Positions 1 through 64,000 of a stretch of 64,000 nucleotides of DNA are shown piece after piece. The position numbers and the translations under genes are program-made. Position 1 is the first letter of the stretch; every line of letters begins with the position of its first letter. Origin of the DNA: Sphingomicrobium astaxanthinifaciens (GTDB lineage Bacteria; Pseudomonadota; Alphaproteobacteria; Sphingomonadales; Sphingomonadaceae); NCBI RefSeq assembly GCF_022865105.1, contig NZ_JAKNYM010000002.1:901501-965500 (forward strand). Direction: 5' to 3'. The notes under the pieces are model-generated. The model was not told where the DNA came from, did not search any database, and saw only the letters and a list, made by a program, of their open reading frames with translations.

Positions 1-1315
1 GGGCGAGCACCGCGAAGGGGGTGACGGGGGGGAACCAGGTCATGATCTGCAGCCCGATCCCGCCGGCATCCTGGACGATCGCCTGGAGCATGTACATCAC
101 CGGCAGGAGAATGATCATCATCATCGGCATGATGAACCCCTGCGCCTCGTTCATATTGTCGCTCAGCACCCCGATCGCGAGGAACAGGGTGGAGAGCATG
201 ACGTAGCCGAGCACGAAGAAGTAGACGATCGCGAGGATCGCGCCGGGGGTGGCGATGCTGTCGAGCGCAGGGCGGAGGAGGTCGGCGACGATGCCCTTGG
301 TCATCAGCGCCGCGACGATGGCGCAGCCGACCCAGACGAGGATCATCGACAGCCCAACCGCGGTGGTGCCGACGAGCTTGCCCATCATGAGCTGCCAGGG
401 ACGCACGCAGGCGATCACCGATTCGACCAGCTTGGAGCCGCGTTCCTCGACCGCGCCCTGCACCATCCAGTTGCCCGAGAGCAGCAGGCTCATCAGCAGC
501 ATGTAGGCGAGCGCGAGGGGCAGGATCGAGCGGATCACATGCGTCTCGCGCGCGCCGCCGCCGGGCTGGGGGGTGGAGATCATGATCGGCGGCGCGAGCG
601 CCTCGATTGTCGCGCTGTCGGCGGGGTCGACCCCGCGTTCGGCGAGCGCCTGCGTGCGCAGGGCGCGCGCGGCTTCCTCGCGGACGATCCCGAGCAGGGT
701 CGCGTCGGGGCGATCGCGCGAGACGAGGTGGATCACGGGGCGGCCGTCCGCGTCGGTCTCGATCAGGACGATGTCGTCGGGCACCGGGCCCGCGGCGGTG
801 GCGCGGTCGAAGATCGTGTCACGGCGCGCCTCGATCGCGGCCGCGTCGGCCTCGGCCAGCCCCGCGGGCGGCTCGACCAGCGCGTAATCGGGGCTCGGCG
901 GGTCGAAGTCGCGCACGTCGTCGGGACGCACGGCGTCGATCCGCTCGAGCGCGGCCTCGAGTCCGCCCGCGTCCTCGTAGGCGGCGACGTCGGCGCCGGT
1001 CAGCGCGCGGTCGTGGACCGCCCAGGGGGCGGCGGGGTCGGCCGCCTCGAGCTCGTAGCGGCGCACGTAGCGGGACAGCGCCGCGAGTTCGTCGCGGCGA
1101 TCCTCGAAGGCGAGCCGCGCGGCGATCGCCTCGCCCGCCGGGCCGGGATCGCGATCGATGATGGCGATCCGCGTCGGCTCGTCATCCTCGAGCAGGTCGT
1201 GGATCAGCGGGGCGATGAACAGCGCGGCGGGGAGCAGCAGCATCGACACCCAGAAGCTGCGCATCGAGGCGATATGGCGAAACTCGCGCGCGGCGACGAG
1301 GAGGATCTTGGTCAC
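1..1315 (-). CDS. ABC-2 type exporter permease, NatB-like (3' end outside window)
   Basis: Membrane subunit of a two-component ABC exporter of the NatAB/COG1668 kind, working with the ATPase encoded just upstream on the same strand. The reading frame starts with GTG at 1315, overlapping the ATPase stop codon as GTGA, which implies translational coupling. The protein opens with one hydrophobic segment at about residues 19-37, followed by a long acidic, probably extracytoplasmic domain of about 230 residues, then several closely spaced hydrophobic segments running to the window edge. This layout of one N-terminal helix, a large loop and a C-terminal membrane bundle is typical of NatB-like permeases. 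The substrate cannot be read from sequence; sodium, peptides or drugs are all possible for this family. The C-terminus is cut by the window boundary. Confidence 0.85.
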   Translation of the reverse strand, partial: MTKILLVAAREFRHIASMRSFWVSMLLLPAALFIAPLIHDLLEDDEPTRIAIIDRDPGPAGEAIAARLAFEDRRDELAALSRYVRRYELEAADPAAPWAVHDRALTGADVAAYEDAGGLEAALERIDAVRPDDVRDFDPPSPDYALVEPPAGLAEADAAAIEARRDTIFDRATAAGPVPDDIVLIETDADGRPVIHLVSRDRPDATLLGIVREEAARALRTQALAERGVDPADSATIEALAPPIMISTPQPGGGARETHVIRSILPLALAYMLLMSLLLSGNWMVQGAVEERGSKLVESVIACVRPWQLMMGKLVGTTAVGLSMILVWVGCAIVAALMTKGIVADLLRPALDSIATPGAILAIVYFFVLGYVMLSTLFLAIGVLSDNMNEAQGFIMPMMMIILLPVMYMLQAIVQDAGGIGLQIMTWFPPVTPFAVLA

Positions 1316-2232
1316 GCGGCTTCTCCCTGCGGTTCGCTGCCGACGAGGTGGACGAAAATGTCGTGCAAGGCGGCGTGGCGCGCCTCGAAATCGCGCAGCA
1401 GCACGCCCTCGCGGGTCAGCGTCTCGAGCAGCGTGCCGGGGTCGTTGTCGGGCGAGAGGTCCACCTCGTAGCGGGTCCAGTCGCCGTCGCGGCCGAGAAT
1501 GCGCGCGGCGGCGATGCCGGGGCGCGCGGCGAGGTCGGCCCGCGCGGTCAGGCGCACGGTCGGCGGCACGAGGCCCTGCGCGGCGGCGAGGTCGCCCTCG
1601 AACTTCTTCACCCCGCGGCGCAGGATGAGGAGCCGGTCGCACAGCCGCTCGGCGTGCTGCATGATGTGGGTCGAGAACACGACCGCGGCGCCGCGCCGGG
1701 CGGCGCGCACGATCTCGGCCTCGAGCAGTTGCTGGTTGACCGGGTCGAGCCCCGAGAAGGGTTCATCGAGGATGAGCAGGTCGGGGCGGTTGACCAGCGC
1801 GGTGGCGAGCTGGACCTTCTGCGCCATCCCCTTGGACATGTCGGCGATCGGGCTGGTGGCGCGCTCGGCGAGGTCGAAGCGTTCGAGCAGCGCCATCCCC
1901 TCGGCGCGCGCGGTGGCCGCGTCCATGCCCTTGAGCCGCCCGAAATAGGTGATCGTGTCGATCGCCTTCATGCTCGGGTAGAGCCCGCGTTCCTCGGGGA
2001 GGAAGCCGATCCGGTCGGCATGCTCCTGCCCGGGCGCCTCGCCGAGCACCGCGATCCGCCCCTCGGTGGGACGGATGATGTCGAGGATCATGCGCAGGCT
2101 GGTGGTCTTGCCGGCGCCGTTGCCGCCGAGGAAGCCGAAGATCTCGCCCGGCGCGACATGCATGTCGAGGCGGTCGACGGCAGTGATGTCGCCAAAACGC
2201 TTGGTGACACCCTGCATGGACAGGATGGACAT
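1312..2232 (-). CDS. ABC transporter ATP-binding protein, NatA-like
   Basis: Nucleotide-binding subunit (306 aa) that powers the adjacent permease at the cytoplasmic face. Visible motifs are Walker A GGNGAGKT at residues 36-43, a degenerate signature MSKGMAQK in place of LSGGQ, as is common in NatA-type exporters, Walker B LLILDEP followed by the D-loop SGLDP, and the switch histidine in FSTHIMQH. A C-terminal extension of about 90 residues after the ATPase core is normal for this branch. I chose ATG at 2232 because a purine-rich GGGGGAAA lies about 8 bases upstream and the protein then starts directly with the ATPase fold; the frame stays open to 2292 but those extra residues look non-coding. 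The stop overlaps the permease GTG. Confidence 0.93.
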   Translation of the reverse strand: MSILSMQGVTKRFGDITAVDRLDMHVAPGEIFGFLGGNGAGKTTSLRMILDIIRPTEGRIAVLGEAPGQEHADRIGFLPEERGLYPSMKAIDTITYFGRLKGMDAATARAEGMALLERFDLAERATSPIADMSKGMAQKVQLATALVNRPDLLILDEPFSGLDPVNQQLLEAEIVRAARRGAAVVFSTHIMQHAERLCDRLLILRRGVKKFEGDLAAAQGLVPPTVRLTARADLAARPGIAAARILGRDGDWTRYEVDLSPDNDPGTLLETLTREGVLLRDFEARHAALHDIFVHLVGSEPQGEAA

Positions 2233-2339
2233 TTTCGAAATTTTCCCCCGGGATGAAACCGTATGCGCCGAATGGACCCGCTGGGGCGGCAACAGTCAAC
2301 GCAAAGTTCTGCGAACGGCGCCGCGGGACGGGGCCAACG

Positions 2340-3320
2340 CTAGCCGAGCCACCAGCGCGCGGCGGCGAGGCTGGCGAGCAGCGAGGCGAGGGTGGCGGCG
2401 GCGACGGGCAGCGCGGCGCGCCAGCCGAGCGCCCGCAGGTCGCCGAGGCGGGTGCGCAGCGCGGTGGCGGTGACCGCGAGGAGCAAGAGCCCCTTGGAAG
2501 CGGTGAGCGCGGCGGCGCTCGCGGCGGGGGGAAGGGCGATGAGCGAATTGAGCGCGATCAGGCCGATGAAGGCGAGGATGAAGCCGGGCAGGAGCGGGGG
2601 GCGCTCGCTCGCCCCCGCCGCGCCGCGGCGGCGGACGAGCACCACCATCAGCGCGACCAGCGGGGCGAGCAGCGCGACGCGGCTCATCTTGACGATGGTC
2701 GCGACCTGACCCGCCTCGTCGGAGACGACGAACCCCGCCCCGACCGCCTGCGCGGCATCGTGGATCCCCGCGCCGATCAGGAAACCCGTCTGCCGGTCCG
2801 TGAAGCCGAGCAGCTCGGCAAGCAGCGGATAGGCGAGGAAGGCGAGCGCGCTCGCGCCCGCCAGCACGATGAGGGTCAGGGTGAACTGCGCCTCGCTGAT
2901 CCGATCCCGACCGATCGCGCCGTGGATCGCGAGCGCGGCCGAGGCGCCGCAGATGGCGGTGCCCCCGCCCGCGAGCAGCGCGGTCTCGCGATTGGCGCCG
3001 ACGAGCCGTCCCGCGACCAGCGCGGCGCCGATCGCTGCGCCCATCACGAGGAGCAGCGCGGCGAAGGCGGTCCAGCCCAGCGCGGCGATGTCGTCGAAGG
3101 CGATCTGGAGCCCGAGGAGGACGATGCCGAGCCGCAGCCCCTGCTTGGCGAGCAGGTCGAGGCCGGCGCCGGTCGGCCGGCGCGCGGCCACGCCCGACAG
3201 GAGGAGCCCGAGGACGAGCCCCATGAGGATGAGCGGGGTGCCGAGCGCCAGGGTGGCGGCGAGCGCGACGAGGGCGGCCGCGCCGGCGAGGGAGAGTCCG
3301 GGGAGAAGGCGTGCGATCAT
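2340..3320 (-). CDS. YeiH/YadS-type putative sulfate exporter family membrane protein
   Basis: Integral membrane protein of about 326 aa with some ten hydrophobic segments, matching the UPF0324/YeiH family (PF03601), annotated as putative sulfate exporters although transport is poorly established. The N-terminus runs straight into closely spaced helices and contains the family-like stretch KQGLRLGIVLLGLQ. The central motif GGGTAICGASA is strongly typical of the family. I prefer ATG at 3320 (MIARLLPG) over an in-frame ATG 42 bases upstream, because the latter adds a charged, non-conserved tail. The gene stands alone: the ABC ATPase lies downstream and the CoA-transferase genes are divergent. 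No LysR regulator, a frequent partner of yeiH, is next to it. Confidence 0.85.
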   Translation of the reverse strand: MIARLLPGLSLAGAAALVALAATLALGTPLILMGLVLGLLLSGVAARRPTGAGLDLLAKQGLRLGIVLLGLQIAFDDIAALGWTAFAALLLVMGAAIGAALVAGRLVGANRETALLAGGGTAICGASAALAIHGAIGRDRISEAQFTLTLIVLAGASALAFLAYPLLAELLGFTDRQTGFLIGAGIHDAAQAVGAGFVVSDEAGQVATIVKMSRVALLAPLVALMVVLVRRRGAAGASERPPLLPGFILAFIGLIALNSLIALPPAASAAALTASKGLLLLAVTATALRTRLGDLRALGWRAALPVAAATLASLLASLAAARWWLG

Positions 3321-3443
3321 GGGCCTCGCGCTCCACTCCAGCCGGGGGCGCCTGTCAAGCATCGCGGCATGCCGGGGCGCGGGCGCGAGATGCTTGCCAG
3401 CGCGGGTCCGAGTGCCTAGGCGAAGGCTCGACAGGAGGCATGG

Positions 3444-4151
3444 ATGAAGAAAATCTACGACAGTGCCGCCGAGGCGCTCGACGGACTGCTCGAGGACGGC
3501 ATGCTGATCGCCGCCGGCGGGTTCGGGCTGTGCGGGATCCCCGAGCGGTTGCTCGACGCGATCCGCGATTCAGGGGTGAAGGACCTCACCTTCGCCTCGA
3601 ACAATGCGGGGATCGACAACGAAGGCATCGGCAAGCTGCTGCGCACGCGGCAGGTGAAGAAGATGATCTCCTCCTACGTCGGCGAGAACAAGGAATTCGA
3701 GCGACAGTATCTGGCGGGCGAGCTCGAGGTCGAATTCTGCCCGCAGGGCACGCTGGCCGAGCGCATGCGCGCGGGCGGCGCGGGGATCCCCGGCTTCTAC
3801 ACCAAGACCGGGGTCGGCACCGTCGTCGCCGAGGGCAAGGAGCACAAGGAGTTCGACGGCGAGACCTACATCATGGAGCGCGGCATCTTCGCCGACCTGT
3901 CGATCGTCAAGGGCTGGAAGGCCGACGAGGCGGGCAACCTCATGTTCCGCAAGACCGCGCGCAACTTCAACCTGCCGGCGGCGACCTGCGGCAGGGTCTG
4001 CGTCGCCGAGGTCGAGGAAATCGTGCCCGTGGGCAGCCTCGACCCCGACTGCATCCACCTGCCCGCGGTCTATGTGAACCGCCTCGTCAACGGCGCGCCC
4101 TATGACAAGAAGATCGAGTTCGTGACGACGCGCGAAAGGGAGAATGGCTGA
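3444..4151 (+). CDS. scoA: 3-oxoacid CoA-transferase subunit A
   Basis: Alpha subunit (235 aa) of a heterodimeric succinyl-CoA:3-ketoacid or acetate:acetoacetyl-CoA transferase, which moves CoA between short acyl acids in ketone-body and acetoacetate use. The motif AAGGFGLCGIPE near residues 23-34 is the family I N-terminal hallmark, and the length is typical. The start at 3444 follows an AGGAGG box at 3433-3438; a closer ATG at 3440 is out of frame. The stop overlaps the subunit B start by one base (TGATG), so the pair is translationally coupled. Pairing with a lipoprotein and a quinone oxidoreductase downstream gives no further substrate clue. The exact acyl donor cannot be decided from sequence. 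Confidence 0.93.
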   Translation: MKKIYDSAAEALDGLLEDGMLIAAGGFGLCGIPERLLDAIRDSGVKDLTFASNNAGIDNEGIGKLLRTRQVKKMISSYVGENKEFERQYLAGELEVEFCPQGTLAERMRAGGAGIPGFYTKTGVGTVVAEGKEHKEFDGETYIMERGIFADLSIVKGWKADEAGNLMFRKTARNFNLPAATCGRVCVAEVEEIVPVGSLDPDCIHLPAVYVNRLVNGAPYDKKIEFVTTRERENG

Positions 4152-4792
4152 TGCCCTGGGATCGCAACCAGATGGCGGCGCGCGCCGCAAAGGAGCTGGA
4201 AGACGGCTATTTCGTCAACCTCGGGATCGGCATCCCGACGCTGGTCGCCAACTATATCCCCGAGGGGAAGACGGTGACCTTGCAGTCGGAGAACGGGATG
4301 CTCGGCATCGGGCCCTTTCCCTATCCCGACGAAGTCGACGCCGATCTCATCAACGCGGGCAAGCAGACGATCAGCGAATTGCCGCAGTCGAGCTATTTCG
4401 ACAGCGCGACCAGCTTCGGGATGATCCGCGGCGGGCATATCGACCTGACCGTGCTGGGCGCGATGGAGGTCAGCGAGGACGGCGATATCGCCAACTGGAT
4501 GATCCCCGGCAAGATGATCAAGGGGATGGGCGGGGCGATGGACCTCGTCGCCGGCGTGAAGAAGATCATCGTCGTGATGGAGCATGTCTCGAAGAATGGC
4601 GATCCCAAGTTCAAGCCGGCCTGCGACCTGCCGCTGACCGGGCAGAACGTGGTCGACATGATCATCACCGACCTCGGCGTTTTCCGCCGCAAGGACCATG
4701 ACAGCAAGTTCGAGCTGATCGAGCTGGCACCCGACGTCACCGAGGCCGAGATCGCCGAGAAGACGACCGCCGCCTACGAGGTCGCGCTTTGA
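4151..4792 (+). CDS. scoB: 3-oxoacid CoA-transferase subunit B
   Basis: Beta subunit (213 aa) carrying the catalytic glutamate in the motif SENGMLGIGP at about residues 47-56, which forms the glutamyl-CoA thioester intermediate in family I CoA-transferases. Other family blocks are the N-terminal GYFVNLGIGIPTLVANYI and the central IRGGHIDLTVLGAMEV. It follows scoA with a one-base overlap and is itself followed by a small lipoprotein gene whose start overlaps its stop. Length and motifs are standard, with no sign of damage. Together with scoA it should form the soluble cytoplasmic enzyme. Confidence 0.94.
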   Translation: MPWDRNQMAARAAKELEDGYFVNLGIGIPTLVANYIPEGKTVTLQSENGMLGIGPFPYPDEVDADLINAGKQTISELPQSSYFDSATSFGMIRGGHIDLTVLGAMEVSEDGDIANWMIPGKMIKGMGGAMDLVAGVKKIIVVMEHVSKNGDPKFKPACDLPLTGQNVVDMIITDLGVFRRKDHDSKFELIELAPDVTEAEIAEKTTAAYEVAL

Positions 4793-5082
4793 GGCACGCG
4801 ATGCTCGGGATCGCCTTGCTCGCCGGCCTTGCCGCCTGCGAGGCGCCCGAGCCGGTGGTGATCGACGGGTCGAGCGAGGAGGCGTTCGCCGCCTCCGCCG
4901 CCGCCGCCCGCGCGCAATTGCCGATGGACGAGCGGCTGGTCTTCGACCGCGCGCTCAACACGTTCGGCGCGCGCTCGCACCGCGAAAAGGATGTCGACGC
5001 CTATCGGCGCCGGACCTTCGACGGGATGACCGCGCAGGACGTGGTCGCCGATGCCCGCGCGCGCGGGCTGGGAGAGGAATGA
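4789..5082 (+). CDS. small predicted lipoprotein (DUF6694-like?)
   Basis: A 97-residue protein with a short signal sequence ending in the lipobox LAAC, so it is probably exported and lipidated at that cysteine. The mature part starts EAPEPVVIDGSSEEAF and is mostly helical, with conserved-looking DERLVFDRALN. From memory this DGSSEEAF...LP.DER pattern resembles short DUF6694 lipoproteins, but I cannot confirm it. I chose the TTG at 4789, overlapping the scoB stop, because it adds arginine and histidine to the signal n-region; ATG at 4801 with GAGG six bases upstream is a fair alternative. The 3' end overlaps the next gene as ATGA, placing it in the scoAB-quinone oxidoreductase operon. Function unknown. 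Confidence 0.7.
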   Translation: MRHAMLGIALLAGLAACEAPEPVVIDGSSEEAFAASAAAARAQLPMDERLVFDRALNTFGARSHREKDVDAYRRRTFDGMTAQDVVADARARGLGEE

Positions 5083-6083
5083 GCATGCGCACGCTGCTGA
5101 GCCACGAACCCGGGGGCCCCGAGACGCTGCGGCTCGAGGAGGTCGCCTCCCCCGAGCCCGGGCCCGGCGAGGTGCGGATCGCGGTGAAGGCGGCGGCGAT
5201 CAACTATCCCGACCTGCTGATCATCCAGGACCTCTACCAGATGAAGCCGCCGCGCCCGTTCGCGCCGGGCGGCGAGGTGGCGGGAGTCATCGACCGGCTG
5301 GGCGAGGGCGTGACGCACCTGTCCGAGGGCGACCGGGTGATCGCGGTGCCGGGGTTCGGCGGGCTGGCCGAGCAGCTGGTGATCGGCGCGAAGCAGGCGA
5401 TCCCGCTGCCCGAGGGGGTGAGCTTTCGCGAGGGCGCGGCGCTCTTGCTGACCTATGCGACCGCCATCCATGCCCTGAAGGATCGCGGGCGCATCGCCGA
5501 GGGGAGCCAGGTGCTGGTGCTCGGTGCGGCGGGCGGGGTCGGGCTTGCCGGCATCGAATTGGCCAAGGCTTTCGGCGCGCGCGTCGTTGCCGCCGTGTCG
5601 AGCCCCGACAAGGCGCGGGTCGCCAAGGAAGCGGGCGCCGATGATTGCGTGATCTATGCGCGCGGCCCGCTCGACAAGGATGCCTCGAAGGCGCTGGCGA
5701 GGCAGTTCAAGGATGCCGCGCAGGGCGAGGGGTTCGACATCGTGCTCGACCCCGTGGGCGGCGACTATGCCGGACCCGCGCTGCGCAGCCTCGGCTGGCA
5801 GGGGCGCTTCCTCGTCGTCGGCTTCCCGGCGGGCATTCCCAAGCTGCCCTTGAACCTCGCGCTCCTCAAGGAAGCCGAGGTGAGCGGGGTCTTCTGGGGC
5901 GCCTTCGCGATGCGCGGTCCCGAAGCCTATGGGCGCCAGGTGAAGGAGCTGTTCGACCTGCTGGCGGCGGGCAAGATCAGCCCGCGCGTGACCGGCACCT
6001 ACCCGCTCGAGAAGGCCGGCAAGGCGATCGCCGCGCTGGCGACCCGCAAGGTGACGGGCAAGCTCGTCGTCACGATGGACTAG
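5079..6083 (+). CDS. NADPH:quinone oxidoreductase family protein (zinc-independent MDR)
   Basis: A 334-residue medium-chain dehydrogenase/reductase of the quinone oxidoreductase group, expected to reduce quinones or enones with NADPH in the cytoplasm. The N-terminal GroES-like domain contains NYPDLLIIQDLYQMKP and PGGEVAGVI; the Rossmann domain shows VLGAAGGVGLAGIELAK, an AxxGxxG-type nucleotide-binding loop. Cysteine and histidine ligands of the zinc-binding alcohol dehydrogenases are missing, which fits the Qor subgroup. The gene begins with ATGAGC overlapping the preceding lipoprotein stop, with GGAGAGG just upstream. It closes the apparent four-gene CoA-transferase operon or shares it with the small membrane protein that follows 11 bases later. 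Confidence 0.88.
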   Translation: MSMRTLLSHEPGGPETLRLEEVASPEPGPGEVRIAVKAAAINYPDLLIIQDLYQMKPPRPFAPGGEVAGVIDRLGEGVTHLSEGDRVIAVPGFGGLAEQLVIGAKQAIPLPEGVSFREGAALLLTYATAIHALKDRGRIAEGSQVLVLGAAGGVGLAGIELAKAFGARVVAAVSSPDKARVAKEAGADDCVIYARGPLDKDASKALARQFKDAAQGEGFDIVLDPVGGDYAGPALRSLGWQGRFLVVGFPAGIPKLPLNLALLKEAEVSGVFWGAFAMRGPEAYGRQVKELFDLLAAGKISPRVTGTYPLEKAGKAIAALATRKVTGKLVVTMD

Positions 6084-6093
6084 GCACCGCGCG

Positions 6094-6375
6094 ATGGCCG
6101 AGCCTGCCCCCGACCACTTGCCGTTGATGCCGATCGGCTGCTGGGCGGTGCCGCTCGGGCTGGCGGGCGCCGCGCTGGTCGTCGAACGCAGCGACGACCC
6201 GGGCTGGTGGATGCTCAGTCTGGGGGTGGTGTTCGGGCTGTTCACGCTCGCTTATGCCGAGCGCGCGATCGGGGCGCGGCGCAACGGCCGGCCGGCGGGC
6301 GGGCAGTGGAAGCGCGCGATGCTGGCGGGCGCGGTCGCGGCGCTGTTCATCGCGCTCCACGCCATCGGGCGCTAG
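6094..6375 (+). CDS. small membrane protein, unknown function
   Basis: A 93-residue protein with three hydrophobic segments (about residues 15-31, 39-55 and 73-90) separated by short charged loops, the second loop being the arginine-rich AERAIGARRNGR. It lies 11 bases after the quinone oxidoreductase and is probably read from the same transcript. I do not recognise a family. Codon use is like that of its neighbours. After it comes a 170-base gap that likely carries the promoter of the next gene. Confidence 0.65.
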   Translation: MAEPAPDHLPLMPIGCWAVPLGLAGAALVVERSDDPGWWMLSLGVVFGLFTLAYAERAIGARRNGRPAGGQWKRAMLAGAVAALFIALHAIGR

Positions 6376-6544
6376 CCGCTCTCGCGGAACCGGCGCCGGG
6401 CTGTGCCGTTGGCTCGGGAACGGCGACGAACGGCCCCTGTTGCGGCAACACCACAGCAACGGGACGAAGCGACGATGCGCCCTGTCGGCGTGACGAGCGC
6501 TTAATGCCTCGTCCAACTTTGATGGTATAGGACGCGCGTAAGGA

Positions 6545-7900
6545 ATGATGACCGCCATGCGAATTGCCCCCTCCCTCCCGCTCCTTGCGTTGCTCGCGTC
6601 CGCCGCCCCCGCGGCGGCGTTAGACGAGGTCCGCTCCCCGGTGCCCACGCAGCCGACCGAGCAGCTGCGCGCGCAGCCGGCCGCGAGTCTGGCGCCCGAC
6701 AGCGCGCTGCGCTGGTCGGGCAGCGAGGATCACCGGTTGGCGGCGGAGCGGCTCATCACCCTGCTGCGCACCGCCGATTTCGAGGGCTATGACGAGGGGC
6801 CGACGATCGCGGCGCAGGCGGAGGCGCTGCGCGCCCGCGCCGAGGCCGGCGACGCCGCCGCGGCGCGGCAATTGTCGCAGCTGCTCGACCGCGCCTATCT
6901 CGACTATGTCACCACGCTGCAGGCGCCCGTGGCGGGGATCGAATATGGCGACCCCTACCAGAAGCCCGCGCGCTTCTCGCGGGCCGACCATGTCACGCTG
7001 CTGACCCAGTCGCCCTCGCTGTTCGCGCTGGTCCGCCAGCAGACCGGTCGCAACATCGTCTACGAACAGCTGCGCGCCGCCGCGATCGCGCACGGCCGCG
7101 CGCTGCCCGAGCAGAGCCGGACCGCGCTCAAGGCCACGCTGGCGCGTACCCGCGCGCTGCCCCGGCGCGACCGCTTCGTGCTGGTCGACGTCGCCACACA
7201 GCGGCTGTGGATGTACGAGGGCGGGCGCCCGGTCGACAGCATGAAGGTGGTGGTCGGCACCGAGGAACCGCACAAGCGCACCCCGCTCATCGTCTCGACC
7301 ATCCATTATGCGACCCACAATCCCTACTGGCACGTGCCCGACACGATCGTGCGCGCCACCGTGGGGCCCAAGATCCGCCGCGAGGGGCAGGCCTATCTCG
7401 ACCGGCAGGGGTATGAGATCGTTGACCGCTGGGCCAATGACGCGCGGGTCCTCAAGCCGAGCGAGGTCGACTGGTCGACCGCGCTGCAGCCCGGCAACCT
7501 CAAGGTTCGCCAGCTGCCGGGGCGCTACAATTCGATGGGCGACTTCAAGTTCAACTTTCCCAACGCCACCGGCATCTACCTCCACGACACGCCGATGCGC
7601 GACTATTTCGACAAGGAAGTGCGCACGCTTTCGAACGGCTGCATCCGGCTCGAGGACGCGCGCCGTTTCGCCGCGTGGCTCTACCGGGGGCAGGGGGTGC
7701 CCGACCTGCCGGGCACCGAGACGCACGACCAGCTGCCCGCCGGGGTGCCGGTGTTCGTGACCTACCTCACCGCCGAGGCGATCGAGGGGCCGCTCACCAT
7801 CGCGCATGACGTCTACGGGCTCGACGGCACCCCCCAGCTGACCGAGCAGGTCGCCGCCGCGACCCGGCAGGCGCTCGCCGACGAGGCCGCGACCTTCTAA
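6545..7900 (+). CDS. L,D-transpeptidase family protein (YcbB-like, YkuD domain)
   Basis: Exported 451-residue enzyme of the YkuD (PF03734) class that makes 3-3 cross-links in peptidoglycan or attaches proteins to it, acting in the periplasm through a catalytic cysteine. It starts with a signal peptide (PSLPLLALLASAAPAAA, cleavage near residue 26). The middle has a helical region typical of YcbB-like enzymes, then DRFVLVDVATQRLWMYEGG opens the catalytic domain. The active-site signature is His347 (YLHDTP) followed by SNGCIRLED with Cys366. This is the first of three L,D-transpeptidases in the window. A sequence GGTATAGG at about 6525-6532 may be a -10 element. The gene stands alone; a 76-base gap separates it from DUF1476. 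Confidence 0.9.
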   Translation: MMTAMRIAPSLPLLALLASAAPAAALDEVRSPVPTQPTEQLRAQPAASLAPDSALRWSGSEDHRLAAERLITLLRTADFEGYDEGPTIAAQAEALRARAEAGDAAAARQLSQLLDRAYLDYVTTLQAPVAGIEYGDPYQKPARFSRADHVTLLTQSPSLFALVRQQTGRNIVYEQLRAAAIAHGRALPEQSRTALKATLARTRALPRRDRFVLVDVATQRLWMYEGGRPVDSMKVVVGTEEPHKRTPLIVSTIHYATHNPYWHVPDTIVRATVGPKIRREGQAYLDRQGYEIVDRWANDARVLKPSEVDWSTALQPGNLKVRQLPGRYNSMGDFKFNFPNATGIYLHDTPMRDYFDKEVRTLSNGCIRLEDARRFAAWLYRGQGVPDLPGTETHDQLPAGVPVFVTYLTAEAIEGPLTIAHDVYGLDGTPQLTEQVAAATRQALADEAATF

Positions 7901-7976
7901 TCGCCACGGGCGCATTGCGCGGCGCGGTCGCGGGCTCTATCTCGGCGGGGAACCGTCACCATCGGAAGGATAGAGC

Positions 7977-8303
7977 ATGGGGAATTTCGACGACCGCGAG
8001 AAGGCGTTCGAGAACAAGTTCGCGCGGGACCAGGAGATGCAGTTCAAGATCGCCGCCCGGCGCAATCGGCTGCTCGGCGCCTGGGCCGCGCAGAAAATGG
8101 GGCTCTCGCCGGTCGAAGCCGAGAATTACGCCAAGGAAGTGGTGCGCGCCGATTTCGAGGAAGCGGGCGACGAGGACGTGATCCGCAAGCTGCTCGGCGA
8201 CCTGACCAGCGCCGGCTGCGACGTCAGCGAGGCCGACATCCGCACCGCGCTTGAGCACAAGACGGTCGAGGCGCGGCGCCACTTCATCGAGAGCATGGAC
8301 TGA
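7977..8303 (+). CDS. DUF1476 protein, ATP synthase inhibitor zeta-like
   Basis: A 108-residue soluble helical protein of family PF07345. Its Paracoccus relative, the zeta subunit, inhibits ATP hydrolysis by the F1F0 ATP synthase through its N-terminus. The N-terminal FDDREKAFENKFARDQE and the following RRNRLLGAWAAQKMGL are the recognisable family blocks, and length matches the family. It overlaps the next gene (bolA-like) by one base, TGATG, forming an operon with BolA and monothiol glutaredoxin. This arrangement is familiar from alphaproteobacteria, but no functional link to iron-sulphur proteins is proven. Whether it inhibits the ATPase here is inference; inhibitory strength differs between species. 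Confidence 0.92.
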   Translation: MGNFDDREKAFENKFARDQEMQFKIAARRNRLLGAWAAQKMGLSPVEAENYAKEVVRADFEEAGDEDVIRKLLGDLTSAGCDVSEADIRTALEHKTVEARRHFIESMD

Positions 8304-8551
8304 TGCCGATGACCGCCGCGGCGATCGAGGCGGCGATCAAGGCCGCGATCCCCGACGCCGAGGTCGAACTGACCGACCTTGCCGGCGACGATGATCACTG
8401 GGCGGCCGTCGTCACCAGCGCCGAATTTGCAGGATTGAGCCGGGTCCGCCAGCACCAGAAGGTCTATGCCGCGCTGGGCGGGCGGATGGGCGGGGAATTG
8501 CATGCGCTGCAGCTGACCACCAGATCCCCGGCACAGGAGACACGATCATGA
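8303..8551 (+). CDS. BolA family protein
   Basis: An 82-residue BolA/IbaG-type protein. Proteins of this family pair with monothiol glutaredoxins and help with iron-sulphur cluster or iron signalling. Family features are a short N-terminal helix (AAIEAAIKAAIPDAEVEL), then DDDHWAAVVTSAEFAGLSRVR, and the conserved SRVRQHQKVYAALGGRMGG block with the histidine that can act as a cluster ligand. The gene starts in overlap with the DUF1476 stop and its 3' end overlaps the glutaredoxin start at 8548. The tight three-gene coupling supports a BolA-Grx4 complex as in other proteobacteria. Confidence 0.92.
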   Translation: MPMTAAAIEAAIKAAIPDAEVELTDLAGDDDHWAAVVTSAEFAGLSRVRQHQKVYAALGGRMGGELHALQLTTRSPAQETRS

Positions 8552-8868
8552 CCGATATCAAGACGCGCATCGATGCGCTGGTGAAGGACCACCAGGTGGT
8601 CCTGTTCATGAAGGGCTCGAAGCTCTTCCCGCAATGCGGCTTCTCGAGCCGCGCGGTGGCGATCCTCGATCGCCTCGGCACCGAGTTCGAGACGGTCGAT
8701 GTGCTGCAGGACCAGGAGATCCGGCAGGGCATCAAGGACTATTCGGACTGGCCGACCATCCCGCAGCTCTACGTCGGCGGCGAATTCGTCGGCGGCTCGG
8801 ACATCATGATGGAGATGTACGAGAGCGGCGAGCTCAAGGCGATGCTCGAGGACAAGGCGGGCGCCTGA
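8548..8868 (+). CDS. grxD: monothiol glutaredoxin, Grx4 family
   Basis: A 106-residue monothiol glutaredoxin with the CGFS active site, Cys30 in KLFPQCGFSSRAV. It binds a glutathione-ligated 2Fe-2S cluster and hands clusters to target proteins, often as a heterodimer with BolA. Other family marks are VVLFMKGSK, DWPTIPQLYVGGEFVGGSDI and the C-terminal acidic helix. Length and motifs are complete. It is the last gene of the DUF1476-BolA-Grx operon, and a strong terminator follows 45 bases downstream. Confidence 0.95.
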   Translation: MTDIKTRIDALVKDHQVVLFMKGSKLFPQCGFSSRAVAILDRLGTEFETVDVLQDQEIRQGIKDYSDWPTIPQLYVGGEFVGGSDIMMEMYESGELKAMLEDKAGA

Positions 8869-8912
8869 CGGCGGGTGCCCGATCGCGGGCGCGCGGACGC
8901 GCCGGGTAACAA

Positions 8913-8964
8913 AAAGGGACGGCGAAGACGGGGACCAGAGACCCGTTTTCGCCGTCCCTTTGCT
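8913..8964 (+). terminator. intrinsic terminator after the grxD operon
   Basis: GGGACGGCGAA at 8916-8926 pairs with TTCGCCGTCCC at 8947-8957, extended inwards by an ACGGG/CCCGT stem, with AAAA before and TTT after. The flanking A and T runs mean it could also stop transcription coming from the other strand. Confidence 0.85.
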
Positions 8965-9169
8965 TGGTTTGTGGAACCAATGTGGACGCCTCTTACTTTG
9001 CATGCGGCGTGCCAATTTTCACAAAGCCCGGAAAATCGCGAAAAATGATGGGAGGCGCGGGGCGGCGGTCGCGGCGGGCGTAAAAAAAACCGACATTCGC
9101 GGCGCGGCGCGGCCGATTTTTGTCGATCCTGCCGATTTTTCGCCCATTTTACCCGTCAAGGGAGCGGCC
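8965..9169 (+). promoter_or_regulatory. gene-free leader upstream of the glycosyltransferase
   Basis: About 205 bases without a convincing gene. It contains an A-rich tract (TAAAAAAAAC at about 9081-9090) and two direct copies of GCCGATTTTT at 9112-9121 and 9131-9140, 19 bases apart, followed by TTTTCGCCCATTTTACCC. The region is less GC-rich than its surroundings and probably carries the promoter of the next gene; no operator of a known family was recognised. Confidence 0.4.
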
Positions 9170-10426
9170 ATGCTTGACCGAACCCATTTCCCCAGCGGGC
9201 GTCCGCCGATGCTGTGCGACCTGACGCAGAACTACTCCGAAACCGGCGGTGGCGGGGGCAACTACCTGCGCTACAAGCGGCGCTACATCCGCGACCAGCT
9301 CGACTGGCAGCACCTGCTCGTCATCCCCGGCGCCGAGGACAAGGTGGTCGAGGAGGGGCGGTTGATCACCGCCTACGTCAAGAGCCCGGCGCTGCCGCAC
9401 CAGCCCAACTATCGGCTGATGCTGCGCAACAAGGCGGTGCGCGCGCTCCTCGATCGCTTCCGTCCCGACGTGATCGAATCGATCGATCCCTACAACCTCC
9501 CCTGGGCGGCGCTCGGCTACCGCGACGCGACCCCCGGCACGGCGACGGTGGCGGGCTATCGCACCGACTTTCCCGAGGCGCATTTCTACGAGGCGGTCCA
9601 CCATGTCGCGGGCAAGCGCGTGGGGCGCTTCGCCGCCGACATGGCGCGGCGCTATGCCAAGAAGCTCTATCGCCGCTTCGATGCGGTCTACGCGCTCAAC
9701 CCGATCGCGCTCGGGCAGTTTCGCGAGATGGGGGTGCACGAGCCCTTCCAGTTGCCGCAGGGGATCGACCTCAGCCAGTTTCGCGAGGAGGAGCGCGATC
9801 CCGCCTTTCGCGCCCGCCTCGGGATCGGCGACCGCCAGCCGCTGCTCGTCTATGCCGGGCGGCTCGACCGCGAGAAGCGCGTGCAGGTGGTGCTCGACGC
9901 CTTCCGCAAGCTGCCCGAGGCCATGGGGGCGCACCTGTTGATCCTCGGTGACGGGCGCTGGCGCCAGCGGCAGATCGAGGCCGGGCTCGAGCCGGTGGTG
10001 CACATGCCGGGCTATCTCAAGGACCGGCAGGCGCTGGCGCGCGCCTACGCCTCCTCGGATATCTACGTCTCAGCCATGCCCTATGAGGTGGCGGGCAATT
10101 CGATCCTCGAGGCACAGGCGGCGGGGTTGCCCGTGGTGGGGGTCGCGGCGGGCTCGATGCCGTGCCAGGTGCCCCCGGGCACCGGTTATTTGGGGCCGGT
10201 CGACGATGCCGACGCGATGGCCGCCAACATCGAAAGGGTGTGGCGCGAGGGCGCCAGCGCGATCGGAGCCGAGGGCAAGAAGATGGTCCGCTCCAACTAT
10301 AGCTGGGACCGCACCTTCGAGATGCTGTTCGGCACGGTCTACCCGGCCGCGCTCGAGCGCCGCCGGCTGCGCGCCGCCGCGCAGGGGCACGCCCCCGCCT
10401 TCGACGGGGCGCTCGCGACCCGCTGA
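9170..10426 (+). CDS. glycosyltransferase family 4 protein
   Basis: A 418-residue GT-B fold glycosyltransferase that should move a sugar from a nucleotide donor to a glycan or lipid acceptor at the inner membrane. The N-terminal domain has the sugar-acceptor loop SETGGGGGNYLR. The C-terminal domain has YAGRLDREKRVQVVLDAF, the PGYLKDRQALARAYASSDIY segment and the donor-binding E-x7-E type motif EVAGNSILEAQAAGLPVVG. The ATG at 9170 follows GGGAG at 9160-9164; the frame is open far upstream but that part crosses the preceding terminator arm and is lysine-rich and low in coding character. No other polysaccharide genes flank it, so the product remains unknown. Confidence 0.88.
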   Translation: MLDRTHFPSGRPPMLCDLTQNYSETGGGGGNYLRYKRRYIRDQLDWQHLLVIPGAEDKVVEEGRLITAYVKSPALPHQPNYRLMLRNKAVRALLDRFRPDVIESIDPYNLPWAALGYRDATPGTATVAGYRTDFPEAHFYEAVHHVAGKRVGRFAADMARRYAKKLYRRFDAVYALNPIALGQFREMGVHEPFQLPQGIDLSQFREEERDPAFRARLGIGDRQPLLVYAGRLDREKRVQVVLDAFRKLPEAMGAHLLILGDGRWRQRQIEAGLEPVVHMPGYLKDRQALARAYASSDIYVSAMPYEVAGNSILEAQAAGLPVVGVAAGSMPCQVPPGTGYLGPVDDADAMAANIERVWREGASAIGAEGKKMVRSNYSWDRTFEMLFGTVYPAALERRRLRAAAQGHAPAFDGALATR

Positions 10427-10494
10427 GGCGCTGGCATCGCCGCGCGGTTCGTGGCAGGCTCGCTCCCCGCGCCATGACCAGAGGAGTTGCCGCG

Positions 10495-11022
10495 ATGGGC
10501 CCGATGATTGCCGCCTTGCTGTTGCAGATGGGGACGCCGGGGGCGCCGCCCCCCGAGAGGACCGCCGAGCCCGGTGCGGAGGCCGCCGCGACCCCGGTCG
10601 TGATTCGCCGCGAGGTGCGGCGTTCGCGCGGCCCCGACGGGGTGGTCGAGGAGCAGGTGATCGAGAAAGAGATCACGAAGGAGGTCGAGGGCGGCCCGGG
10701 CGACGCGCCGGGCGACGCGCTGCGTGGCGAACCCGCCTGTGCGACCCGCGCGTTCGCGGCCGCGGTCGAGAGCGTGGGCGAGGATGGGGCGCGGCGCGCC
10801 CACCGGGTCGTGCTGTGCGCGAGCGATGATTCGGCGGCGACCTATCGCACCATGCTCGAGAGCGCGCGCGAACGGCTCGCGCGGACAGAACAGCTGAGCG
10901 CGGCGAGCCGGGTCGCGCTGCTCGAGCAGATCGAGGCCGAGCTGGCCACGCTCCCCCCGGCGGGCGCGGATCGCGAGGCCGAACCGGCCCCCGATCGCAG
11001 CGCCGCGCCGCCCACGCGCTAG
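10495..11022 (+). CDS. exported hypothetical protein
   Basis: A 175-residue protein with a weak N-terminal hydrophobic stretch (MIAALLLQMG), then an Ala/Pro linker and a charged region with VIRREVRRSRG and EEQVIEKEITKEVEG. The second half contains two cysteines (ACATRAF, VLCASDD) that could form a disulphide, and helical C-terminal repeats. ATG at 10495 is favoured by AGAGGAG directly upstream at 10480-10486; an in-frame ATG at 10474 is less well placed. I do not recognise the family. It lies just before the BlaI operator and the BlaI/M56 pair, and the charged linker plus helical tail is reminiscent of the tail of that M56 protein; a functional link is only a guess. Confidence 0.6.
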   Translation: MGPMIAALLLQMGTPGAPPPERTAEPGAEAAATPVVIRREVRRSRGPDGVVEEQVIEKEITKEVEGGPGDAPGDALRGEPACATRAFAAAVESVGEDGARRAHRVVLCASDDSAATYRTMLESARERLARTEQLSAASRVALLEQIEAELATLPPAGADREAEPAPDRSAAPPTR

Positions 11023-11079
11023 CCCCCCTTCGTCGATCGTCCGAGCCTGCCCGCCGCGGCGGGCTTGACGTTTACGTTT

Positions 11080-11096
11080 GTAGTCGCGATGACTAC
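11080..11096. promoter_or_regulatory. operator-like palindrome upstream of blaI-type gene
   Basis: GTAGTC at 11080-11085 and GACTAC at 11091-11096 form a perfect inverted repeat around GCGAT, just downstream of a -35-like TTGACG at 11065-11070 and about 30 bases before the BlaI-type start codon. BlaI/MecI repressors bind dyads with TAC/GTA half-sites, so this is a good candidate for autoregulation. The assignment rests on position and symmetry. Confidence 0.6.
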
Positions 11097-11125
11097 GAGT
11101 GTAATCGAAAGGGGAGTGCCGAGTC

Positions 11126-11500
11126 GTGGACAAGCGCGTGAGCGAAGCCGAACTGGAGATCATGGAAGCGCTGTGGTCGGCCGCCCCGCGCGCGCTCAGC
11201 GCCACGCAGGTTGCCGCGGCGGTGTCGGCCAGCCGCGACTGGAGCCTGCCGACGATCAAGACCATGCTGTCGCGCCTCGCGCAGAAGGGGGCGGTCATGC
11301 ATGAGGCCGAGGGGCGCCGCTATCTCTACCGCCCCGCGATTGCGCGCGAGGCCTATGTCAGTTCCGAGAGTCGCCGGCTGGTCGATCGATTGTTCGGCGG
11401 GCGGCTGACGCCGATGATCGCGCAGCTGGCCGAGGACGAGGCGCTGAGCGAGGCGGACATCGCCGATATCGAGGCGCTGCTGAAGGAGCTGCGCAAATGA
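11126..11500 (+). CDS. BlaI/MecI/CopY family transcriptional repressor
   Basis: A 124-residue winged-helix repressor (PF03965). The N-terminal block VSEAELEIMEALWSA and the recognition region SRDWSLPTIKTMLSRLAQKG are classical for BlaI/MecI proteins; the C-terminal helices form the dimer that is cleaved or released upon signalling. The start is GTG at 11126 behind AAAGGGGA. It overlaps the M56 peptidase gene by ATGA, the standard BlaI-BlaR1 arrangement in which the membrane peptidase inactivates the repressor. A palindrome 30 bases upstream is the likely operator. No beta-lactamase gene is adjacent, so the regulated process is not known; beta-lactam or envelope stress is possible. Confidence 0.93.
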   Translation: MDKRVSEAELEIMEALWSAAPRALSATQVAAAVSASRDWSLPTIKTMLSRLAQKGAVMHEAEGRRYLYRPAIAREAYVSSESRRLVDRLFGGRLTPMIAQLAEDEALSEADIADIEALLKELRK

Positions 11501-13035
11501 GCGACTGGCTGGTCGAGACCCTCGCGTGGACGAGCGCGCTGATGTTGCTGGTGCTGCTGGTGCGCGGGCCGGTGGCGGCGCGCTTCGGGGCACGGGTCGC
11601 CTACGCGCTCTGGCTCCTGCCCGCCGCGCGCTTCTTTCTGCCGACCTTCGAGACGGTGGTCGAACGCGAGGTCGCCGCGCCGCCGCTGCTTCCCGCCGCG
11701 ACCCCCGCCGCGGGGCAGGAAGCGGCGCTCGCCGACGCCTTCATTGTCGCCGCAATGCGCGGGCCGGAGGCCGCGGCGATGCCCGACGGCAGCGTCCTGC
11801 TGCTGGCGCTGTGGGGACTGGGGGCGGCGGCGACCTGGCTGGTCCACCAGTGGCGCTATCGCCGCCACCGCGACGCGATCCTCACCGCCGCGCACAAGGT
11901 CGGGCACGTCGGCGGGATCGACCTCATGGTCTCGCCCGCCGCGCCCGGACCGATGGCGTTCGGCACGCTGCGGCGAGTGATCGCGCTGCCGCAACACTAT
12001 ATCGACCGCTGCAGCGAGGCCGAGCTCGATCTCGCGCTCGAGCATGAACGCTCGCACCACCGTTCGGGCGACCTTATCGCGCGCCAGCTCGGGCTCGTCT
12101 TCCTCTCTCTCCACTGGTTCAACCCGATCGCGTGGAAGGCCTATGCCGCCTTCCAGTTCGACCAGGAGGCCGCGTGCGACGCGCGGGTCCTGGCGCGGCG
12201 CGGTCCCGAGGCCCGGGCCGACTATGGCCGCGCGATCGCCAAGTCGGCGGCGCCCGCCCGGTTGCTCTTCGCCAATGCCCGCGACACCCGCCTGAAACGG
12301 AGATTGAAGATGATGACCAACCCTGCCCACCGCCCCGCCGCGATGGTCGCGATGCTGGCGCTCGGCGCGCTGCTGCTGCCCGCCACCGCGAGCCGCGCGG
12401 TCAGCGTCGTCGACGTGCCCGCCGCCGCGCCCGCGGCGCCGGCGTCGCCCGCGCCCACCGCGCCCATTCCCGCGGCCGCCCCGACGACGTCCCCGGTCGC
12501 GCCCGCCCCGGTCGCGCCGCTCGCCGCGCGCGGCCTCGCGGCGGCCTTTGCCCCCGCGGCGGCGGATCACTCGCTGATCGACAGCGACACCCCCTATAGC
12601 GCGATGAGCGAGCGCGAACGCGCCGATTTCGACCGCGCGCTCGGCAAGATGCGCGAGGCGCTCGCCGAACTGCGCGCCGAGCGCGCGCGGATGCGGCAGG
12701 ACCTTGCTGCCGACCTGGCGCAGCAGCGCGCGCAATGGACACGCGAGCGCGAGGAAATGCGCGCCGACCTGGCCCAAGCGCGCCGCGAGATCGCCGCGCA
12801 GATCGCCGAGGTCGACGCGCAGGCGGGGGCCATGCGCGCCGCGGGCGAGGACCCCGAACTGGTCAAGGCGGGGCTGCGCGCGGCGCAGCAATCGCTCGAC
12901 GCAATGGATATCGAGGCGATCGTCGAAGCGGCGATGTCGTCGGTCGATCCCGAGCTGGTCGACGAGGCGATGACCGGCGCAGAAGCAGGGCTCCGGTCGG
13001 CGATCGCCGACATGGAGGCGCGCCGTAACCGCTAG
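11497..13035 (+). CDS. M56 family metallopeptidase, BlaR1-like sensor with coiled-coil tail
   Basis: A 512-residue membrane-bound zinc peptidase paired with the BlaI repressor. N-terminal hydrophobic segments (TLAWTSALMLLVLLV and later SVLLLALWGLGAAATWLV) flank a cytoplasmic peptidase domain with HEXXH as HERSH, His183, Glu184 and His187. The third ligand region is likely FQFDQEAACDARVL. Another hydrophobic helix follows (AAMVAMLALGALLLPATA). Instead of the penicillin-binding sensor domain of BlaR1 there is a Pro/Ala-rich linker of about 100 residues and then a long heptad-rich, Arg/Glu/Ala coiled coil (about residues 370-512). The sensor side is therefore different from the classical BlaR1, and the inducing signal is unknown. 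A strong terminator follows. Confidence 0.88.
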   Translation: MSDWLVETLAWTSALMLLVLLVRGPVAARFGARVAYALWLLPAARFFLPTFETVVEREVAAPPLLPAATPAAGQEAALADAFIVAAMRGPEAAAMPDGSVLLLALWGLGAAATWLVHQWRYRRHRDAILTAAHKVGHVGGIDLMVSPAAPGPMAFGTLRRVIALPQHYIDRCSEAELDLALEHERSHHRSGDLIARQLGLVFLSLHWFNPIAWKAYAAFQFDQEAACDARVLARRGPEARADYGRAIAKSAAPARLLFANARDTRLKRRLKMMTNPAHRPAAMVAMLALGALLLPATASRAVSVVDVPAAAPAAPASPAPTAPIPAAAPTTSPVAPAPVAPLAARGLAAAFAPAAADHSLIDSDTPYSAMSERERADFDRALGKMREALAELRAERARMRQDLAADLAQQRAQWTREREEMRADLAQARREIAAQIAEVDAQAGAMRAAGEDPELVKAGLRAAQQSLDAMDIEAIVEAAMSSVDPELVDEAMTGAEAGLRSAIADMEARRNR

Positions 13036-13072
13036 GATCCGTCCCTAAGCCCCACGCGATCGGCACGCCGGA

Positions 13073-13107
13073 GGCGGCCCGGGTATCGACCCCGGGCCGT
13101 CTTTTTT
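13073..13107 (+). terminator. intrinsic terminator after the blaI-M56 operon
   Basis: GGCGGCCCGGG at 13073-13083 pairs with CCCGGGCCGTC at 13091-13101 (with G-U wobbles near the base), loop TATCGAC, followed by TTTTTT at 13102-13107. Confidence 0.88.
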
Positions 13108-13165
13108 GTGCCCCCGGCGTCGGCCGCGCTTGGCGCGCGGCATGCGACATGGCAGGAACGAGCGC

Positions 13166-14035
13166 GTGGAAGCACCCTATGCCCGCCTCGAAACGCTCCG
13201 TCCCGGGATCGGGCGGCTGCTGGCGCGCAATCCCTCGCCCTACACCTACACCGGAACCCAGACCTACTTGCTCGGCGATGCGGCCGAGGTGGTGGTGGTC
13301 GATCCCGGCCCCGCACTCGAGGCGCATGTCGAGGCGATCCTCGCCGCGATCGGTCGGCGCGCGGTGCGGGCGATCGCCTGCACGCATACCCACCGCGACC
13401 ATTCCCCCGCCTCGCGCCCGCTCAAGGCGGCGACCGGCGCGCCGATCATCGGTTGCGCGCCGCTGTGCCTCGACGACGACGGCCCGCGTGCCGATGCCAG
13501 CTTCGATGCGGACTATGCCCCCGACCGGGTGCTCGGCGACGGCGATGCGCTGGTGGTCGACGGGCACGAGATGGTCGCGGTCGCCACCCCGGGGCATACG
13601 TCCAACCATTTGTGCTTCGCCTATCGCGGCGGGCTGATGACGGGCGACCATGTGATGGGCTGGTCGACCAGCGTGATCGTGCCCCCCGATGGCGACATGG
13701 GCGCCTACCTGCGCAGCCTCGACAAGCTGCGCGGGCGCGAGGAGGACGAGGTCTATTATCCCGCGCACGGTCCCGAGATCGATCGGCCGCACCGGCTCGT
13801 GCGGCATCTCATCGGCCACCGCCTCTCGCGCGAGAAGCAGATTTACAAGGCGGTCGCGGCGGGCGCCGACGACGTCCCCGGAATCGTCGCCGCCTGCTAT
13901 CCGGGGCTCGACGAACGGCTCGTCGCGGCGGCCGGGGGCACGGTGCGCGCGCATCTGATCGAACTTGCCCGTCGGGGAAGCGTTGAAGAGGTGGAGGGAC
14001 GATGGATCGCACGTCAGCAAGAGGACCCGGCCTAG
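13166..14035 (+). CDS. MBL fold metallo-hydrolase (LACTB2-like)
   Basis: A 289-residue metallo-beta-lactamase-fold hydrolase. The zinc-binding HxHxDH motif is present as HTHRDH at residues 74-79. Later metal-ligand histidines are probably in TPGHTSNHLCF and HGPEID, and GDHVMGW supplies the bridging aspartate. The C-terminal part has LVRHLIGHRLSREKQI, a helical domain as in LACTB2-type ribonucleases and RNase-Z-like hydrolases. The GTG at 13166, preceded by AGGAACG, gives a start matching family members; the frame is open to 13106. The 3' end overlaps DUF4230 by 34 bases. Substrate is unknown: nucleic acid, thioester or lactone are all possible for this fold. Confidence 0.85.
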   Translation: MEAPYARLETLRPGIGRLLARNPSPYTYTGTQTYLLGDAAEVVVVDPGPALEAHVEAILAAIGRRAVRAIACTHTHRDHSPASRPLKAATGAPIIGCAPLCLDDDGPRADASFDADYAPDRVLGDGDALVVDGHEMVAVATPGHTSNHLCFAYRGGLMTGDHVMGWSTSVIVPPDGDMGAYLRSLDKLRGREEDEVYYPAHGPEIDRPHRLVRHLIGHRLSREKQIYKAVAAGADDVPGIVAACYPGLDERLVAAAGGTVRAHLIELARRGSVEEVEGRWIARQQEDPA

Positions 14036-14745
14036 CCCGGCCGCTGGTCATCGCGGCGCTCGCCGTAGCGGTGGCGCTGGCGGTGTTCCTGCTCGCGCTC
14101 GCGCTCCTCGACCGCTCCGCCAAGGGCCCCGACCCCGAGACGGTGGTCGCCACCAGCCTCCAATCGCTGCAGGCCCAGAACCGGCTGGTGCCCTTCAGCG
14201 CGCGCTTCGTTTCGGTGGTGACCTCGCGCCAGCGCCGGCTCGCCGGGCTCGCCAGCGCCGAACGGACGCTGATCCTGCCCGGGACCGCGCGCTACGAGCT
14301 CGACCTCGCCGCGCTCGAGGCGGAGGACCTGGCGTGGGACGCGGCGAGCCGCACGCTGACCGTGACCCTGCCCGAGCTCGAGGTGGCGGGCCCCGAGGTC
14401 GATCTCGACGGCGCGCGCGAATATGGCGAGGACGGGCTGCTCGCCGCGCTGACCGACAGCGAGGCGGTGCTGACCCGGGCCAACCGCCGGGCCGCGCTTG
14501 CCGACCTGCGCAAGCAGGCGGGGGGGCGCGTGCCGATGGGGCTCGCGCGCGAGGCGGCGCGCGACGCGGTGGAAGCCAATTTCGCGCTGCCGCTGCGCGT
14601 GGCCGGGCTCGATTCGGTACGCGTGGTCGCGCGCTTCGCGAGCGACCCTTCCCCCTCGACGGAGCAGGTCGACGTCTCTACCAGCTATGAAGATGCCATC
14701 GCGGCCGCGCGCCAGCGCCGCGCCGCCCAAGGAGAAGAACCATGA
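14002..14745 (+). CDS. DUF4230 domain-containing membrane-anchored protein
   Basis: A 247-residue protein with one N-terminal membrane anchor (LVIAALAVAVALAVFLLALALL) and a periplasmic DUF4230 domain. Family-like stretches are TSLQSLQAQNRLVPFSARFV near the start of the domain and LPELEVAGPEVDL in the middle. It begins inside the 3' end of the MBL gene (34-base overlap) and ends in an ATGA overlap with nadA, so the three genes look like one transcription unit. The domain has no established biochemical role. No catalytic motif can be pointed out. Confidence 0.85.
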   Translation: MDRTSARGPGLARPLVIAALAVAVALAVFLLALALLDRSAKGPDPETVVATSLQSLQAQNRLVPFSARFVSVVTSRQRRLAGLASAERTLILPGTARYELDLAALEAEDLAWDAASRTLTVTLPELEVAGPEVDLDGAREYGEDGLLAALTDSEAVLTRANRRAALADLRKQAGGRVPMGLAREAARDAVEANFALPLRVAGLDSVRVVARFASDPSPSTEQVDVSTSYEDAIAAARQRRAAQGEEP

Positions 14746-15737
14746 GTGCCCCCCAGCGTCCGCCGCAGGGCGACGAGCTGCTTGCCGAGATCAACCGCCT
14801 CAAGAAAGAGCGCAACGCGGTCATCCTCGCACATTATTACCAGAAGCCCGAGATCCAGGACCTCGCCGATTTCGTCGGCGACAGCCTCGACCTGTCGCGC
14901 AAGGCGGCGGCGACCGATGCCGAGGTGATCGCCTTTTGCGGGGTGCGCTTCATGGCCGAGACCGCCAAGATCCTGAGCCCCGAAAAGACAGTGATCCTGC
15001 CCGACATGGACGCCGGCTGCAGCCTCGAGGACAGCTGCCCGCCCGACCAGTTCAAGGCGTTTCGCGAGGCGCATCCCGACCATATCGCGCTGACCTACAT
15101 CAACTGCTCGGCCGAGGTGAAGGCGCTGAGCGACATCATCGTCACCTCCTCGTCGGCGCAGGTCATCCTCGACCAGATCCCCGAGGACCAGAAGATCATT
15201 TTCGCCCCCGATCGCCACCTCGGCGGCTATCTCGCGCGCAAGTCGGGACGCGACATGCTGCTGTGGCCAGGCATCTGCATCGTCCACCAGGCGTTTTCGG
15301 AAACCGAATTGCTCAAGCTCAAGGCCGAGCATCCGGGCGCGCCGGTGGCGGCGCACCCCGAATGCCCGCCGCATATCGTCGAGCATGCCGATCATGTCGG
15401 CTCGACCAGCTCGATCCTCAAATTCTGTTCGGAAACCGAGGCCGAGACGGTGCTGGTCGCGACCGAGCCGCATATCATCCACCAGATGGAAAAGGCGCGC
15501 CCGCAGACGACCTTCATCGGCGTGCCCGGCGGCGACGGCAACTGCAACTGCAACATGTGCCCCTATATGGCGCTCAACACGCTCGAGAAGCTCTATGTCG
15601 CGCTGCGCGACCTCGAGCCGCGGATCGAGCTGTCGGACGAGTTGATGGACGCGGCGCGCAAGCCCCTCGATCGCATGCTCGACATGGCCGGGCGCACCGT
15701 TGGGCAGGGCGACGTCGGCAAGCCGCAGATGCGCTAG
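14742..15737 (+). CDS. nadA: quinolinate synthase
   Basis: A 331-residue 4Fe-4S enzyme that condenses iminoaspartate with dihydroxyacetone phosphate to quinolinate in de novo NAD synthesis. Visible hallmarks are AVILAHYYQKPEIQDLADFV near the start, PDMDAGCSLEDSCPPDQF with a cluster cysteine, HPECPPHIVEHADHVGSTS, and the C-terminal NCNMCPYMALNTLEKL with the last cluster cysteine. Length and motifs are complete. It overlaps the DUF4230 stop by ATGA. The partner genes nadB and nadC are not in the window. The stop codon shares the bases CTAG with the stop of the convergent lipoprotein gene. Confidence 0.96.
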   Translation: MSAPQRPPQGDELLAEINRLKKERNAVILAHYYQKPEIQDLADFVGDSLDLSRKAAATDAEVIAFCGVRFMAETAKILSPEKTVILPDMDAGCSLEDSCPPDQFKAFREAHPDHIALTYINCSAEVKALSDIIVTSSSAQVILDQIPEDQKIIFAPDRHLGGYLARKSGRDMLLWPGICIVHQAFSETELLKLKAEHPGAPVAAHPECPPHIVEHADHVGSTSSILKFCSETEAETVLVATEPHIIHQMEKARPQTTFIGVPGGDGNCNCNMCPYMALNTLEKLYVALRDLEPRIELSDELMDAARKPLDRMLDMAGRTVGQGDVGKPQMR

Positions 15738-16672
15738 CCCGCCAGTCCCGCGGGCAGCGGGCGCAGATACCCCTCGGGGGTGCGACAGGTGAATGCAACG
15801 AGCCGCGTGCCCTCGGGACAGTCGGCTTCGTCCTCGACGGGCGGGGGCGGGGAGGGCGCGCCGCAGGGAGGCGCGATGCGCAGGCGCTCGATACCTTTGA
15901 CGGGGTCGGTCCGCTTGCGGCAGGCGTCGAGATAGGCGCTCGCGCGCTCGACACTGACGCCATAGGTCTTGGCCAGGCGGAGAGCGGCTTGCTCGCGGCT
16001 CGCCGCCTCGGTGGCGGCGCGGCTTCGGGGCTGGACGTAAAGCGCCGAACGGGCATGGCATTTTTTGCGTAGCGCGGCGGGGAGGTCGGCCTCCTCGACG
16101 ATCATGCCGCTCCCCATCCAATAGCCCATTTCGCCGATACGGATATTGCGGTTGGCGGGCCAGTCGGGCTGGCCCAACGCCAGATAGCCCTCGGCGTCGC
16201 GAAACAAGCGCATGTCGGGGGGCAGGAGATAGGGCCGCGCCGCAGCGCCGACGGGATGCACTTCGAGACAGCCGTTGACGAGTTTCAGTTTGCCGTAGGT
16301 CATAGGCGGCACTTCGAGCGTTCGCGGTGCGAGCGTGGGTGGGGGCGTTCCCGGCGGCGGCGGCGGGGGCGGGGGCGGCACGTAGCGGGCGAGCGCGAGA
16401 AAGCGCGGCTCGAGGTCCGGCGGCACGAGCGGGGCGGACGGGTCGGGGTCGCGGCTGCCCTTGTCGGCCGATCCGGCCATATAGGTCCAGGGCGGGGCGT
16501 GGAGCAGCGTCCCGCTGCCGTCCGCGTTGATCGTCATGCCGGGCACGATGCCGGCATCCACCTGCCGCTCGAGTTCGGAGGCCTCGATGGTCGCGCTGGC
16601 CTCGGGCACGCGCGCATCGCTCCCGCAGCCGAGGGTGAAGAGCGCGGCGAGCGTTGCGAGCGTGCTACGCAC
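15734..16672 (-). CDS. proline-rich predicted lipoprotein, unknown function
   Basis: A 312-residue exported protein. The N-terminus ATLAALFTLGC is a type II signal with lipidation at Cys17. The mature protein has a run of eight or more prolines at about residues 96-104 followed by TPPPTLAP, a middle region with CLEVHP and YLLPPDMRLFRDAEGYL, and a C-terminal basic and helical part with several cysteines (CHARS, CRKRTD, CPEGT, CRTPEG). I do not recognise a domain. Its first bases overlap the end of the upstream L,D-transpeptidase gene by 8 bases, so the two are cotranscribed, suggesting a cell-envelope role. The stop overlaps that of nadA tail to tail. Confidence 0.7.
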   Translation of the reverse strand: MRSTLATLAALFTLGCGSDARVPEASATIEASELERQVDAGIVPGMTINADGSGTLLHAPPWTYMAGSADKGSRDPDPSAPLVPPDLEPRFLALARYVPPPPPPPPPGTPPPTLAPRTLEVPPMTYGKLKLVNGCLEVHPVGAAARPYLLPPDMRLFRDAEGYLALGQPDWPANRNIRIGEMGYWMGSGMIVEEADLPAALRKKCHARSALYVQPRSRAATEAASREQAALRLAKTYGVSVERASAYLDACRKRTDPVKGIERLRIAPPCGAPSPPPPVEDEADCPEGTRLVAFTCRTPEGYLRPLPAGLAG

Positions 16673-17372
16673 CGATCATCACGGTCGTGCCGAGGCTGGT
16701 GAGCGCATAGAGGTTCTTGGCGAACTGCGAGGGCAGGCGCACGCAACCGGCGCTGGCGGGATAGCCCGGGTTGGGGCCAGCGTGGAGCGCGATGCCATGC
16801 TCGTCGATGAACTGGGTGTAGGGCATCGGCGTGTTCTCATAGGCCTTCGAATAATGCATCGGCTTCTTGAGCCAGACGGGGAAGATGCCCTGCGGGGTCA
16901 GCTTGTTGTCGCGCGCGGTGGTCACCGAGGCGGCGCCAACGAGCGTGTCGCCGAGATAGACGAAGGCGAGCTGGCGCGAGAGGGAAATGACGACCCGCGG
17001 TTCACCGCTCGCCCCTTTGGCGTCCCATTTGAAGCGGTTGGGGGCGATCGCGTCGACGCCGAATTTTTCCTGCATGTCGCGATAGGCGGCTTCGGCCTGC
17101 TTGGCGGCCTCGGCGCGCGCGGCATAGCCTTCGAGCGTGTTGGTCCCGCCCGCGACATCGCCGCGAAGCGTGACATCGGCCTTCGAATATTCATATTCGA
17201 TGCCGTCGTAGCTGAAGATCCGTTCGGGACTGGCGGCGTCGAACGAGAAAGCGGCAAGGCTGCCGGTCGCGACCGGGGCACCATCGTTGCTGTTGCTGTT
17301 GTTGGTGCTGGCGAGAACGGGGCTCGTGGTGGCGAGCGCGGCGACCGCCAGCGAGAGCGCTAGCGTCTTCAT
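16665..17372 (-). CDS. L,D-transpeptidase family protein (YkuD domain)
   Basis: A 235-residue exported L,D-transpeptidase. The signal peptide (MKTLALSLAVAALATTSPVLA) is followed by an Asn/Ser-rich patch TNNSNSND. The catalytic domain starts near PRVVISLSRQLAFVYLGD and contains the signature histidine in IALHAGPNPGYPAS (His197) and the catalytic cysteine in SAGCVRLPSQF (Cys210). I prefer ATG at 17372 over 17378 because AAAAGG lies 8 bases upstream of the former and only 2 from the latter. It is cotranscribed with the downstream proline-rich lipoprotein. It is the second of three such enzymes here and lacks an N-terminal peptidoglycan-binding domain. Confidence 0.9.
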   Translation of the reverse strand: MKTLALSLAVAALATTSPVLASTNNSNSNDGAPVATGSLAAFSFDAASPERIFSYDGIEYEYSKADVTLRGDVAGGTNTLEGYAARAEAAKQAEAAYRDMQEKFGVDAIAPNRFKWDAKGASGEPRVVISLSRQLAFVYLGDTLVGAASVTTARDNKLTPQGIFPVWLKKPMHYSKAYENTPMPYTQFIDEHGIALHAGPNPGYPASAGCVRLPSQFAKNLYALTSLGTTVMIGA

Positions 17373-17456
17373 AATCATAGCCTTTTACAAATCGAACTCT
17401 TGCTCGATCAAAGCGGGCAGGGGCGCTTGGTTCCTTCGATTGCGGAGGCGTTACGG

Positions 17457-17864
17457 CTAGCCGAAATCGGGCCGCGCCGGGTGATGCTTGTCGAGATGCC
17501 GGCGGATGATTCTGAGATTGCGGCTGTTCGAGCGGAAGAAGAAATCGGGGATCACCCCGATGACCGGGATGGCCCCGAGCGCCATGTCGACCAGCGTGTT
17601 GAGGTTCATGCGTGCCAGCTGCCACCGCGACAGCCCGAGGTTGCGCGCTTCCCACACCAGATAGGTGCCCAGCGCGGCGCCCGAGATGGTGCCGACGCCG
17701 GGCACGAGGCTGAGGAGGGCGTCGAGCCCGATCGGCTTGTCGATCCCGGGCACAGTGAACAGGCGCTCGAGCAGATGCTCGAGCCGTTCGACCCGGGCGC
17801 GGACATCCTGCGGAGCCTTCGACAGGCGGGCGCGATCGTACAGGTCCTGCATGCGGTCGGGCAT
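17457..17864 (-). CDS. DUF4112 domain-containing membrane protein
   Basis: A 135-residue protein of the DUF4112 family. The typical block IDKPIGLDALLSLVPGVGTISGAAL is split here as GIDKPIGLDALLSLVPGVG followed by a glycine-rich helix, and the second block MALGAIPVIGVIPDFFFRSNSRN is also clear. There are two hydrophobic helices and charged ends. The start at 17864 overlaps the upstream substrate-binding protein gene (TGATG) and has AGAGGAG in front. The function of the family is unknown. Being coupled to a solute-binding lipoprotein may be coincidental. Confidence 0.88.
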   Translation of the reverse strand: MPDRMQDLYDRARLSKAPQDVRARVERLEHLLERLFTVPGIDKPIGLDALLSLVPGVGTISGAALGTYLVWEARNLGLSRWQLARMNLNTLVDMALGAIPVIGVIPDFFFRSNSRNLRIIRRHLDKHHPARPDFG

Positions 17865-19291
17865 CAACGTCTCCTCTGGCTGCGCAGGCCACCGACGAAA
17901 TGGCGCGCGAAGCGATTTTCGGCGAACCCTTCGAGAGTGGGCGCGACCAGCGACCAGCGTACCGGTGCGGCCAGCGGCAGGAACAGCTGCGCCGCCTCGA
18001 TCCGATCCGCCGCCTCGCGCAGCAGTTCGTCGCGACGGTCCGGATCGGCGCTCGCACGCGCGCGATCGAGCAGCTCGTCGGTCGCCGGGTCGCACACTGT
18101 GACCCGCGCGCAGGTGAAACGGCGCAGGAACCACCCCGTATGGGTCGCGGGCGCGACCTCGTCGAGCAGCTGCAGGTCGGCCTCGGCGGCGTGCGTGACA
18201 CGGGTCGGCTCGAGCCCGATCGCGCCCCAGTCGGCGGCGAGCCGGGTGAACAGGATGTCGGCGCCGGGCCCCTGGGGCAGCGCGATGGCGATCCGCGTCC
18301 CGGCGAGCCCGGCGGCCTCGATCGCGGCGCGCGACTCGGCACGTCGCTCGTCCATCGGCTGGTCGACGTAATCGGGCGGGATCGGGCGCACGTCGGTGTC
18401 GGTGCCCGCCTGGAGCACCGTGGCGCGGGGCAGGAGGCTGCGCACCCCGAGCGCGGCGATCAGCGCGTCGCGGTCGATCGCGGCGGACAGCGCGCGGCGC
18501 TGCTGGGGGGTGGCGAGCGGCCCCGCTTCGCGCGTCGGCACCAGCCCGAACAGCCCGGCGACGGGATCGAAGCGCGGCGCGCCGAACGGGTTGGAGGCGG
18601 CGAGCGCGAGCGGCACGTCGGCGAAGGTGCCCCCGGTCACGAGGTCGACCTCGCCCGCGCCGAACCGGGCAATCGCCTCTGCCACCGGGAGCGTCGTGAT
18701 CCGCACGCGTTCCTCCGCCAGCTCACCGCGCGCGTCCTCGACCACGCGCCCGACCAGCGGCGGTTCGCCCTCGCCGACGGGGAGGAGGGAGAAGGGGCCG
18801 GTGCCGCCGCGCGCATCCTCGATCGCCAGCTCGGGCCGCGCGAGCAGTTGGAGGAAGTGGCGCTGCGGCGCGGCGAGGCGGATCTCGATGACCTTGTCGG
18901 TCATCGCGCGCACGTCTTCCACGGCGCCGAACTCGTCGGCCCAGCGTGGGTCGGCGAAGCGCTCTTCGAGGAGCCGCGCGACATCGGGCGCGGTGACCGG
19001 TTCGTCCCCCGGCCAGCGGCTGTCGTCGAGCCGGAAGATGTAGCTCAACCCATCGTCGCTGACGTGCCAGCTGGTGGCGAGCCCCTGTTCGATCTCGCCC
19101 GCCGCGTCGAAGCGCACCAGCCCCTGCGCCAGCGCGGCGTCGAGCAGTTGCGCGCTGGTCATCTCGTCGATCGCGGCGATCCGCACCTCGCGGTCGGGTT
19201 CGCGCGCGCAGCCGATCGCGAGGCAGCCGAGCGCCGCGGCGGCGAGGAGCGGGGCAAGCGATCGGCGGGGGGCGGGGCGGGGGGCAGTCAT
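17864..19291 (-). CDS. extracellular solute-binding protein, family 5 (peptide/oligopeptide type) lipoprotein
   Basis: A 475-residue exported lipoprotein with a signal ending in LGCLAIGC (lipid cysteine probably Cys28). The mature protein follows the SBP_bac_5 plan: GLATSWHVSDDGLSYIFRL near the N-terminus, PVTAPDVARLLEERFADP, then a middle lobe and RRALSAAIDRDALIAALG. Such proteins deliver peptides or other solutes to ABC importers or act as sensors. No permease or ATPase genes of an importer are next to it, so it is an orphan binding protein. The ATG at 19291 is picked because the signal peptide begins there; the frame is open further upstream but that stretch covers the divergent promoter region. 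DUF4112 follows in overlap. Confidence 0.85.
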   Translation of the reverse strand: MTAPRPAPRRSLAPLLAAAALGCLAIGCAREPDREVRIAAIDEMTSAQLLDAALAQGLVRFDAAGEIEQGLATSWHVSDDGLSYIFRLDDSRWPGDEPVTAPDVARLLEERFADPRWADEFGAVEDVRAMTDKVIEIRLAAPQRHFLQLLARPELAIEDARGGTGPFSLLPVGEGEPPLVGRVVEDARGELAEERVRITTLPVAEAIARFGAGEVDLVTGGTFADVPLALAASNPFGAPRFDPVAGLFGLVPTREAGPLATPQQRRALSAAIDRDALIAALGVRSLLPRATVLQAGTDTDVRPIPPDYVDQPMDERRAESRAAIEAAGLAGTRIAIALPQGPGADILFTRLAADWGAIGLEPTRVTHAAEADLQLLDEVAPATHTGWFLRRFTCARVTVCDPATDELLDRARASADPDRRDELLREAADRIEAAQLFLPLAAPVRWSLVAPTLEGFAENRFARHFVGGLRSQRRR

Positions 19292-19341
19292 CGCGTTCCT
19301 ATGGCGCTTCCAGTCCCGGGGCGGCAAGCCGCGGCAGGCAT

Positions 19342-19387
19342 GGACAAGAGTGTCCTGTCCGTATAAGACACCGGGATGTTCCGGACA
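19342..19387. promoter_or_regulatory. divergent promoter region with GGACA/TGTCC repeats
   Basis: Between the divergent solute-binding protein and PBP genes. GGACA at 19342-19346 and TGTCC at 19351-19355 form an inverted repeat with a 4-base spacer, GTGTC at 19350-19354 and GACAC at 19367-19371 form another, and a further CGGACA lies at 19382-19387. GTATAAGA at 19361-19368 could be a -10 element for the PBP gene. The regulator is unknown. Confidence 0.4.
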
Positions 19388-19401
19388 AGGTCGAGAAGTT
19401 G

Positions 19402-21348
19402 ATGGGCGAACGCGATCCGCACGCATTCGATCCGGCGCCCGCCGATATGCCCGGGGGCGAAGGCGAGGGCACCGGCCCGGGCGCGCCCGACGCGGGGGAA
19501 CGGCCGCCACGCCGCCGCCGTCGCTGGCTGCGCTGGGGGTTCACCGCCTTCGCCGCGCTGCTGGTGGCGCTGGTGCTGTGGCTGGTGGTCACCGCCCCGC
19601 TCGGGCGCAGCCTCGAGCCGCTCGAGGAACCGGCGATCCTGTTCGTCTCGGCCGAGGGCGAGGCGATCGCGCGGCGCGGCGCGATCAAGGACGAGCCGGT
19701 CGACGTCACCCGCCTGCCCGCGCATGTCACCAACGCCTTCATCGCCATCGAGGATCGCCGTTTCTACGCGCATTGGGGGGTCGACCCGCGGGGCATCGGC
19801 CGCGCGCTGATCGCCAATGCGCAGGCGGGCGGGGTGCGGCAGGGCGGCTCGACGATCACCCAGCAGCTCGCCAAGACGGCCTTTCTCGACGGCGAGCGGA
19901 CCCTCACGCGCAAGGCGCGCGAGGCGGTCATCGCCTTCTGGCTCGAGGGCTGGCTGACCAAGGACGAGATCCTCTCGCGCTATCTCTCGAGCATCTATTT
20001 CGGCGACGGCGTCTACGGGCTGCGCGCCGCCGCGCGGCACTATTTCGACCGCGCCCCCGAGAAACTAACGCTGGCCGAGAGCGCGATGCTGGCGGGGATG
20101 GTCAAGGCGCCCTCGCGGCTGGCACCGACCCGCGACCTCGCCGGGGCGCAGGAGCGCAGTCGTCTTGTCCTACAGGCGATGGCCGAGATGGGTTCGCTGG
20201 CGCCGGCCGAGGCGAGCGCCACTCCCCCGGCGCGGTTGCGCGGGCAGCGCGCGCGGCTGCCCACCGGCACCTATTTCGCCGACTGGGTCACGCCGCGCGC
20301 GCGCGCCGCGATCCGCCCCGGCTATGGGATCACGCGGGTCCCGACCACGCTCGACGCCGACCTCCAGCGGCTCGCCGTGCGGGCGACGATCAACGCCAAT
20401 CTCGGGGATCGGCAGGTGGGGCTGGTGGCGATGCGCCCGACCGGCGAGGTGGTCGCGCTGATCGGCGGACGCTCGTACAAGAAAAGCCCGTTCAACCGCG
20501 CCACGCAGGCGCGCCGCCAGCCGGGCAGCGCGTTCAAGCTGCCGGTCTATCTCGCCGCGCTGCGCGCGGGCTGGCGCCCCGACGACCTGATCGACGACGC
20601 GCCGATCACGGTCGATGGCTGGAGCCCGCAGAACGCCGACGGGCGCTACCGCGGAGCGATCACCCTGCGCGAGGCCTTCGCGCGCTCGTCCAACGCGGCG
20701 ACGGTGCGCCTGGCGCAGGAGGTGGGGCGCGAGGCGGTGGTCCGGGCCGCGCGCGACCTCGGGATCACCGCCGAGATCCCCGCCGGCCCGAGCTATGCGC
20801 TGGGCACCGGTGGGGTGCCGCTCATCGAGATGACCGCCGCCTATGCCGCGATCGCCAGCGGGCAGGCCCCGGTGCGGGTCACCGGGTTGGCCGCCGAAGC
20901 GGGATCGCGCGCCGCGCGCCCGCTCGCGCCGCAACGCGAATGGGTGCCGATGCTCGAGCTGCTGTACGCCGCAGCCAACGAGGGCACCGGGCGGCGCGCG
21001 GCGCTGCGCGTCCCCACCTTCGGCAAGACCGGGACCAGCCAGGACAATCGCGACGCCATCTTCATCGGCTTTGCGGGCAACCTCGTCGTCGGGGTTTGGG
21101 TCGGGCATGACGACGACCGCTCGCTCGGCAACGTGTCGGGGGGCACGCTGCCGGCGGCGATCTTCAAGGATTTCATGCGCGGCGCGCTGCGCGTCGACGG
21201 CACGCAGGGGCCGCGCCTGCCCGCCCGGTTCGGGCCGCGGCGCGGGCTGCCCGCGCGCGAGCGCGACGGCGGTGGCGAGCGTGGGGACAATCGCGAGCTG
21301 TTGCGGCTTATCACCCGGGAAATCGAAGACTTTTTCGAACGTCTTTAG
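19402..21348 (+). CDS. class A penicillin-binding protein (transglycosylase/transpeptidase)
   Basis: A bifunctional peptidoglycan synthase of 648 residues. After a Pro/Gly-rich cytoplasmic tail and RRRR comes one membrane helix (GFTAFAALLVALVLWLVVTA, about residues 50-70). The GT51 glycosyltransferase domain has EDRRFYAHWGVDPRGIGRA and GGSTITQQLAKTAFL. The transpeptidase domain has the nucleophile motif SAFK in RRQPGSAFKLPVY, the SSN motif in ARSSNAATVRLAQ, and KTGTS in FGKTGTSQDNRDAIF. All catalytic motifs are intact. The C-terminus is basic and acidic without an extra domain. ATG at 19402 is chosen next to the TTG at 19399. It polymerises and cross-links the wall, complementing the L,D-transpeptidases nearby. 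Confidence 0.95.
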   Translation: MGERDPHAFDPAPADMPGGEGEGTGPGAPDAGERPPRRRRRWLRWGFTAFAALLVALVLWLVVTAPLGRSLEPLEEPAILFVSAEGEAIARRGAIKDEPVDVTRLPAHVTNAFIAIEDRRFYAHWGVDPRGIGRALIANAQAGGVRQGGSTITQQLAKTAFLDGERTLTRKAREAVIAFWLEGWLTKDEILSRYLSSIYFGDGVYGLRAAARHYFDRAPEKLTLAESAMLAGMVKAPSRLAPTRDLAGAQERSRLVLQAMAEMGSLAPAEASATPPARLRGQRARLPTGTYFADWVTPRARAAIRPGYGITRVPTTLDADLQRLAVRATINANLGDRQVGLVAMRPTGEVVALIGGRSYKKSPFNRATQARRQPGSAFKLPVYLAALRAGWRPDDLIDDAPITVDGWSPQNADGRYRGAITLREAFARSSNAATVRLAQEVGREAVVRAARDLGITAEIPAGPSYALGTGGVPLIEMTAAYAAIASGQAPVRVTGLAAEAGSRAARPLAPQREWVPMLELLYAAANEGTGRRAALRVPTFGKTGTSQDNRDAIFIGFAGNLVVGVWVGHDDDRSLGNVSGGTLPAAIFKDFMRGALRVDGTQGPRLPARFGPRRGLPARERDGGGERGDNRELLRLITREIEDFFERL

Positions 21349-21411
21349 AAATTTCCGGCGGTTTTTCGCCAAATACGCCCCCCTTTGGTTAACAAGAAAT
21401 TGCCGGGCGGC

Positions 21412-21426
21412 TTAAGAATTTCTCAA
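21412..21426 (+). promoter_or_regulatory. possible CtrA half-matching box upstream of the Flp pilin
   Basis: TTAA at 21412-21415, seven bases, then TCAA at 21423-21426 resembles the alphaproteobacterial CtrA box TTAA-N7-TTAA with one mismatch, in the 183-base gap before the pilin gene. CtrA controls pilin genes in Caulobacter. The match is weak and is offered only as a candidate. Confidence 0.25.
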
Positions 21427-21531
21427 CCCATTTCGCGCTATTTGGAAGGACCGGACACGGGATTTTCCCGCGGTCGGCGGACAGCGGGGGACATCCCCCC
21501 AAGAATTTGTGGAACCAATTGGAGACCAGTC

Positions 21532-21690
21532 ATGACCAAGATCATCAAGATGCTGAAGAACGACAAGGGTGCGACCGCGATCGAATACGGCCTGATCGCC
21601 GCCCTCATCGCCGTGGCCGCGATTGCCGCGATGACCTCGATCGGCAGCGAGCTCGGCTCGACCTTCAACAACGTTGCCAACCAGCTCTAA
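21532..21690 (+). CDS. Flp family type IVb pilin
   Basis: A 52-residue pilin precursor. The prepilin cleavage and methylation region is visible as KNDKGATAIEYGLIAALIAV, with the glycine before the hydrophobic N-terminal helix and the glutamate-tyrosine pair characteristic of Flp pilins. The helix ends in MTSIGSELG. The ATG at 21532 has TTGGAG about 8 bases upstream; the frame is open further upstream but that is promoter sequence. It would be processed by a TadV-type peptidase and assembled by the Tad secretion machinery, neither of which is in the window. A strong terminator follows, consistent with high, separate expression. Confidence 0.95.
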   Translation: MTKIIKMLKNDKGATAIEYGLIAALIAVAAIAAMTSIGSELGSTFNNVANQL

Positions 21691-21718
21691 GCTGTAGCGA
21701 CATTGTTGCGACAGGATC

Positions 21719-21752
21719 GGGGCGGTTCCTTCGGGAGCCGCCCCTTTCTTTT
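21719..21752 (+). terminator. intrinsic terminator after the Flp pilin gene
   Basis: GGGGCGGTTCC at 21719-21729 pairs with GGAGCCGCCCC at 21734-21744 around a TTCG tetraloop, followed by TTTCTTTT. Confidence 0.93.
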
Positions 21753-21895
21753 GCCGTCTGTCGGGCCGAGGGGGCGGGGCGCGGCCTGATCGTGTCCGAT
21801 CGGCACGAGGGCCGGGCAACGGGGTGCCGACACGGATGCCGCCGACGACCCGGTCGCGGCGCGAGGCCGGCGCCGCCGGCGCCGGCGCCGCAAAC

Positions 21896-21923
21896 GAAAA
21901 AGGCGCCGCTGGCGCGACGCCTT
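21896..21923 (-). terminator. intrinsic terminator of the tRNA-Ala gene (minus strand)
   Basis: Read on the minus strand, AAGGCGTCGC pairs with GCGGCGCCTT around a GCCA loop, followed by a run of T (AAAAA at 21897-21901 on the plus strand). It lies 22 bases after the tRNA CCA end. Confidence 0.8.
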
Positions 21924-21945
21924 CTTTTCGCTCCCCGGAGGGAAA

Positions 21946-22021
<76 letters not shown>

Positions 22022-22091
22022 AGAGCGTGGGCGTCGTTTAAAAGTTTTGCGGAGCGATGCAACCCCAAAATTTCAAGCCGACGCTTTTGCC

Positions 22092-22403
22092 TTAATTTTC
22101 GTCGTCGCCGTCGTCGTCCTTGGCGACCTTGATGTCGGCATCACCGGTGTCGAGGTCGACATCGTCGTCGGCGCTGCCCGCGTCATCGTCCTCGACATCG
22201 TCGAGGTCGTCGCCCGCCAGGTCATCGTCCTTCTTCTTTTCGTCATCGTCGAAGGGCAGCGGCTGCTTGGACTTGAGCACGGGCTCGGGAATCCATTCGG
22301 CATCGCATTCGATGCAGCTGACCGGCTCGTCGTTGCCGAGGTCGTAAAAGCGGGTGCCGCATTTGGGGCAGGTCCGCTTGGTGCCCCATTCGGGTTTGAC
22401 CAT
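22092..22403 (-). CDS. TIGR02300/FYDLN_acid family protein
   Basis: A 103-residue protein with two zinc-ribbon cysteine pairs: TCPKCGTRFYDLGNDEP carries the first CxxC and the family name-giving FYDLN-like block, and SCIECDAEW the second. The C-terminal half is extremely acidic with long Asp/Lys runs (DDDEKKKDDDLAGDDLDDVE). The family (PF09538) is found in alphaproteobacteria and has no known function; the ribbon suggests nucleic-acid or protein binding. The start ATG at 22403 (MVKPEWGTKR) matches family members. It is divergent from cmk and close to tRNA-Ala. Confidence 0.95.
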   Translation of the reverse strand: MVKPEWGTKRTCPKCGTRFYDLGNDEPVSCIECDAEWIPEPVLKSKQPLPFDDDEKKKDDDLAGDDLDDVEDDDAGSADDDVDLDTGDADIKVAKDDDGDDEN

Positions 22404-22512
22404 CTGTCTTCCTCTTAATGTGTGCGAAGGCCGGGTTACGATACCGCCGACCACGATGTTCATCGGGCGGCGCCTTGCCATAGCGCACCTGCGCTGTCAA
22501 AGCCCTGACACG

Positions 22513-23160
22513 ATGCAAGACCCCGAGCGCCTCCTCATCGCCGTCGACGGTCCCGCCGCCAGTGGCAAGGGCACGATCGCCCGCGCGCTCGCGCGCCACT
22601 ACGCGTTGCCGCACCTCGACACCGGAATGCTCTATCGCGGAGTGGCGCTCGCGCTGTTCCGCTTTGGCGGCGATCCGGGCAACGCCTTCGAGGCGCGCCG
22701 CGCTGTCGACGAACTCGAGACCATCGACCTGTCCGACGAGGAATTGCGCAGCGAGGTGATCGGCGAGATCGCCAGCCGCGTCTCGGCCTACCCCGGGGTG
22801 CGCGAGGCGCTGTTGAAACGGCAGCGCGACTTTGCGGGGCAGGGTGGCGGCGCGGTGCTCGACGGGCGCGACATCGGCACCGTCATCGCGCCGCATGCCA
22901 CCGCCAAACTGTTCGTCACCGCCAGCCCCGAGGTGCGCGCCGAGCGGCGGTTCCGCGAGATCGAACGCCGCGGCATCAAGGTGCATCTCGAGGAAGTGCT
23001 CGCCGACATCCGCGCCCGCGACGCGCGCGATGCGGGGCGCGACAATGCGCCGCTGGTGATGGCCGCGGACGCCACCCGGCTCGACACCAGCGACATGGGG
23101 ATCGAGGAAGCGGTCGAGCGCGCCATCGCCTGCGTCGAGGCGGCGCGAGGAAACGCTTGA
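22513..23160 (+). CDS. cmk: cytidylate kinase
   Basis: A 215-residue (d)CMP kinase that phosphorylates CMP and dCMP with ATP. The P-loop is AVDGPAASGKGTIARAL near residues 10-26; the CMP-binding region contains LDTGMLYRGVAL, and LDGRDIGTVIAP is the usual mid-protein signature. RFREIERRG and the lid arginines are present. ATG at 22513 gives the normal N-terminus. It precedes rpsA, the conserved alphaproteobacterial order cmk-rpsA-ihfB, with a 283-base gap in between. Confidence 0.96.
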   Translation: MQDPERLLIAVDGPAASGKGTIARALARHYALPHLDTGMLYRGVALALFRFGGDPGNAFEARRAVDELETIDLSDEELRSEVIGEIASRVSAYPGVREALLKRQRDFAGQGGGAVLDGRDIGTVIAPHATAKLFVTASPEVRAERRFREIERRGIKVHLEEVLADIRARDARDAGRDNAPLVMAADATRLDTSDMGIEEAVERAIACVEAARGNA

Positions 23161-23443
23161 GAAATTAGCGATTTGCCGCTATTGCGCGCCCGTCCAGCGA
23201 GCCGGTCGGTTCGCGGGGTGCCCGTCTCCGGCATCAAGTGACGGACGAACTTGGCTTTCTTGCCGGTCGTTTCGGTTGCTGAATTGCTGTCGCAGCCCCC
23301 GCTTTTCGCCCAGCGCGCCGGATGCCGCCCGCGGGATGGTCCCGGGGCAGGATGGGATCAGGTTTGTCCAAGTCCGCGAAGGAGAAGAGCTTTCCGTGGT
23401 GGAAGGCTCGGCGGCAAACCCAGAGACGAAAGAAGTGAACTTT

Positions 23444-25144
23444 ATGGCCGATACGGCTTTCCCGACGCGCGACGATTTCGCCGCGCTCCTCAATGAAAAA
23501 CTCGGTGGCGAGGACGAAGGCTTCGAAGGCCGCGTCGTCACCGGCAAGGTGACCGGCATCGAGAACGATCTCGCCGTCATCGACGTGGGCCTCAAGAGTG
23601 AAGGCCGCGTGCCCCTGCGCGAATTCGCCGCCCCCGGCCAGAAGGCCGACCTCAGCGTCGGCGACGAGGTCGAAGTCTATGTCGACCGCGTCGAGAACGC
23701 GCAGGGCGAAGCGATGCTGTCGCGCGACCGCGCCCGCCGCGAAGCCGCCTGGGACAAGCTGGAAAAGCAGTTCGAGGCCGACGAGCGCGTCGAGGGCAAC
23801 ATCTTCGGCCGCGTGAAGGGCGGCTTCACCGTCGACCTCGGCGGTGCGGTGGCCTTCCTTCCGGGCAGCCAGGTCGACATCCGCCCGGTGCGCGACGTCA
23901 CCCCGCTGATGGACATCCCCCAGCCGTTCCAGATCCTCAAGATGGACCGTCGCCGCGGCAACATCGTTGTGTCGCGCCGCGCGATCCTCGAGGAAACCCG
24001 CGCCGAACAGCGCAGCGACCTCATCCAGAGCCTGACCGAAGGCCAGGTCATCGAGGGCGTCGTCAAGAACATCACCGACTACGGTGCCTTCGTCGACCTC
24101 GGCGGCATCGACGGGCTGCTGCACGTCACCGACATCAGCTACAAGCGCGTCGGTCACCCGAGCGAGGTTCTCGGCATCGGTGACAAGGTCAAGGTGCAGA
24201 TCATCCGCATCAACCGCGAGACCCAGCGCATCAGCCTCGGCATGAAGCAGCTCGAAGCCGATCCGTGGGAAGGCGCCAGCGCCAAGTATCCGGTCGACGC
24301 CAACTTCACCGGCCGCGTGACCAACATCACCGAATATGGTGCGTTCGTCGAGCTCGAGCCGGGCATCGAAGGCCTCGTCCACGTCTCGGAAATGAGCTGG
24401 ACCAAGAAGAACGTCCACCCGGGCAAGATCGTCTCGACCTCGCAGGAAGTCGAAGTCAAGATCCTCGAGGTCGACGAGGAAAAGCGTCGCATCAGCCTCG
24501 GCCTTAAGCAGGCCCAGTCGAACCCGTGGCACGACTTCGCGGACAAGTTCCCGGTCGGCACCGAGGTCGAGGGCGAAGTCAAGAACGCCACCGAATTCGG
24601 CCTCTTCATCGGCCTGCCGGGCGACGTCGACGGCATGGTCCACATGTCGGACATCGCCTGGGGCGTGTCGGGCGAGGAAGCGCTGCAGCTCCACCACAAG
24701 GGTGAGACCGTCAAGGCGGTCGTCCTCGACGTCGACGTCGAGAAGGAGCGCATCAGCCTCGGCATGAAGCAGCTCGAGCGCGGCGGCGTGGCCGTGGGCG
24801 GCGGCGAAGGCGTGAAGAAGGGCGAGACGCTCACCGTCACCGTCCTCGACGTGCGCGACGGCGGCCTCGAAGTGCAGGCCGGCGACGATGGCGCGATCGG
24901 CTTCATCCGCCGTTCGGACCTCGGCCGCGACCGCGACGAGCAGCGTCCGGAACGCTTCCAGGTCGGGCAGAAGTTCGACGCGATGGTCACCGGCTTCGAC
25001 CGGTCGAAGAAGCCCAACTTCTCGATCAAGGCGCTGCAGATCTCCGAAGAGAAGCAGGCGGTCGCCCAGTACGGTTCGTCGGACTCGGGTGCCAGCCTCG
25101 GCGACATCCTCGGCGAAGCGCTCAAGCAGAAGGACGACAAGTAA
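23444..25144 (+). CDS. rpsA: 30S ribosomal protein S1
   Basis: Ribosomal protein S1 (566 aa), which binds mRNA and helps initiation on the 30S subunit. It has six S1 (OB-fold) repeats; recurring blocks such as [19 protein letters not shown] and [20 protein letters not shown] are obvious, each followed by ISLGMKQL or [11 protein letters not shown] at 23444 gives the family N-terminus [16 protein letters not shown]. No clear Shine-Dalgarno precedes it, as is usual for rpsA. The frame remains open upstream, and GTG codons at 23396 and 23399 follow GGAG at 23381-23384, so a 16-residue N-terminal extension cannot be excluded. The coding sequence is recoded toward preferred codons. A strong terminator follows. 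Confidence 0.97.
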
Positions 25145-25177
25145 GCGTCCGTCGCGACGAGCGTCGAAAAAAAAGGA

Positions 25178-25219
25178 CGGGGCGGTGCGAGCAAGGGCTT
25201 GCACCGCCCCGTTTTTTTT
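25178..25219 (+). terminator. intrinsic terminator after rpsA
   Basis: CGGGGCGGTGC at 25178-25188 pairs with GCACCGCCCCG at 25201-25211, extended by AGC/GCT around AAGG, and is followed by eight T residues. A run of eight A residues precedes the stem, so it may act on both strands. Confidence 0.95.
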
Positions 25220-25283
25220 CCCAATCCTTGGCGCGACCGATCCGCCGGGGGGCGGACGAGACCTGATGGGGGAAGAAAGCCGC

Positions 25284-25586
25284 ATGATCCGTTCGGAACT
25301 GGTACATAAGCTTTGCCAGGATTTTCCTGACCTGACGCAACGCGAGGTCGAGAGCGTGGTGGCCAGCCTGTTCGACAGCATCATCGAGCAACTCGCCGAG
25401 GGCGGGCGCGTCGAGCTGCGCGGCTTCGGCGCCTTCTCGACCCGCCAGCGCGACGCGCGGACCGGGCGCAACCCGCGCACCGGCGAACCGGTCGATGTCG
25501 CCGCCAAGCGCGTGCCCTATTTCAAGCCCGGCAAGGAAATGCGCGAGCGCTTGAACCTGAACGCGCAGCGCGCCGACAACGATTAG
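25284..25586 (+). CDS. ihfB: integration host factor subunit beta
   Basis: A 100-residue DNA-bending protein of the HU/IHF family, beta subunit. [18 protein letters not shown] is the subunit-beta start, [20 protein letters not shown] the first arm strand, and [20 protein letters not shown] contains the NPRTGE DNA-intercalating loop with proline. It forms a heterodimer with IhfA, encoded elsewhere, and shapes the nucleoid and promoters. ATG at 25284 is preferred over 25266 because GGGGGAAG lies about 9 bases upstream and homologues start with MIRSEL. It sits after rpsA in the conserved order, but a terminator separates the two. Confidence 0.95.
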
Positions 25587-25656
25587 GCTTCCCCGCCCAC
25601 GAAATTCGGCGAAGCCTTGGAGAATTCGAAAATTCCCTTTAGGCGTCGTGCTGCGT

Positions 25657-25742
25657 GCGGACGTGGCGGAATGGTAGACGCTGCCGACTTAAAATCGGCT
25701 TCCCGCGAGGGAGTGCGGGTTCAAGTCCCGCCGTCCGCACCA
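25657..25742 (+). tRNA. tRNA-Leu (anticodon TAA)
   Basis: An 86-base class II tRNA with a long variable arm. The acceptor stem GCGGACG/CGTCCGC is perfect, the anticodon stem GCCGA/TCGGC encloses CTTAAAA with anticodon TAA, the variable arm is TCCCGCGAGGGA, and the T arm has GGTTCAAGTCC. CCA is encoded. It reads UUA and UUG leucine codons, rare in this GC-rich genome. Confidence 0.97.
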
Positions 25743-25815
25743 GCGCCGGCCCGGGCGGCGGCGCCAGCCTCGACCATGTTGGCCTGTTGACCGAAATCTT
25801 AACCACTCTGCGGCG

Positions 25816-27456
25816 ATGGTGCGGCCTATGGGTGGGCTCAACCTCTTCGCGCCGCTGCGGCGGGCGGCTGGCTTGCGATGGCATCGCGAATGGCTGACGC
25901 TGGTGATCCTCCTCGGCGCGATCACGCTGTTCCTTGTCAACGGCGCGAATGTCTTCGTGCGCCTGAGCGCGGGGCTCCAGGGGGCCACCGCCGACCTTCG
26001 GGTCACCGCCGTCACGCTGCTGCTCAACGTCGCGCTGATCCTGTTCGGCTGGCGCTATTTCGTCGATGTCCAGCAGGAGATGGAGCGGCGCGAGGAGAGC
26101 GAACGTCGCGCCCGCGAGCAGGCCTCGATCGACGGCATGACCGGGCTGGCCAACCGCAAGGGCTTTTCCGAGATCGGCGTGCGCGCCAACGCCGACGAGG
26201 CGGTCGGGCATGTCGCGGTGATCTCGCTGCAACTCAACCGCTTCAAGGCGATCAACGAGCGCTACGGCTTCGATCTGGGCGATGACCTGCTGCGCCACAT
26301 CGCGGCCCAGATCGGCGCGCTGCGCGACCCCACGGTGAGCGCCGCGCGCGTGGCGGGGGACGAATTCGCGGTCATCGTCGCGCGCCCCGGCGCCGACCTC
26401 GACGAAGAGGGGATCGAGACGCTCGCCCAGACCATGCTCGACACCGCGAGCCGCCCGGTCGAACTCGACCGCAAGATGATCCAGGTCGGTGCCCATGTCG
26501 GCATCGCGCTCGCCCGTCGCGGCGAACTCGACGCGCGCGCGCTCCTGCGCCGCGCCGACATCGCGCTGGCCGAGGGCAAGGTGGGACGGCTCGCGCGGCC
26601 GGTCTGGTTCGACGACCGGATGGAGCGCGACCTCATCGCGCACAGCGAACTCGAGCAGGGGATCCGCGCCGGCATCGAGGCGGGCCAGTTCCTCGCCTAT
26701 TTCGAGCCGCAGGTCGATCTCGCGAGCGGGCGCGTCACCGGCTTCGAGGTGCTCTCGCGCTGGGCCCACCCGCTCGCCGGGATGATCGGCCCCGATCGCT
26801 TCATCCCGGTCGCCGAGGAGCACAACCTGATCGGGCCGCTGACCGAACATGTCTTTCGCGGCGCGATGCGGCGGGCCCGCGACTGGCCCGAGGATGTCGA
26901 CCTGTCGATCAACATCGCGCCCTCGCAACTAGGCGACGCCTGGCTGGCGCAAAAGCTGGTGCGGCTGCTGACCGAGACGGGGTTTCCCGCCGAGCGGCTC
27001 GTGGTCGAGGTGACCGAGTCGTCGCTGTTCGCTGACATCGAGATGGCGCGCGCGATCATCGCCAGCCTCAAGAACCAAGGCATCCGTATCGCGCTCGACG
27101 ACTTCGGCACCGGCTTCTCGAGCCTGTCGCACCTGCGCGCGCTGCCCTTCGACATGATCAAGATCGACCGCAGCTTCGTCTCGAGCCTGCACGAGGATCG
27201 CGAGAGCCGCGCCATCGTGCGCGCGGTGACGACGCTGGCGCAGGCGCTCGAGATCCCGGTCACGGTCGAGGGGGTCGAGACCGCGACGACGCATGCAATG
27301 GTGATGGAGATCGGGTGCCAGAAGGGGCAGGGCTGGTATTTCGGCAAGGCGATGACCGCCGAACAGGCCGAACAACTGCTTCGGCCCGATCGCGAGCCCG
27401 ATCGCGGCGCGGAGAGCGGCGCGGCCGCCTTCCCCCCGGCGCAACGTCGCGCCTGA
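25816..27456 (+). CDS. membrane GGDEF-EAL protein (c-di-GMP signalling)
   Basis: A 546-residue protein with two N-terminal membrane helices (LTLVILLGAITLFLVN and TLLLNVALILFGW), a GGDEF domain and an EAL domain. The GGDEF active-site loop reads AGDEF at residues 180-184; loss of the first glycine often weakens diguanylate cyclase activity but does not always abolish it. The EAL domain keeps FEPQVDLASGRVTGFEVLSRW (EVL at 311-313), NIAPSQL, and DDFGTGFSSLSHLRALPFD with the metal-binding aspartates, so phosphodiesterase activity toward cyclic di-GMP is likely. There is no periplasmic sensor domain, only a short loop. It follows tRNA-Leu by 73 bases. Confidence 0.92.
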   Translation: MVRPMGGLNLFAPLRRAAGLRWHREWLTLVILLGAITLFLVNGANVFVRLSAGLQGATADLRVTAVTLLLNVALILFGWRYFVDVQQEMERREESERRAREQASIDGMTGLANRKGFSEIGVRANADEAVGHVAVISLQLNRFKAINERYGFDLGDDLLRHIAAQIGALRDPTVSAARVAGDEFAVIVARPGADLDEEGIETLAQTMLDTASRPVELDRKMIQVGAHVGIALARRGELDARALLRRADIALAEGKVGRLARPVWFDDRMERDLIAHSELEQGIRAGIEAGQFLAYFEPQVDLASGRVTGFEVLSRWAHPLAGMIGPDRFIPVAEEHNLIGPLTEHVFRGAMRRARDWPEDVDLSINIAPSQLGDAWLAQKLVRLLTETGFPAERLVVEVTESSLFADIEMARAIIASLKNQGIRIALDDFGTGFSSLSHLRALPFDMIKIDRSFVSSLHEDRESRAIVRAVTTLAQALEIPVTVEGVETATTHAMVMEIGCQKGQGWYFGKAMTAEQAEQLLRPDREPDRGAESGAAAFPPAQRRA

Positions 27457-27535
27457 CCGGCGCGCAGTCCCAGCGCGGGACAATCGCTAAGGCTCGGTTT
27501 GCACTTTTGGTAAACCGCGCGTTAGGGTTTTCGTC

Positions 27536-27709
27536 ATGGAGTCGACGAGCCGCCTTGCCTTCGAGGATTTCCTGCGCAGCCTGCGCGCGGCCTACCGCGT
27601 GACCTTCGCCGCGCTGTGCGAACGCCAGCGCGTGCGCGAGGAGGACGTCCGGCTGTTCGGGCTGACCTTCGCGGCCGGGTTCCTGTTCACCAGCCTGTTC
27701 ATCGCCTGA
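27536..27709 (+). CDS. short membrane-associated protein, unknown (57 aa)
   Basis: A 57-residue reading frame starting ATGGAGTCG at 27536. It encodes a basic amphipathic N-terminal half (RLAFEDFLRSLRAAYRVTF) followed by LCERQRVREEDVRLFG and a hydrophobic C-terminal segment (LTFAAGFLFTSLFIA). The third-position composition is GC-rich like real genes. It lies in the gap between the GGDEF-EAL gene and the convergent MFS gene and its end overlaps the MFS stop region by 11 bases. I do not know the family; small proteins with this layout often sit in the inner membrane. Confidence 0.5.
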   Translation: MESTSRLAFEDFLRSLRAAYRVTFAALCERQRVREEDVRLFGLTFAAGFLFTSLFIA

Positions 27710-28991
27710 GCGCGACCCGCCGCCCGAGCAGCGCGGCGAGCAGCGCCACCGCGGCGACCCCGAGCAGGCTGTCGCCGATCGAGATGCCCGACTGGATGGT
27801 GACGGTCAGCGCGAGCGAGCCGGCCACCATCAGCCCGGCGTTGACGATATTGTTGACCGCGACCGCGCGCGCGGTGAGCGCGGGCGGGATGCGGGTGGTG
27901 AGGAAGGCGTAGAGCGGCACGACATAGGCACCCCCCATCAGCGCCAGCCCGAACAGGTCGAGCGCGGCCCCGACGCCGCCGGGGCGCGCGAGAAAGGCAG
28001 CGAGGTCGAGCAGCTGCGGGGTCGGCGTCCAGTCGTGCAGCCGGCGGTAGAGGTCGAGGATGAACAGCGCCATGCCGAGCGCCGCATGCGGGGCGTAGCG
28101 CGCCGAGACCGCGCCCCCGAGCAGCCGGTTGACCGCCACGCTCCCGAGCGCGACCCCGATCGAGAAGATGGCGAGGAAGGCGGTGGCCACCGCTTCATCA
28201 CCGCCGAGCGCATTCTTCACCAGCGGCGGGAACTGCGCGAGCAGGACCGCCCCCAGCGCCCAGAACAGGCTGATCGCCCAGATCGCGCGGCGCGCCTCGG
28301 CATGCGTCATCACCTCGGTGACGATCGTCCGCGCGGCACGCCAGAAGTGCCAGTCGGGCCGCGCCCCTTGTGCCTCCGCGCGGGGCGGGGCGGGAGGGAC
28401 GAACGCGGCGGCGAGCCGGCCGATGGCGGCAAGGACGAGCACCCCGGCGGCGGCGCGGCTCGCGTCGAGCGCGCCGTCCCCGGCGCGCGTCAGCAGCGCG
28501 CCGCCGAGCAGGGTGCCGCCGAGGATCGCGACATAGGTGCCCGCCTGCACCAGCCCGGTGCCGCCGAGCACTTCGTGCGCGCGCAGGTGCTGGGGCAGCA
28601 GCGCATATTTGATCGGCCCGAAGAAGGCCGACTGAATTCCCGTTGCCGCAAGGGTGGCGAGCAGCAGGGGGACGCTCTGGAGGAGAAGGCCGGTCGCGCC
28701 GAGCAGCATGATCGCCACCTCGGCGGTCTTGATGCGCCGGATCATCTTGGCCTTGTCGTGCGCGTCGGCGAGGCTGCCCGCCATCGCCGAGAAGAGCATG
28801 AAGGGCAGGATGAACAGCCCGCCCGCGACCGCCGAGAGGCTGGCCTCGCGCGTGGGGTCGTCATAGATGCCGAAGATCACCAGCAGCACCATCGAGGTGC
28901 GGAAGAGGTTGTCGTTGAAGGCGCCGAGGAACTGGACCGCGAACAGCGGCGCGAAACGGCGGCGCGCCAGGAGCGCCAGGCTGCTGTTCAT
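27699..28991 (-). CDS. MFS transporter, LplT-like (lysophospholipid transporter type)
   Basis: A 430-residue membrane protein with about 12 hydrophobic segments. The N-terminal block APLFAVQFLGAFNDNLFR with FNDN is the hallmark of LplT-type flippases, which return lysophospholipids to the cytoplasmic leaflet for re-acylation, and of the MFS half of fused acyltransferase proteins. Here the MFS part stands alone: no acyltransferase domain follows, and none is adjacent. GSLADAHDKAKMIRRIK supplies the loop 2-3 motif. The ATG at 28991 starts MNSSLALL. It is divergent from pgsA, which makes a phospholipid-related role attractive, though this is context only. Confidence 0.85.
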   Translation of the reverse strand: MNSSLALLARRRFAPLFAVQFLGAFNDNLFRTSMVLLVIFGIYDDPTREASLSAVAGGLFILPFMLFSAMAGSLADAHDKAKMIRRIKTAEVAIMLLGATGLLLQSVPLLLATLAATGIQSAFFGPIKYALLPQHLRAHEVLGGTGLVQAGTYVAILGGTLLGGALLTRAGDGALDASRAAAGVLVLAAIGRLAAAFVPPAPPRAEAQGARPDWHFWRAARTIVTEVMTHAEARRAIWAISLFWALGAVLLAQFPPLVKNALGGDEAVATAFLAIFSIGVALGSVAVNRLLGGAVSARYAPHAALGMALFILDLYRRLHDWTPTPQLLDLAAFLARPGGVGAALDLFGLALMGGAYVVPLYAFLTTRIPPALTARAVAVNNIVNAGLMVAGSLALTVTIQSGISIGDSLLGVAAVALLAALLGRRVALRR

Positions 28992-29110
28992 CGTCCGATC
29001 GTCCCCGCTGCGCCGATGGTTCGTGGTTCCCGGTTGAAGCGCAGCCGCGCGCAAAGCGCAAAAAGAAATTGCCGCTGCCCCGCGCCGTGCCTAAGGTCGG
29101 CGCCGTAACA

Positions 29111-29683
29111 ATGCTGACCCTTCCGAACCTCCTCACCCTGTCTCGCATCTTCGCGGTGCCGATCCTCGTGTGGTTGCTGTGGAACCCGGGGCCGCTCGAT
29201 TATCTCATCACCTTCGTGCTCTACAGCGTCGTCGGGGTGACCGACTATATCGACGGCTACCTCGCCCGCGCGCAGGGGCAGATCAGCCGCCTCGGCCAGT
29301 TCCTCGACCCGATCGCCGACAAGATCATGGTCGCCGCGGTGATCATCATGCTGGTCGCCACGCGGCGGGTCGCCGACGAGCCCGAGCCGGTGATCGCGGG
29401 GCTCACCATCATCCCCGCGCTGGTCATCCTGTTGCGCGAGATCATCGTGTCGGGGCTGCGCGAATTCCTCGGCCCGCTCAACGTCTCGGTCCCGGTCAGC
29501 CGCCTCGCCAAGTGGAAGACCACCCTGCAGATGGTCGCGCTCGGCTCGCTGATCCTCGGCGGCGCGATCCCGAGCGAATATTGGATCCACCAGGTCGGGG
29601 TGGTGTGCCTGTGGGGCGCCGCGCTGCTGACGCTGGTGACCGGCTACGACTATCTGCGGGTCGGGCTCCGGCACATGGACTGA
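29111..29683 (+). CDS. pgsA: CDP-diacylglycerol-glycerol-3-phosphate 3-phosphatidyltransferase
   Basis: A 190-residue inner-membrane enzyme making phosphatidylglycerol-phosphate from CDP-diacylglycerol and glycerol-3-phosphate. NLLTLSRIFAVPILVWLL is the family start. The CDP-alcohol phosphotransferase signature D-G-x2-A-R-x8-G-x3-D-x3-D is present as TDYIDGYLARAQGQ followed by SRLGQFLDPIADK. Four or more hydrophobic segments follow. ATG at 29111 begins MLTLPNLLTL, the expected N-terminus. Confidence 0.95.
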   Translation: MLTLPNLLTLSRIFAVPILVWLLWNPGPLDYLITFVLYSVVGVTDYIDGYLARAQGQISRLGQFLDPIADKIMVAAVIIMLVATRRVADEPEPVIAGLTIIPALVILLREIIVSGLREFLGPLNVSVPVSRLAKWKTTLQMVALGSLILGGAIPSEYWIHQVGVVCLWGAALLTLVTGYDYLRVGLRHMD

Positions 29684-29772
29684 GGCCGCCGCGCGCCTCC
29701 TTCTCCTTTGACATTTGCCGATATTTGGGTCCTGATGGGGCCAACCATCGCCTGTTTCGACGAGGAGGGGGG

Positions 29773-30072
29773 ATGCATCGCAGCGAAGTCGAGAGCCTCG
29801 AGACGGGGCGCCGCCACTGGGTCCCGTGCGTGCGCGCGCCGTGCCGCGACTGGAGCGCGATGCCGGGCTGCCACCGCCACGCGCGCTACCTCGTCGATCG
29901 CCGCACGATGGCCCCGAGCCGCGATCGCTTCCCCGTCTTCGACAGCCGCGCCGATTGCCTGCAATGGATCATGCGCCACCGCAGCGTGCTGGCCGCGCGC
30001 ATGCCCGACGCGCCGATCCGCGCGGTGCGGCTCGACATGTGGCTACTCGGGCTCGACCAGCTCCCCGGCTAG
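29773..30072 (+). CDS. hypothetical protein with Cys/His cluster
   Basis: A 99-residue basic soluble protein with AGGAGGGGGG just before its ATG. Residues 19-36 contain C-x4-C-x8-C-H-x-H (Cys19, Cys24, Cys33, His34, His36), a possible zinc site. The rest has VFDSRADCLQWIMRHRS and a C-terminal MWLLGLDQLPG. No family is recognised. Its last 30 bases overlap the end of the convergent oxyR gene. It has coding-like third-position GC bias and a good ribosome-binding site, which is why it is kept. Confidence 0.55.
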   Translation: MHRSEVESLETGRRHWVPCVRAPCRDWSAMPGCHRHARYLVDRRTMAPSRDRFPVFDSRADCLQWIMRHRSVLAARMPDAPIRAVRLDMWLLGLDQLPG

Positions 30073-30960
30073 CGCGCCAAGCGCCTCGCCCAGCAATTCG
30101 AACTCGGCCGCGCGCGGGCTGTTGCGGCGCCACGCGAGCGCGATGGTGCGGGTCCCATGCTCGCTCTCGAGCGGGCGCGCCTCGATCGCGGTATGCTCGA
30201 TGATCCCGGCGGCAAGCGCCATCTCGGGGATGAAGGTCAGCCCGAGCCCGTTGTCGACGAGCTCGACCAGTGTGTGCAGGCTGGTCGCCATCATCGCTGC
30301 CGAGGCGCGGATCTCGGGGCGGTTGCAGGCGGCCAGCGCATGGTCCTTGAGGCAGTGCCCGTCCTCGAGCATCAGGAGCCGCCCCTCCTCGATCAGCCGC
30401 GGCGGGATCGACTTCATGTCGGGCGCCTCGCCCTTGGGATAGGCGATGAACAGGCGGTCGCGCGCGAGTTCGACATGATCGACGTCGCCACAGGGGAAGG
30501 GCAGCGCGAGCAGCACGCAGTCGAGCTGGCCGCGGTGGAGCGCCTCGCAGCTCGCCTGGCTGGTTTCCTCGCGCAGGTAGAGGCGCAGGTCGGGGTAGCG
30601 CTCGCGAAGGTGCGGCAGCACGCGCGGCAGCAGGAAGGGGGCGATGGTCGGGATCACCCCGAGCCGGAGATCGCCCGACAGCGGCTGCCCCTCGGCCGCC
30701 GCGAGCCCGGCGAGCGCCTGCGTCTCGCGCAGCACGTCGCGCGCCTGGCGCGCGATCTTCTCGCCCAGCGGGGTGAAGCGCACGACGCGGCGGGTGCGCT
30801 CGACCAGCACCGTGTCGAGCAGCGTCTCGAGCTCGCGGATCCCCGCCGACAGCGTCGATTGGGTGACATAGCAATGCTCGGCCGCGCGGCCGAAATGGCC
30901 ATGCTCGTGCAGCGCGATCAGATATTGCAGCTGCTTGATGGTGGGGAGGTGGACGGCCAC
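30043..30960 (-). CDS. oxyR: hydrogen peroxide-inducible LysR-type regulator OxyR
   Basis: A 305-residue LysR-family regulator. The N-terminal helix-turn-helix is in HFGRAAEHCYVTQSTLSAGI. The effector domain contains GHCLKDHALAAC with Cys203 and Cys212, nine residues apart like the redox pair Cys199/Cys208 of E. coli OxyR, so it should form a disulphide when peroxide rises. It is divergent from ahpC-ahpD, the classical OxyR target set. Length is normal. The 3' end overlaps the preceding convergent hypothetical gene by 30 bases. Confidence 0.94.
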   Translation of the reverse strand: MAVHLPTIKQLQYLIALHEHGHFGRAAEHCYVTQSTLSAGIRELETLLDTVLVERTRRVVRFTPLGEKIARQARDVLRETQALAGLAAAEGQPLSGDLRLGVIPTIAPFLLPRVLPHLRERYPDLRLYLREETSQASCEALHRGQLDCVLLALPFPCGDVDHVELARDRLFIAYPKGEAPDMKSIPPRLIEEGRLLMLEDGHCLKDHALAACNRPEIRASAAMMATSLHTLVELVDNGLGLTFIPEMALAAGIIEHTAIEARPLESEHGTRTIALAWRRNSPRAAEFELLGEALGALAGELVEPE

Positions 30961-31108
30961 GGGTTCCTCAATCGACTGATTCGATCACACTCATTGATAT
31001 TAAGCGATTGAAGCGCGTTCAATCCCTCCTATATCCGCCCTCGAAGCGACCCCGCCCCCGTCCGGGGGCGGTCTTCAGCACAACCAGAAAAACCGGAGAT
31101 TTGCGACT
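30961..31108. promoter_or_regulatory. oxyR/ahpC intergenic control region
   Basis: A relatively AT-rich 148-base region. A candidate ahpC promoter is TTGAAG at 31008-31013, 16 bases, TATATC at 31030-31035. An inverted repeat TCAATCG (30968-30974)/CGATTGA (31005-31011) overlaps the -35 box, and GATTCGATC at 30978-30986 and CATTGATAT lie between; this spread of ATTGA-like half-sites fits an OxyR tetramer site, which spans about 40 bases next to the -35 element. Confidence 0.55.
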
Positions 31109-31654
31109 ATGCTCACCATTGGCGATACCTTCCCCGCGCTCACCGTCCCCGTCCAGCAGGGTACCGACCAGCTGCCCGCCGACGAGACGCTCGACCTCGG
31201 TGAAACCAATGGCAAGTGGAAGGTCCTCTTCTTCTGGCCGAAGGACTTCACCTTCGTCTGCCCGACCGAGATCGTCGGCTATGGCGAGCTGGCCGAAGAC
31301 TTTGCCGATCGTGACGCGGTGCTGATCGGCGCCTCGACCGACACCACCCATGTCCACTATGCGTGGCGCCGTTCGGACGAGCAGCTGGCCAAGGCCGATT
31401 TCCCGTGGATCGCCGACGCCAACCAGAAGCTGGCGCGCGCGCTCGGCATCCTCAACGAGGAAGAGGGCGTCGCCTATCGCGCCACCTTCATCGTCGATCC
31501 CGACAACATCATCCAGCACGTCACGATCAACGGGCTCAACGTCGGGCGCAACCCGGCCGAGGCGCTGCGCGTGCTCGATGCGCTGCAGACCGACGAGCTG
31601 TGCCCCTGCAACTGGACCGAGGGCGACGAGGTCCTCAAGCCGCAGGCGGCCTAA
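31109..31654 (+). CDS. ahpC: alkyl hydroperoxide reductase AhpC (peroxiredoxin)
   Basis: A 181-residue 2-Cys peroxiredoxin reducing hydrogen and organic peroxides. The peroxidatic Cys51 is in WPKDFTFVCPTEIVG, and the C-terminus has LCPCNW with Cys165 and Cys167, the double-cysteine end also found in actinobacterial AhpC that is recycled by AhpD rather than AhpF. In agreement, ahpD is the next gene. Divergent oxyR and the shared control region point to peroxide induction. A good Shine-Dalgarno GGAG lies upstream at 31091-31099. Confidence 0.95.
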   Translation: MLTIGDTFPALTVPVQQGTDQLPADETLDLGETNGKWKVLFFWPKDFTFVCPTEIVGYGELAEDFADRDAVLIGASTDTTHVHYAWRRSDEQLAKADFPWIADANQKLARALGILNEEEGVAYRATFIVDPDNIIQHVTINGLNVGRNPAEALRVLDALQTDELCPCNWTEGDEVLKPQAA

Positions 31655-31669
31655 GCCCCTACGCACAAA

Positions 31670-31696
31670 GACGGCTGTCCGCCCCCGGCAGCCGTC
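31670..31696 (+). repeat. intercistronic hairpin between ahpC and ahpD
   Basis: GACGGCTG at 31670-31677 pairs perfectly with CAGCCGTC at 31689-31696 around an 11-base loop. No T-tract follows, so it is not a standard terminator; it could reduce read-through or protect the ahpC message, letting ahpC exceed ahpD. Confidence 0.5.
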
Positions 31697-31780
31697 GCCT
31701 GCGGGGCGGGAGCGCTTGACCCCCTGGTCCCGGCGCTTCCGCCCCCTTTTCTTTGACATTCGCTGCCTAGGAGACATGCC

Positions 31781-32302
31781 ATGTCCGCGCTCAAGGACTT
31801 CGCCGGCGCGATGCCGGCCTATGCCAAGGATCTCAAGCTCAACCTGTCCTCGCTGCTGACCGAGCAGGGGATGGGCGAGGCGCGCAAATATGGGCTGCTG
31901 CTCGCCTGCGCGCACGGCACCGGCTACAAGCCGCTGGTCGAGGCCGCCGAGGCCGACTGCGCCGACAAGCTCGACGAGAAGACGGCCGATGCGGCGCGCG
32001 GCGCGGCCGCGGTGATGGCGATGAACAATGTCTATTATCGCTTCACCCACCTCGCGGGGAACGAGAATTACGCCGCTATGCCCGCTAAGCTGCGGATGAA
32101 CATGATCGCGACCCACGGCGTGGCCAAGGAGGAGTTCGAGCTGTTCAGCCTCGCGGTCAGCGCGATCAACGGCTGCGGGCTGTGCATCGACAGCCACGAG
32201 AAGGTGCTGCTCAAGCATGAGGTGAAGGAAGCCGACATCCAGACCGCGGTGCGCATCGCGGCGGTGATGAAGGCGCTGGCGACGGTCCACGCCACCCTCT
32301 AG
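31781..32302 (+). CDS. ahpD: alkylhydroperoxidase AhpD, AhpC reductase
   Basis: A 173-residue helical carboxymuconolactone decarboxylase-fold protein with the redox centre GCGLCIDSHE: Cys132, Cys135 and His139, matching Cys130/Cys133/His137 of the mycobacterial enzyme. It reduces AhpC and has weak peroxidase activity itself. Blocks MNNVYYRFTHLAG and AKLRMNMIATHGV are typical. It follows ahpC after 126 bases with its own GGAGA box (31769-31774). The stop codon shares CTAG with the convergent TauE-family gene. Confidence 0.95.
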   Translation: MSALKDFAGAMPAYAKDLKLNLSSLLTEQGMGEARKYGLLLACAHGTGYKPLVEAAEADCADKLDEKTADAARGAAAVMAMNNVYYRFTHLAGNENYAAMPAKLRMNMIATHGVAKEEFELFSLAVSAINGCGLCIDSHEKVLLKHEVKEADIQTAVRIAAVMKALATVHATL

Positions 32303-33126
32303 GCGAGCAGCTGGAAGAGCCCGTAACCGCTCGTCGCCACGAGGATGGTGCCGACGAGGAGGAGGATGTGGTCGGCGCGAAAGCGCTTGGCGGCGAGCGC
32401 GCCGAAGGGGGCCGCTACCACCCCGCCGATCAGCAGCCCGATCACCGCGGTGGTGATCACCTCCCAGCCGAGTTCGCTGATGAAGGCGATCGAGATGGCG
32501 ACGGTGAGGAAGAACTCGACCGCGTTGACGGTGCCGATGGTGGTGCGCGGGGTGCTGCCCTGGACGAGCAGGTTGGAGGTCACCACCGGCCCCCAGCCGC
32601 CGCCGCCGGCGGCGTCGAGGAACCCGCCCGCCAGCCCGAGCGGTTCGACCACCTTGGGCTGGCGCTGCGGGCGCTGCCCCGACAATCCCTTCCAGAACAG
32701 CGTGAGGCCGAGCAGCGCGAGATAGGTCAGCACCATCGGGCGCGCCACCTCGGCATCGATGCCGGCGAGGAAATAGGCCCCCGCGACGCCGCCGATCAGC
32801 CCGGGAACCAGCAGTCGCCAGAACAGCCGCGGGTCGATGTTGCGGTGATAGAGGTGGCTCAACCCCGACACGCCGGTGGTCGCGGTCTCGACCGCATGGA
32901 CCCCGGCCGAGGCGACCGCCGGGGGCACCCCGAAGGCGACCAGCAGGGTGGTGCTGATGGTGCCGAACGCCATGCCCAGCGCGCCGTCGACGAGCTGCGC
33001 GGCAAAGCCGATGAGGACGAAGGGGAGCAGGACCGCGGGATCGGCGAGCAGGTCAAACGGCAGGGGTGCGGCCTCCTTGCTGGAAATCACGGCGAATTTC
33101 GGCTCGCGGCCACGGCGTTGCAACAA
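32299..33126 (-). CDS. sulfite exporter TauE/SafE family membrane protein
   Basis: A 275-residue protein with about eight hydrophobic segments of the TauE/SafE (PF01925) family, members of which export sulfite or related anions. IGFAAQLVDGALGMAFGTISTTLL is split by the hallmark QLVDGALGMAFG near the N-terminus, and the repeat AAGGGGWGPVVTSNLL appears in the middle, reflecting the two-fold family repeat. The N-terminal 25 residues before LPFDLLADP are poorly conserved, so the start may be a non-ATG codon downstream. It is divergent from cysE, whose product makes O-acetylserine, hinting at sulphur metabolism. Confidence 0.9.
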   Translation of the reverse strand: MLQRRGREPKFAVISSKEAAPLPFDLLADPAVLLPFVLIGFAAQLVDGALGMAFGTISTTLLVAFGVPPAVASAGVHAVETATTGVSGLSHLYHRNIDPRLFWRLLVPGLIGGVAGAYFLAGIDAEVARPMVLTYLALLGLTLFWKGLSGQRPQRQPKVVEPLGLAGGFLDAAGGGGWGPVVTSNLLVQGSTPRTTIGTVNAVEFFLTVAISIAFISELGWEVITTAVIGLLIGGVVAAPFGALAAKRFRADHILLLVGTILVATSGYGLFQLLA

Positions 33127-33198
33127 CTATTTCACGCAGATTTTTGCATGCGGGCGCAGCGCCCCCTACATTGACCCGAGCAACAGGAGACTTCGGCC

Positions 33199-33888
33199 TT
33201 GCTCAACGGCCTCATCGACTATCTCGACAGCATCAAGCAGCGCGATCCCGCGGCGCGCAGCCGCTGGGAGGTGCTGTTCTATCCGGGCGTCTGGGCGCTC
33301 GGGCTGCACCGCGCCGCACACTGGCTGTGGGGCGGCAAGCTGTATTTCCTCGCGCGCATGACCAACCATTTCGCCCGCTTCCTCACCGGGATCGACATCC
33401 ACCCCGGCGCGCGCGTCGGGCGCCACCTGTTCATCGACCATGGCTTCACCGTGATCGGCGAGACCGCGCAGATCGGCAACGGGGTCACCATCTACCAGTG
33501 CGTGACGCTGGGCGGGACCAACCCGTTCGAGGGGGTCGGTGGCAAACGCCATCCCACGCTCGAGGACGGGGTGGTGATCGGCTCGGGCGCGCAGGTGCTG
33601 GGCCCGATCACGATCGGCAAGGGGGCGCGGATCGGCGCCAATGCGGTGGTCACCCGCGAGGTGCCCGAGGGCGCCACGATGGTCGGTCCGGTGGCGCGCC
33701 CGATCCCGGTCAAGGCCGAGCAGGCGGGCGGGTTCATGCCCTATGGCACACCGTGCGAGGAACTGACCGATCCGGTGCAGCAGAAGCTGTGCCAGATGGA
33801 GCGCGAGATCAAGCAGCTGCGCAGCGAACTGGCGTCGCGCGAGGCCAAGCCCGCGACCAAGGATGACGGGAAAAGCCGCCGCGCATGA
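33199..33888 (+). CDS. cysE: serine O-acetyltransferase
   Basis: A 229-residue acetyltransferase of the EpsC/CysE left-handed beta-helix type that makes O-acetylserine for cysteine synthesis. [18 protein letters not shown] begins the hexapeptide repeats, with the catalytic histidine pair in [14 protein letters not shown] and the following VTLGGT and KRHPTLED loops that bind CoA and serine. Start is TTG at 33199 with AGGAGA at 33185-33190; no ATG fits. The C-terminus has a charged coiled-coil tail ([20 protein letters not shown]). It overlaps the DUF2794 gene by ATGA. Confidence 0.92.
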
Positions 33889-34220
33889 GCGTGGTCACGC
33901 CCTTCCCGCGCCACGGCGGCCAGGTCGGCTGGGAACGGCTCGAATTCCTGACCATCATCGACCTCTACGGGCGGATGGTCGCGGCCGGGCACTGGCGCGA
34001 CTATGCGATCCGGATGGACCGCGACGTGGCCGTCTTCGCGGCGTTTCGCAGGGCCGCCGAGCGCCCCGAGATCAGAATCGAGAAACGCCCCGCGCTGCGT
34101 CAGCGACAGGGCGTCTATGCGCTGCTCGGCGAGCAGGGGCAGGTGCTCAAACGGGGCCGGGAGTTGAAGAACGTCCTGGCCCCGATCGAGCGCCGCCTCA
34201 TGCGGCTGGTTCGGGACTGA
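33885..34220 (+). CDS. DUF2794 domain-containing protein
   Basis: A 111-residue protein of the alphaproteobacterial DUF2794 family. [22 protein letters not shown] and [18 protein letters not shown] are the recognisable blocks, and [10 protein letters not shown] the third. It starts within the cysE stop (ATGA). The family function is unknown; association with cysteine biosynthesis here may be simple operon packing. The 3' end overlaps the convergent membrane-protein gene by 23 bases. Confidence 0.92.
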
Positions 34221-35325
34221 CCGCCGCCGGCACCGTCCCGTGAAGGTCGGGCAGGTGACGGCGCACCTTGTGCGGCAGCATCGCCACGACCTTGTGCCGG
34301 GCCTGGTGCCAGAAGGCCGAAAGCAGGAGCAGCGCCGAGCCGATCACCAGTGCGGTGAGCGCGATGTTGAGCTCGACCGCGCCGAATTCGCGGAACAGCG
34401 CGGCGAGCGCGTAGAGCACATAGGCGAGCGCGGAGACGAGCAACGCGCGGCGGTCGATCGCGATCGCCGCCAGCCCGAGCAGCAGGTAGAGGCCGATGAC
34501 GAGGAAGCCCTCGCCCATCGTCGCATTGGCATCGTTGAGCGCGAGCAGCGTGAAGACCGCATGGACGATCATCGGCGCGGCCGCGAGGTGCAGCCAGAAG
34601 GCAACGTCGCTGCGCCGGGTCACCCGCGCGGGATCGGAGGCGTCCCACTTCATCGCCACCGCGAAGATGCCGAGCCCGAGCAGCAGCACCATCCACAGGA
34701 TGATCGTCATCAGGCTGGTGCCCGGGACACTGTCACCGATGATCGCGGCGGTGAGGCCGAGCACGATGCCGGCGACCGCCACCGCGCCCGCGGCCACCGT
34801 GATCGGCACGCGGAAGGTGCGCCAGTGAAGCCAGGCGGCGGCCGCGGTGATCGCCGCCGCGGTGGCGGCGATGATCCCCGCACCGCGCTCCTCGAGCGTG
34901 CCGACGAGCCCCTCGGCGACGATGCCGAGCGTCATCGAGGCGGCCCAGAAGGTGCCGCCGACGAAGGCGAGCAGGAAGAGGATCGAGGGCAGCGCCATGC
35001 GCCGCTTGGCGGTGAAGTAGAGCGCCAGCCCCCAGGCGGTCAGCGCGATGGCGAGCCCCGCCAGCGGGGAGGGGCCGAAATCGCCCCCGACCTGGAAGCC
35101 GAGCTGGTCGCCGAGCCACTGCCCGATCCAGCCGACGGCGAAGAAGAGGATCGCCCCCGCGACCGCGACGAAGATGTCGTTGAAGCCGGTGATGAGGCGA
35201 AACTGTTCCTCGTCGACCAGCGACGATGAGCGTTGCTGCGCGACGAACGCGCGCAGCGCATTGGCGCTCTGCGACGTCAGCGCGCCGGCGGCGACCGCGT
35301 CGTCGAGTTCCTGTTGGCTGTACAT
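34198..35325 (-). CDS. polytopic membrane protein, DUF2157-like
   Basis: A 375-residue protein with a soluble N-terminal helical segment (YSQQELDDAVAAGALTSQSA followed by NALRAFVAQQ) and about ten hydrophobic helices. The N-terminal segment resembles DUF2157/short tether regions where a gene product must be placed at the membrane, but I cannot prove the family. No transport motif is visible. Just upstream, 44-65 bases before the start codon, lies a perfect 22-base palindrome that may be an operator. Confidence 0.65.
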   Translation of the reverse strand: MYSQQELDDAVAAGALTSQSANALRAFVAQQRSSSLVDEEQFRLITGFNDIFVAVAGAILFFAVGWIGQWLGDQLGFQVGGDFGPSPLAGLAIALTAWGLALYFTAKRRMALPSILFLLAFVGGTFWAASMTLGIVAEGLVGTLEERGAGIIAATAAAITAAAAWLHWRTFRVPITVAAGAVAVAGIVLGLTAAIIGDSVPGTSLMTIILWMVLLLGLGIFAVAMKWDASDPARVTRRSDVAFWLHLAAAPMIVHAVFTLLALNDANATMGEGFLVIGLYLLLGLAAIAIDRRALLVSALAYVLYALAALFREFGAVELNIALTALVIGSALLLLSAFWHQARHKVVAMLPHKVRRHLPDLHGTVPAAVSPEPAA

Positions 35326-35368
35326 GAACTTCCCCCCTTGCGGTTGAACGTCCCAAGGTCTGGCCCTA

Positions 35369-35390
35369 CTGTATTAGAATGTCAATACAG
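35369..35390. promoter_or_regulatory. palindromic operator-like site
   Basis: CTGTATT at 35369-35375 and AATACAG at 35384-35390 form a perfect 7-base inverted repeat with an 8-base spacer in an otherwise GC-rich region, 44-65 bases upstream of the polytopic membrane protein start. On the minus strand the site includes TTGACA (35378-35383 region), so a repressor could cover a -35 element. Regulator unknown. Confidence 0.5.
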
Positions 35391-35468
35391 CAGCCCAGTC
35401 GCGGCAAAGGCGCGCCCGGACCGTGGGGGGAGGGCCCGGGCGCGCGCCCCGCTACCGCTGCTCAGGGA

Positions 35469-35813
35469 TCAGCGGCAGCGATAGCTGTTGCGGTTGACGA
35501 CCTTCTGGTCGATCGCCTTGCCGAGCAGCGCGCCGGCGGCGGCCCCGACGATCGTGCCCGTCGTGCGGTCGCCCTCGCTGTCGATGGCGCGGCCGAGCAG
35601 CACCCCGCCCGCGGCGCCGACGATCAGCCCGGTGGTGCCGTCCGACTTCTTGCAGCGATAGCGCCCGCGCTGGTCGAGCCAGACGTCGCCGTCATAGCCG
35701 GCGATGCGCTGGTGCCCGTGGTGATGCCGCTTGGGATGCGCGAGCGCGGGGGTGGGCGCGAGGCTCGGCGCGACGAGGCTGGTGGCGACGAGCATGATGG
35801 TGAGACGCGACAT
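35469..35813 (-). CDS. exported glycine-zipper 2TM domain protein
   Basis: A 114-residue exported protein with a signal peptide (MSRLTIMLVATSLVAPSLA, cleaved near APTPALA). The mature part has a His-rich start (HPKRHHHGHQR), a cysteine-containing stretch GRYRCKKSDGTTG, and two glycine-zipper repeats: LIVGAAGGVLLGRAID and TIVGAAAGALLGKAID. Glycine-zipper proteins of this kind (related to the 17-kDa antigen/RcnB-adjacent families) lie in the outer membrane or periplasm. ATG at 35813 has AAGGAGG in front. Function unknown. Confidence 0.85.
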   Translation of the reverse strand: MSRLTIMLVATSLVAPSLAPTPALAHPKRHHHGHQRIAGYDGDVWLDQRGRYRCKKSDGTTGLIVGAAGGVLLGRAIDSEGDRTTGTIVGAAAGALLGKAIDQKVVNRNSYRCR

Positions 35814-35956
35814 GGGGTCCTCCTTGGCGTTCGGTTGGACGGCGGGGGTGCGCCCGCCAAGGTGAACCGCGGGCAACGAGCCGGCGCGGTTAACGGTTAC
35901 CGCGAGGGCTTTACGACGAGCCGCCAGCAGCGCAGCGTCGAGCCGAAGGAGGCCGC

Positions 35957-36565
35957 ATGTGCAATCTCTATCGGATGACCGCGAGCGTGGACGAAATGAA
36001 GCAGCTGTTCGGCAGCTTCGCGGGCGAGCGCGCCAACCTCGCCCCGCGCGAGGAAATCTTCCCCAAATATGCCGCGCCGGTGCTGCGGCGCGACGTGGAC
36101 GGGCTCGCGCTCGAGGAGATGGAGTGGGGTTTTCCCGGCCCCAAGGCGGCGGGCGGGCGGCCGGTGACCAACGTGCGCAACCTTGCCTCGCCCTTCTGGC
36201 GCTCGGCGCTCGCCAATCCCGAGCGGCGCTGCCTCGTGCCCGTCACCCGTTTTTCCGAATGGAGCCAGGAACCCGACCCCGCGACGGGGCGCAAGGTCAA
36301 GCACTGGTTCGGGCTCGCCGCGCGCGGGGAGGGGGATCGCGACGCGCCCTTCGCCTTCGCGGGGCTGTGGCGGCCGGGGGAGGAGCGGTCCTATTACGCC
36401 TTCCTCACCTGCCCCCCCAACGCGATGGTCGGCGCGGTGCATCCCAAGGCGATGCCGGTGATGCTCGACCCGCGAGATTACGACCGATGGCTGCACGGCA
36501 GCACCGAGGAGGCGTGCGCGCTGGCGCGCCCCTATCCCGATGACAAGATGACGCAATTCGCCTGA
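35957..36565 (+). CDS. SOS response-associated peptidase, SRAP/HMCES/YedK family
   Basis: A 202-residue SRAP domain protein. The catalytic Cys2 is the second residue (MCNLYRM) and forms a stable thiazolidine link with abasic sites in single-stranded DNA. Other SRAP blocks are PKYAAPVL, NVRNLASPFWRSAL with the conserved asparagine, RCLVPVTRFSEWSQEP with the conserved glutamate region, and AVHPKAMPVML, where the usual His-x-Arg-Met-Pro is HPKAMP. It is next to a lysine-rich protein gene but not to other SOS genes. RBS AAGGAGG at 35947-35953 supports the start, necessarily MC. Confidence 0.93.
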   Translation: MCNLYRMTASVDEMKQLFGSFAGERANLAPREEIFPKYAAPVLRRDVDGLALEEMEWGFPGPKAAGGRPVTNVRNLASPFWRSALANPERRCLVPVTRFSEWSQEPDPATGRKVKHWFGLAARGEGDRDAPFAFAGLWRPGEERSYYAFLTCPPNAMVGAVHPKAMPVMLDPRDYDRWLHGSTEEACALARPYPDDKMTQFA

Positions 36566-36579
36566 GAAAGGACCAAGAC

Positions 36580-37068
36580 GTGGCCAAGAAGAAGGACAAG
36601 AAGGACGCGATCGTCGAGGAGGCCGAGGCGCAGGCGCGCGCGGCCAAGGACGGCAAGAAGAAGAAGAAGGCCAAGAAGGCCAAGAAGGCCAAGAAGGTGG
36701 CCAAGCCCAAGCCCGATCCCGAGGTGCGCGTCGCCGAGCGGATCGACGCCGAGTTCGAGGAGGCCGCGCCCGCGGACGAGGAGAAGAAGGCGAGCAAGGT
36801 CGACGAAGGCCTCGAGGCGATCGGCAAGCTGATTGACCATCCGCTGGTCGCCGATATCGTCGCCGCGGGCGCGGTGGCGGCGGTGGCCAGCCTCGCCGAG
36901 CGGCAGGTGACCAAGGCCAAGGGCTCGAGCAGCGGCTCGAAGGAGACGCTCAAGTTCGCGGGCAAGGCGGCGGCGGCGGCGATGGGCAAGCGCTTCATGG
37001 CCGAGATGGAGGCCGCCAAGGCCAAGGCGGCGACGAAGAAGAAGGGGTCAGGGGGCGAAGAAGAGTAA
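36580..37068 (+). CDS. lysine/alanine-rich basic protein (histone H1-like N-terminus)
   Basis: A 162-residue protein starting with GTG at 36580 behind AGAAAGGA. Residues 1-50 are dominated by Lys/Ala with repeated KKAK units, similar in composition to bacterial histone H1-like and AlgP-type proteins. The middle is acidic (EFEEAAPADEEKK), followed by a hydrophobic/glycine helix (LVADIVAAGAVAAVASLA) and a second Lys/Ala-rich tail (MEAAKAKAATKKK). DNA or RNA binding by the basic ends is likely from composition. It is 14 bases after the SRAP gene and overlaps the convergent rsmD gene by 21 bases. Family not identified. Confidence 0.7.
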   Translation: MAKKKDKKDAIVEEAEAQARAAKDGKKKKKAKKAKKAKKVAKPKPDPEVRVAERIDAEFEEAAPADEEKKASKVDEGLEAIGKLIDHPLVADIVAAGAVAAVASLAERQVTKAKGSSSGSKETLKFAGKAAAAAMGKRFMAEMEAAKAKAATKKKGSGGEEE

Positions 37069-37593
37069 GGACAGGCGCGCGCGTCCGACCTTGCGCTCCT
37101 TGGCGAGCGTGAAGGGGCCGGGCGCGACCGGCTCCTTGGCGTCGGTCTCGATCGCAAGCCATCCGCCGGGGGCGAGCCAGCCGGCGCGCGCCACCGCCTC
37201 GATCACCGCATCGCCGCTGCCCTTGGCGTAGGGCGGGTCGGCAAGGACGACGTCGAAGGGGCGCACGGGCGCGGGCAGCGCCAGCGCCGAGGTGCCGAGG
37301 ACGCTCGCCCGCGCCGCGAGGTCGAAGGTGCGCAGATTGGCCTCGATCGCCTGCCGCGCGGCCGGATCGCTGTCGACGAAGGTGGCGTGCGCCGCGCCGC
37401 GCGACAGCGCCTCGAGCCCGAGCGCGCCCGAGCCCGCGAACAGGTCGGCGACCTGCAGCTCGCCAAAGCCGCCGATGCGGCTGGTCAGCATCGAGAACAG
37501 CGTCTCGCGCGCCCGGTCGCTGGTGGGGCGGGTCGAGCGGCCCGGGGGCGCCGCCAGCGGGCGTCCGCGATACTGGCCGGCGATGATCCTCAC
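37048..37593 (-). CDS. rsmD: 16S rRNA (guanine(966)-N(2))-methyltransferase
   Basis: A 181-residue SAM-dependent methyltransferase. VRIIAGQYRGRPLAAP is the family start, RPTSDRARETLFSML the second block, VADLFAGSGALGLEALSRGA the SAM-binding motif I, and VLADPPYAKG the (D/N)PPY catalytic motif. It methylates G966 of 16S rRNA on assembled 30S particles. Start is GTG at 37593, overlapping the upstream pseudouridine synthase stop as GTGA. This pairing is common in alphaproteobacteria. Confidence 0.94.
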   Translation of the reverse strand: MRIIAGQYRGRPLAAPPGRSTRPTSDRARETLFSMLTSRIGGFGELQVADLFAGSGALGLEALSRGAAHATFVDSDPAARQAIEANLRTFDLAARASVLGTSALALPAPVRPFDVVLADPPYAKGSGDAVIEAVARAGWLAPGGWLAIETDAKEPVAPGPFTLAKERKVGRARLSLLFFAP

Positions 37594-38411
37594 AGCTTGT
37601 CCCGGAAGTCGCGGATCGTGTCGCGGTCGATCTCGGCCAGCCGGCCCTTGTCGAGCCCCTCCACCGTGAAGGGGCCGTAGGCGGTGCGGATGAGACGCGA
37701 GACTTCCATCCCGAGATGTTCGAGGACGCGGCGGACCTCGCGGTTCTTGCCCTCGGTCAGGGTCATCTCGATCCACTGGTTGTCGCCCTTCGAGCGTTCG
37801 AGATTGGCGTCGATCGACCCGTAGCGCACCCCGTCGATCTCGATCCCCTCGGCCAGCTCCTCGAGCTGGTCCTGCCGCACATGGCCGAAGGCGCGCGCCC
37901 GATAGGTGCGCGGGACCGCATTGGCGGGCAGTTCGAGCGCGCGCTTGAATTCGCCGTCGTTGGTGAGGAGGAGGAGCCCCTCGGTATTGTAGTCGAGCCG
38001 CCCCACGGGCATCAGCCGGGGCAGCTTGCCGTCCTTGGGCAGCGCGTCGTAGATGGTGCGCCGCCCCTTGGGGTCGCGCGCCGCGGTCAGGCAGCCGCGC
38101 GGCTTGTAGAAGGCGAACAGGCGGGTCTGTTCGGTGCGCTGCACCGGCTGGCCGTCGACCGTGACGCCGCGCAGGTTCCTGACCAACGTGGCGGGCGTGT
38201 CGAGCGTCTTGCCGTCGATGGCGATGCGCCCCTCGCCGATCATCCGTTCGACCTCGCGGCGCGAGGCGACCCCCGCGCGGGCGAGCAACTTGGCGATACG
38301 CTGCTCCGCGCGCGGGGGCGCGGAGCGGGCGGATGCGGCGCGCGAGGAATTGGGCGCGGGCTTCGCGGAACCGGTACGGGGCTTCCGGCGCTTGTCATTT
38401 GATGGCGTCAT
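37590..38411 (-). CDS. pseudouridine synthase, RluB/RsuA family
   Basis: A 273-residue RNA pseudouridine synthase. A basic Ser/Ala-rich N-terminus precedes an S4 domain (RIAKLLARAGVASRREVERM), followed by the catalytic domain with GRLDYNTEGLLLLTNDG holding the catalytic aspartate, and the C-terminal GKNREVRRVLEHLG. Members modify 23S rRNA (RluB) or 16S rRNA (RsuA); sequence suggests the RluB-type because of length and S4. ATG at 38411 shares bases with the ATG of the divergent response regulator (CATG). It is followed by rsmD with a GTGA overlap. Confidence 0.9.
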   Translation of the reverse strand: MTPSNDKRRKPRTGSAKPAPNSSRAASARSAPPRAEQRIAKLLARAGVASRREVERMIGEGRIAIDGKTLDTPATLVRNLRGVTVDGQPVQRTEQTRLFAFYKPRGCLTAARDPKGRRTIYDALPKDGKLPRLMPVGRLDYNTEGLLLLTNDGEFKRALELPANAVPRTYRARAFGHVRQDQLEELAEGIEIDGVRYGSIDANLERSKGDNQWIEMTLTEGKNREVRRVLEHLGMEVSRLIRTAYGPFTVEGLDKGRLAEIDRDTIRDFRDKL

Positions 38412-38859
38412 GCCGCTCTCTCTAGGGGTCAACATCCTGTTCGGAAAGTCAAAGCGCGCGATTTCCCGCATCCTGGTCGTCGAGGACGAACCGCTGACCG
38501 CGTTCGACAACGAGCAGCGGCTCGAACGGCTCGGCTATGTCGTGGTCGGCACGCGCGACAATTACGAGGACGCGCGGCGCGACATGGAGTTCGAGACGGT
38601 CGATCTCGTCCTCGCCGATATCCAGTTGGCGGGCGAGAAGAGCGGGATCGATGTCGCGCGCGTCGCCAGCGACAAGGGCATTCCCGTGCTCTTCGCCACC
38701 GGCAACCCGCCCGAGGAATGCCGCAGCTTCGCGCTCGGCAGCCTCGTCAAGCCCTATACGGATCGCCAGCTGAAGGATGCGATCGCGGCGATCGACGCGC
38801 TCGTCGGCGGGCGCCGCTTCAAGGCGGTGAAGGGGCTCAAGCTCTACGTCACCCCCTGA
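38410..38859 (+). CDS. single-domain response regulator (FATGUY-like)
   Basis: A 149-residue receiver-only protein. The acidic pair is in ILVVEDEPLTAF, the phospho-acceptor aspartate in DLVLADIQLAGEKSG, and the conserved lysine in GSLVKPYTDRQL. In place of the usual Thr/Ser region it has PVLFATGNPPEEC; FATG resembles the PFxFATGY signature of FATGUY-type single-domain regulators acting in the alphaproteobacterial general stress response, such as SdrG. There is no output domain. The start codon overlaps the divergent rluB ATG, so both promoters must lie inside the neighbour genes. Its 3' end overlaps the convergent Rieske gene by 16 bases. Confidence 0.8.
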   Translation: MPLSLGVNILFGKSKRAISRILVVEDEPLTAFDNEQRLERLGYVVVGTRDNYEDARRDMEFETVDLVLADIQLAGEKSGIDVARVASDKGIPVLFATGNPPEECRSFALGSLVKPYTDRQLKDAIAAIDALVGGRRFKAVKGLKLYVTP

Positions 38860-40007
38860 GCGAGCCGCGCGTCGCACTCGGCGTGGAAGATCGCCACCCC
38901 GGTCTCGAGCGTGCCCAGCAGCATCGTGTCGCGATGCCCCGTCTCGACCCCGCGCTGGCACAGCGCGGCCGCGCGGAAGTCCTCGCCCGCGAAGGTGTGC
39001 CCGTCGAGCAGCTCCCAGCTTTTCTGCCAGCGCGGGCGCATCGCCTCGGGGTCGACCTCGCGCTCGCCCGGCACCAGCATGAAATTCTCCACCCGGCAGC
39101 GTCCCGCGCCGCACGGATGGACGACGAGCACGTTGACATAGTCGGGGCTGACGATGACGACCGTGTTGGGAAAGACCTGGTAGGTAAAGGTCATCACCTC
39201 GCGCACGGCGGACCAGTCGTCGAGGTCGACCTCGCTGGCATGGTCGGTGCGGCCGACGATGAAGCGCTGGTGCGGGCCGATGCGGTCGGCCACGCTCACG
39301 CCGTCGGCGAAATAGTCGCCGATCGAGCGGGCGTGGAGCCGCTTGACGTGATAGCCCTCGCAAAAGGCGTCGACGACCATCTTCCAGTCGGCCTCGACCG
39401 CGTGGGTGGCGCGCGCGAACACCGCTATGTCGCCCAGCCCGATGGCGTCGAGTTCGGGGCCGAGCGGTTCGATTTCGGAAAAATCGGGCGGCGCGTCGGG
39501 ATTGCCGATGAACCAGATTAGCCCGCCATGTTCGGCGACCGGATAGGCGGTGAGCGACTGCCCGTCCTTGCAGAACCCCGGGAAGCTGTCGGGGCGCGGC
39601 AGCGCGCGTAGCGCACCGTCGGGGGTGTAGGTCCAGGCATGATAGGGGCAGATGATCTTCTTGGCCGGGTGGACGCCCGGTTCCTCGACGAGCCGCGTGG
39701 CGCGGTGGAGGCAGCTGTTGGCGAGGACATGCGCCTTGCCCTCGGCATCGCGGGTGACGATGAGGTCGAGCCCGGTGAGGTCGTGCCGCACCAGCTCGTT
39801 GGTGCCGATGAGCGAGGAGGGGCAGAGCGCGGTGGGAAAGCCACGGAAAAAGGTCTCGCGCTCGCGGGCGTGCCGCTCGGGATCGGTGTAGCGCGAGGTC
39901 TCGAGCCGGTGCACCTGCTCGCCGAGGAAATGGTCGCCGCGCTGCATCGCCTCGGCCAGCTGGCGCTGGCCGGGGGTCATGGTGGAGGCGCGGCGGGGCA
40001 GGTCCAT
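38844..40007 (-). CDS. Rieske aromatic ring-hydroxylating oxygenase alpha subunit
   Basis: A 387-residue Rieske non-haem iron oxygenase subunit. The Rieske 2Fe-2S site is CLH...CPYH: NSCLHRATR then IICPYHAWTY. The mononuclear iron site is in DAFCEGYHVKRLH with two histidines, and the third ligand is probably an aspartate further on. It hydroxylates or demethylates an aromatic or similar substrate, but no ferredoxin, reductase or beta subunit is near, so the electron donor is not known. ATG at 40007 is chosen over a TTG at 40043. The gene could belong to a choline/carnitine-like or aromatic branch; not decidable. Confidence 0.87.
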   Translation of the reverse strand: MDLPRRASTMTPGQRQLAEAMQRGDHFLGEQVHRLETSRYTDPERHARERETFFRGFPTALCPSSLIGTNELVRHDLTGLDLIVTRDAEGKAHVLANSCLHRATRLVEEPGVHPAKKIICPYHAWTYTPDGALRALPRPDSFPGFCKDGQSLTAYPVAEHGGLIWFIGNPDAPPDFSEIEPLGPELDAIGLGDIAVFARATHAVEADWKMVVDAFCEGYHVKRLHARSIGDYFADGVSVADRIGPHQRFIVGRTDHASEVDLDDWSAVREVMTFTYQVFPNTVVIVSPDYVNVLVVHPCGAGRCRVENFMLVPGEREVDPEAMRPRWQKSWELLDGHTFAGEDFRAAALCQRGVETGHRDTMLLGTLETGVAIFHAECDARLAQGVT

Positions 40008-40123
40008 GCGGCGAAGAGTGCGCCTCGCGCGCCCGGCAATCAAGTCAGCGCCGGTTCAGCCCCTTTTCCGCAGCGTCGCGCCCCTCTAGCGTACCCCCCG
40101 CATAGCCCGATGAAGGACGAAGT

Positions 40124-41830
40124 ATGGCCGACGACTCGACGACCAAGCCCGGTTGGGGCGAGCTGCTGCGCTCGCTGCGGCAGAAGAAGACGGTCTACAT
40201 GCTGCTGTTCGGCTTTGCCGCGGGGCTGCCCTATTCGCTCGTCCTCGGCACGCTCTACGCCTGGCTGAGCGAGGCCAAGGTCGATCTCGAGACGATGGGG
40301 GTCTTCTCGCTCATCGGGCTGGCCTATGCCTTCAAGTTCCTCTGGTCGCCCGCGCTCGATCGCCTCGACCTGCCGCTCCTCAAGCGGCTCGGGCATCGCA
40401 AGCAATGGATCGTGACCGCGCAGATCCTGATCGGCATCTGCCTCATCACCCTGTCGCTGCTCGACCCCAAGTCGCAGCTCGGGCTGTTCAGCCTGCTCGC
40501 GGGGCTCGTCGCCTTCTCCTCGGCCACGCAGGACGTGGTGATCGATGCGTGGCGCGTCGATGTCGCCGACGAGGTCGCGACCATCGACATCCTCTCGACC
40601 ATCTACCAGATGGGCTATCGGCTCGCCGCGCTGGCGGGGGGGGCGCTGGCGCTGATCGTCGCGGCACGGATCGGCTGGCCCGAGACCTATGCGATCTTCG
40701 GCGCGACGATCTTCGTGATCGGACTGGCGGGGATCCGCGCCCCCGACGCGCGGCGCACCACCGACCAGATCGAAGCGGCGAGCGAGGAACTCAACGCGCT
40801 GCGGCTGCCCGGCCAGCTGACCCCGCAGGTGCGCAAGCGCGCCTTCGCCGCGATCGGCACGCTGTGGGGCGTGGCGCTCGCGCTCGTCCTCATCTTCATG
40901 GTGCGCAGCCTCAATTCGGACGCCGAGGCGCGCAACCAGTCGGTCGAGTGGATCACCCAGCAGGGGCCGATCATCCTGCTCGCGACGATCGTCATTCCCG
41001 GGATGATCGCCGCCTGGCTGGTGCACCAGCAAAAGACCGGCCGGAACGTCCTGTCCGAGCCCACTCCCGCGACCAGTGCGGGCGAGCGGGCGATCGACTT
41101 CGGCTATCGCGCGCTGGTGTTGCCGCTGACCGAGATCATCGGGCGGCTGGGCTCGGCGGCGATCCTCGTCATCGCGCTGATCCTCACCTACCGCATCTGC
41201 GACGCGATCTGGGGCAGCTTTGCCTATCCCTTCTATCTCGGCGAACTTCAGTACACCAACGACGAGGTCGCGGTGGCGTCGAAATTCTTCGGGGTCGGCG
41301 CGCTGCTCGTCGGGCTGGCGATCGGCGGCGCGCTCTTGACGCTGATCGGGCGGATGGCGGCGCTGACCTTCGGCGCGCTGATCGCGGCGCTCACCAACCT
41401 GCTCTACGCCGACCTCGCGATCGGCGGGGCGCGGATGCAGGCGGTGGCCGATGCGAGCGGCTTTACCTGGATCGTCTCCAACCTCGGGGGCGATGCGCGG
41501 CTCGCCAAGCTGATGATCACCATCGCGGGCGAGAACCTCGCGGTCGGGATCGCCGGCGCGGCGTTCGTCGCCTATCTCTCGAGCATCGTCGCCAAGGGCT
41601 ATAGCGCGGTGCAATATGCGCTCCTGTCGAGCCTCGCGCTGCTGGTCGGCACCTTGGGGCGCGCGCCGCTGGGGCAGCTGATCGAGGAGCTGGGCTATTA
41701 CACCGTCTTCCTCATCACCACCGCGATCGGCGGGGTGGCGGTGGTGCTGTGCCTGATGGAATGGGCGCGCCAGCGTCGCCTCGGGCTGGCCGACCAGAAC
41801 GCGCCGCCGCCCGAGGTCGAATTCGCTTAA
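40124..41830 (+). CDS. ampG: AmpG-family muropeptide MFS permease
   Basis: A 568-residue membrane protein with around 14 hydrophobic segments. The N-terminus VYMLLFGFAAGLPYSLVLGTL and FSLIGLAYAFKFLWSPALDR, then FSSATQDVVIDAWRVD, are AmpG hallmarks. AmpG imports GlcNAc-anhydroMurNAc-peptides for peptidoglycan recycling. It is longer than E. coli AmpG because of an extended loop and extra C-terminal helices, which is usual in alphaproteobacteria. The window also carries a Mur ligase and LD-carboxypeptidase that act on the imported peptides. The stop codon shares TTAA with folC. Confidence 0.92.
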   Translation: MADDSTTKPGWGELLRSLRQKKTVYMLLFGFAAGLPYSLVLGTLYAWLSEAKVDLETMGVFSLIGLAYAFKFLWSPALDRLDLPLLKRLGHRKQWIVTAQILIGICLITLSLLDPKSQLGLFSLLAGLVAFSSATQDVVIDAWRVDVADEVATIDILSTIYQMGYRLAALAGGALALIVAARIGWPETYAIFGATIFVIGLAGIRAPDARRTTDQIEAASEELNALRLPGQLTPQVRKRAFAAIGTLWGVALALVLIFMVRSLNSDAEARNQSVEWITQQGPIILLATIVIPGMIAAWLVHQQKTGRNVLSEPTPATSAGERAIDFGYRALVLPLTEIIGRLGSAAILVIALILTYRICDAIWGSFAYPFYLGELQYTNDEVAVASKFFGVGALLVGLAIGGALLTLIGRMAALTFGALIAALTNLLYADLAIGGARMQAVADASGFTWIVSNLGGDARLAKLMITIAGENLAVGIAGAAFVAYLSSIVAKGYSAVQYALLSSLALLVGTLGRAPLGQLIEELGYYTVFLITTAIGGVAVVLCLMEWARQRRLGLADQNAPPPEVEFA

Positions 41831-43137
41831 GCCGGAGGCGTGCCGTTGGCGGCGAGGAAGGCGCCCGCGAGGTAGAGCGAGCCCATCACCAGCACGGTGT
41901 CGCCGGGGAGCGCCCGCGCGGCGACCCGGTCGAGGGCATCGGCAAGATCGGCCGCCGGCGCGCTGTCGGTGCCGTCGATCATCGCCGCCAGCGCGGCGGG
42001 CTGGTGATGGTCGTGGCCGGGGACGGGGAGCGCGGTGAAGCTCGCCATTTGCCCGATGAAGGGCGAGAAGAGCGCGAGCGGGTCGCGGTTGGCGAGCACC
42101 CCGGCGACGAGATGCACCCGGTTGCCCGCTAGCGCCCGCGCCACCGCCAGCGCCGCCTCGCGGTTGTGCGCGCCATCGAGGAGGAGCGCGACGTCACCGG
42201 GAAGCCGCGCGCGCAGCTTGCCTTCCTCGATTCGCTGGAGCCGCGCGGGCCAGTCGGCCCAGCGAGTCATCGGCGCCAGCGAGGGCCAATCGAGGTCGAG
42301 CGCCTCTTGGTAATCGAGCATCGCCAGCGCGAGGCCGGCATTGCCAAGCTGGTGCGGTCCGACGAGGCGGGGGTGGGGAAGGGCAAGGCTGCGCCGGCCT
42401 TCATAATGCAGCCCCGCATCGACCGATGCGATCGACCAGTCGCGGTCCTGCACCAGCAAGCGCGCGCCCACCGCCGCCGCGACGTCGGCGATGCGCTCGA
42501 GCGCAGCCGGCGGCTGGCGCTGGACGGCGAGCGGGACGCCGGGCTTGGCGATCCCGGCTTTTTCGCCTGCGATCTCGGGCAGCGTCGCGCCGAGCCAGCG
42601 CTGGTGGTCGAGCCCCAGCGCGGCAATGCCGCAGGCGGCGGGGCGGGCGACGACATTGGTTGCATCGAGACGCCCGCCCATGCCGACCTCGAGCAGCAGC
42701 GCGTCGGCGGGGGCGCGCGAGAAAGCGAGCATCGCGGCGGCGGTGGTGGCTTCAAAGAAACTGGGCGACAGCCCCTCGGCCTCGACCGTATCGAGCACCC
42801 CTTCGAGCAGCGGGGCGAGCGCGGCGTCGGCGATCAGCGTGCCGCCGAGCCGGATCCGTTCGTTGAAACGCACGAGGTGCGGGCTGGTGAAGACGTGGAC
42901 GCGCTTGCCCGCCGCTTCGAGCCCGGCGCGCGCGAAGGCGATGGTCGACCCCTTGCCGTTGGTCCCGGCGACATGGAAGACGGGGGGCAGCGAACGCTCG
43001 GGATGGCCGAGCGCGCCGAGCAATGTCTCGACGGGTTCGAGATATTGCCCGTCGCGCTCACCCCCGTGGCCGAGCGCTTCCACACGGTCGAGCTGGGCTT
43101 GCACCGCCGGATCGTCCGACCGCGCCCCATCCTTCAT
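41827..43137 (-). CDS. folC: bifunctional dihydrofolate/folylpolyglutamate synthase
   Basis: A 436-residue ATP-dependent ligase adding glutamate to dihydropteroate and folates. The P-loop is GTNGKGSTIAF, then FTSPHLVRFNERI, the metal-binding and substrate regions, and ALGLDHQRWLGATLPEIAGEKAGI. C-terminal FLLDGAHN-like motif appears as LLLDGAHNREAAL. It is the last gene of the lapA-pyrF-accD-folC row on the minus strand, 16 bases after accD. The stop overlaps the ampG stop tail to tail. Confidence 0.94.
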   Translation of the reverse strand: MKDGARSDDPAVQAQLDRVEALGHGGERDGQYLEPVETLLGALGHPERSLPPVFHVAGTNGKGSTIAFARAGLEAAGKRVHVFTSPHLVRFNERIRLGGTLIADAALAPLLEGVLDTVEAEGLSPSFFEATTAAAMLAFSRAPADALLLEVGMGGRLDATNVVARPAACGIAALGLDHQRWLGATLPEIAGEKAGIAKPGVPLAVQRQPPAALERIADVAAAVGARLLVQDRDWSIASVDAGLHYEGRRSLALPHPRLVGPHQLGNAGLALAMLDYQEALDLDWPSLAPMTRWADWPARLQRIEEGKLRARLPGDVALLLDGAHNREAALAVARALAGNRVHLVAGVLANRDPLALFSPFIGQMASFTALPVPGHDHHQPAALAAMIDGTDSAPAADLADALDRVAARALPGDTVLVMGSLYLAGAFLAANGTPPA

Positions 43138-43153
43138 CGGGACGCGGCCTGCA

Positions 43154-44008
43154 TCAGGCCGCGTCGGACTCTTGCGGCGCGAGATAGCCGACCAGCGTGG
43201 CCAGCCGGTCCTTCAGCTGGTGGCGATGCACGACCATGTCGAGCATGCCGTGATCGAGCAGATATTCGGCGCGCTGGAAGCCTTCGGGAAGCTTCTCGCG
43301 GATGGTCTGCTCGATGACGCGTTGCCCGGCAAAGCCGATGAGCGCGCCGGGTTCGGCGATCTGCACGTCGCCGAGCATCGCATAGCTCGCGGTCACCCCG
43401 CCCGTGGTCGGGTCGGTGAGGACGACGATGTAGGGCAGCCCCGCCTCGCGCAGTTCGGCGAGCGCGACGGTGGTCTTGGGCATCTGCATCAGGCTGAGGA
43501 TGCCTTCCTGCATCCGCGCCCCGCCCGCCGCGGTGAAGAGGATATAGGGCACGCCGCGCTCGATCGCGGTGCGGATCCCGGCGACGATCGCGGCGCCGAC
43601 CGCGATCCCCATCGAGCCCCCCATGAAGGCGAAGTCCTGGACCCCGACGACGGCGGGCATCCCGCCGATCCGGCCGAAGGCATTGATCAGCGCATCGCGC
43701 TCGCCCGTCTTGGCGCGCGCCTGCTTCATCCGCTCGGTATATTTCTTGCTGTCGCGAAACTTGAGCGGATCCTCGCGGACCTCGGGGGCGGGGAGGCGTT
43801 CGGGGGGCGCATCGAACAGCTGCGCGAAGCGTTCCTCGACGCCGATCCGGTCGTGATGGTCGCACCGCGGGCAGACGTGGAGATTCTCGGCCCACTCCTT
43901 GGCGAAGATCATGCTCTCGCACTTCTTGCACTTGTGCCACAGCGCATCCTCGCTCTGACGCTTGGGCAGGAAGGGAATGCCGTTACGGACGCGGTCGATC
44001 CAGCTCAT
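43154..44008 (-). CDS. accD: acetyl-CoA carboxylase carboxyltransferase subunit beta
   Basis: A 284-residue subunit that with AccA transfers CO2 from carboxybiotin to acetyl-CoA in fatty-acid synthesis. The N-terminal zinc ribbon has Cys27 and Cys30 in [10 protein letters not shown] and Cys46 and Cys49 in VCPRCDHH. The crotonase-type core has [15 protein letters not shown] and the oxyanion-hole glycine regions, plus [14 protein letters not shown]. It is complete and conserved. Following folC and preceding pyrF; in many alphaproteobacteria trpB and trpA directly precede accD, but not here. Confidence 0.96.
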
Positions 44009-44069
44009 TGTCCACCTCTCAACATTTGCGCTGCTGCTACTGGCCCGCGCGCGGCCTGTCCAGCACCGG

Positions 44070-44747
44070 CTAGAGGTCGCGCGCGATGTCGGCGATCGCG
44101 GCCTGCGGATCGGCGGCGGCGGTCACCGGGCGCCCGATGACCAGCACCGAGGCCCCGTCGTCGATCGCCTCGCGCGGGGTGACGACACGCTTCTGGTCGC
44201 CGCGCGGGCTCGACCCCGCCGGGCGCACCCCCGGGACGACGAGATGCCCGTCGGGCCATTTGGCGCGCATCGCCTTCACCTCGAGCCCCGAACAGACGAT
44301 GCCGTCGAGCCCGGCCTCGCGCGCCAGATCGGTCATGCGATCGACGAAGTCGGCGGGGGTGCTCGCGATCCCCGCGCGATCGAGGTCGGGCTGGTCGAGG
44401 CTGGTCAGCATGGTCACCGCGACGACCTTGGTGACGTCGGGGGCGGCGGCCTTGGCGGCGCGCAGCATCTCGAGCCCGCCGGCGGCGTGGACGGTGAGGA
44501 GCCGCGGCCGCAGCGGCGCGATCGCCTCGACCGCCTTGCCGACGGTGTTGGGAATGTCGTGCAGCTTGAGGTCGAGGAAGATCGGCAGCCCGCGTTCCTT
44601 GAGCCGCTTCACCCCGTCGCCGCCCTGCGCGTTGAAGAACTCGAGCCCGAGCTTGAGCCCGGCGGCGTGCGCGCGCACCGCCACCGCGAGATTTTGCGCG
44701 GTGTCGAGGCGCGGGGTGTCGATGGCGACGAAGATGGGGCTGATCAT
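44070..44747 (-). CDS. pyrF: orotidine 5'-phosphate decarboxylase
   Basis: A 225-residue TIM-barrel enzyme forming UMP. VAIDTP starts the barrel, [13 protein letters not shown] holds the catalytic Asp-x-Lys-x2-Asp set, and the phosphate-binding loop is VVPGVRPAG with ARG replaced by [13 protein letters not shown] at 44747 begins [12 protein letters not shown]. It lies 13 bases after the LapA-like gene and 61 bases before accD. Confidence 0.95.
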
Positions 44748-44760
44748 GGGCGCGGCGTCC

Positions 44761-45078
44761 TCAAAAGGGGCTGTCGGGTTCGGGCGGGGGGGCGGCGGGG
44801 CGCGCGGGGGCGCTGGGCGGGGTCGGCGTCGTCGGCTGCGCCTCGAGCGCGCGCTGGGCCTGGTCGATCCGGCGCCGCAACTTCCACAGCCGCGCGCGAT
44901 AATAGAGGATCGGCGGCACCGCGCCGGCAAGGAAGGTGAGCGCGAACAGCAGCGGTAACTTGATCGCCATCCGCAGGTCGCCGCCAAGTTCGACCATCAC
45001 GTCATGCCAGTTGGCGGTGGCGAAGATGGCGATCCCGACGGCGAGGAGCACCCACAGCAGCGTGCGCAGGAATTGCAT
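44761..45078 (-). CDS. LapA/DUF1049 family small membrane protein
   Basis: A 105-residue protein with two membrane helices: LRTLLWVLLAVGIAIFATANW and MAIKLPLLFALTFLAGAVPPIL, then a basic amphipathic helix (RARLWKLRRRIDQAQRALEAQ) and a Pro-rich tail. The asparagine-tryptophan after the first helix and the glycine-rich second helix fit LapA (LPS assembly protein A) domain proteins. In many alphaproteobacteria it follows ihfB; here it is about 19 kb away from ihfB and heads pyrF-accD-folC. ATG at 45078. Confidence 0.85.
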   Translation of the reverse strand: MQFLRTLLWVLLAVGIAIFATANWHDVMVELGGDLRMAIKLPLLFALTFLAGAVPPILYYRARLWKLRRRIDQAQRALEAQPTTPTPPSAPARPAAPPPEPDSPF

Positions 45079-45241
45079 GTCGTCCTCTCTTCCCCCTCGC
45101 GAGGGTTCCGGGTGATGCCGCGCGGGGGCGGCGGGCGATCCGCTAACCCGTCGGCGGCACGATCGCTCGTTGCGCCAGCGGCATGAACGGAGATGTCCCC
45201 CTCTTGCCTTCGTTGTCGGTACAGTCAACACAGCGCGAAGG

Positions 45242-46471
45242 ATGAACATACAGCCCGTCATGAAATTTTCGCTGCCTGCCCTTCTTTTCGTCTCGGTGCT
45301 CGCCGGGGGGCAGGCGTTGCGCGCCGAGGAAGCCGCGCCCGAGGCCCCGCGCGACGAGGTGCGGGTCGCGCTGCCCGCGCCGGCCGCGCTCGACCCGGCC
45401 GGGATCGACTATGTCCGGCTCGATCGCCGCCTCGAGCGGCTGGTCGAGGAACCGGGGATGGTCGGGCTCGCGGTGGGCATCGTCGAGGATGGCCGGATCG
45501 CCTTCGTAAAGGGCTATGGCGAGACGCTCGAAGACACCGACGAGCCGGTCGGGATCGACACGGTGTTCCGCTGGGCCTCGGTGTCGAAGGGGGTCGCTGG
45601 CACGATGGCGGCCAAGCTCGCCGCCGAGCGGCGGCTCAGCCTCGACCTGCCGATCTCCAACTATTCGCGCACGCTGCGCCTGCCCGAGGGCAACCAGTTC
45701 TCGGCCACGCTGCGCGATGTCCTGAGCCATCGGCTCGGCATCTGGCGCAACGCCTATGACGACCGGCTCGAGGCGGGGCAGGACCCCGACGCTATCCGCG
45801 GCCAGCTCGGCGACCTTGTCCAGATCTGCCCCGTCGGGCGGTGCTGGAGCTACCAGAATGTCGCCTTCGACAGCAGCGCCGAGGCGATCGAACGCGGCGC
45901 GGGCAAGCGCTTTGCCGAGGCGCTCGAGGAGGAACTGTTCGGGCCGCTCGGGATGCGCGATGCCACGGTCAGCCGCGAGGGGCTCGTCGGCGCCCCGAGC
46001 TGGGCGCACCCGCACAGCCGGGGCAAGCGCGAGGTGCCCGTCACCGATGCCTATTACCGGGTGCCCGCGGCGGGCGGGGTCAATTCGGACATCCTCGACC
46101 TCGCGATCTGGCTCAAGGCGCAGGTCGGCGGCTATCCCGAGATCCTTGCGCCCGAGGTGCTCGCCGAGGCGCATCGCCCGCTGATCGCCACCCCGGGCGA
46201 GGTCCGCCGCCTGCGCGACTATCGCGAGCGCCTGTCGGACGCGCGCTACGGGCTGGGCTGGCGGATCTACGATTATGCCGGGCACGAGGTCGTCGGCCAC
46301 CGCGGCGGGGTCAACGGCTATCGCAGCCTGATCCTGTTCGATCCGGCGCGCGACACCGGCATCGTGGCGCTGTGGAACTCGAACAGTTCGCAACCCAACG
46401 GGGTCCAGTTCGAGCTGCTCGACATGCTCTACGGGCTCGAACCGCGCGACTGGCTCGAACTCGACGGCTGA
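45242..46471 (+). CDS. serine hydrolase, beta-lactamase/class C penicillin-binding fold
   Basis: A 409-residue exported protein. A signal peptide (MKFSLPALLFVSVLAGG region) is followed by the serine-hydrolase domain: SxxK as SVSK in RWASVSKGVAGTM, YxN as YQN in WSYQNVAFD, and the third motif HRG in VVGHRGGVNGYRS. The family (PF00144) includes D,D-carboxypeptidases, esterases and beta-lactamases; the substrate cannot be told. The start could also be ATG at 45260; neither has an ideal ribosome-binding site. Downstream, 30 bases on, is an L,D-transpeptidase gene, which supports a role in cell-wall metabolism. Confidence 0.87.
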   Translation: MNIQPVMKFSLPALLFVSVLAGGQALRAEEAAPEAPRDEVRVALPAPAALDPAGIDYVRLDRRLERLVEEPGMVGLAVGIVEDGRIAFVKGYGETLEDTDEPVGIDTVFRWASVSKGVAGTMAAKLAAERRLSLDLPISNYSRTLRLPEGNQFSATLRDVLSHRLGIWRNAYDDRLEAGQDPDAIRGQLGDLVQICPVGRCWSYQNVAFDSSAEAIERGAGKRFAEALEEELFGPLGMRDATVSREGLVGAPSWAHPHSRGKREVPVTDAYYRVPAAGGVNSDILDLAIWLKAQVGGYPEILAPEVLAEAHRPLIATPGEVRRLRDYRERLSDARYGLGWRIYDYAGHEVVGHRGGVNGYRSLILFDPARDTGIVALWNSNSSQPNGVQFELLDMLYGLEPRDWLELDG

Positions 46472-46501
46472 ACCTTCTGCGGAGCGGACCGTTCTTTTCG
46501 C

Positions 46502-47449
46502 ATGACCTTTTCCAGAGTCGCCCTTGTCGGGCTTGCCGTCCTCCTTCCCGCCACCCCGCTCGCCGCGCAACCCGCCAGTGACCGATTCGAGATCGCCCCG
46601 CCCGAGGGCGTGTTCGCCGACAAGCGGCAGGAAGCCACGCTCGAGGCGCAGGTGCTGCTCGTGCGAGCGGGCCATTCGCCCGGGGTGATCGACGGCTATC
46701 CCGGCGGCAACACCAGCCGCGCGCTGCGCGCCTTCCAGCGCGCGCAGGGGCTCGAGGTGACGGGCAGCGCCGACAGCGCGACGATGGAGGCACTGCGCAA
46801 GGCGGCGGCAGATGCGCCCTTGCTTGAGCGCTATACGATCGAGGCGGCGTCGAGCGAGTTCTCCACCCCCGCCGACGGAATGGCCGAACAGGCAGAGACT
46901 GGACGCGTCGGCTATGGTTCGCTCGGCGAGAAGCTCGCTGAACAGTTCGGCATGAGCGAGGGACTGCTGCGCGCGCTCAACCCGGGCGGGCTCTCGCAGG
47001 GCACCGAGATCATCGTCGTCGCCGCCGACATGGGCGACCTGCCGGCGGTGGAACGGGTCGAGATCGACGGTGAGGACAATGAAGTGCGCGCCTACGACGC
47101 GGACGGCACGCTGGTCGCCAGCTTCCCCGCCACCGTCGGCTCGGACGAATTCCCGAGCCCGTCGGGGACAATGGAGGTGGCCGCGCTCGCGCCCGAGGCC
47201 AACTATACCTTCGACCCCTCCGACCAGGAGTGGGGCGGGGACGAGACGCTGGTCATCCCGGCCGGTCCCAACAACCCGATCGGCGGCATCTGGATCGACC
47301 TTGGCAAGGATGGTTACGGCATCCACGGGAGCCCCGATCCGGCACTGATCGGGAAGACCTCGAGCCATGGCTGCGTGCGGCTCACCAACTGGGACGCGCG
47401 CACCCTGATGAACGCGGTCAGCCCGGGCACCGTGGTCGCCTTCCAGTGA
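46502..47449 (+). CDS. L,D-transpeptidase with peptidoglycan-binding domain
   Basis: A 315-residue exported enzyme. After the signal peptide (VALVGLAVLLPATPLAAQ) comes a PG_binding_1 helical domain (about residues 40-85) with EAQVLLVRAGHSPGVIDGYP and RALRAFQRAQGL. A linker then leads to a YkuD domain: the catalytic histidine in GYGIHGSPDP and Cys291 in SSHGCVRLTNWDA. ErfK/YbiS-type enzymes attach the Braun lipoprotein or form cross-links. It is the third L,D-transpeptidase and the only one with a wall-binding domain. It follows the serine hydrolase by 30 bases. Confidence 0.92.
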   Translation: MTFSRVALVGLAVLLPATPLAAQPASDRFEIAPPEGVFADKRQEATLEAQVLLVRAGHSPGVIDGYPGGNTSRALRAFQRAQGLEVTGSADSATMEALRKAAADAPLLERYTIEAASSEFSTPADGMAEQAETGRVGYGSLGEKLAEQFGMSEGLLRALNPGGLSQGTEIIVVAADMGDLPAVERVEIDGEDNEVRAYDADGTLVASFPATVGSDEFPSPSGTMEVAALAPEANYTFDPSDQEWGGDETLVIPAGPNNPIGGIWIDLGKDGYGIHGSPDPALIGKTSSHGCVRLTNWDARTLMNAVSPGTVVAFQ

Positions 47450-47737
47450 CCGATTCGCGACCGCAACGAGCCCCGCGCGCGGACGAATCGCGCAAATGGA
47501 GGACTTTTGTGTTTTGCGCGCCAATCTCCTACAATGATCCCACTATTGTTCGACCGTCTCCATACGCTCGGCCTCGCGCCATCCGGCCGCTTCGCGGCGT
47601 GGAGATGATTCCGGACATCCGCCCTTCGCTGCCGCCCGATTACCCCGCGAACGCCCGTTCGCCGGGTCGCTGCGACTGACGCCAACCCGGGACCCCCGTT
47701 CCCGCGGGCGGTCCCCCCAAGTCCGAGGAGACCCATA

Positions 47738-47962
47738 TTGGCCCACCAGACCGAATTCCTGATCGAGCGGATGGAAGAAGAACGCGCCAAGGCCGCGGCG
47801 GCGACGCTGGACAAGGTCCGCGAACGCCACGAACGCGCCGCGCGAAGCTGGGAGAAGCTCGCCAACCGGGCCATCGCTGCGGACAAGCTGCGCGTCGCCG
47901 AGGAGGCGCGCAAGGCCGAGATGCGTGCCGAGCAAGACACGCAGATGCCGATGCCCGCCTGA
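47738..47962 (+). CDS. small charged coiled-coil protein, unknown
   Basis: A 74-residue helical, strongly charged protein: FLIERMEEERAKAAAATLDK and HERAARSWEKLANRAIAADK form one long amphipathic helix. The start is TTG at 47738, with GAGGAG at about 47725-47730. A strong terminator follows, which supports real expression. I do not recognise a family. The 288-base gap before it has no clear gene; it contains an imperfect ACAAT/ATTGT inverted repeat near 47531-47549. Confidence 0.6.
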   Translation: MAHQTEFLIERMEEERAKAAAATLDKVRERHERAARSWEKLANRAIAADKLRVAEEARKAEMRAEQDTQMPMPA

Positions 47963-47988
47963 GCGGTACGCCCCTTCAGGGACAGGGA

Positions 47989-48016
47989 GGCGCGGGCGCG
48001 AGCCCGCGCCTTTCTT
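47989..48016 (+). terminator. intrinsic terminator
   Basis: GGCGCGGGC at 47989-47997 pairs with GCCCGCGCC at 48002-48010 around GCGA, followed by TTTCTT. Confidence 0.88.
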
Positions 48017-48100
48017 GTGCACCCGATCGCGCCGCCGGATGCGCCGCGCTACTGACAAACATCTTCACATATGTTAAGACGCGGTCGTTCGGAGGCGATC

Positions 48101-48481
48101 ATGCAGGGATCACGTCTGGTCGATTTTTGCACCAAGGAAGCGGCGGCGCGGCTGGTCGCGAACGCGTCCCCCGCGCCGTTCGGTGCGATGCTCGATGCGG
48201 GCGGCGGGCCGCACGGCCTCGAGGGCGACGCCCCGCTCGAGGCGTTGCGCGCCGAGATGGAGGCGCTGATGGCCAATGGCGTGGTCCGCGCCACCGCGAT
48301 CACCGAGGTGCTGCCGCAGGGCAGCGAGCGTGGCACCATCCGGGTGCAGATGACGTGGGGCCGCGAGGGGCTCGTGGTCACCGTGCCCTATTACCGCTTT
48401 CGCGAGGGTCTTTTCTGGGGCCGGCACCAGGTCCGGCTCGGCGAACCGCTAGTCGAGGAGCCACGCGCCGCCGCCGGCTGA
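48101..48481 (+). CDS. hypothetical protein
   Basis: A 126-residue soluble protein beginning MQGSRLVDFCTKEAAARLV. The central half is helical and acidic, and the C-terminal half looks like beta strands: GTIRVQMTWGREGLVVTVPYYRFREGLFWG. ATG at 48101 has GGAG six bases upstream; an in-frame ATG at 48071 is less well placed. A short AT-rich promoter-like patch (ATCTTCACATATGTTAAGAC) lies at 48060-48079. No family recognised. Confidence 0.55.
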   Translation: MQGSRLVDFCTKEAAARLVANASPAPFGAMLDAGGGPHGLEGDAPLEALRAEMEALMANGVVRATAITEVLPQGSERGTIRVQMTWGREGLVVTVPYYRFREGLFWGRHQVRLGEPLVEEPRAAAG

Positions 48482-48568
48482 CGATCTTCCCATGATCGTT
48501 GCAGCCTCGCGTCAGGATCGTTGAGCGGCGACACGCTAGACACGGGGGCGAACACAGGGAGACGCCCC

Positions 48569-48763
48569 ATGCGACTTCTCGTCAACATCCTCTTCCTCGC
48601 CGCCGCGGCGATCTCGCTGCCATGGCTGCTCGACGGCTATCGCGGTTCCTCGCAGAGCGCCGCCGCGTTCGAACCCGGCGCCGCAGGCTTCTGCCAGCTG
48701 AGCTATGACCAGATCGCCGCGGGCGAGGACTGCCGCGCTTCGCAGCCTGCCGCCGCGCGCTAG
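48569..48763 (+). CDS. small exported or membrane-anchored protein
   Basis: A 64-residue protein with an N-terminal hydrophobic segment (LLVNILFLAAAAISLPWLL) and a polar tail with two cysteines (GFCQLSYDQIAAGEDCRAS). The pair could form a disulphide in the periplasm. Upstream GGGAGA gives a reasonable ribosome-binding site. Function unknown. Confidence 0.5.
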   Translation: MRLLVNILFLAAAAISLPWLLDGYRGSSQSAAAFEPGAAGFCQLSYDQIAAGEDCRASQPAAAR

Positions 48764-48932
48764 GCGGAGCGCGGGACTTGTCGCCGCGCGCGGGGTGCCC
48801 TATGGAGCGAGGGCTACCAGTTGCCGTTCTGGAATCTTTGGGCCTCCACCAAGCGCCCTCATCTTCCTCATCGCCGATTTCTAGCAGGACCGCCGGGGCG
48901 ATAGGCGCGCCGGCAAGACAGGAAGATTTTCC

Positions 48933-49139
48933 ATGACCGAAGGTACCGTCAAGTTTTTCAATGCCGACAAGGGCTATGGGTTCATCGCGCCGGACAATGG
49001 CGGCGGTGACGCGTTCGTGCACATCAGCGCGGTCGAGGCCGCGGGGCTGCGCACGCTCGACAAGGACCAGCGCGTCTCCTACGAACTCGAGGAAGACCGC
49101 CGCGGCAAGATGGCCGCGACCAAGATCGTCGCGCTCTAG
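48933..49139 (+). CDS. cold-shock domain protein
   Basis: A 68-residue CspA-type protein. RNP1 is KGYGFIAPD and RNP2 is DAFVHISAV, both on the OB fold that binds single-stranded RNA and DNA. TEGTVKFFNADKGYGFI is the usual N-terminus. A 169-base upstream gap, long for such a gene, may carry a structured 5' leader as in other cold-shock genes. A terminator follows 33 bases after the stop. Confidence 0.96.
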   Translation: MTEGTVKFFNADKGYGFIAPDNGGGDAFVHISAVEAAGLRTLDKDQRVSYELEEDRRGKMAATKIVAL

Positions 49140-49172
49140 GCCGATCGATCCGCCCGGTTCGCGGGCATCAAG

Positions 49173-49203
49173 AAGGGGCTCGCCGGCGACGGCGGGCCCC
49201 TTT
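49173..49203 (+). terminator. intrinsic terminator after the cold-shock gene
   Basis: GGGGCTCGCC at 49175-49184 pairs with GGCGGGCCCC at 49191-49200 (one G-U pair), with AA before and TTTC after. Confidence 0.8.
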
Positions 49204-49244
49204 CGCATGGGATGCCTCCCGCGAGGGGCGCTTCAGCAACCGGC

Positions 49245-51467
49245 TCAGTCGCGGTCGATCCGCTCGCGCACCGCGACCGCGAGCCGGGCGAGGCTGAACG
49301 GCTTGGGCAGCAGCGTCACGTCGCTGTCGAGCCGCTGGTCGTGGACGATCCCGTCGGGAGTGAAGCCGGTGGTGAAGAGGATCGGCACGCCCGGATGGCG
49401 CTGCGCCATCGCGTCGGCGAGCCGCCGCCCGTCCATCCGCGGCATGACCACGTCCGTGAAGACAAGATCGATGCGCCCCGCATGGTCGTCGAGCACCCCG
49501 AGCGCCTCCTTGCCGTCGGCGGCCTCGAGCACGGCATAGCCGAGCGCTTCGAAGGCGTTGCGGCTCATCTCGCGCACCGCGGCTTCGTCTTCCACCACCA
49601 GCACGGTCTCGCCGGGACGCGCCTGCGGCAGGTCCTCGCTCGCGGGCGGGCGCGGGGTCGAGGCGGTCGCCGCCTCCTCGAGCGCGCGCGGCAGGTAGAG
49701 CATGATGGTGGTGCCCACGCCCTCGGTCGAGGCGATGTCGAAATGCCCGCCCGACTGCTTGAGGAAGCCGAACACCTGGCTGAGCCCGAGCCCGGTCCCC
49801 TTGCCGACCTCCTTGGTGGTGAAGAAGGGTTCGACCGCCTTCGACTGCACCTCCGCCGACATGCCGACCCCGGTGTCGGCGATGGCGATCAGCACGAATT
49901 GGCCCTCGGGCGATCCGCCCGTCGCGCCGCGATCGCCGCGCCCGAGCTCGCGGTTGCTGGTGGTGATGGTGAGCCGTCCGCCGCCGCTCATGGCATCGCG
50001 CGCGTTGACCGCGAGGTTGACGATCGCATTTTCCAGCTGGCTGGGGTCGACGGTCACCGGCCACAGGTCGGGCGCGAGCGCGGTCTCGAGCTCGATCTGC
50101 TCGCCCAGCGTGCGCCGCAGCAGTTCGGACATCTCGGCGACGAGGCGATTGCAGTCGACGGTCTCGGGCATCAGCGTCTGGCGCCGCGAGAAGGCGAGCA
50201 GCCGCTGCGTCAGTTCGGCCGCCTTGTGGCTCCCCAGCAATGCCCGGTCGAGCGCCCTGGCGCGCCGCTCCGGGTCCTCGGTCCGTTTCGCCATGTCGAG
50301 GTTGCCGGTGATGATCGCGAGCATGTTGTTGAAGTCGTGCGCGATCCCGCCCGAGAGCTGCCCGACCGCTTCCATCTTCTGCAGGTGGCGCATCTGGGTT
50401 TCGGCCTCGCTGCGCGCAGCGGCCTCGTTGATGAGCTCCTCGTTGGCGGCCTTCAGGTCGCGGGTGCGCTTTTCGACGAGACGCTCGACCCGCAGCCGCC
50501 CGCGCTGCTGCTGGAAGCTGAGCGCGGCAAGGAGCAGCGTGAGCAGCAGCCCGAGCGCGAAGGTCTGCCAGGCGTGGCGCGCGGCGCTCGCCCCGGTGAC
50601 GCCCGGCAGCGGCGACAGCCGGATCGTGAGCGGGATGCCCCCGATCTCAAGGGTCCGCTCGATCGCCTGATCGCTGACTGGCACCGCGGCCGAGCGGTGC
50701 AGCCGGTTCGCCTCGACCGGCGCGCCATCATAGACCGCGACCACGACCCCGTCCCACAAGGGCTCGTCGGTGATCGCGCCGAACAGGTCGTCGGCGCGCA
50801 GCGGGCTGTAGATCCAGCCGACGAAGAGGCGTTCGCCGTCGACCCACTGGTAGGCAGGCAAATAGAGCAGGAACCCGGCTTGCTTGTCCTCGTCGATCTC
50901 CTGCACGAGCGTGATCTTGTGGCTGAGCGCGGCCTCGCCCTGCGCGCGCGCGCGTTCCATGGCGGCGCGGCGGTTGGCCTCCGACAGCATGTCGTAGCCG
51001 AGTGCGGCGGCGTTGCGCGGATTCTGGGGCTCGAGGAAGGTGATGATCGAATAGTCGGCGCGCTCCCCCGAGGGCCAGAGCGGGCGGAAGGCGCTGGCGG
51101 CGCGATAGGCACGCGCGAGCCGGTTGGCCTCCCCGGGACCGGGCGCGTAGGCGGCGAAGCCGACGCCGAGGATCCCGGGGTTGTAGCGATCGAGTTCCTG
51201 TCCCTCGACATAGCGGCGGAATTCCTCCGCCGTCACGCGGTCCGAGGCACCGAACAGCGCGACCCCGCCGCGCAGCACCGCAGTCTGGAGCGCGAACTTG
51301 TTCTCGATCGACAAGGTGGCGCGGTCGGCGAGCCGCTCGAGCTGCTGCGTGGCATCGGCACGGCGGTCGGCCAGCGTGGTCAGCGCGGCGAAGATGGCGA
51401 GCACCATCCCGCCCGCGAGGATGAGCAAGGTCAAACCATATTCGCGTATCGCAAGACGCTGCATCAC
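49245..51467 (-). CDS. CHASE-domain hybrid sensor histidine kinase
   Basis: A 740-residue membrane sensor. A first hydrophobic helix (GLTLLILAGGMVLAIFAAL), then a periplasmic CHASE domain (about residues 60-285, with FRRYVEGQELDRYNPGILG and YLPAYQWVDGERLFVGW), a second helix (FALGLLLTLLLAALSF), a coiled-coil linker, and a HisKA domain with the phospho-accepting histidine in GGIAHDFNNMLAI. The HATPase domain has NLAVNARDAM, DTGVGMS and GTGLGLSQVFGF. A C-terminal receiver carries the aspartate in DLVFTDVVMPRMDG and the lysine in LLPKPFSLARL. No cognate response regulator is adjacent. Confidence 0.94.
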   Translation of the reverse strand: MMQRLAIREYGLTLLILAGGMVLAIFAALTTLADRRADATQQLERLADRATLSIENKFALQTAVLRGGVALFGASDRVTAEEFRRYVEGQELDRYNPGILGVGFAAYAPGPGEANRLARAYRAASAFRPLWPSGERADYSIITFLEPQNPRNAAALGYDMLSEANRRAAMERARAQGEAALSHKITLVQEIDEDKQAGFLLYLPAYQWVDGERLFVGWIYSPLRADDLFGAITDEPLWDGVVVAVYDGAPVEANRLHRSAAVPVSDQAIERTLEIGGIPLTIRLSPLPGVTGASAARHAWQTFALGLLLTLLLAALSFQQQRGRLRVERLVEKRTRDLKAANEELINEAAARSEAETQMRHLQKMEAVGQLSGGIAHDFNNMLAIITGNLDMAKRTEDPERRARALDRALLGSHKAAELTQRLLAFSRRQTLMPETVDCNRLVAEMSELLRRTLGEQIELETALAPDLWPVTVDPSQLENAIVNLAVNARDAMSGGGRLTITTSNRELGRGDRGATGGSPEGQFVLIAIADTGVGMSAEVQSKAVEPFFTTKEVGKGTGLGLSQVFGFLKQSGGHFDIASTEGVGTTIMLYLPRALEEAATASTPRPPASEDLPQARPGETVLVVEDEAAVREMSRNAFEALGYAVLEAADGKEALGVLDDHAGRIDLVFTDVVMPRMDGRRLADAMAQRHPGVPILFTTGFTPDGIVHDQRLDSDVTLLPKPFSLARLAVAVRERIDRD

Positions 51468-51561
51468 ATCCCCTCGCCCTCGCCCTCGGCTGCCCGGCAG
51501 CCCTGCTGGTCAACCGCGCACGGCGGCGCCGGTTCCTCCCCCGGTGCCCGCTCGTGCACGT

Positions 51562-52095
51562 TCAACTGCGCGCGAGCGCGGCGAGGCTGGCGACGGTGTT
51601 GAGGTTGCGCGCGGTGCCGCGGCCGAGGGCGGGGAGCTTCATGCGGCTGCGGCCCTGGCCCGTGGGGTAGTGCAGGTAGAGGTGGCGGGTGCCCAGTGCG
51701 ATCTGCTCGTCGGTGATGTTGGTGGCGGCCGCGATGTCGGCCTGTGTGGGGGCCTCGTCGAGGAAGAGCGCCATGACCTTGTTGCCGGGGGCATCGGGCC
51801 ACGGGTTGGCGGCGAGGAGGGCGTCCAACTCGTCAGCGGTGCGGACGAAGAGCGGGACGGGGGCGCCGACGTGGGCCTCGAGCGCAGGGCCGAGGCGGGC
51901 GCGGACCTGCGCCTCGCCGTCGTCGGTGTCGAGGAGGAGGTTGCCGCTGGCGATATAGGTGCGCGGGTCCGCATAGCCCGCCGCCGCCGCGAGCGCGCGC
52001 AGGGCATCCATCTTGAGCGGCGTGCCGGCGTTGATGGCACGGAGGAGGGTTACTTTTTCAGTTACTTCGCCTTCCTCTCGCTCGTCGTTCCTCAT
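51562..52095 (-). CDS. DUF1697 domain-containing protein
   Basis: A 177-residue protein of the DUF1697 family: KVTLLRAINAGTPLKMDALR at the start, YIASGNLLLDTDDGEAQV, FVRTADELDALLAANPW and the C-terminal RNLNTVASLAAL. The family is common in bacteria with unknown function. The only canonical start in frame is ATG at 52095, which adds MRNDEREEGEVTE before the family core and overlaps the AT-rich gene upstream by 38 bases. A strong GAGAGGAAGG sequence sits just before codon 11, where homologues would start, but the codon there is GTA, not GTG. The junction with the AT-rich segment probably changed the original start. Confidence 0.8.
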   Translation of the reverse strand: MRNDEREEGEVTEKVTLLRAINAGTPLKMDALRALAAAAGYADPRTYIASGNLLLDTDDGEAQVRARLGPALEAHVGAPVPLFVRTADELDALLAANPWPDAPGNKVMALFLDEAPTQADIAAATNITDEQIALGTRHLYLHYPTGQGRSRMKLPALGRGTARNLNTVASLAALARS

Positions 52096-53296
52096 GCCGT
52101 TTCATTCGAAAAGCAAAATACTCTGGGCCGTCATTATTGATCTTTCGTCCTCCAAACTCGTCACTGTGAGAACGATAGGTAGGCCCGAATTTCGCGGCAA
52201 ATTCGTCTTGAAAGCGTTCTAGAGTCTCAGACTCTCGCGCTTTTCTTCTCTCATTCTTAAACTCACGTTCCCAAGGCTTATGTCCATAAGGACCCCAAGC
52301 TTCAGACCGACCATTTTGGTAGCCGACATAAGTTTCGCCGCCCATGAAAAGGTTGCGTGGTTCGGGCATGAGGAGCCACTCCTTGCCGAAGCTGCTCCAA
52401 TGCGTTGTTCCGAGACGCTTCTCGGGAAACAGCCAATCTCCTTCGGACGCCGCCACAAAACGATAGGCGCGGCTCTTCATGATGAAGTTTATCTTTAGAA
52501 CTTCTTCTTCGGTGAGCAGGCGACCAGTTTGCACCTTCGTCGCGTTGAATAACGTGTCTCTCATCAAGACTTGGTTAGGATGCTGCCCCATCGGGTTTTG
52601 ATAAGGGTTTCGTGCCCACGATAGGTTCGTGAGTATCAGCAGCTTATCTGATGTAAGCGGGACTAGTGTATGGGTCCCCGCAAATCGCAAGTCAGGATCG
52701 TTTGCCCCTCCATACTTTTTCGATCCCGGAAAGGCGCCCATATTGTACTGGGTCACGGGATGGTCCGTCAGAACAAATTTGGTGGGAGAGGCTTCGGCGC
52801 TCACAATTTCCCACACCGCATCACACCATATTGCGCAATGCATCTGGGAAAGTTTTTGCAAGACTATCAACAGGGTGGGCTTGCTTCTTGTATTTGTAAG
52901 TTTCGAAAGCTGATAAAGGCCCTTGGGAGTTCTTAGTTTTTGAATACTGACAAAGGTAAGGAATGACTGGAAGGAGTCCATCAATTCGCCAGTTATTTTA
53001 TAATTTGTGAAATGCGGTAGCGCACGGCTTCCAAAGTCATCAACCTCGCCGAAAAAAAACTGCTCTATTTCAGTGTTGCGCTGATTTCATAGAGCGATGG
53101 TGTAGAGGTCATCCTCCGAGAAACACTTCTGGGTTCCCCACCTGAGAAGCCCCTTGCGTCTATATCGATGGCCATTGTTCTCAATCCACTCTGGGTTGAG
53201 GTCTAAATAATGAAAACGGTTCTGCGCATTCAGAAGAAAATTCTTCTGATACCATTGCGGTACATAGTGATTTTTTGAAAACGCCTCCCCACTCAC
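52058..53296 (-). pseudogene. DUF4238 family gene interrupted by an in-frame TGA
   Basis: The start (MSGEAFSKNHYVPQWYQKNF) with KNHYVPQ is the N-terminal hallmark of DUF4238 proteins. After 69 codons the frame hits TGA at 53087-53089, but in the same frame it continues as NQRNTEIEQFFFGEVDDFGS into a further 342 codons, including LTDHPVTQYNMG and TYVGYQNGR, to a stop at 52058. The frame is thus a single gene of 412 residues broken by one nonsense codon (L-stop-N). The segment is visibly AT-rich with poly-T and poly-A runs, unlike its neighbours, so it was probably acquired by transfer. It may be a decayed gene, a sequencing error, or a gene still expressed from an internal ATG. Confidence 0.8.
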
Positions 53297-53299
53297 TGA

Positions 53300-55684
53300 T
53301 CACCCCTCCAAACTCACAAAGCTATCCAACACGCGCTTCCGCCCCGCCTTCTCGAACTCGATCTCGAGCTTGTTGCCTTCGATCGCTTCGATCTTGCCGT
53401 AGCCGAACTTGCCGTGAAAGACGCGCATGCCGAGCTGCAAGTCATCGCGGCCCTTGTTGCCGAGGCTGACCGCGCTGCCCTTGGCTTCGATGATGCGCTG
53501 TTCGCCTTTTTCGAAGCGGCTGCTGGCGCGTTTCCAACCGGGGCCTCTAGTGCTGGCGCGGTTGGAGCCGGCGGCGGCAAGGTGGGCGAAGGGGTCTTCG
53601 AGGGGCTGGAACTGGGCCTGCCAGAGCGAGGCGCCGCCCGACATGGTCTGGTCGCTCTCGACGTGTTCGGCGGGGAGTTCGTCGACGAAGCGGCTGGGGA
53701 TGCTGCTCGTCCACTGGCCGTAGATGCGGCGGTTGGCGGCGTGGACGATCATCGCCTGTCGGCGCGCGCGGGTGATGGCGACATAGGCGAGGCGCCGTTC
53801 TTCCTCGAGGGAGGCATTGCCGCCTTCGTCGAGCGCGCGCTGCGAGGGGAAGAGGCCTTCTTCCCAGCCGGCGAGGAAGACCAGGGGGAATTCCAGGCCC
53901 TTGGCGGCGTGGATGGTCATGAGGGTGACGCGCTCGCCCGCCTTGTTGGCGTCATTGTCCATGACGAGGCTGACATGTTCGAGGAAGTCGGAGAGGGTTT
54001 CATATTCCTCCATCGCGCGGGCGAGTTCGGCGAGGTTGTCGAGGCGGCCCTGTGCCTCGGCCGATTTGTCGGCCTGGAGCATGGCGGTGTAGCCCGATTC
54101 CTCGATCACCTGCTGCATGAGCTCCGAGGGGGTGAGGGCCTTGGTGCCGCTTTCCATGAGCTGGCGGTTGTCGTCGCCGGTGGTGGGGGTGGCTGACGTG
54201 CCGGCCATCAGCGTCCGCCAGCGGGCGAAGTCGCCGACGAAGCGGCTGAGCGAATTGCGGGCGCGGGGGGTGAGTTCGTCGGTGTCGAGGATTTGCGCGG
54301 CGGCCATCAAGAGGGGGAGGCCCTGCGCCCTTGCATATTGGTGGATGGTGGCGACCGCCTTGTCGCCAAGGCCGCGCTTGGGGGTGTTGATGATGCGGTC
54401 GAAGGCGAGGTCGTCCTGCGGGGAGGCCAAGAGGCGCAGGTAGGCGATGGCGTCGCGGATCTCGGCGCGCTCGTAGAAGCGAAAACCCCCGATGATCTGG
54501 TAATCCATGCCGATGGCGATGAAGCGCTCTTCGAACTCGCGGGTCTGGTGCTGGGCGCGCACGAGGATGGCGCAGTCATCGAGGCTGCCGCCCTTGGAGA
54601 CGTGGTTCTCAATCTCCTCGGCGATGCGGCGGGCTTCCTCGGGGCCGTCCCAGACGCCGAGGACCTTGACCTTCTCGCCCATGCCCGCGTCGGTCCACAG
54701 TTCCTTGCCGAGGCGGCCGCTGTTGTGCGCGATCACCCCGCTGGCGGCGGCGAGGATGTGGCCGGTGCTGCGGTAATTCTGTTCGAGGCGAACGATCTTG
54801 GCGCCGGGGAAGTCGCGCTCGAAGCGCAGGATGTTGGAGACGTCGGCACCGCGCCACGAGTAGATCGACTGGTCGTCGTCGCCGACGCAGGCGATGTTGT
54901 TTTCGGGGGAGGCGAGGAGCCTCAGCCACTCATACTGGCTGGCGTTGGTATCCTGATATTCGTCGACCATGAGATACTTGAAGCGGTCGCGCCATTGCTC
55001 GAGGACGTCCGCATGGCTCTTGAAGATGGTGAGCATGTGGAGGAGCAGGTCGCCGAAGTCGCAGGCGTTCACGGCCTTCAGCCGCTCCTGATATTGGGCG
55101 TAGAGGTCGGCGCCCTTGCCGTCGGCATAGGCCTGTGCGTCGGCGGCATCGACTTGGGACGCGGTGAGGCCCTTGTTCTTCCACTGGTCGATCAGGCCTG
55201 CGAGCGCGCGGGGCGGCCAGCGCTTGGGGTCGATCTGCGCGGCCTCGACGAGCTGCTTCAACAGGCGCAGCTGGTCGTCGGTGTCGATGATCGTGAAGTT
55301 GGGCTGGAGGCCGACGAGTTCGGCGTGGCGGCGGAGCATGCGCGCGCATACGGAGTGGAAGGTGCCGAGCCAGGGCATGTTGTCGACCGCGCCGCCGGTG
55401 ATCTTCGCCACACGCTCCTTCATCTCGCGCGCCGCCTTGTTGGTGAAGGTGACGGCGAGGATCTGGCTCGGCCAGGCTCTACGGGTGGCGATAAGATGGG
55501 CGAGGCGGGCAGTCAGCGTGGCGGTCTTGCCCGTGCCCGCGCCCGCGAGGATGAGGACGGGGCCGTCGAGGGTGGTCGCGGCCTCGAGCTGCGCAGGGTT
55601 GAGGTGCGCGAGATAGGCGGGCGTTTCGGCGGGCAGGGGAGGCGAAGATTCGGTCACGGGTGACAGGTAGGGCGGGGAGAACAT
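53300..55684 (-). CDS. ATP-dependent DNA helicase UvrD/PcrA
   Basis: A 794-residue superfamily 1A helicase, 3' to 5', for repair and replication restart. Motifs in order: LNPAQLEAATTLDGP (Q motif), LAGAGTGKTATLTARLA (Walker A), FTNKAAREMKERV (Ia), DEYQDTNASQYEWL (II), GDDDQSIYSWRGA (III), LEQNYRSTGH (IV), TIHAAKGLEFPLVFL (V) and LAYVAITRARRQ (VI). The C-terminus ends in a Tudor-like GMRVFHGKFGYGKIEAIEG, typical for UvrD/PcrA that bind RNA polymerase. Start is ATG at 55684 or GTG at 55657; neither has a strong ribosome-binding site. The last bases lie 4 bases from the broken DUF4238 gene. Confidence 0.95.
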   Translation of the reverse strand: MFSPPYLSPVTESSPPLPAETPAYLAHLNPAQLEAATTLDGPVLILAGAGTGKTATLTARLAHLIATRRAWPSQILAVTFTNKAAREMKERVAKITGGAVDNMPWLGTFHSVCARMLRRHAELVGLQPNFTIIDTDDQLRLLKQLVEAAQIDPKRWPPRALAGLIDQWKNKGLTASQVDAADAQAYADGKGADLYAQYQERLKAVNACDFGDLLLHMLTIFKSHADVLEQWRDRFKYLMVDEYQDTNASQYEWLRLLASPENNIACVGDDDQSIYSWRGADVSNILRFERDFPGAKIVRLEQNYRSTGHILAAASGVIAHNSGRLGKELWTDAGMGEKVKVLGVWDGPEEARRIAEEIENHVSKGGSLDDCAILVRAQHQTREFEERFIAIGMDYQIIGGFRFYERAEIRDAIAYLRLLASPQDDLAFDRIINTPKRGLGDKAVATIHQYARAQGLPLLMAAAQILDTDELTPRARNSLSRFVGDFARWRTLMAGTSATPTTGDDNRQLMESGTKALTPSELMQQVIEESGYTAMLQADKSAEAQGRLDNLAELARAMEEYETLSDFLEHVSLVMDNDANKAGERVTLMTIHAAKGLEFPLVFLAGWEEGLFPSQRALDEGGNASLEEERRLAYVAITRARRQAMIVHAANRRIYGQWTSSIPSRFVDELPAEHVESDQTMSGGASLWQAQFQPLEDPFAHLAAAGSNRASTRGPGWKRASSRFEKGEQRIIEAKGSAVSLGNKGRDDLQLGMRVFHGKFGYGKIEAIEGNKLEIEFEKAGRKRVLDSFVSLEG

Positions 55685-55892
55685 TCAGGCAACCCGGTCG
55701 ATAGACGCGGAGTCGACGGGGCGACTCGGGGGCGCGGTGAACGAGCGGTTTTCGAGTCGCGGGCGCTATTCGCGCTTGCGAATCGGCTGGTCGGGGGCTA
55801 GAGGCGCGGCTGAACTGGGGTCGTGCCCGCAAATTTTGCCTACTTATGCGCGATATCCCCGTTATCCACAGGCCGAAACACCTTTTAACCGG

Positions 55893-55921
55893 TTGGAAAT
55901 CCGGCCGAATCGCGACATATT
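55893..55921 (+). promoter_or_regulatory. promoter of the unidentified ncRNA
   Basis: TTGGAA at 55893-55898 and CATATT at 55916-55921 are separated by 17 bases, the optimal sigma-70 spacing, in a locally AT-richer stretch. Seven to eight bases downstream the first stem of the predicted RNA begins (55930). No reading frame of quality follows. Confidence 0.6.
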
Positions 55922-55928
55922 GAAATTG

Positions 55929-56475
55929 TGATCGGGACGAACCGCCCGGGCCCCTCGGGGCAAGGAAACGGAAGTCCCGATCTCCGCCGGCAGGCGAGGG
56001 CACGCAAGCCTGGGAGGAGCGCTGAAGGATCTTCGGATCCGGCAAGCGTGTCGAGACCCGGAAACTTACTGGCCAGACCAGCCGGTCGGACGGCACCGGA
56101 AGAACCGGGGTGCCTAACGCAGCCGCGCTGCACCGTCCTTCGGGGCGGGGGAGCGAAGGGCGCGAAGGTCCCGGTCCAGGAAGGGCCGCGACGAGCCGCC
56201 GGGACGCGATCCGCTTGACGGATCGGTTGCGGAGGGAAGGGCACGGAGCCTGTCGTGAGTGAGAGCTCGCAACAGGCGAAGCGCTTCGACCCGAGGTGAA
56301 GCCCCTGCATGGGGGCAGGCCGGGCGGTAACGAGCGACGCCTGAGCGGGCGCGCAAGGATGGCGATGGGCGCCGCGGAAAGCCTTCGGGCGGAACGCGAC
56401 GAACCCGGGCCAAGACCGGCAAGCCGGCTCGGTGCCAAGATGGGGGTCAGCAGCGATGCTGGCCCCCATTTCTTT
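55929..56475 (+). ncRNA. unidentified structured RNA, about 547 nt
   Basis: A gene-free region with a run of stem-loops between a promoter-like element and an intrinsic terminator. The first helix GATCGGGAC (55930-55938)/GTCCCGATC (55974-55982) encloses a small GCCCC/GGGGC hairpin. Others include CAGGC/GCCTG near 55991-56011; GGATC-TTCG-GATCC at 56028-56041; GGACGG/CCGTCC closing a junction at 56087-56138 with GGCACC/GGTGCC inside; GTCCCGG/CCGGGAC at 56168-56215; CGATCCG-CTTGA-CGGATCG at 56207-56225; GCCTGT/ACAGGC at 56248-56277; GCCCC/GGGGC at 56301-56316; GCC-TTCG-GGC at 56381-56390 and CCGGC-AA-GCCGG at 56416-56427. It lacks the GAGGAAAGTCC and ACAGAA blocks of RNase P RNA and shows no tmRNA tag. 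Stop codons and shifting frames argue against translation. Function unknown. Confidence 0.6.
56442..56475 (+). terminator. intrinsic terminator of the ncRNA
   Basis: GGGGGTCAGC at 56442-56451 pairs with GCTGGCCCCC at 56458-56467 (one U-G pair), loop AGCGAT, followed by ATTTCTTT. On the minus strand the following bases are not T-rich, so it belongs to plus-strand transcription. Confidence 0.9.
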
Positions 56476-56621
56476 GCCCAGACCCGCGGCACGCGCCGAC
56501 CGGCACGAGGACACTCTTTCGAGGCACTGACCGAGCGCTCGCTCGTGGCGCTGCTCGAAGCGCGGCGCGCGGTGCTGGTGCGTGGGCTCGATCGGGCGGG
56601 GCGTGGCCGGCGTCGCGGCGG

Positions 56622-57098
56622 TCAGGCGGCGGCTTCGTCGGAGCGCTTTCTATTGGCCTGGGCGACGATGCGGCGGAACCGCTTGGCGTTGAGCGCGAAC
56701 AGCTCGGTCGCTTCATCGATCATGAGCCGGACCTGCGCCGACAGATCGGCGGGCGACGCCGCCTCGGCGAGCCGGCCCGCGAGCTGGTCGTCGCACGCCG
56801 CGAGGCGCTCGAGCAGCGGTCCATGCTCGTCCCCTTCCGCTTCCAGCTCGGCCGGCAGCGAGAAGCAGGCGGTGGGGAGGCCCGGCGGTTCGGCGTCGGC
56901 GGGCGGCGCCTCGAGATCGGCGAGCTGGCGGCGGGTCCGCGCCGCCAGCATATCGCGCCGGGCGCAGCATTCCTCGAGGATCTTGACGATCTGCTTGTTG
57001 GACAGGCAGGCGCAGACGCGGCGGATGAGCACCGCGCTTCCTTCCGCTGCTTCGAGCAGCAGCCGAAGCAGTCGCGCATCGTCGGGTCGTCCGAGCAT
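56622..57098 (-). CDS. hypothetical helical protein
   Basis: A 158-residue soluble protein, almost all alpha-helix, with a leucine-rich start (DDARLLRLLLEAAEGSAVL) followed by CACLSNKQIVKILEECCARR, which holds five cysteines in 20 residues, and a C-terminal basic helix (FRRIVAQANRKRS). The helical bundle layout recalls four-helix DUF2383-like proteins, but I cannot support the assignment. It faces the ncRNA region tail on. No ribosome-binding site stands out. Confidence 0.55.
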   Translation of the reverse strand: MLGRPDDARLLRLLLEAAEGSAVLIRRVCACLSNKQIVKILEECCARRDMLAARTRRQLADLEAPPADAEPPGLPTACFSLPAELEAEGDEHGPLLERLAACDDQLAGRLAEAASPADLSAQVRLMIDEATELFALNAKRFRRIVAQANRKRSDEAAA

Positions 57099-57250
57099 GA
57101 ACCCTTTCCGAGCAAACGTCTTTGTGGCCGCGAAGGTGACAGGCTGATCCCCGCCGTCCGCGGCCCCTTAACGACCCGTCGCGAGGATGGTTTCATATTG
57201 GATCAATCGCCACGATCCACGTTGCTGCCGCAAATCAATCGTGGCGGCGA

Positions 57251-57991
57251 TCAGCGGCCGGTCATCTCGCGCACGCGGTCGGCGTAGAGCCGTCCCACCG
57301 GCTGTTCGCGCCCGTCGGCGAGCTGGGCGACCCAGCGCCCCGAGGCATTGCGCGAGAAGCCCGTGACGAAGTCGCGGCGGACGATCGCCGAGCGGTGCAG
57401 GCGCACGAAGAGCGAAGGGTCGAGCCCCTTCTCGAGCGCGGTCATCGAATGGTGGATCAGCCAGCTGCGCTCGCCGACATGGAGCCGCATATAGTCGCGT
57501 TCCGCCGAGACGCGGTCGATGTCGGCGGCGGCGATGCGGACCAGCCCCGACAGGTCGGAGGCCCAGAATTCGGTCAGCCAGCGCGCGCCCTCGTCCTCGC
57601 GCGCGGCGGCAGGCTGGCGATTGGCCAGGACGATCCGGGCGCGCTCGATCGCCTCGTGCAGCCGCGCCCGCTCGACGGGTTTCACCAGATAGTCGACCGC
57701 CGCCACCTCGAACGCGGCCACCGCGAATCGATCGTAGGCGGTGACGAAGATCACCACCGGGCGCGGCTCGCTGGCGGCCAGCGTACGCGCGACCTCGATC
57801 CCGTCCTGTCCGGGCATCGAGATGTCGAGCAGGACGAGGTCGGGCTTGTGCGCCTGCGCCAGCGCGACGGCCTCGTCGCCGTCCTCGGCGATGCCGACGC
57901 GCTCGAGGTCCTCGATCGGGTCGAGCAGCGCGACGAGGCGGTCCGCGGCGAGCGGCTCGTCGTCGGCGATGAGGACCTTAAGCGCGCTCAT
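57251..57991 (-). CDS. LytTR family response regulator
   Basis: A 246-residue two-domain regulator. The receiver has VLIADDEPLAADRL, the phosphorylated aspartate in DLVLLDISMPGQDGI, and the conserved lysine in VDYLVKPVERAR. The DNA-binding LytTR domain shows VSAERDYMRLHVGERSWLIH and VRLHRSAIVRRDFVTGF. It is read directly after its sensor kinase, overlapping it by 14 bases, as in AlgR/LytR systems. The targets are unknown. Confidence 0.94.
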   Translation of the reverse strand: MSALKVLIADDEPLAADRLVALLDPIEDLERVGIAEDGDEAVALAQAHKPDLVLLDISMPGQDGIEVARTLAASEPRPVVIFVTAYDRFAVAAFEVAAVDYLVKPVERARLHEAIERARIVLANRQPAAAREDEGARWLTEFWASDLSGLVRIAAADIDRVSAERDYMRLHVGERSWLIHHSMTALEKGLDPSLFVRLHRSAIVRRDFVTGFSRNASGRWVAQLADGREQPVGRLYADRVREMTGR

Positions 57992-59204
57992 CGGCGGCCT
58001 CCTTGATCACGGGAATGTCGAGCCCCACCCGGAACCCCCCTTCCACCGGGGTCGCCTGGCAGGTCGCGGCGGGGCCGAAATGGGCCAGCAGCCGTTCGCG
58101 CACGTTGGTCAGCCCGGTGCCGGTCCCGGTCGGCGCCGCGCGCTTGCCGGCCTTATCGGTGGGCACCGTGTTGAAGACGCTGAGCCGCGCGCGGTCGGGC
58201 CCGTACGCGCTGGCGGCGATGGCGACGGTGACCGGATCGCGGGTGCGACTGACACCATATTTGATCGCATTCTCGACCAGCGGCTGGAGGATGAGCGCGG
58301 GGATGCGCAGGTCGGCAAGCGCATCGGGCACGTCGATCGAGACGTCGAGCCGCTTGGGGAAGCGGCGCTGTTCGATCTCGAGATAGAGCCGCTGCAATTC
58401 GATCTCGCGCTCGAGCGTGATGCTCTCCGACGGGTCAAGCGAGAGCGAGGTGCGAAAGAAGGTCGACAGCGCGATGAGCATTTCCTCGGCCTGCTCGTTG
58501 CGCCCGGTCATCACCAGCGAGGACAGGCTGTTCAAGGTGTTGAAGAGGAAGTGCGGGTTGACCTGGTAGCGCAGCGCGCGGACGTGCGCGGCCTGCGTCG
58601 CGGCCTCGGCCTGCGCGAGGCGGCGCTGTGCCTGTTCGGCGCGGCCCGCGCTGTCCATCGCCAGATAGACCCCGCTCCACGCGAGAAAGAAGAAGAGCCA
58701 GACGACCGCCGCGTCGGCGGCGATCCGCACCCGGCCCATGCGGTCGAGCTCGTCGAGCCGGGGCAGGGTGAAGATCATCGGCGCCTCGCCCGAATGGCGC
58801 TGGATGCGGATCTCGTTGCCCTTTTGCACGATGACCGCGCCCTCGCGTGCCTCGATGCGATATTCCTCGCCCGCGTCCTTGCGATCGGCGGCGGTGGAGA
58901 TGACGAACATCGCCTGCGCGATCGCGGCGAGCGCGGAGGCGCCGAGCGCGACTGCGGCGCGCCAGCGTATCGGCGCCTCGGGCCGCACCGCGCGCAACGT
59001 CAGGTAGATGCAAAGCGTCAACAGGATGCCGACGCCGATCGAAGGCATGCGATTGGCGAGCACCTCGGTAAAACTGCCGACCAGCGCGGCGCGGCCGATC
59101 ACGGTCGCCAGATAGGTCGCCCAGAACAGGACGATCGACAGGAGCGCGATCCGCCAGTCGGCGAACAGCGAGCGCGAGGCGGTGGAGATCGGGGCGTGAC
59201 GCAT
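57978..59204 (-). CDS. LytS-like sensor histidine kinase (His_kinase/HATPase)
   Basis: A 408-residue membrane sensor. About four N-terminal hydrophobic helices (IALLSIVLFWATYLATVI; VGILLTLCIYLTL; AVALGASALAAIAQAMFVI; AAVVWLFFFLAWSGVYLA) flank a short loop. The His_kinase domain has the histidine in YQVNPHFLFNTLNSLSSLV, and the HATPase domain has QPLVENAIKYGV and TGTGLTNVRERL. It autophosphorylates and passes the phosphate to the overlapping LytTR regulator. ATG at 59204 is preferred over an upstream open frame. The sensed signal is not apparent. Confidence 0.93.
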   Translation of the reverse strand: MRHAPISTASRSLFADWRIALLSIVLFWATYLATVIGRAALVGSFTEVLANRMPSIGVGILLTLCIYLTLRAVRPEAPIRWRAAVALGASALAAIAQAMFVISTAADRKDAGEEYRIEAREGAVIVQKGNEIRIQRHSGEAPMIFTLPRLDELDRMGRVRIAADAAVVWLFFFLAWSGVYLAMDSAGRAEQAQRRLAQAEAATQAAHVRALRYQVNPHFLFNTLNSLSSLVMTGRNEQAEEMLIALSTFFRTSLSLDPSESITLEREIELQRLYLEIEQRRFPKRLDVSIDVPDALADLRIPALILQPLVENAIKYGVSRTRDPVTVAIAASAYGPDRARLSVFNTVPTDKAGKRAAPTGTGTGLTNVRERLLAHFGPAATCQATPVEGGFRVGLDIPVIKEAADERA

Positions 59205-59362
59205 TGCGCCAAGTCTAGCCCCGCGCGGCGCCCCCCGCCAGCCTCCGGGGGGCGGTTCATCGAAGCGCGGGGGCGCTATGCAGAAGCGCCGTGCGAGGGA
59301 ACGGGCGCGCGCGCTGGGCCGTTGGTCGAGCGATCGAGGACTTCCCAAGGAAAGAGACGCTG

Positions 59363-59551
59363 ATGACCCAGGCCAAGGACGAACCGAGCAAGGAACTCGA
59401 GGAACAACTGCGTCGGCACCCCGACGATGCGCAGCTCAAGGTCGACGTCGGTTCGGATGAATCAATGGATGCGTCGGACCCGATTTCGGTGACGCGCTGC
59501 GGTGACGACGAGCCGCATCCCAACTCCAATGCCCCACGGGACAAGCAATAG
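59363..59551 (+). CDS. small acidic hypothetical protein
   Basis: A 62-residue hydrophilic protein, MTQAKDEPSKELEEQL followed by RRHPDDAQLKVDVGSDESMD and a polar tail ending NAPRDKQ. AAGGAAAG precedes the ATG at 59363. Composition suggests a disordered protein. No family recognised. Confidence 0.5.
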   Translation: MTQAKDEPSKELEEQLRRHPDDAQLKVDVGSDESMDASDPISVTRCGDDEPHPNSNAPRDKQ

Positions 59552-59643
59552 CCCCGCTTTCCGCAGCGTCGGCACGCTAGCGCAACCAAGACACGCCCGC
59601 GTTGCCAATTTGTCGCAGCGCATCGAAAACCCCGGATAACCGG

Positions 59644-59671
59644 TCACCGCCCCTTGTCGGGCGGTGATTTT
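59644..59671 (+). terminator. intrinsic terminator
   Basis: TCACCGCCC at 59644-59652 and GGGCGGTGA at 59659-59667 form a perfect 9-base stem around CTTGTC, followed by TTTTCTTGTCTCTTTTG. It lies about 92 bases after the small acidic protein gene. Confidence 0.9.
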
Positions 59672-59776
59672 CTTGTCTCTTTTGTCACGAGGGAGCGGCC
59701 CGCGAGGGTTTGGTTAAGTCGTTTTTAAGGCTGGCCTTTCTATACTCGCAGGCAGTGGCAAAAGGAGTAGAGCGAG

Positions 59777-60328
59777 ATGGTTGCGAAGAAGGGCGGGGGC
59801 CCGGTGAACGGGGAAAAGCTGATCGGCGAGATGAAGGAGTTCGCCTCGTTCGACAAGGCGACGCAACGCTACATTCGCCGCTCGCTCGACACCGCCTTCG
59901 GTCGCAAGGACCCGATCGCTACCTGGGCGCGCGACGACGAAGAGGCCGCCGCGATCAATGCGCAGAAGCGCTTCTATGCGCAGCTTGCGCACCTGCGCGC
60001 CGACATCCCTGACGACAGCGGGCTGGATATGCTCGAGCCCTTCCTGGGGCTTCTGATCACGCTGTCGGCATTCGACCTGGCGCAGGGGCGGATCGACAGT
60101 TTCCCGGCCTATCGTTTCCTCTACGAGCGGCTGCTCGGCGCGCATGTGCGCCCGTGGCTCCCGGCCGCCTTCTGCGCTGCCGCGGCGCTGCCGCATCTCC
60201 ACCCCGACCGTCGCCGCACGCTGCTGCAGTCGATCAGCGAAGGCGCGGCCACCGCGGCGGGTTGGTCCAACCGCGAGCCCGTGTTCTGGCCCGAATGGGT
60301 CGAGAAGGTCGACACCGAGGCGGCCTGA
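59777..60328 (+). CDS. conserved-looking hypothetical protein
   Basis: A 183-residue soluble protein. N-terminal half is charged and helical (LIGEMKEFASFDKATQRYIR, SLDTAFGRKDPIATWARDDE), the second half hydrophobic and aromatic (LDMLEPFLGLLITLSAFDLA, GAHVRPWLPAAFCAAAALPH, EPVFWPEWVEKVDTEAA). AAGGAG directly upstream of ATG at 59777 and a terminator before it show an independent transcript. I do not recognise a domain. Confidence 0.6.
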   Translation: MVAKKGGGPVNGEKLIGEMKEFASFDKATQRYIRRSLDTAFGRKDPIATWARDDEEAAAINAQKRFYAQLAHLRADIPDDSGLDMLEPFLGLLITLSAFDLAQGRIDSFPAYRFLYERLLGAHVRPWLPAAFCAAAALPHLHPDRRRTLLQSISEGAATAAGWSNREPVFWPEWVEKVDTEAA

Positions 60329-60338
60329 CCCGCGCTCG

Positions 60339-60815
60339 CTAGAGCGGGTAGATCCGGCCCAGCTGCTCGAGGCTCTGCGCGGGGCTGCGGTGGAGGATGA
60401 AGCGCCCCGCTGCCTTCTCCTCCCACGCGGCGCGCTGCTTTTCGCGATCGTCGACGAGGACGTCGCCGGGCGCGGCATATTTCCACTTGTCGCGCGCCAT
60501 GCAGGTGATGATCGGCACCCCGGGGAGCCAGCGCGCCGCCCACGCGCGTTTCTGCGGCTCGGCCCAGCGCCCGAGCGGCAGCCCGGTGAGGATGGTGGGC
60601 GAAAGGTGGGCGAGCGCCTCGACCATCTCGAGCGCGCCGGGCAGCGGCTCGAGATTGGCGTAGAAATCGTCGGCGCGTGCGAGCGTCTTCCAGAAGCCGC
60701 CGACCCCGACCTTCTCCTGAAAAGCCTGCGGATCGAGCCCGGTCAGCGCCTTCACCCCGCCATCGAAGTCGGCGAGCACGCCATCGCAGTCGAGGAACAG
60801 CGCGGGGCGGGTCAT
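60339..60815 (-). CDS. HAD superfamily phosphatase, 5'(3')-nucleotidase-like
   Basis: A 158-residue HAD phosphatase. Motif I is LFLDCDGVLADF with the nucleophile Asp9 and the general acid Asp11, motif II is ILTGLPLGRW, and the later VLVDDREKQRAAW is motif IV. The size and the DxDG start fit the deoxyribonucleotidase/NT5C group, which removes phosphates from nucleotides. The start overlaps the upstream 2H protein (ATGA, 4 bases), and both are downstream of a Mur ligase in one operon. The substrate could be a nucleotide or an RNA end. Confidence 0.82.
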   Translation of the reverse strand: MTRPALFLDCDGVLADFDGGVKALTGLDPQAFQEKVGVGGFWKTLARADDFYANLEPLPGALEMVEALAHLSPTILTGLPLGRWAEPQKRAWAARWLPGVPIITCMARDKWKYAAPGDVLVDDREKQRAAWEEKAAGRFILHRSPAQSLEQLGRIYPL

Positions 60816-61183
60816 GCGACATATCCCGGGTCGGCGTGGAAGGGGATCGGGTCGACCTCGCTCCAGCCATGCTCGGCGATCAGCGCATTGCTGTCGCGCG
60901 GCACCCGGTCGGTGGCGGGATCGAGGCTCCAGGTGAGGTGATAATGATGGCCGTCGGGGCGACGCGGCTGGCCGTCGACAAGCACGACCAGCGCCTCGAT
61001 TCCGGTGCCCGCATCGCTATGCCCGATCACCGCGAAGCTGGCGGGGCCGGGGACGGGCGCGTCCTGGCGGTGCCCCCACAGGGTGACGTGGTGCGCGATC
61101 ACCCGCTCGTAGCGTGGCGGGAAGTAGGCGAGCAGCTGCGCGCGGTCGGACGCGCCGAGGATCCATCCGACGGGGCGCCCCAT
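60812..61183 (-). CDS. small 2H phosphoesterase-like protein
   Basis: A 123-residue protein with two His-x-Thr motifs: HHVTLWGHR in the N-terminal half (HVTL) and HYHLTWSLDP in the C-terminal half (HLTW), 55 residues apart. Such pairs define 2H phosphoesterases (LigT/ThpR, CPDase), which open 2',3'-cyclic phosphates or related bonds. The stretch FPPRYERVIAHHVTL recalls the phosphodiesterase end of fungal tRNA ligases. It overlaps the Mur ligase stop at its start (TGATG) and the HAD phosphatase at its end. Function as RNA-end or ADP-ribose processing is inference. Confidence 0.65.
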   Translation of the reverse strand: MGRPVGWILGASDRAQLLAYFPPRYERVIAHHVTLWGHRQDAPVPGPASFAVIGHSDAGTGIEALVVLVDGQPRRPDGHHYHLTWSLDPATDRVPRDSNALIAEHGWSEVDPIPFHADPGYVA

Positions 61184-62571
61184 CAGCGACGGCTCTCGCC
61201 GATCGCCTCCAGCAGGTCGCGCGCATAGGCGATCAGGCTGTCGTCGCGCGCGCCCATGACGAGGACGAGGTCGCCGGGGCGGGCATCGGCGGCGATCTCG
61301 GCGGCGATCTCGTCGCGCTCGGGGATGTGGATCGCATGCGCGCCCGCCTGGCGGACCGCATGCGCCAGCCAGTCCGAACCGCGCGACCTGTCGACGGTGC
61401 CGCCCTGGTAGACGGGGTCGGGAAGGAACAGTCGGTTATCCTCGCCCAGCTGTTCGGCGAAGACGGCGGCGAGTTCCGCGCCCATCTGGCGCAAGGGGCC
61501 GTAGCCGTGCGGCTGGAAGACCACGAGGAGCCGGCGCCCGCGCGCGCGCATCGTCTCGAGCGTGGCCCCGATCTTGTCGGGATTGTGCCCGAAATCGTCG
61601 TAGACGGTGATGCCGTGATGTTCGCCGACGCGCTCGAGCCGGCGCTTGAGGCCGGCGAAGCGCGCCAGCGCGGCGGCGCCGTCGGCCAGCTCGACCCCGG
61701 CCGCATGCGTCGCCGCCAGCGCGGCTAGCGCGTTCATCGCATTGTGGCGCCCGGGCATCGGCAGGTGGACCGGGTAGACCTCGCCCGCATGCGCGAGGGT
61801 GAAGCGCACTTCCTCGTCATGGCATTCGAGATCGTGGCCGCGGTAGGCGGGGGCGTGGGCGGGATCGAAGCCGAAGCCGCGCGCGTGCGCGGGGGCGAGC
61901 GCGCGCGCTTCCTCGTCGTCGGCGTTGTAGAGCGCGTGGGTGCCGGCCTTCATGAAATCGCCGAACAGGTCGCGCAATTCGTCCATCGACTTGTGATCGA
62001 GGCTGATGTTGTTCACCAGCGCCACCGTCGGGCGATAGAGCGCGATCGAGCCGTCGCTCTCGTCGACCTCGGCGACGAACAGGTCGGGGTCGCCCACCAG
62101 CGCCGAGGCGAAGGGGGCGTGGGGGCCGGCGAAATTCTTCATCACCGCACCGTTCATGACCGTGGGCGAGCGCGCGGCCTCGTGCAGGATCCAGCCCGCC
62201 ATCCCGGTCACGGTCGACTTGCCCGAGGTGCCGCCGATGGCGATCGAGGTGGCCGCGGCGTTGAGCAGTTCGGCGAGCAGTTCGGGGCGCGCCTTGCGCT
62301 CGAGCCCGAGTTCGCGCGCCCGCACCACGTCGGGCACCTCGTCCTCGACCGCCGCCGAGGCGACGAGCACATGACCGGGGGCCAGCCCCGACCCGTCCTG
62401 GTCGTGCAGGGCGATGCCGAGGCTGCGCAGGTAATCGAACTTGGCGGCCATCCGGCCCGCATCGAGGCTGCGATCGGACCCCGCCACGGCGGCGCCGCGC
62501 GCCTTCATGATGGCAGCGAGCGGGAGCATGCCCGACCCGCCGATGCCGCAGAAGAAATAGCCATTGTCCAT
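61183..62571 (-). CDS. Mur ligase family protein (MurC/Mpl-like)
   Basis: A 462-residue ATP-dependent amino-acid or peptide ligase. N-terminal GIGGSGMLPLAAIMKARG is the UDP-binding motif, GGTSGKSTVTGMAGWIL the P-loop (Ser in place of Thr/His), EVDESDGSIALYRP and NNISLDHKSMDELRDLF the central metal region, and VYDDFGHNPDKIGATL the C-terminal loop. Features sit between MurC and Mpl. Mpl recycles tripeptide by joining it to UDP-MurNAc, which suits its divergent LD-carboxypeptidase neighbour 46 bases away. MurC proper would be expected in the division cluster elsewhere. ATG at 62571. Confidence 0.85.
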   Translation of the reverse strand: MDNGYFFCGIGGSGMLPLAAIMKARGAAVAGSDRSLDAGRMAAKFDYLRSLGIALHDQDGSGLAPGHVLVASAAVEDEVPDVVRARELGLERKARPELLAELLNAAATSIAIGGTSGKSTVTGMAGWILHEAARSPTVMNGAVMKNFAGPHAPFASALVGDPDLFVAEVDESDGSIALYRPTVALVNNISLDHKSMDELRDLFGDFMKAGTHALYNADDEEARALAPAHARGFGFDPAHAPAYRGHDLECHDEEVRFTLAHAGEVYPVHLPMPGRHNAMNALAALAATHAAGVELADGAAALARFAGLKRRLERVGEHHGITVYDDFGHNPDKIGATLETMRARGRRLLVVFQPHGYGPLRQMGAELAAVFAEQLGEDNRLFLPDPVYQGGTVDRSRGSDWLAHAVRQAGAHAIHIPERDEIAAEIAADARPGDLVLVMGARDDSLIAYARDLLEAIGESRR

Positions 62572-62617
62572 GGCTCCTGCCCTATGCGATGCCGGGGGCG
62601 TGAGCAATGGAGGACGC

Positions 62618-63427
62618 ATGCGGATCGGGGTGGTTGCGCCGAGTTGCCCGGTGAGCGAGGCGGTTGTCGAACAGGCGCGCGCGCGGGCCGAGGCGGCGGG
62701 GGCCGAACTGGTCGTGCATCCGCAGGTTTTCGCCAGCGAGGGGCATTTCGCGGGCTCGGACGCGGTGCGCTGCGAGGCGCTGCTCGAGATGCTCGGCGAC
62801 GAGCGCATCGACTGGATCTGGTGCGCGCGCGGAGGCTATGGCTCCAACCGGATCGCCGCCGAAGTCGCCGACCGGCTGCCCGCGCGCGCGCTGGGCAAGA
62901 AGGTGATGGGCTATTCGGACGCGGGGTTCCTCCTGTCGGCGCTACACAAGGCGGGGCTCGAGGTGGCGCACGGGCCGATACCCGCCGATGCCGCGCGCGA
63001 GGGCGGCGAGGCGGCGCTCGACCGGGCGCTCGCGTGGATGGTGCGCGGCGATACAACCGCGCTCGAACCGGATCTGGCGGCGGACCGGCCGAGCTATGCC
63101 TTCAACCTCGAGGTGCTGGTGTCGATGCTCGGCACGCCGATCGCGCCCGACCTTGGCGGCGCCGAACTGCTGATCGAGGAGGTCGCCGAATATCAATATG
63201 CAAGCGACCGCGCGCTGTTCGCGCTGACCCGGCAGCCGGTCCGCCCGGCGAGCCTGCGGATGGGGCGTTTCTGCGCGGTCCCCGAAAATGACCGCCCCTT
63301 CGGCGAGGCGGCCGAGGCGATGGTGCGGCGTTGGTGCGAGGACAGCGGGATCGCCTACCGCGGCCGCGCTGCGATCGGCCATGACGCCGACAATCGCATC
63401 GTCCCGTTCGGCACGCGCGAACGCTGA
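62618..63427 (+). CDS. LD-carboxypeptidase, family S66
   Basis: A 269-residue cytoplasmic serine peptidase cutting the terminal D-Ala from tetrapeptides in wall recycling (LdcA/MccF family). Nucleophile serine lies in VMGYSDAGFLLSALHK, the glutamate in LIEEVAEYQYASDRAL, and the histidine in AIGHDADNRIVPFG. RGGYGSNRIAAEV is the family block upstream. The divergent partner, a Mur ligase, would use the tripeptide product. TGGAGGA at 62608-62614 precedes ATG at 62618. Slightly short for LdcA but complete in motifs. Confidence 0.92.
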   Translation: MRIGVVAPSCPVSEAVVEQARARAEAAGAELVVHPQVFASEGHFAGSDAVRCEALLEMLGDERIDWIWCARGGYGSNRIAAEVADRLPARALGKKVMGYSDAGFLLSALHKAGLEVAHGPIPADAAREGGEAALDRALAWMVRGDTTALEPDLAADRPSYAFNLEVLVSMLGTPIAPDLGGAELLIEEVAEYQYASDRALFALTRQPVRPASLRMGRFCAVPENDRPFGEAAEAMVRRWCEDSGIAYRGRAAIGHDADNRIVPFGTRER

Positions 63428-63514
63428 ACCCCAAAAAGCGCGATTTCCCCTCTTGCGCCCTTCGGTCAAGGCGGCTCTACTCGCCTCCTTACTTAACAGG
63501 AGGGCCAATTTATC

Positions 63515-63790
63515 ATGGCAGACAATAAGAGCGGGACGGGGCGCAAGGCAGGGGGCGGTCTCGCCCGTCCGGTAACCCCTTCGCCCGCACTGGCCGCAGT
63601 GGTCGGTCCGACCCCGCTTCCGCGTAGCGAAGTCGTCTCGAAGATGTGGGCCTATATCAAGTCCAACAATCTCCAGAATCCCCAGAATAAGCGGGAAATC
63701 ATGGCCGACGACAAGCTGCGTCCGATTTTCGGCCAGGACAAGGTGACGATGTTCGAGATGAACAAGCACCTGTCCAAGCACCTCTCCTAG
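63515..63790 (+). CDS. SWIB/MDM2 domain-containing protein
   Basis: A 91-residue stand-alone SWIB domain protein. A glycine/basic N-terminus (SGTGRKAGGGLARP) precedes PSPALAAVVGPTPLPRSEVV, SKMWAYIKSNNLQNPQNKRE and DDKLRPIFGQDKVTMFEMNK, all typical of the SWIB fold shared with SWI/SNF and MDM2. Bacterial SWIB proteins are thought to act on chromatin-like nucleoid DNA or topoisomerase, but this is unproven. AGGAGGG at 63498-63504 precedes the ATG. A strong terminator follows. Confidence 0.93.
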   Translation: MADNKSGTGRKAGGGLARPVTPSPALAAVVGPTPLPRSEVVSKMWAYIKSNNLQNPQNKREIMADDKLRPIFGQDKVTMFEMNKHLSKHLS

Positions 63791-63832
63791 GAGCGGGCGC
63801 CGCGCGTCCGCGGGACGCGCATGGCAGACGAG

Positions 63833-63871
63833 GGGGTCGCGCCGAGCTTCGGGCTCGCGCGGCCCCTTTTT
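63833..63871 (+). terminator. intrinsic terminator after the SWIB gene
   Basis: GGGGTCGCGCCGAGC at 63833-63847 pairs with GCTCGCGCGGCCCC ending at 63866 around a TTCG loop, with small internal mismatches, followed by TTTTT. The remaining 129 bases to the window end hold no gene I can support. Confidence 0.85.
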
Positions 63872-64000
63872 CGTGACGAATCGGTGCCCGTACGGGGGGC
63901 GGGGCGGCGATGAACCGCCCGGCGCCGCGCCGAACCGGCGTGGCATTGCGGTGACAGTGCCCCCGCCGCCGCCGGTGCGCGGCGCCCCGCTGGCGGGTCA

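Follow-up and report, generated by a model that had tools for sequence, protein, structure and literature searches.

The 64,000-nt stretch of Sphingomicrobium astaxanthinifaciens DNA analysed in this work (the window) contains a predicted structured noncoding RNA gene on the plus strand, in the gap between uvrD/pcrA (53300-55684, minus strand), which is divergent from it, and a gene for a hypothetical protein (56622-57098, minus strand; no Pfam or NCBIfam match), which is convergent with it. The original prediction had named both neighbours correctly and had placed a large structured RNA of no recognised family between them. Beyond the hypothetical gene lie a LytTR response regulator gene (57251-57991, minus strand) and an adjoining putative sensor-kinase gene (57978-59348), and among the loci read the LytTR gene stands beside the RNA only in near relatives. 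Adjacent to uvrD, within an island of 46-57% GC in a window of 69% GC, lies a DUF4238 gene (52058-52984 and 53087-53296, minus strand), the C-terminal part of which matches PF14022 and an N-terminal-looking piece of which is in another frame; this gene was probably acquired and broken. The features of the RNA locus are as follows:

55844-55852, plus: degenerate third 9-mer, TTATGCGCG, adjoining the tandem 9-mers
55853-55870, plus: tandem DnaA-type 9-mers, ATATCCCCG followed by the perfect DnaA box TTATCCACA (55862-55870), with 57 bases from box to RNA start
55893-55921, plus: sigma-70-type promoter, TTGGAA (55893-55898), 17 bases, CATATT (55916-55921); -35/-10 region aligned in homologues
55906-55912, plus: CGAATCG, containing GANTC (55907-55911); reads CGATTCG on the other strand, in agreement with the extended GcrA/CcrM motif YGAKTCG
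55928-56475, plus: predicted structured noncoding RNA, about 548 nt, identified by homologues, fold z of -4.9 and covariation
55930-55982, plus: 5' domain, helix P1 pairing GATCGGGAC (55930-55938) with GTCCCGATC (55974-55982), variable hairpin between
56092-56104, plus: conserved core strand GGCACCGGAAGAA, family consensus GGCGCCGGAAGAG, from the alignment and readable in other genera too
56105-56174, plus: helix P3, CCGGG (56105-56109) with CCCGG (56170-56174), variable hairpins between
56175-56188, plus: conserved core strand TCCAGGAAGGGCCG, consensus CCCAAGAAGGGCCG, with a small 3-bp hairpin that is 100% paired
56189-56333, plus: variable insertion domain, 41 to 311 nt across the family by segment length
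56334-56434, plus: 3' domain, CGCC-u-GAG (within 56334-56345) paired with CTCGGTG (56428-56434)
56440-56476, plus: intrinsic terminator hairpin and T-rich tail, 99.8% paired, double-sided changes at five pairs

Anatomy of the predicted RNA

The promoter is present at the hexamers and spacing originally described, and the first helix opens at 55930, 8 bases past the promoter, as predicted. The predicted transcript, from 55928 to about 56475, is 548 nt, in place of the approximately 547 nt first estimated, and the terminator is likewise present (hairpin at 56440-56469, followed by TTTCTTT), but with a stem of 13 bp that includes one U-G pair rather than a stem of 10 bp. The window copy has three C(UUCG)G loops where two had been described. 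The predicted folding energy is -296.9 kcal/mol (z = -4.9 vs. 100 dinucleotide shuffles, 0 of 100 being as stable). A coding frame with a GTG start at 55928 was rejected: it is not conserved, and first-segment lengths in the family span all values modulo 3.

Homologues and family range

Comparison by blastn with 60 relatives detected the RNA locus in 28 of the 36 that belong to the same genus, and a promoter model matched in 27 of 27 genus members from a separate genome draw. Further copies came from an order-wide motif search and a promoter-start pattern scan, the latter returning mostly unrelated Pseudomonas sequence. Removal of duplicates left 43 distinct full copies of 345-732 nt, comprising 41 from the genus of the window (one of them named Sphingomonas alba SE158) together with S. 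changbaiensis and S. horti, of a sister genus. All are built on six blocks in constant order (GTGATCGG, CCGATCTCC, GGCGCCGGAAGAG, CCCAAGAAGGGCCG, GCGACGCCTGAG and CTCGGCGC) plus the terminator; length varies mostly in the single insertion domain and less in other segments.

To describe the reach of the family we used two models that have no sequence in common: R1, a model of the 3' end, and R3, a model of the promoter without structure. Matches to R1 and R3 on the same strand, promoter first and approximately 0.3-0.8 kb apart, were paired by hand in 20 genomes from 12 genera of one family, and distant copies are present in more than ten other genera of the Sphingomonadaceae. The core blocks are still readable in some of these genera (six loci, L152-L156 and L158), and elsewhere only the promoter and 3' end are; the interior of the RNA can thus diverge far while its promoter and 3' end remain recognisable. 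The R3 cassette is not universal: of 398 genomes in the order, no more than 87 show it, a number that falls when the threshold is strict, and matches under about 30 bits among the 87 are uncertain short partials. Because R3 gave short partial matches only, up to 30 bits, in 289 genomes of the class outside the order, there is no evidence for the RNA outside Sphingomonadales. Matches to R1 that score below about 45 bits mostly consist of a terminator alone, and the R1 tally of 166 of 250 is not readable as presence; one such match occurs in the window genome itself (C2:532510-532567), and hairpins closely resembling the terminator of the RNA, in this genome and family-wide, give rise to false positives among the many R1 matches of 30-45 bits.

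Three genomes were seen to carry two copies of the RNA, inverted in G384 (L261, C1:1041000-1045500) and in tandem in G536 (C57:22505-23026) and G507 (C2:1374610-1375125). Three much longer possible relatives in another genus, g31 (L170, L172 and L173), have the 3' end GGCGCAGTGGGGGCCGACAGCAATGTC in common but carry TTATGCACAGG and show no clear GANTC cassette.

Covariation and secondary structure

Compensatory change was assessed with a phylogeny-aware test of our own design, in which column substitutions were randomised on the tree to give 30 null alignments. One P3 pair scores 71.5 and one terminator pair 54.9, as compared to a top null score of 47.2. In helix P3, 94.6% of cells are paired and all five pairs exhibit double-sided changes, in 61 cells; for P3 and the adjacent small hairpin taken together, 96.7% of cells pair, and the 61 double-sided changes stand against 20±4.4 for shuffled and no more than 17 for slid controls. 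In the basal 3' helix, 99.6% of cells are paired over 40 sequences, and for this helix together with the terminator 99.7% are paired, with 25 double-sided changes vs. 3.3±1.6. The basal 3' helix is almost invariant in the genus; it is lengthened in unrelated sequence by 7 pairs in one locus (L156, 14 bp) and by 5 pairs in another (L108, 12 bp). An alternative pairing of GGCGCC (56092) with GGCGC (56431) was dropped, GCGACGCCTGAG taking that partner in a helix that extends in unrelated sequence in other genera. The P1 motif, GTGATCGG...CCGATC, is invariant within the genus, and pair 10-88 of the core alignment, in P1, is CG in 30 copies and GC in 6.

Across 55 family members the median fold z is -4.0, and stable tetraloops are in large excess: GCAA loops number 107 vs. 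1.8 expected and UUCG loops 101 vs. 0.4, with GNRA and UUCG loops overall 60-250 times over expectation. Compensatory changes beyond both shuffled and slid controls, the mark of a structured noncoding RNA gene, are thus observed, as the original prediction had anticipated for homologues. From the 5' end, the fold predicted by the comparison begins with a domain that P1 closes, continues through a conserved core built around P3 and an expansion domain that differs between lineages, and ends in a 3' domain that the CGCC(U)GAG helix closes next to the terminator. Outside a few genera the interior sequences are too divergent to align, and a common interior structure is claimed for the alignable genera.

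Relation to known RNA families

Rfam 15 yields no match at gathering score to the window RNA, and none to the RNA proper when E values up to 5 are admitted; in other genera, none of 20 homologous loci has an Rfam match at the RNA. The original reading, that the RNA does not match RNase P RNA, tmRNA or 6S RNA, holds. No RF00010 match is present at the locus (E<=5), and a full rnpB scoring 271 bits is present elsewhere in the genome; the loose likeness to RNase P remarked on earlier is due to chance, AAGTCC being the 3' strand of the first helix. The alpha-type tmRNA gene is at C2:967474-967824, approximately 9.5 kb downstream of the RNA, and there is none at the RNA locus. A 6S-like match (41.7 bits, just below gathering score) is at C2:1187259, and the window RNA has several closed domains, not the one long interrupted hairpin of 6S RNA (RF00013). 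The suggestion that the RNA is catalytic gained no support. A sub-threshold match (51 bits, E 1e-7) to the Caulobacter sRNA CC2171 (RF01867) was seen at L158:2857-3020 (minus strand), within about 1.5 kb of the RNA at that locus. Neither the main text of structured-RNA discovery papers nor a keyword search of the literature yielded a description of the RNA.

We conclude that the locus very probably contains a genuine gene for a structured RNA, autonomous and belonging to a family that is absent from Rfam.

Neighbours and autonomy

Within the genus, nearly every copy of the RNA is oriented divergently from uvrD/pcrA, and uvrD is present at 39 of the 43 loci; downstream genes vary. In other genera the neighbours are entirely different, and uvrD/pcrA adjoins the RNA only in its own genus. 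The conserved same-strand downstream gene that would mark a cis-leader or riboswitch was not found at the RNA loci. The copies are chromosomal, synteny is stable inside the genus, and no plasmid or phage relative of the window copy was found, which argues against the link to mobile DNA once proposed and against a mobile-element RNA (group II intron, ROOL or GOLLD). The loci compared establish the predicted RNA gene as autonomous and, as a rule, single-copy. Because it has no constant neighbour and has its own terminator, the RNA would be expected to act in trans. The gene does not appear to be a replication origin, since sign changes in GC skew, sampled along two complete genomes (G017 and G417) in noisy 20-kb samples, lie far from it.

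A conserved promoter cassette with DnaA-type and GANTC sites

The most conserved upstream DNA is the DnaA-type cassette at 55853-55870, which the original prediction did not include. The box TTATCCACA, which occurs three times in the whole genome containing the window, is exact in 57 of 67 promoters, with fixed spacing; a box at a fixed distance from the start is the arrangement that marks a DnaA-controlled promoter, and DnaA control is a candidate mechanism here. The order of the cassette is ATATCCCCG-TTATCCACA, approximately 28 bases, and CGACTCG just past the -35 hexamer, with the start approximately 28 bases after GACTC begins. GANTC is present in 60 of 67 promoters, in 57 of them at +37 to +39 from the box and mostly as extended CGACTCG, as compared to a chance expectation of about 0.7% in a 9-base slot. 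The extended motif YGAKTCG is reported for GcrA-activated promoters (PMC7987155), and CGACTCG, read on the opposite strand, fits it. GcrA and a CcrM-type methylase are encoded in the window genome. The spacing of DnaA box and GANTC is kept in other genera with different flanking genes. In two loci of genus g47 (L161 and L163) the tandem arrangement gives way to a pair of perfect DnaA boxes in inverted orientation, TTATCCACA and TGTGGATAA, at a different distance from GACTC.

The subclade of the window departs from this pattern: its seven copies (L002-L008) are without GANTC at the conserved position, and only the window copy (L002) has one nearby, the CGAATCG listed above, which lies approximately 8 bases downstream of the position conserved elsewhere and is not significant alone. 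The -10 elements of these copies (CATATT, CATAAA and CATAAC) appear by eye to be nearer consensus than those of many copies in which the site is retained, which would fit promoters that no longer need the activator. The cassette is established as a conserved element of the promoter, and the sites are best read as used by DnaA, joined in most lineages by GcrA/CcrM, a moderately probable reading.

Discussion

According to the reading that we prefer, RNA polymerase would initiate near 55928 and be released by the terminator near 56475; the promoter would be activated or gated by DnaA on the upstream box, the centre of which lies approximately 62 bases before the start; and in most relatives GcrA bound to CcrM-methylated GANTC just past the -35 hexamer would also activate or gate it. 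RNA output would then track replication initiation and fork passage. The RNA would most likely act in trans, as a stable ribonucleoprotein or a base-pairing regulator coupling some process to S phase. Taken whole, this reading is of a structural RNA that acts in trans, is normally encoded by one gene copy and has its transcription tied to replication through DnaA and usually GcrA/CcrM; its prospect of being correct is slightly better than even. Control of a promoter by DnaA need not mean that the structured RNA acts in step with the cell cycle, and the more specific proposal, that it serves the alphaproteobacterial cell-cycle circuit or the replication machinery as an RNA component, its transcription timed by DnaA and the methylation state of the promoter, is tentative and, as it stands, rather doubtful.

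A sizeable minority chance attaches to a constitutive housekeeping RNA, a scaffold or ribozyme with a task unrelated to the cell cycle, whose DnaA and GcrA sites would do no more than adjust expression to growth. The rigid core, lineage-specific expansions and many GNRA and UUCG loops resemble those of stable structural RNAs, and the loss of the conserved GANTC from the subclade of the window fits as well; however, no DNA at the locus is more conserved than the DnaA box, the spacing of which is kept after relocation of the gene between genera. The cell-cycle-type promoter would also suit a base-pairing regulator that tunes translation of cell-cycle regulators, for which Caulobacter CcnA, a noncoding RNA acting on ctrA and gcrA mRNAs, is a precedent (PMC8959179), but the window RNA is far longer than a typical small RNA, is heavily paired and, unlike ccnA, lies away from the origin, and we consider this alternative improbable.

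It is very improbable that the DNA is the functional part, as a locus that titrates or reactivates DnaA and is transcribed incidentally: the tandem DnaA-type boxes and the two perfect inverted boxes of the g47 loci would fit, but compensatory changes in RNA helices, the tetraloop excess, the locking of box spacing to the promoter and the usual presence of one perfect box argue against it. A cis-acting leader or attenuator is largely refuted and barely credible: the RNA ends in a terminator, and at one locus (L040) a co-oriented transporter-like gene comes next, but in the window the next gene downstream is encoded on the opposite strand, and downstream genes are not conserved. Equally negligible is a protein sponge of the CsrB/RsmZ type; the many hairpins recall one, but the genome has no CsrA and unpaired GGA is at 1.4 times expectation, which refutes this reading for CsrA.

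Large structured RNAs are seldom newly found in bacteria, and several of those already known turned out to be core machines. The present RNA occurs across a family of soil and water bacteria that can be cultured and lies outside Rfam 15, and its promoter, as we prefer to read it, predicts that transcription would rise with replication initiation and would be DnaA-dependent and, in most species, dependent on CcrM methylation. A role in the cell cycle or replication, if true, would be of a kind not described for a large structured RNA.

The likeness to known RNAs is in each case partial. RNase P RNA belongs to the same length class and also combines a conserved core with variable peripheral domains; 6S RNA and tmRNA are likewise stable, trans-acting RNAs, but are accounted for at their separate loci. 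BjrC68 (RF02353), the only Rfam family to overlap the RNA, resembles it in the terminator hairpin, its sub-threshold match (18.6 bits vs. a gathering score of 39) being confined to 61 bases there. OLE, ROOL and GOLLD (PMC12286853) are similarly several hundred nucleotides long, intricately folded and rare, whereas the window RNA has no Rfam match, no sign of phage or plasmid linkage and no constant partner gene. CcnA of Caulobacter crescentus, compared by promoter and location, is likewise an alphaproteobacterial noncoding RNA with a promoter tied to master cell-cycle regulators; it lies within the replication origin and is presumably activated by CtrA (PMC8959179), whereas the window RNA lies off the origin and carries DnaA and GANTC sites.
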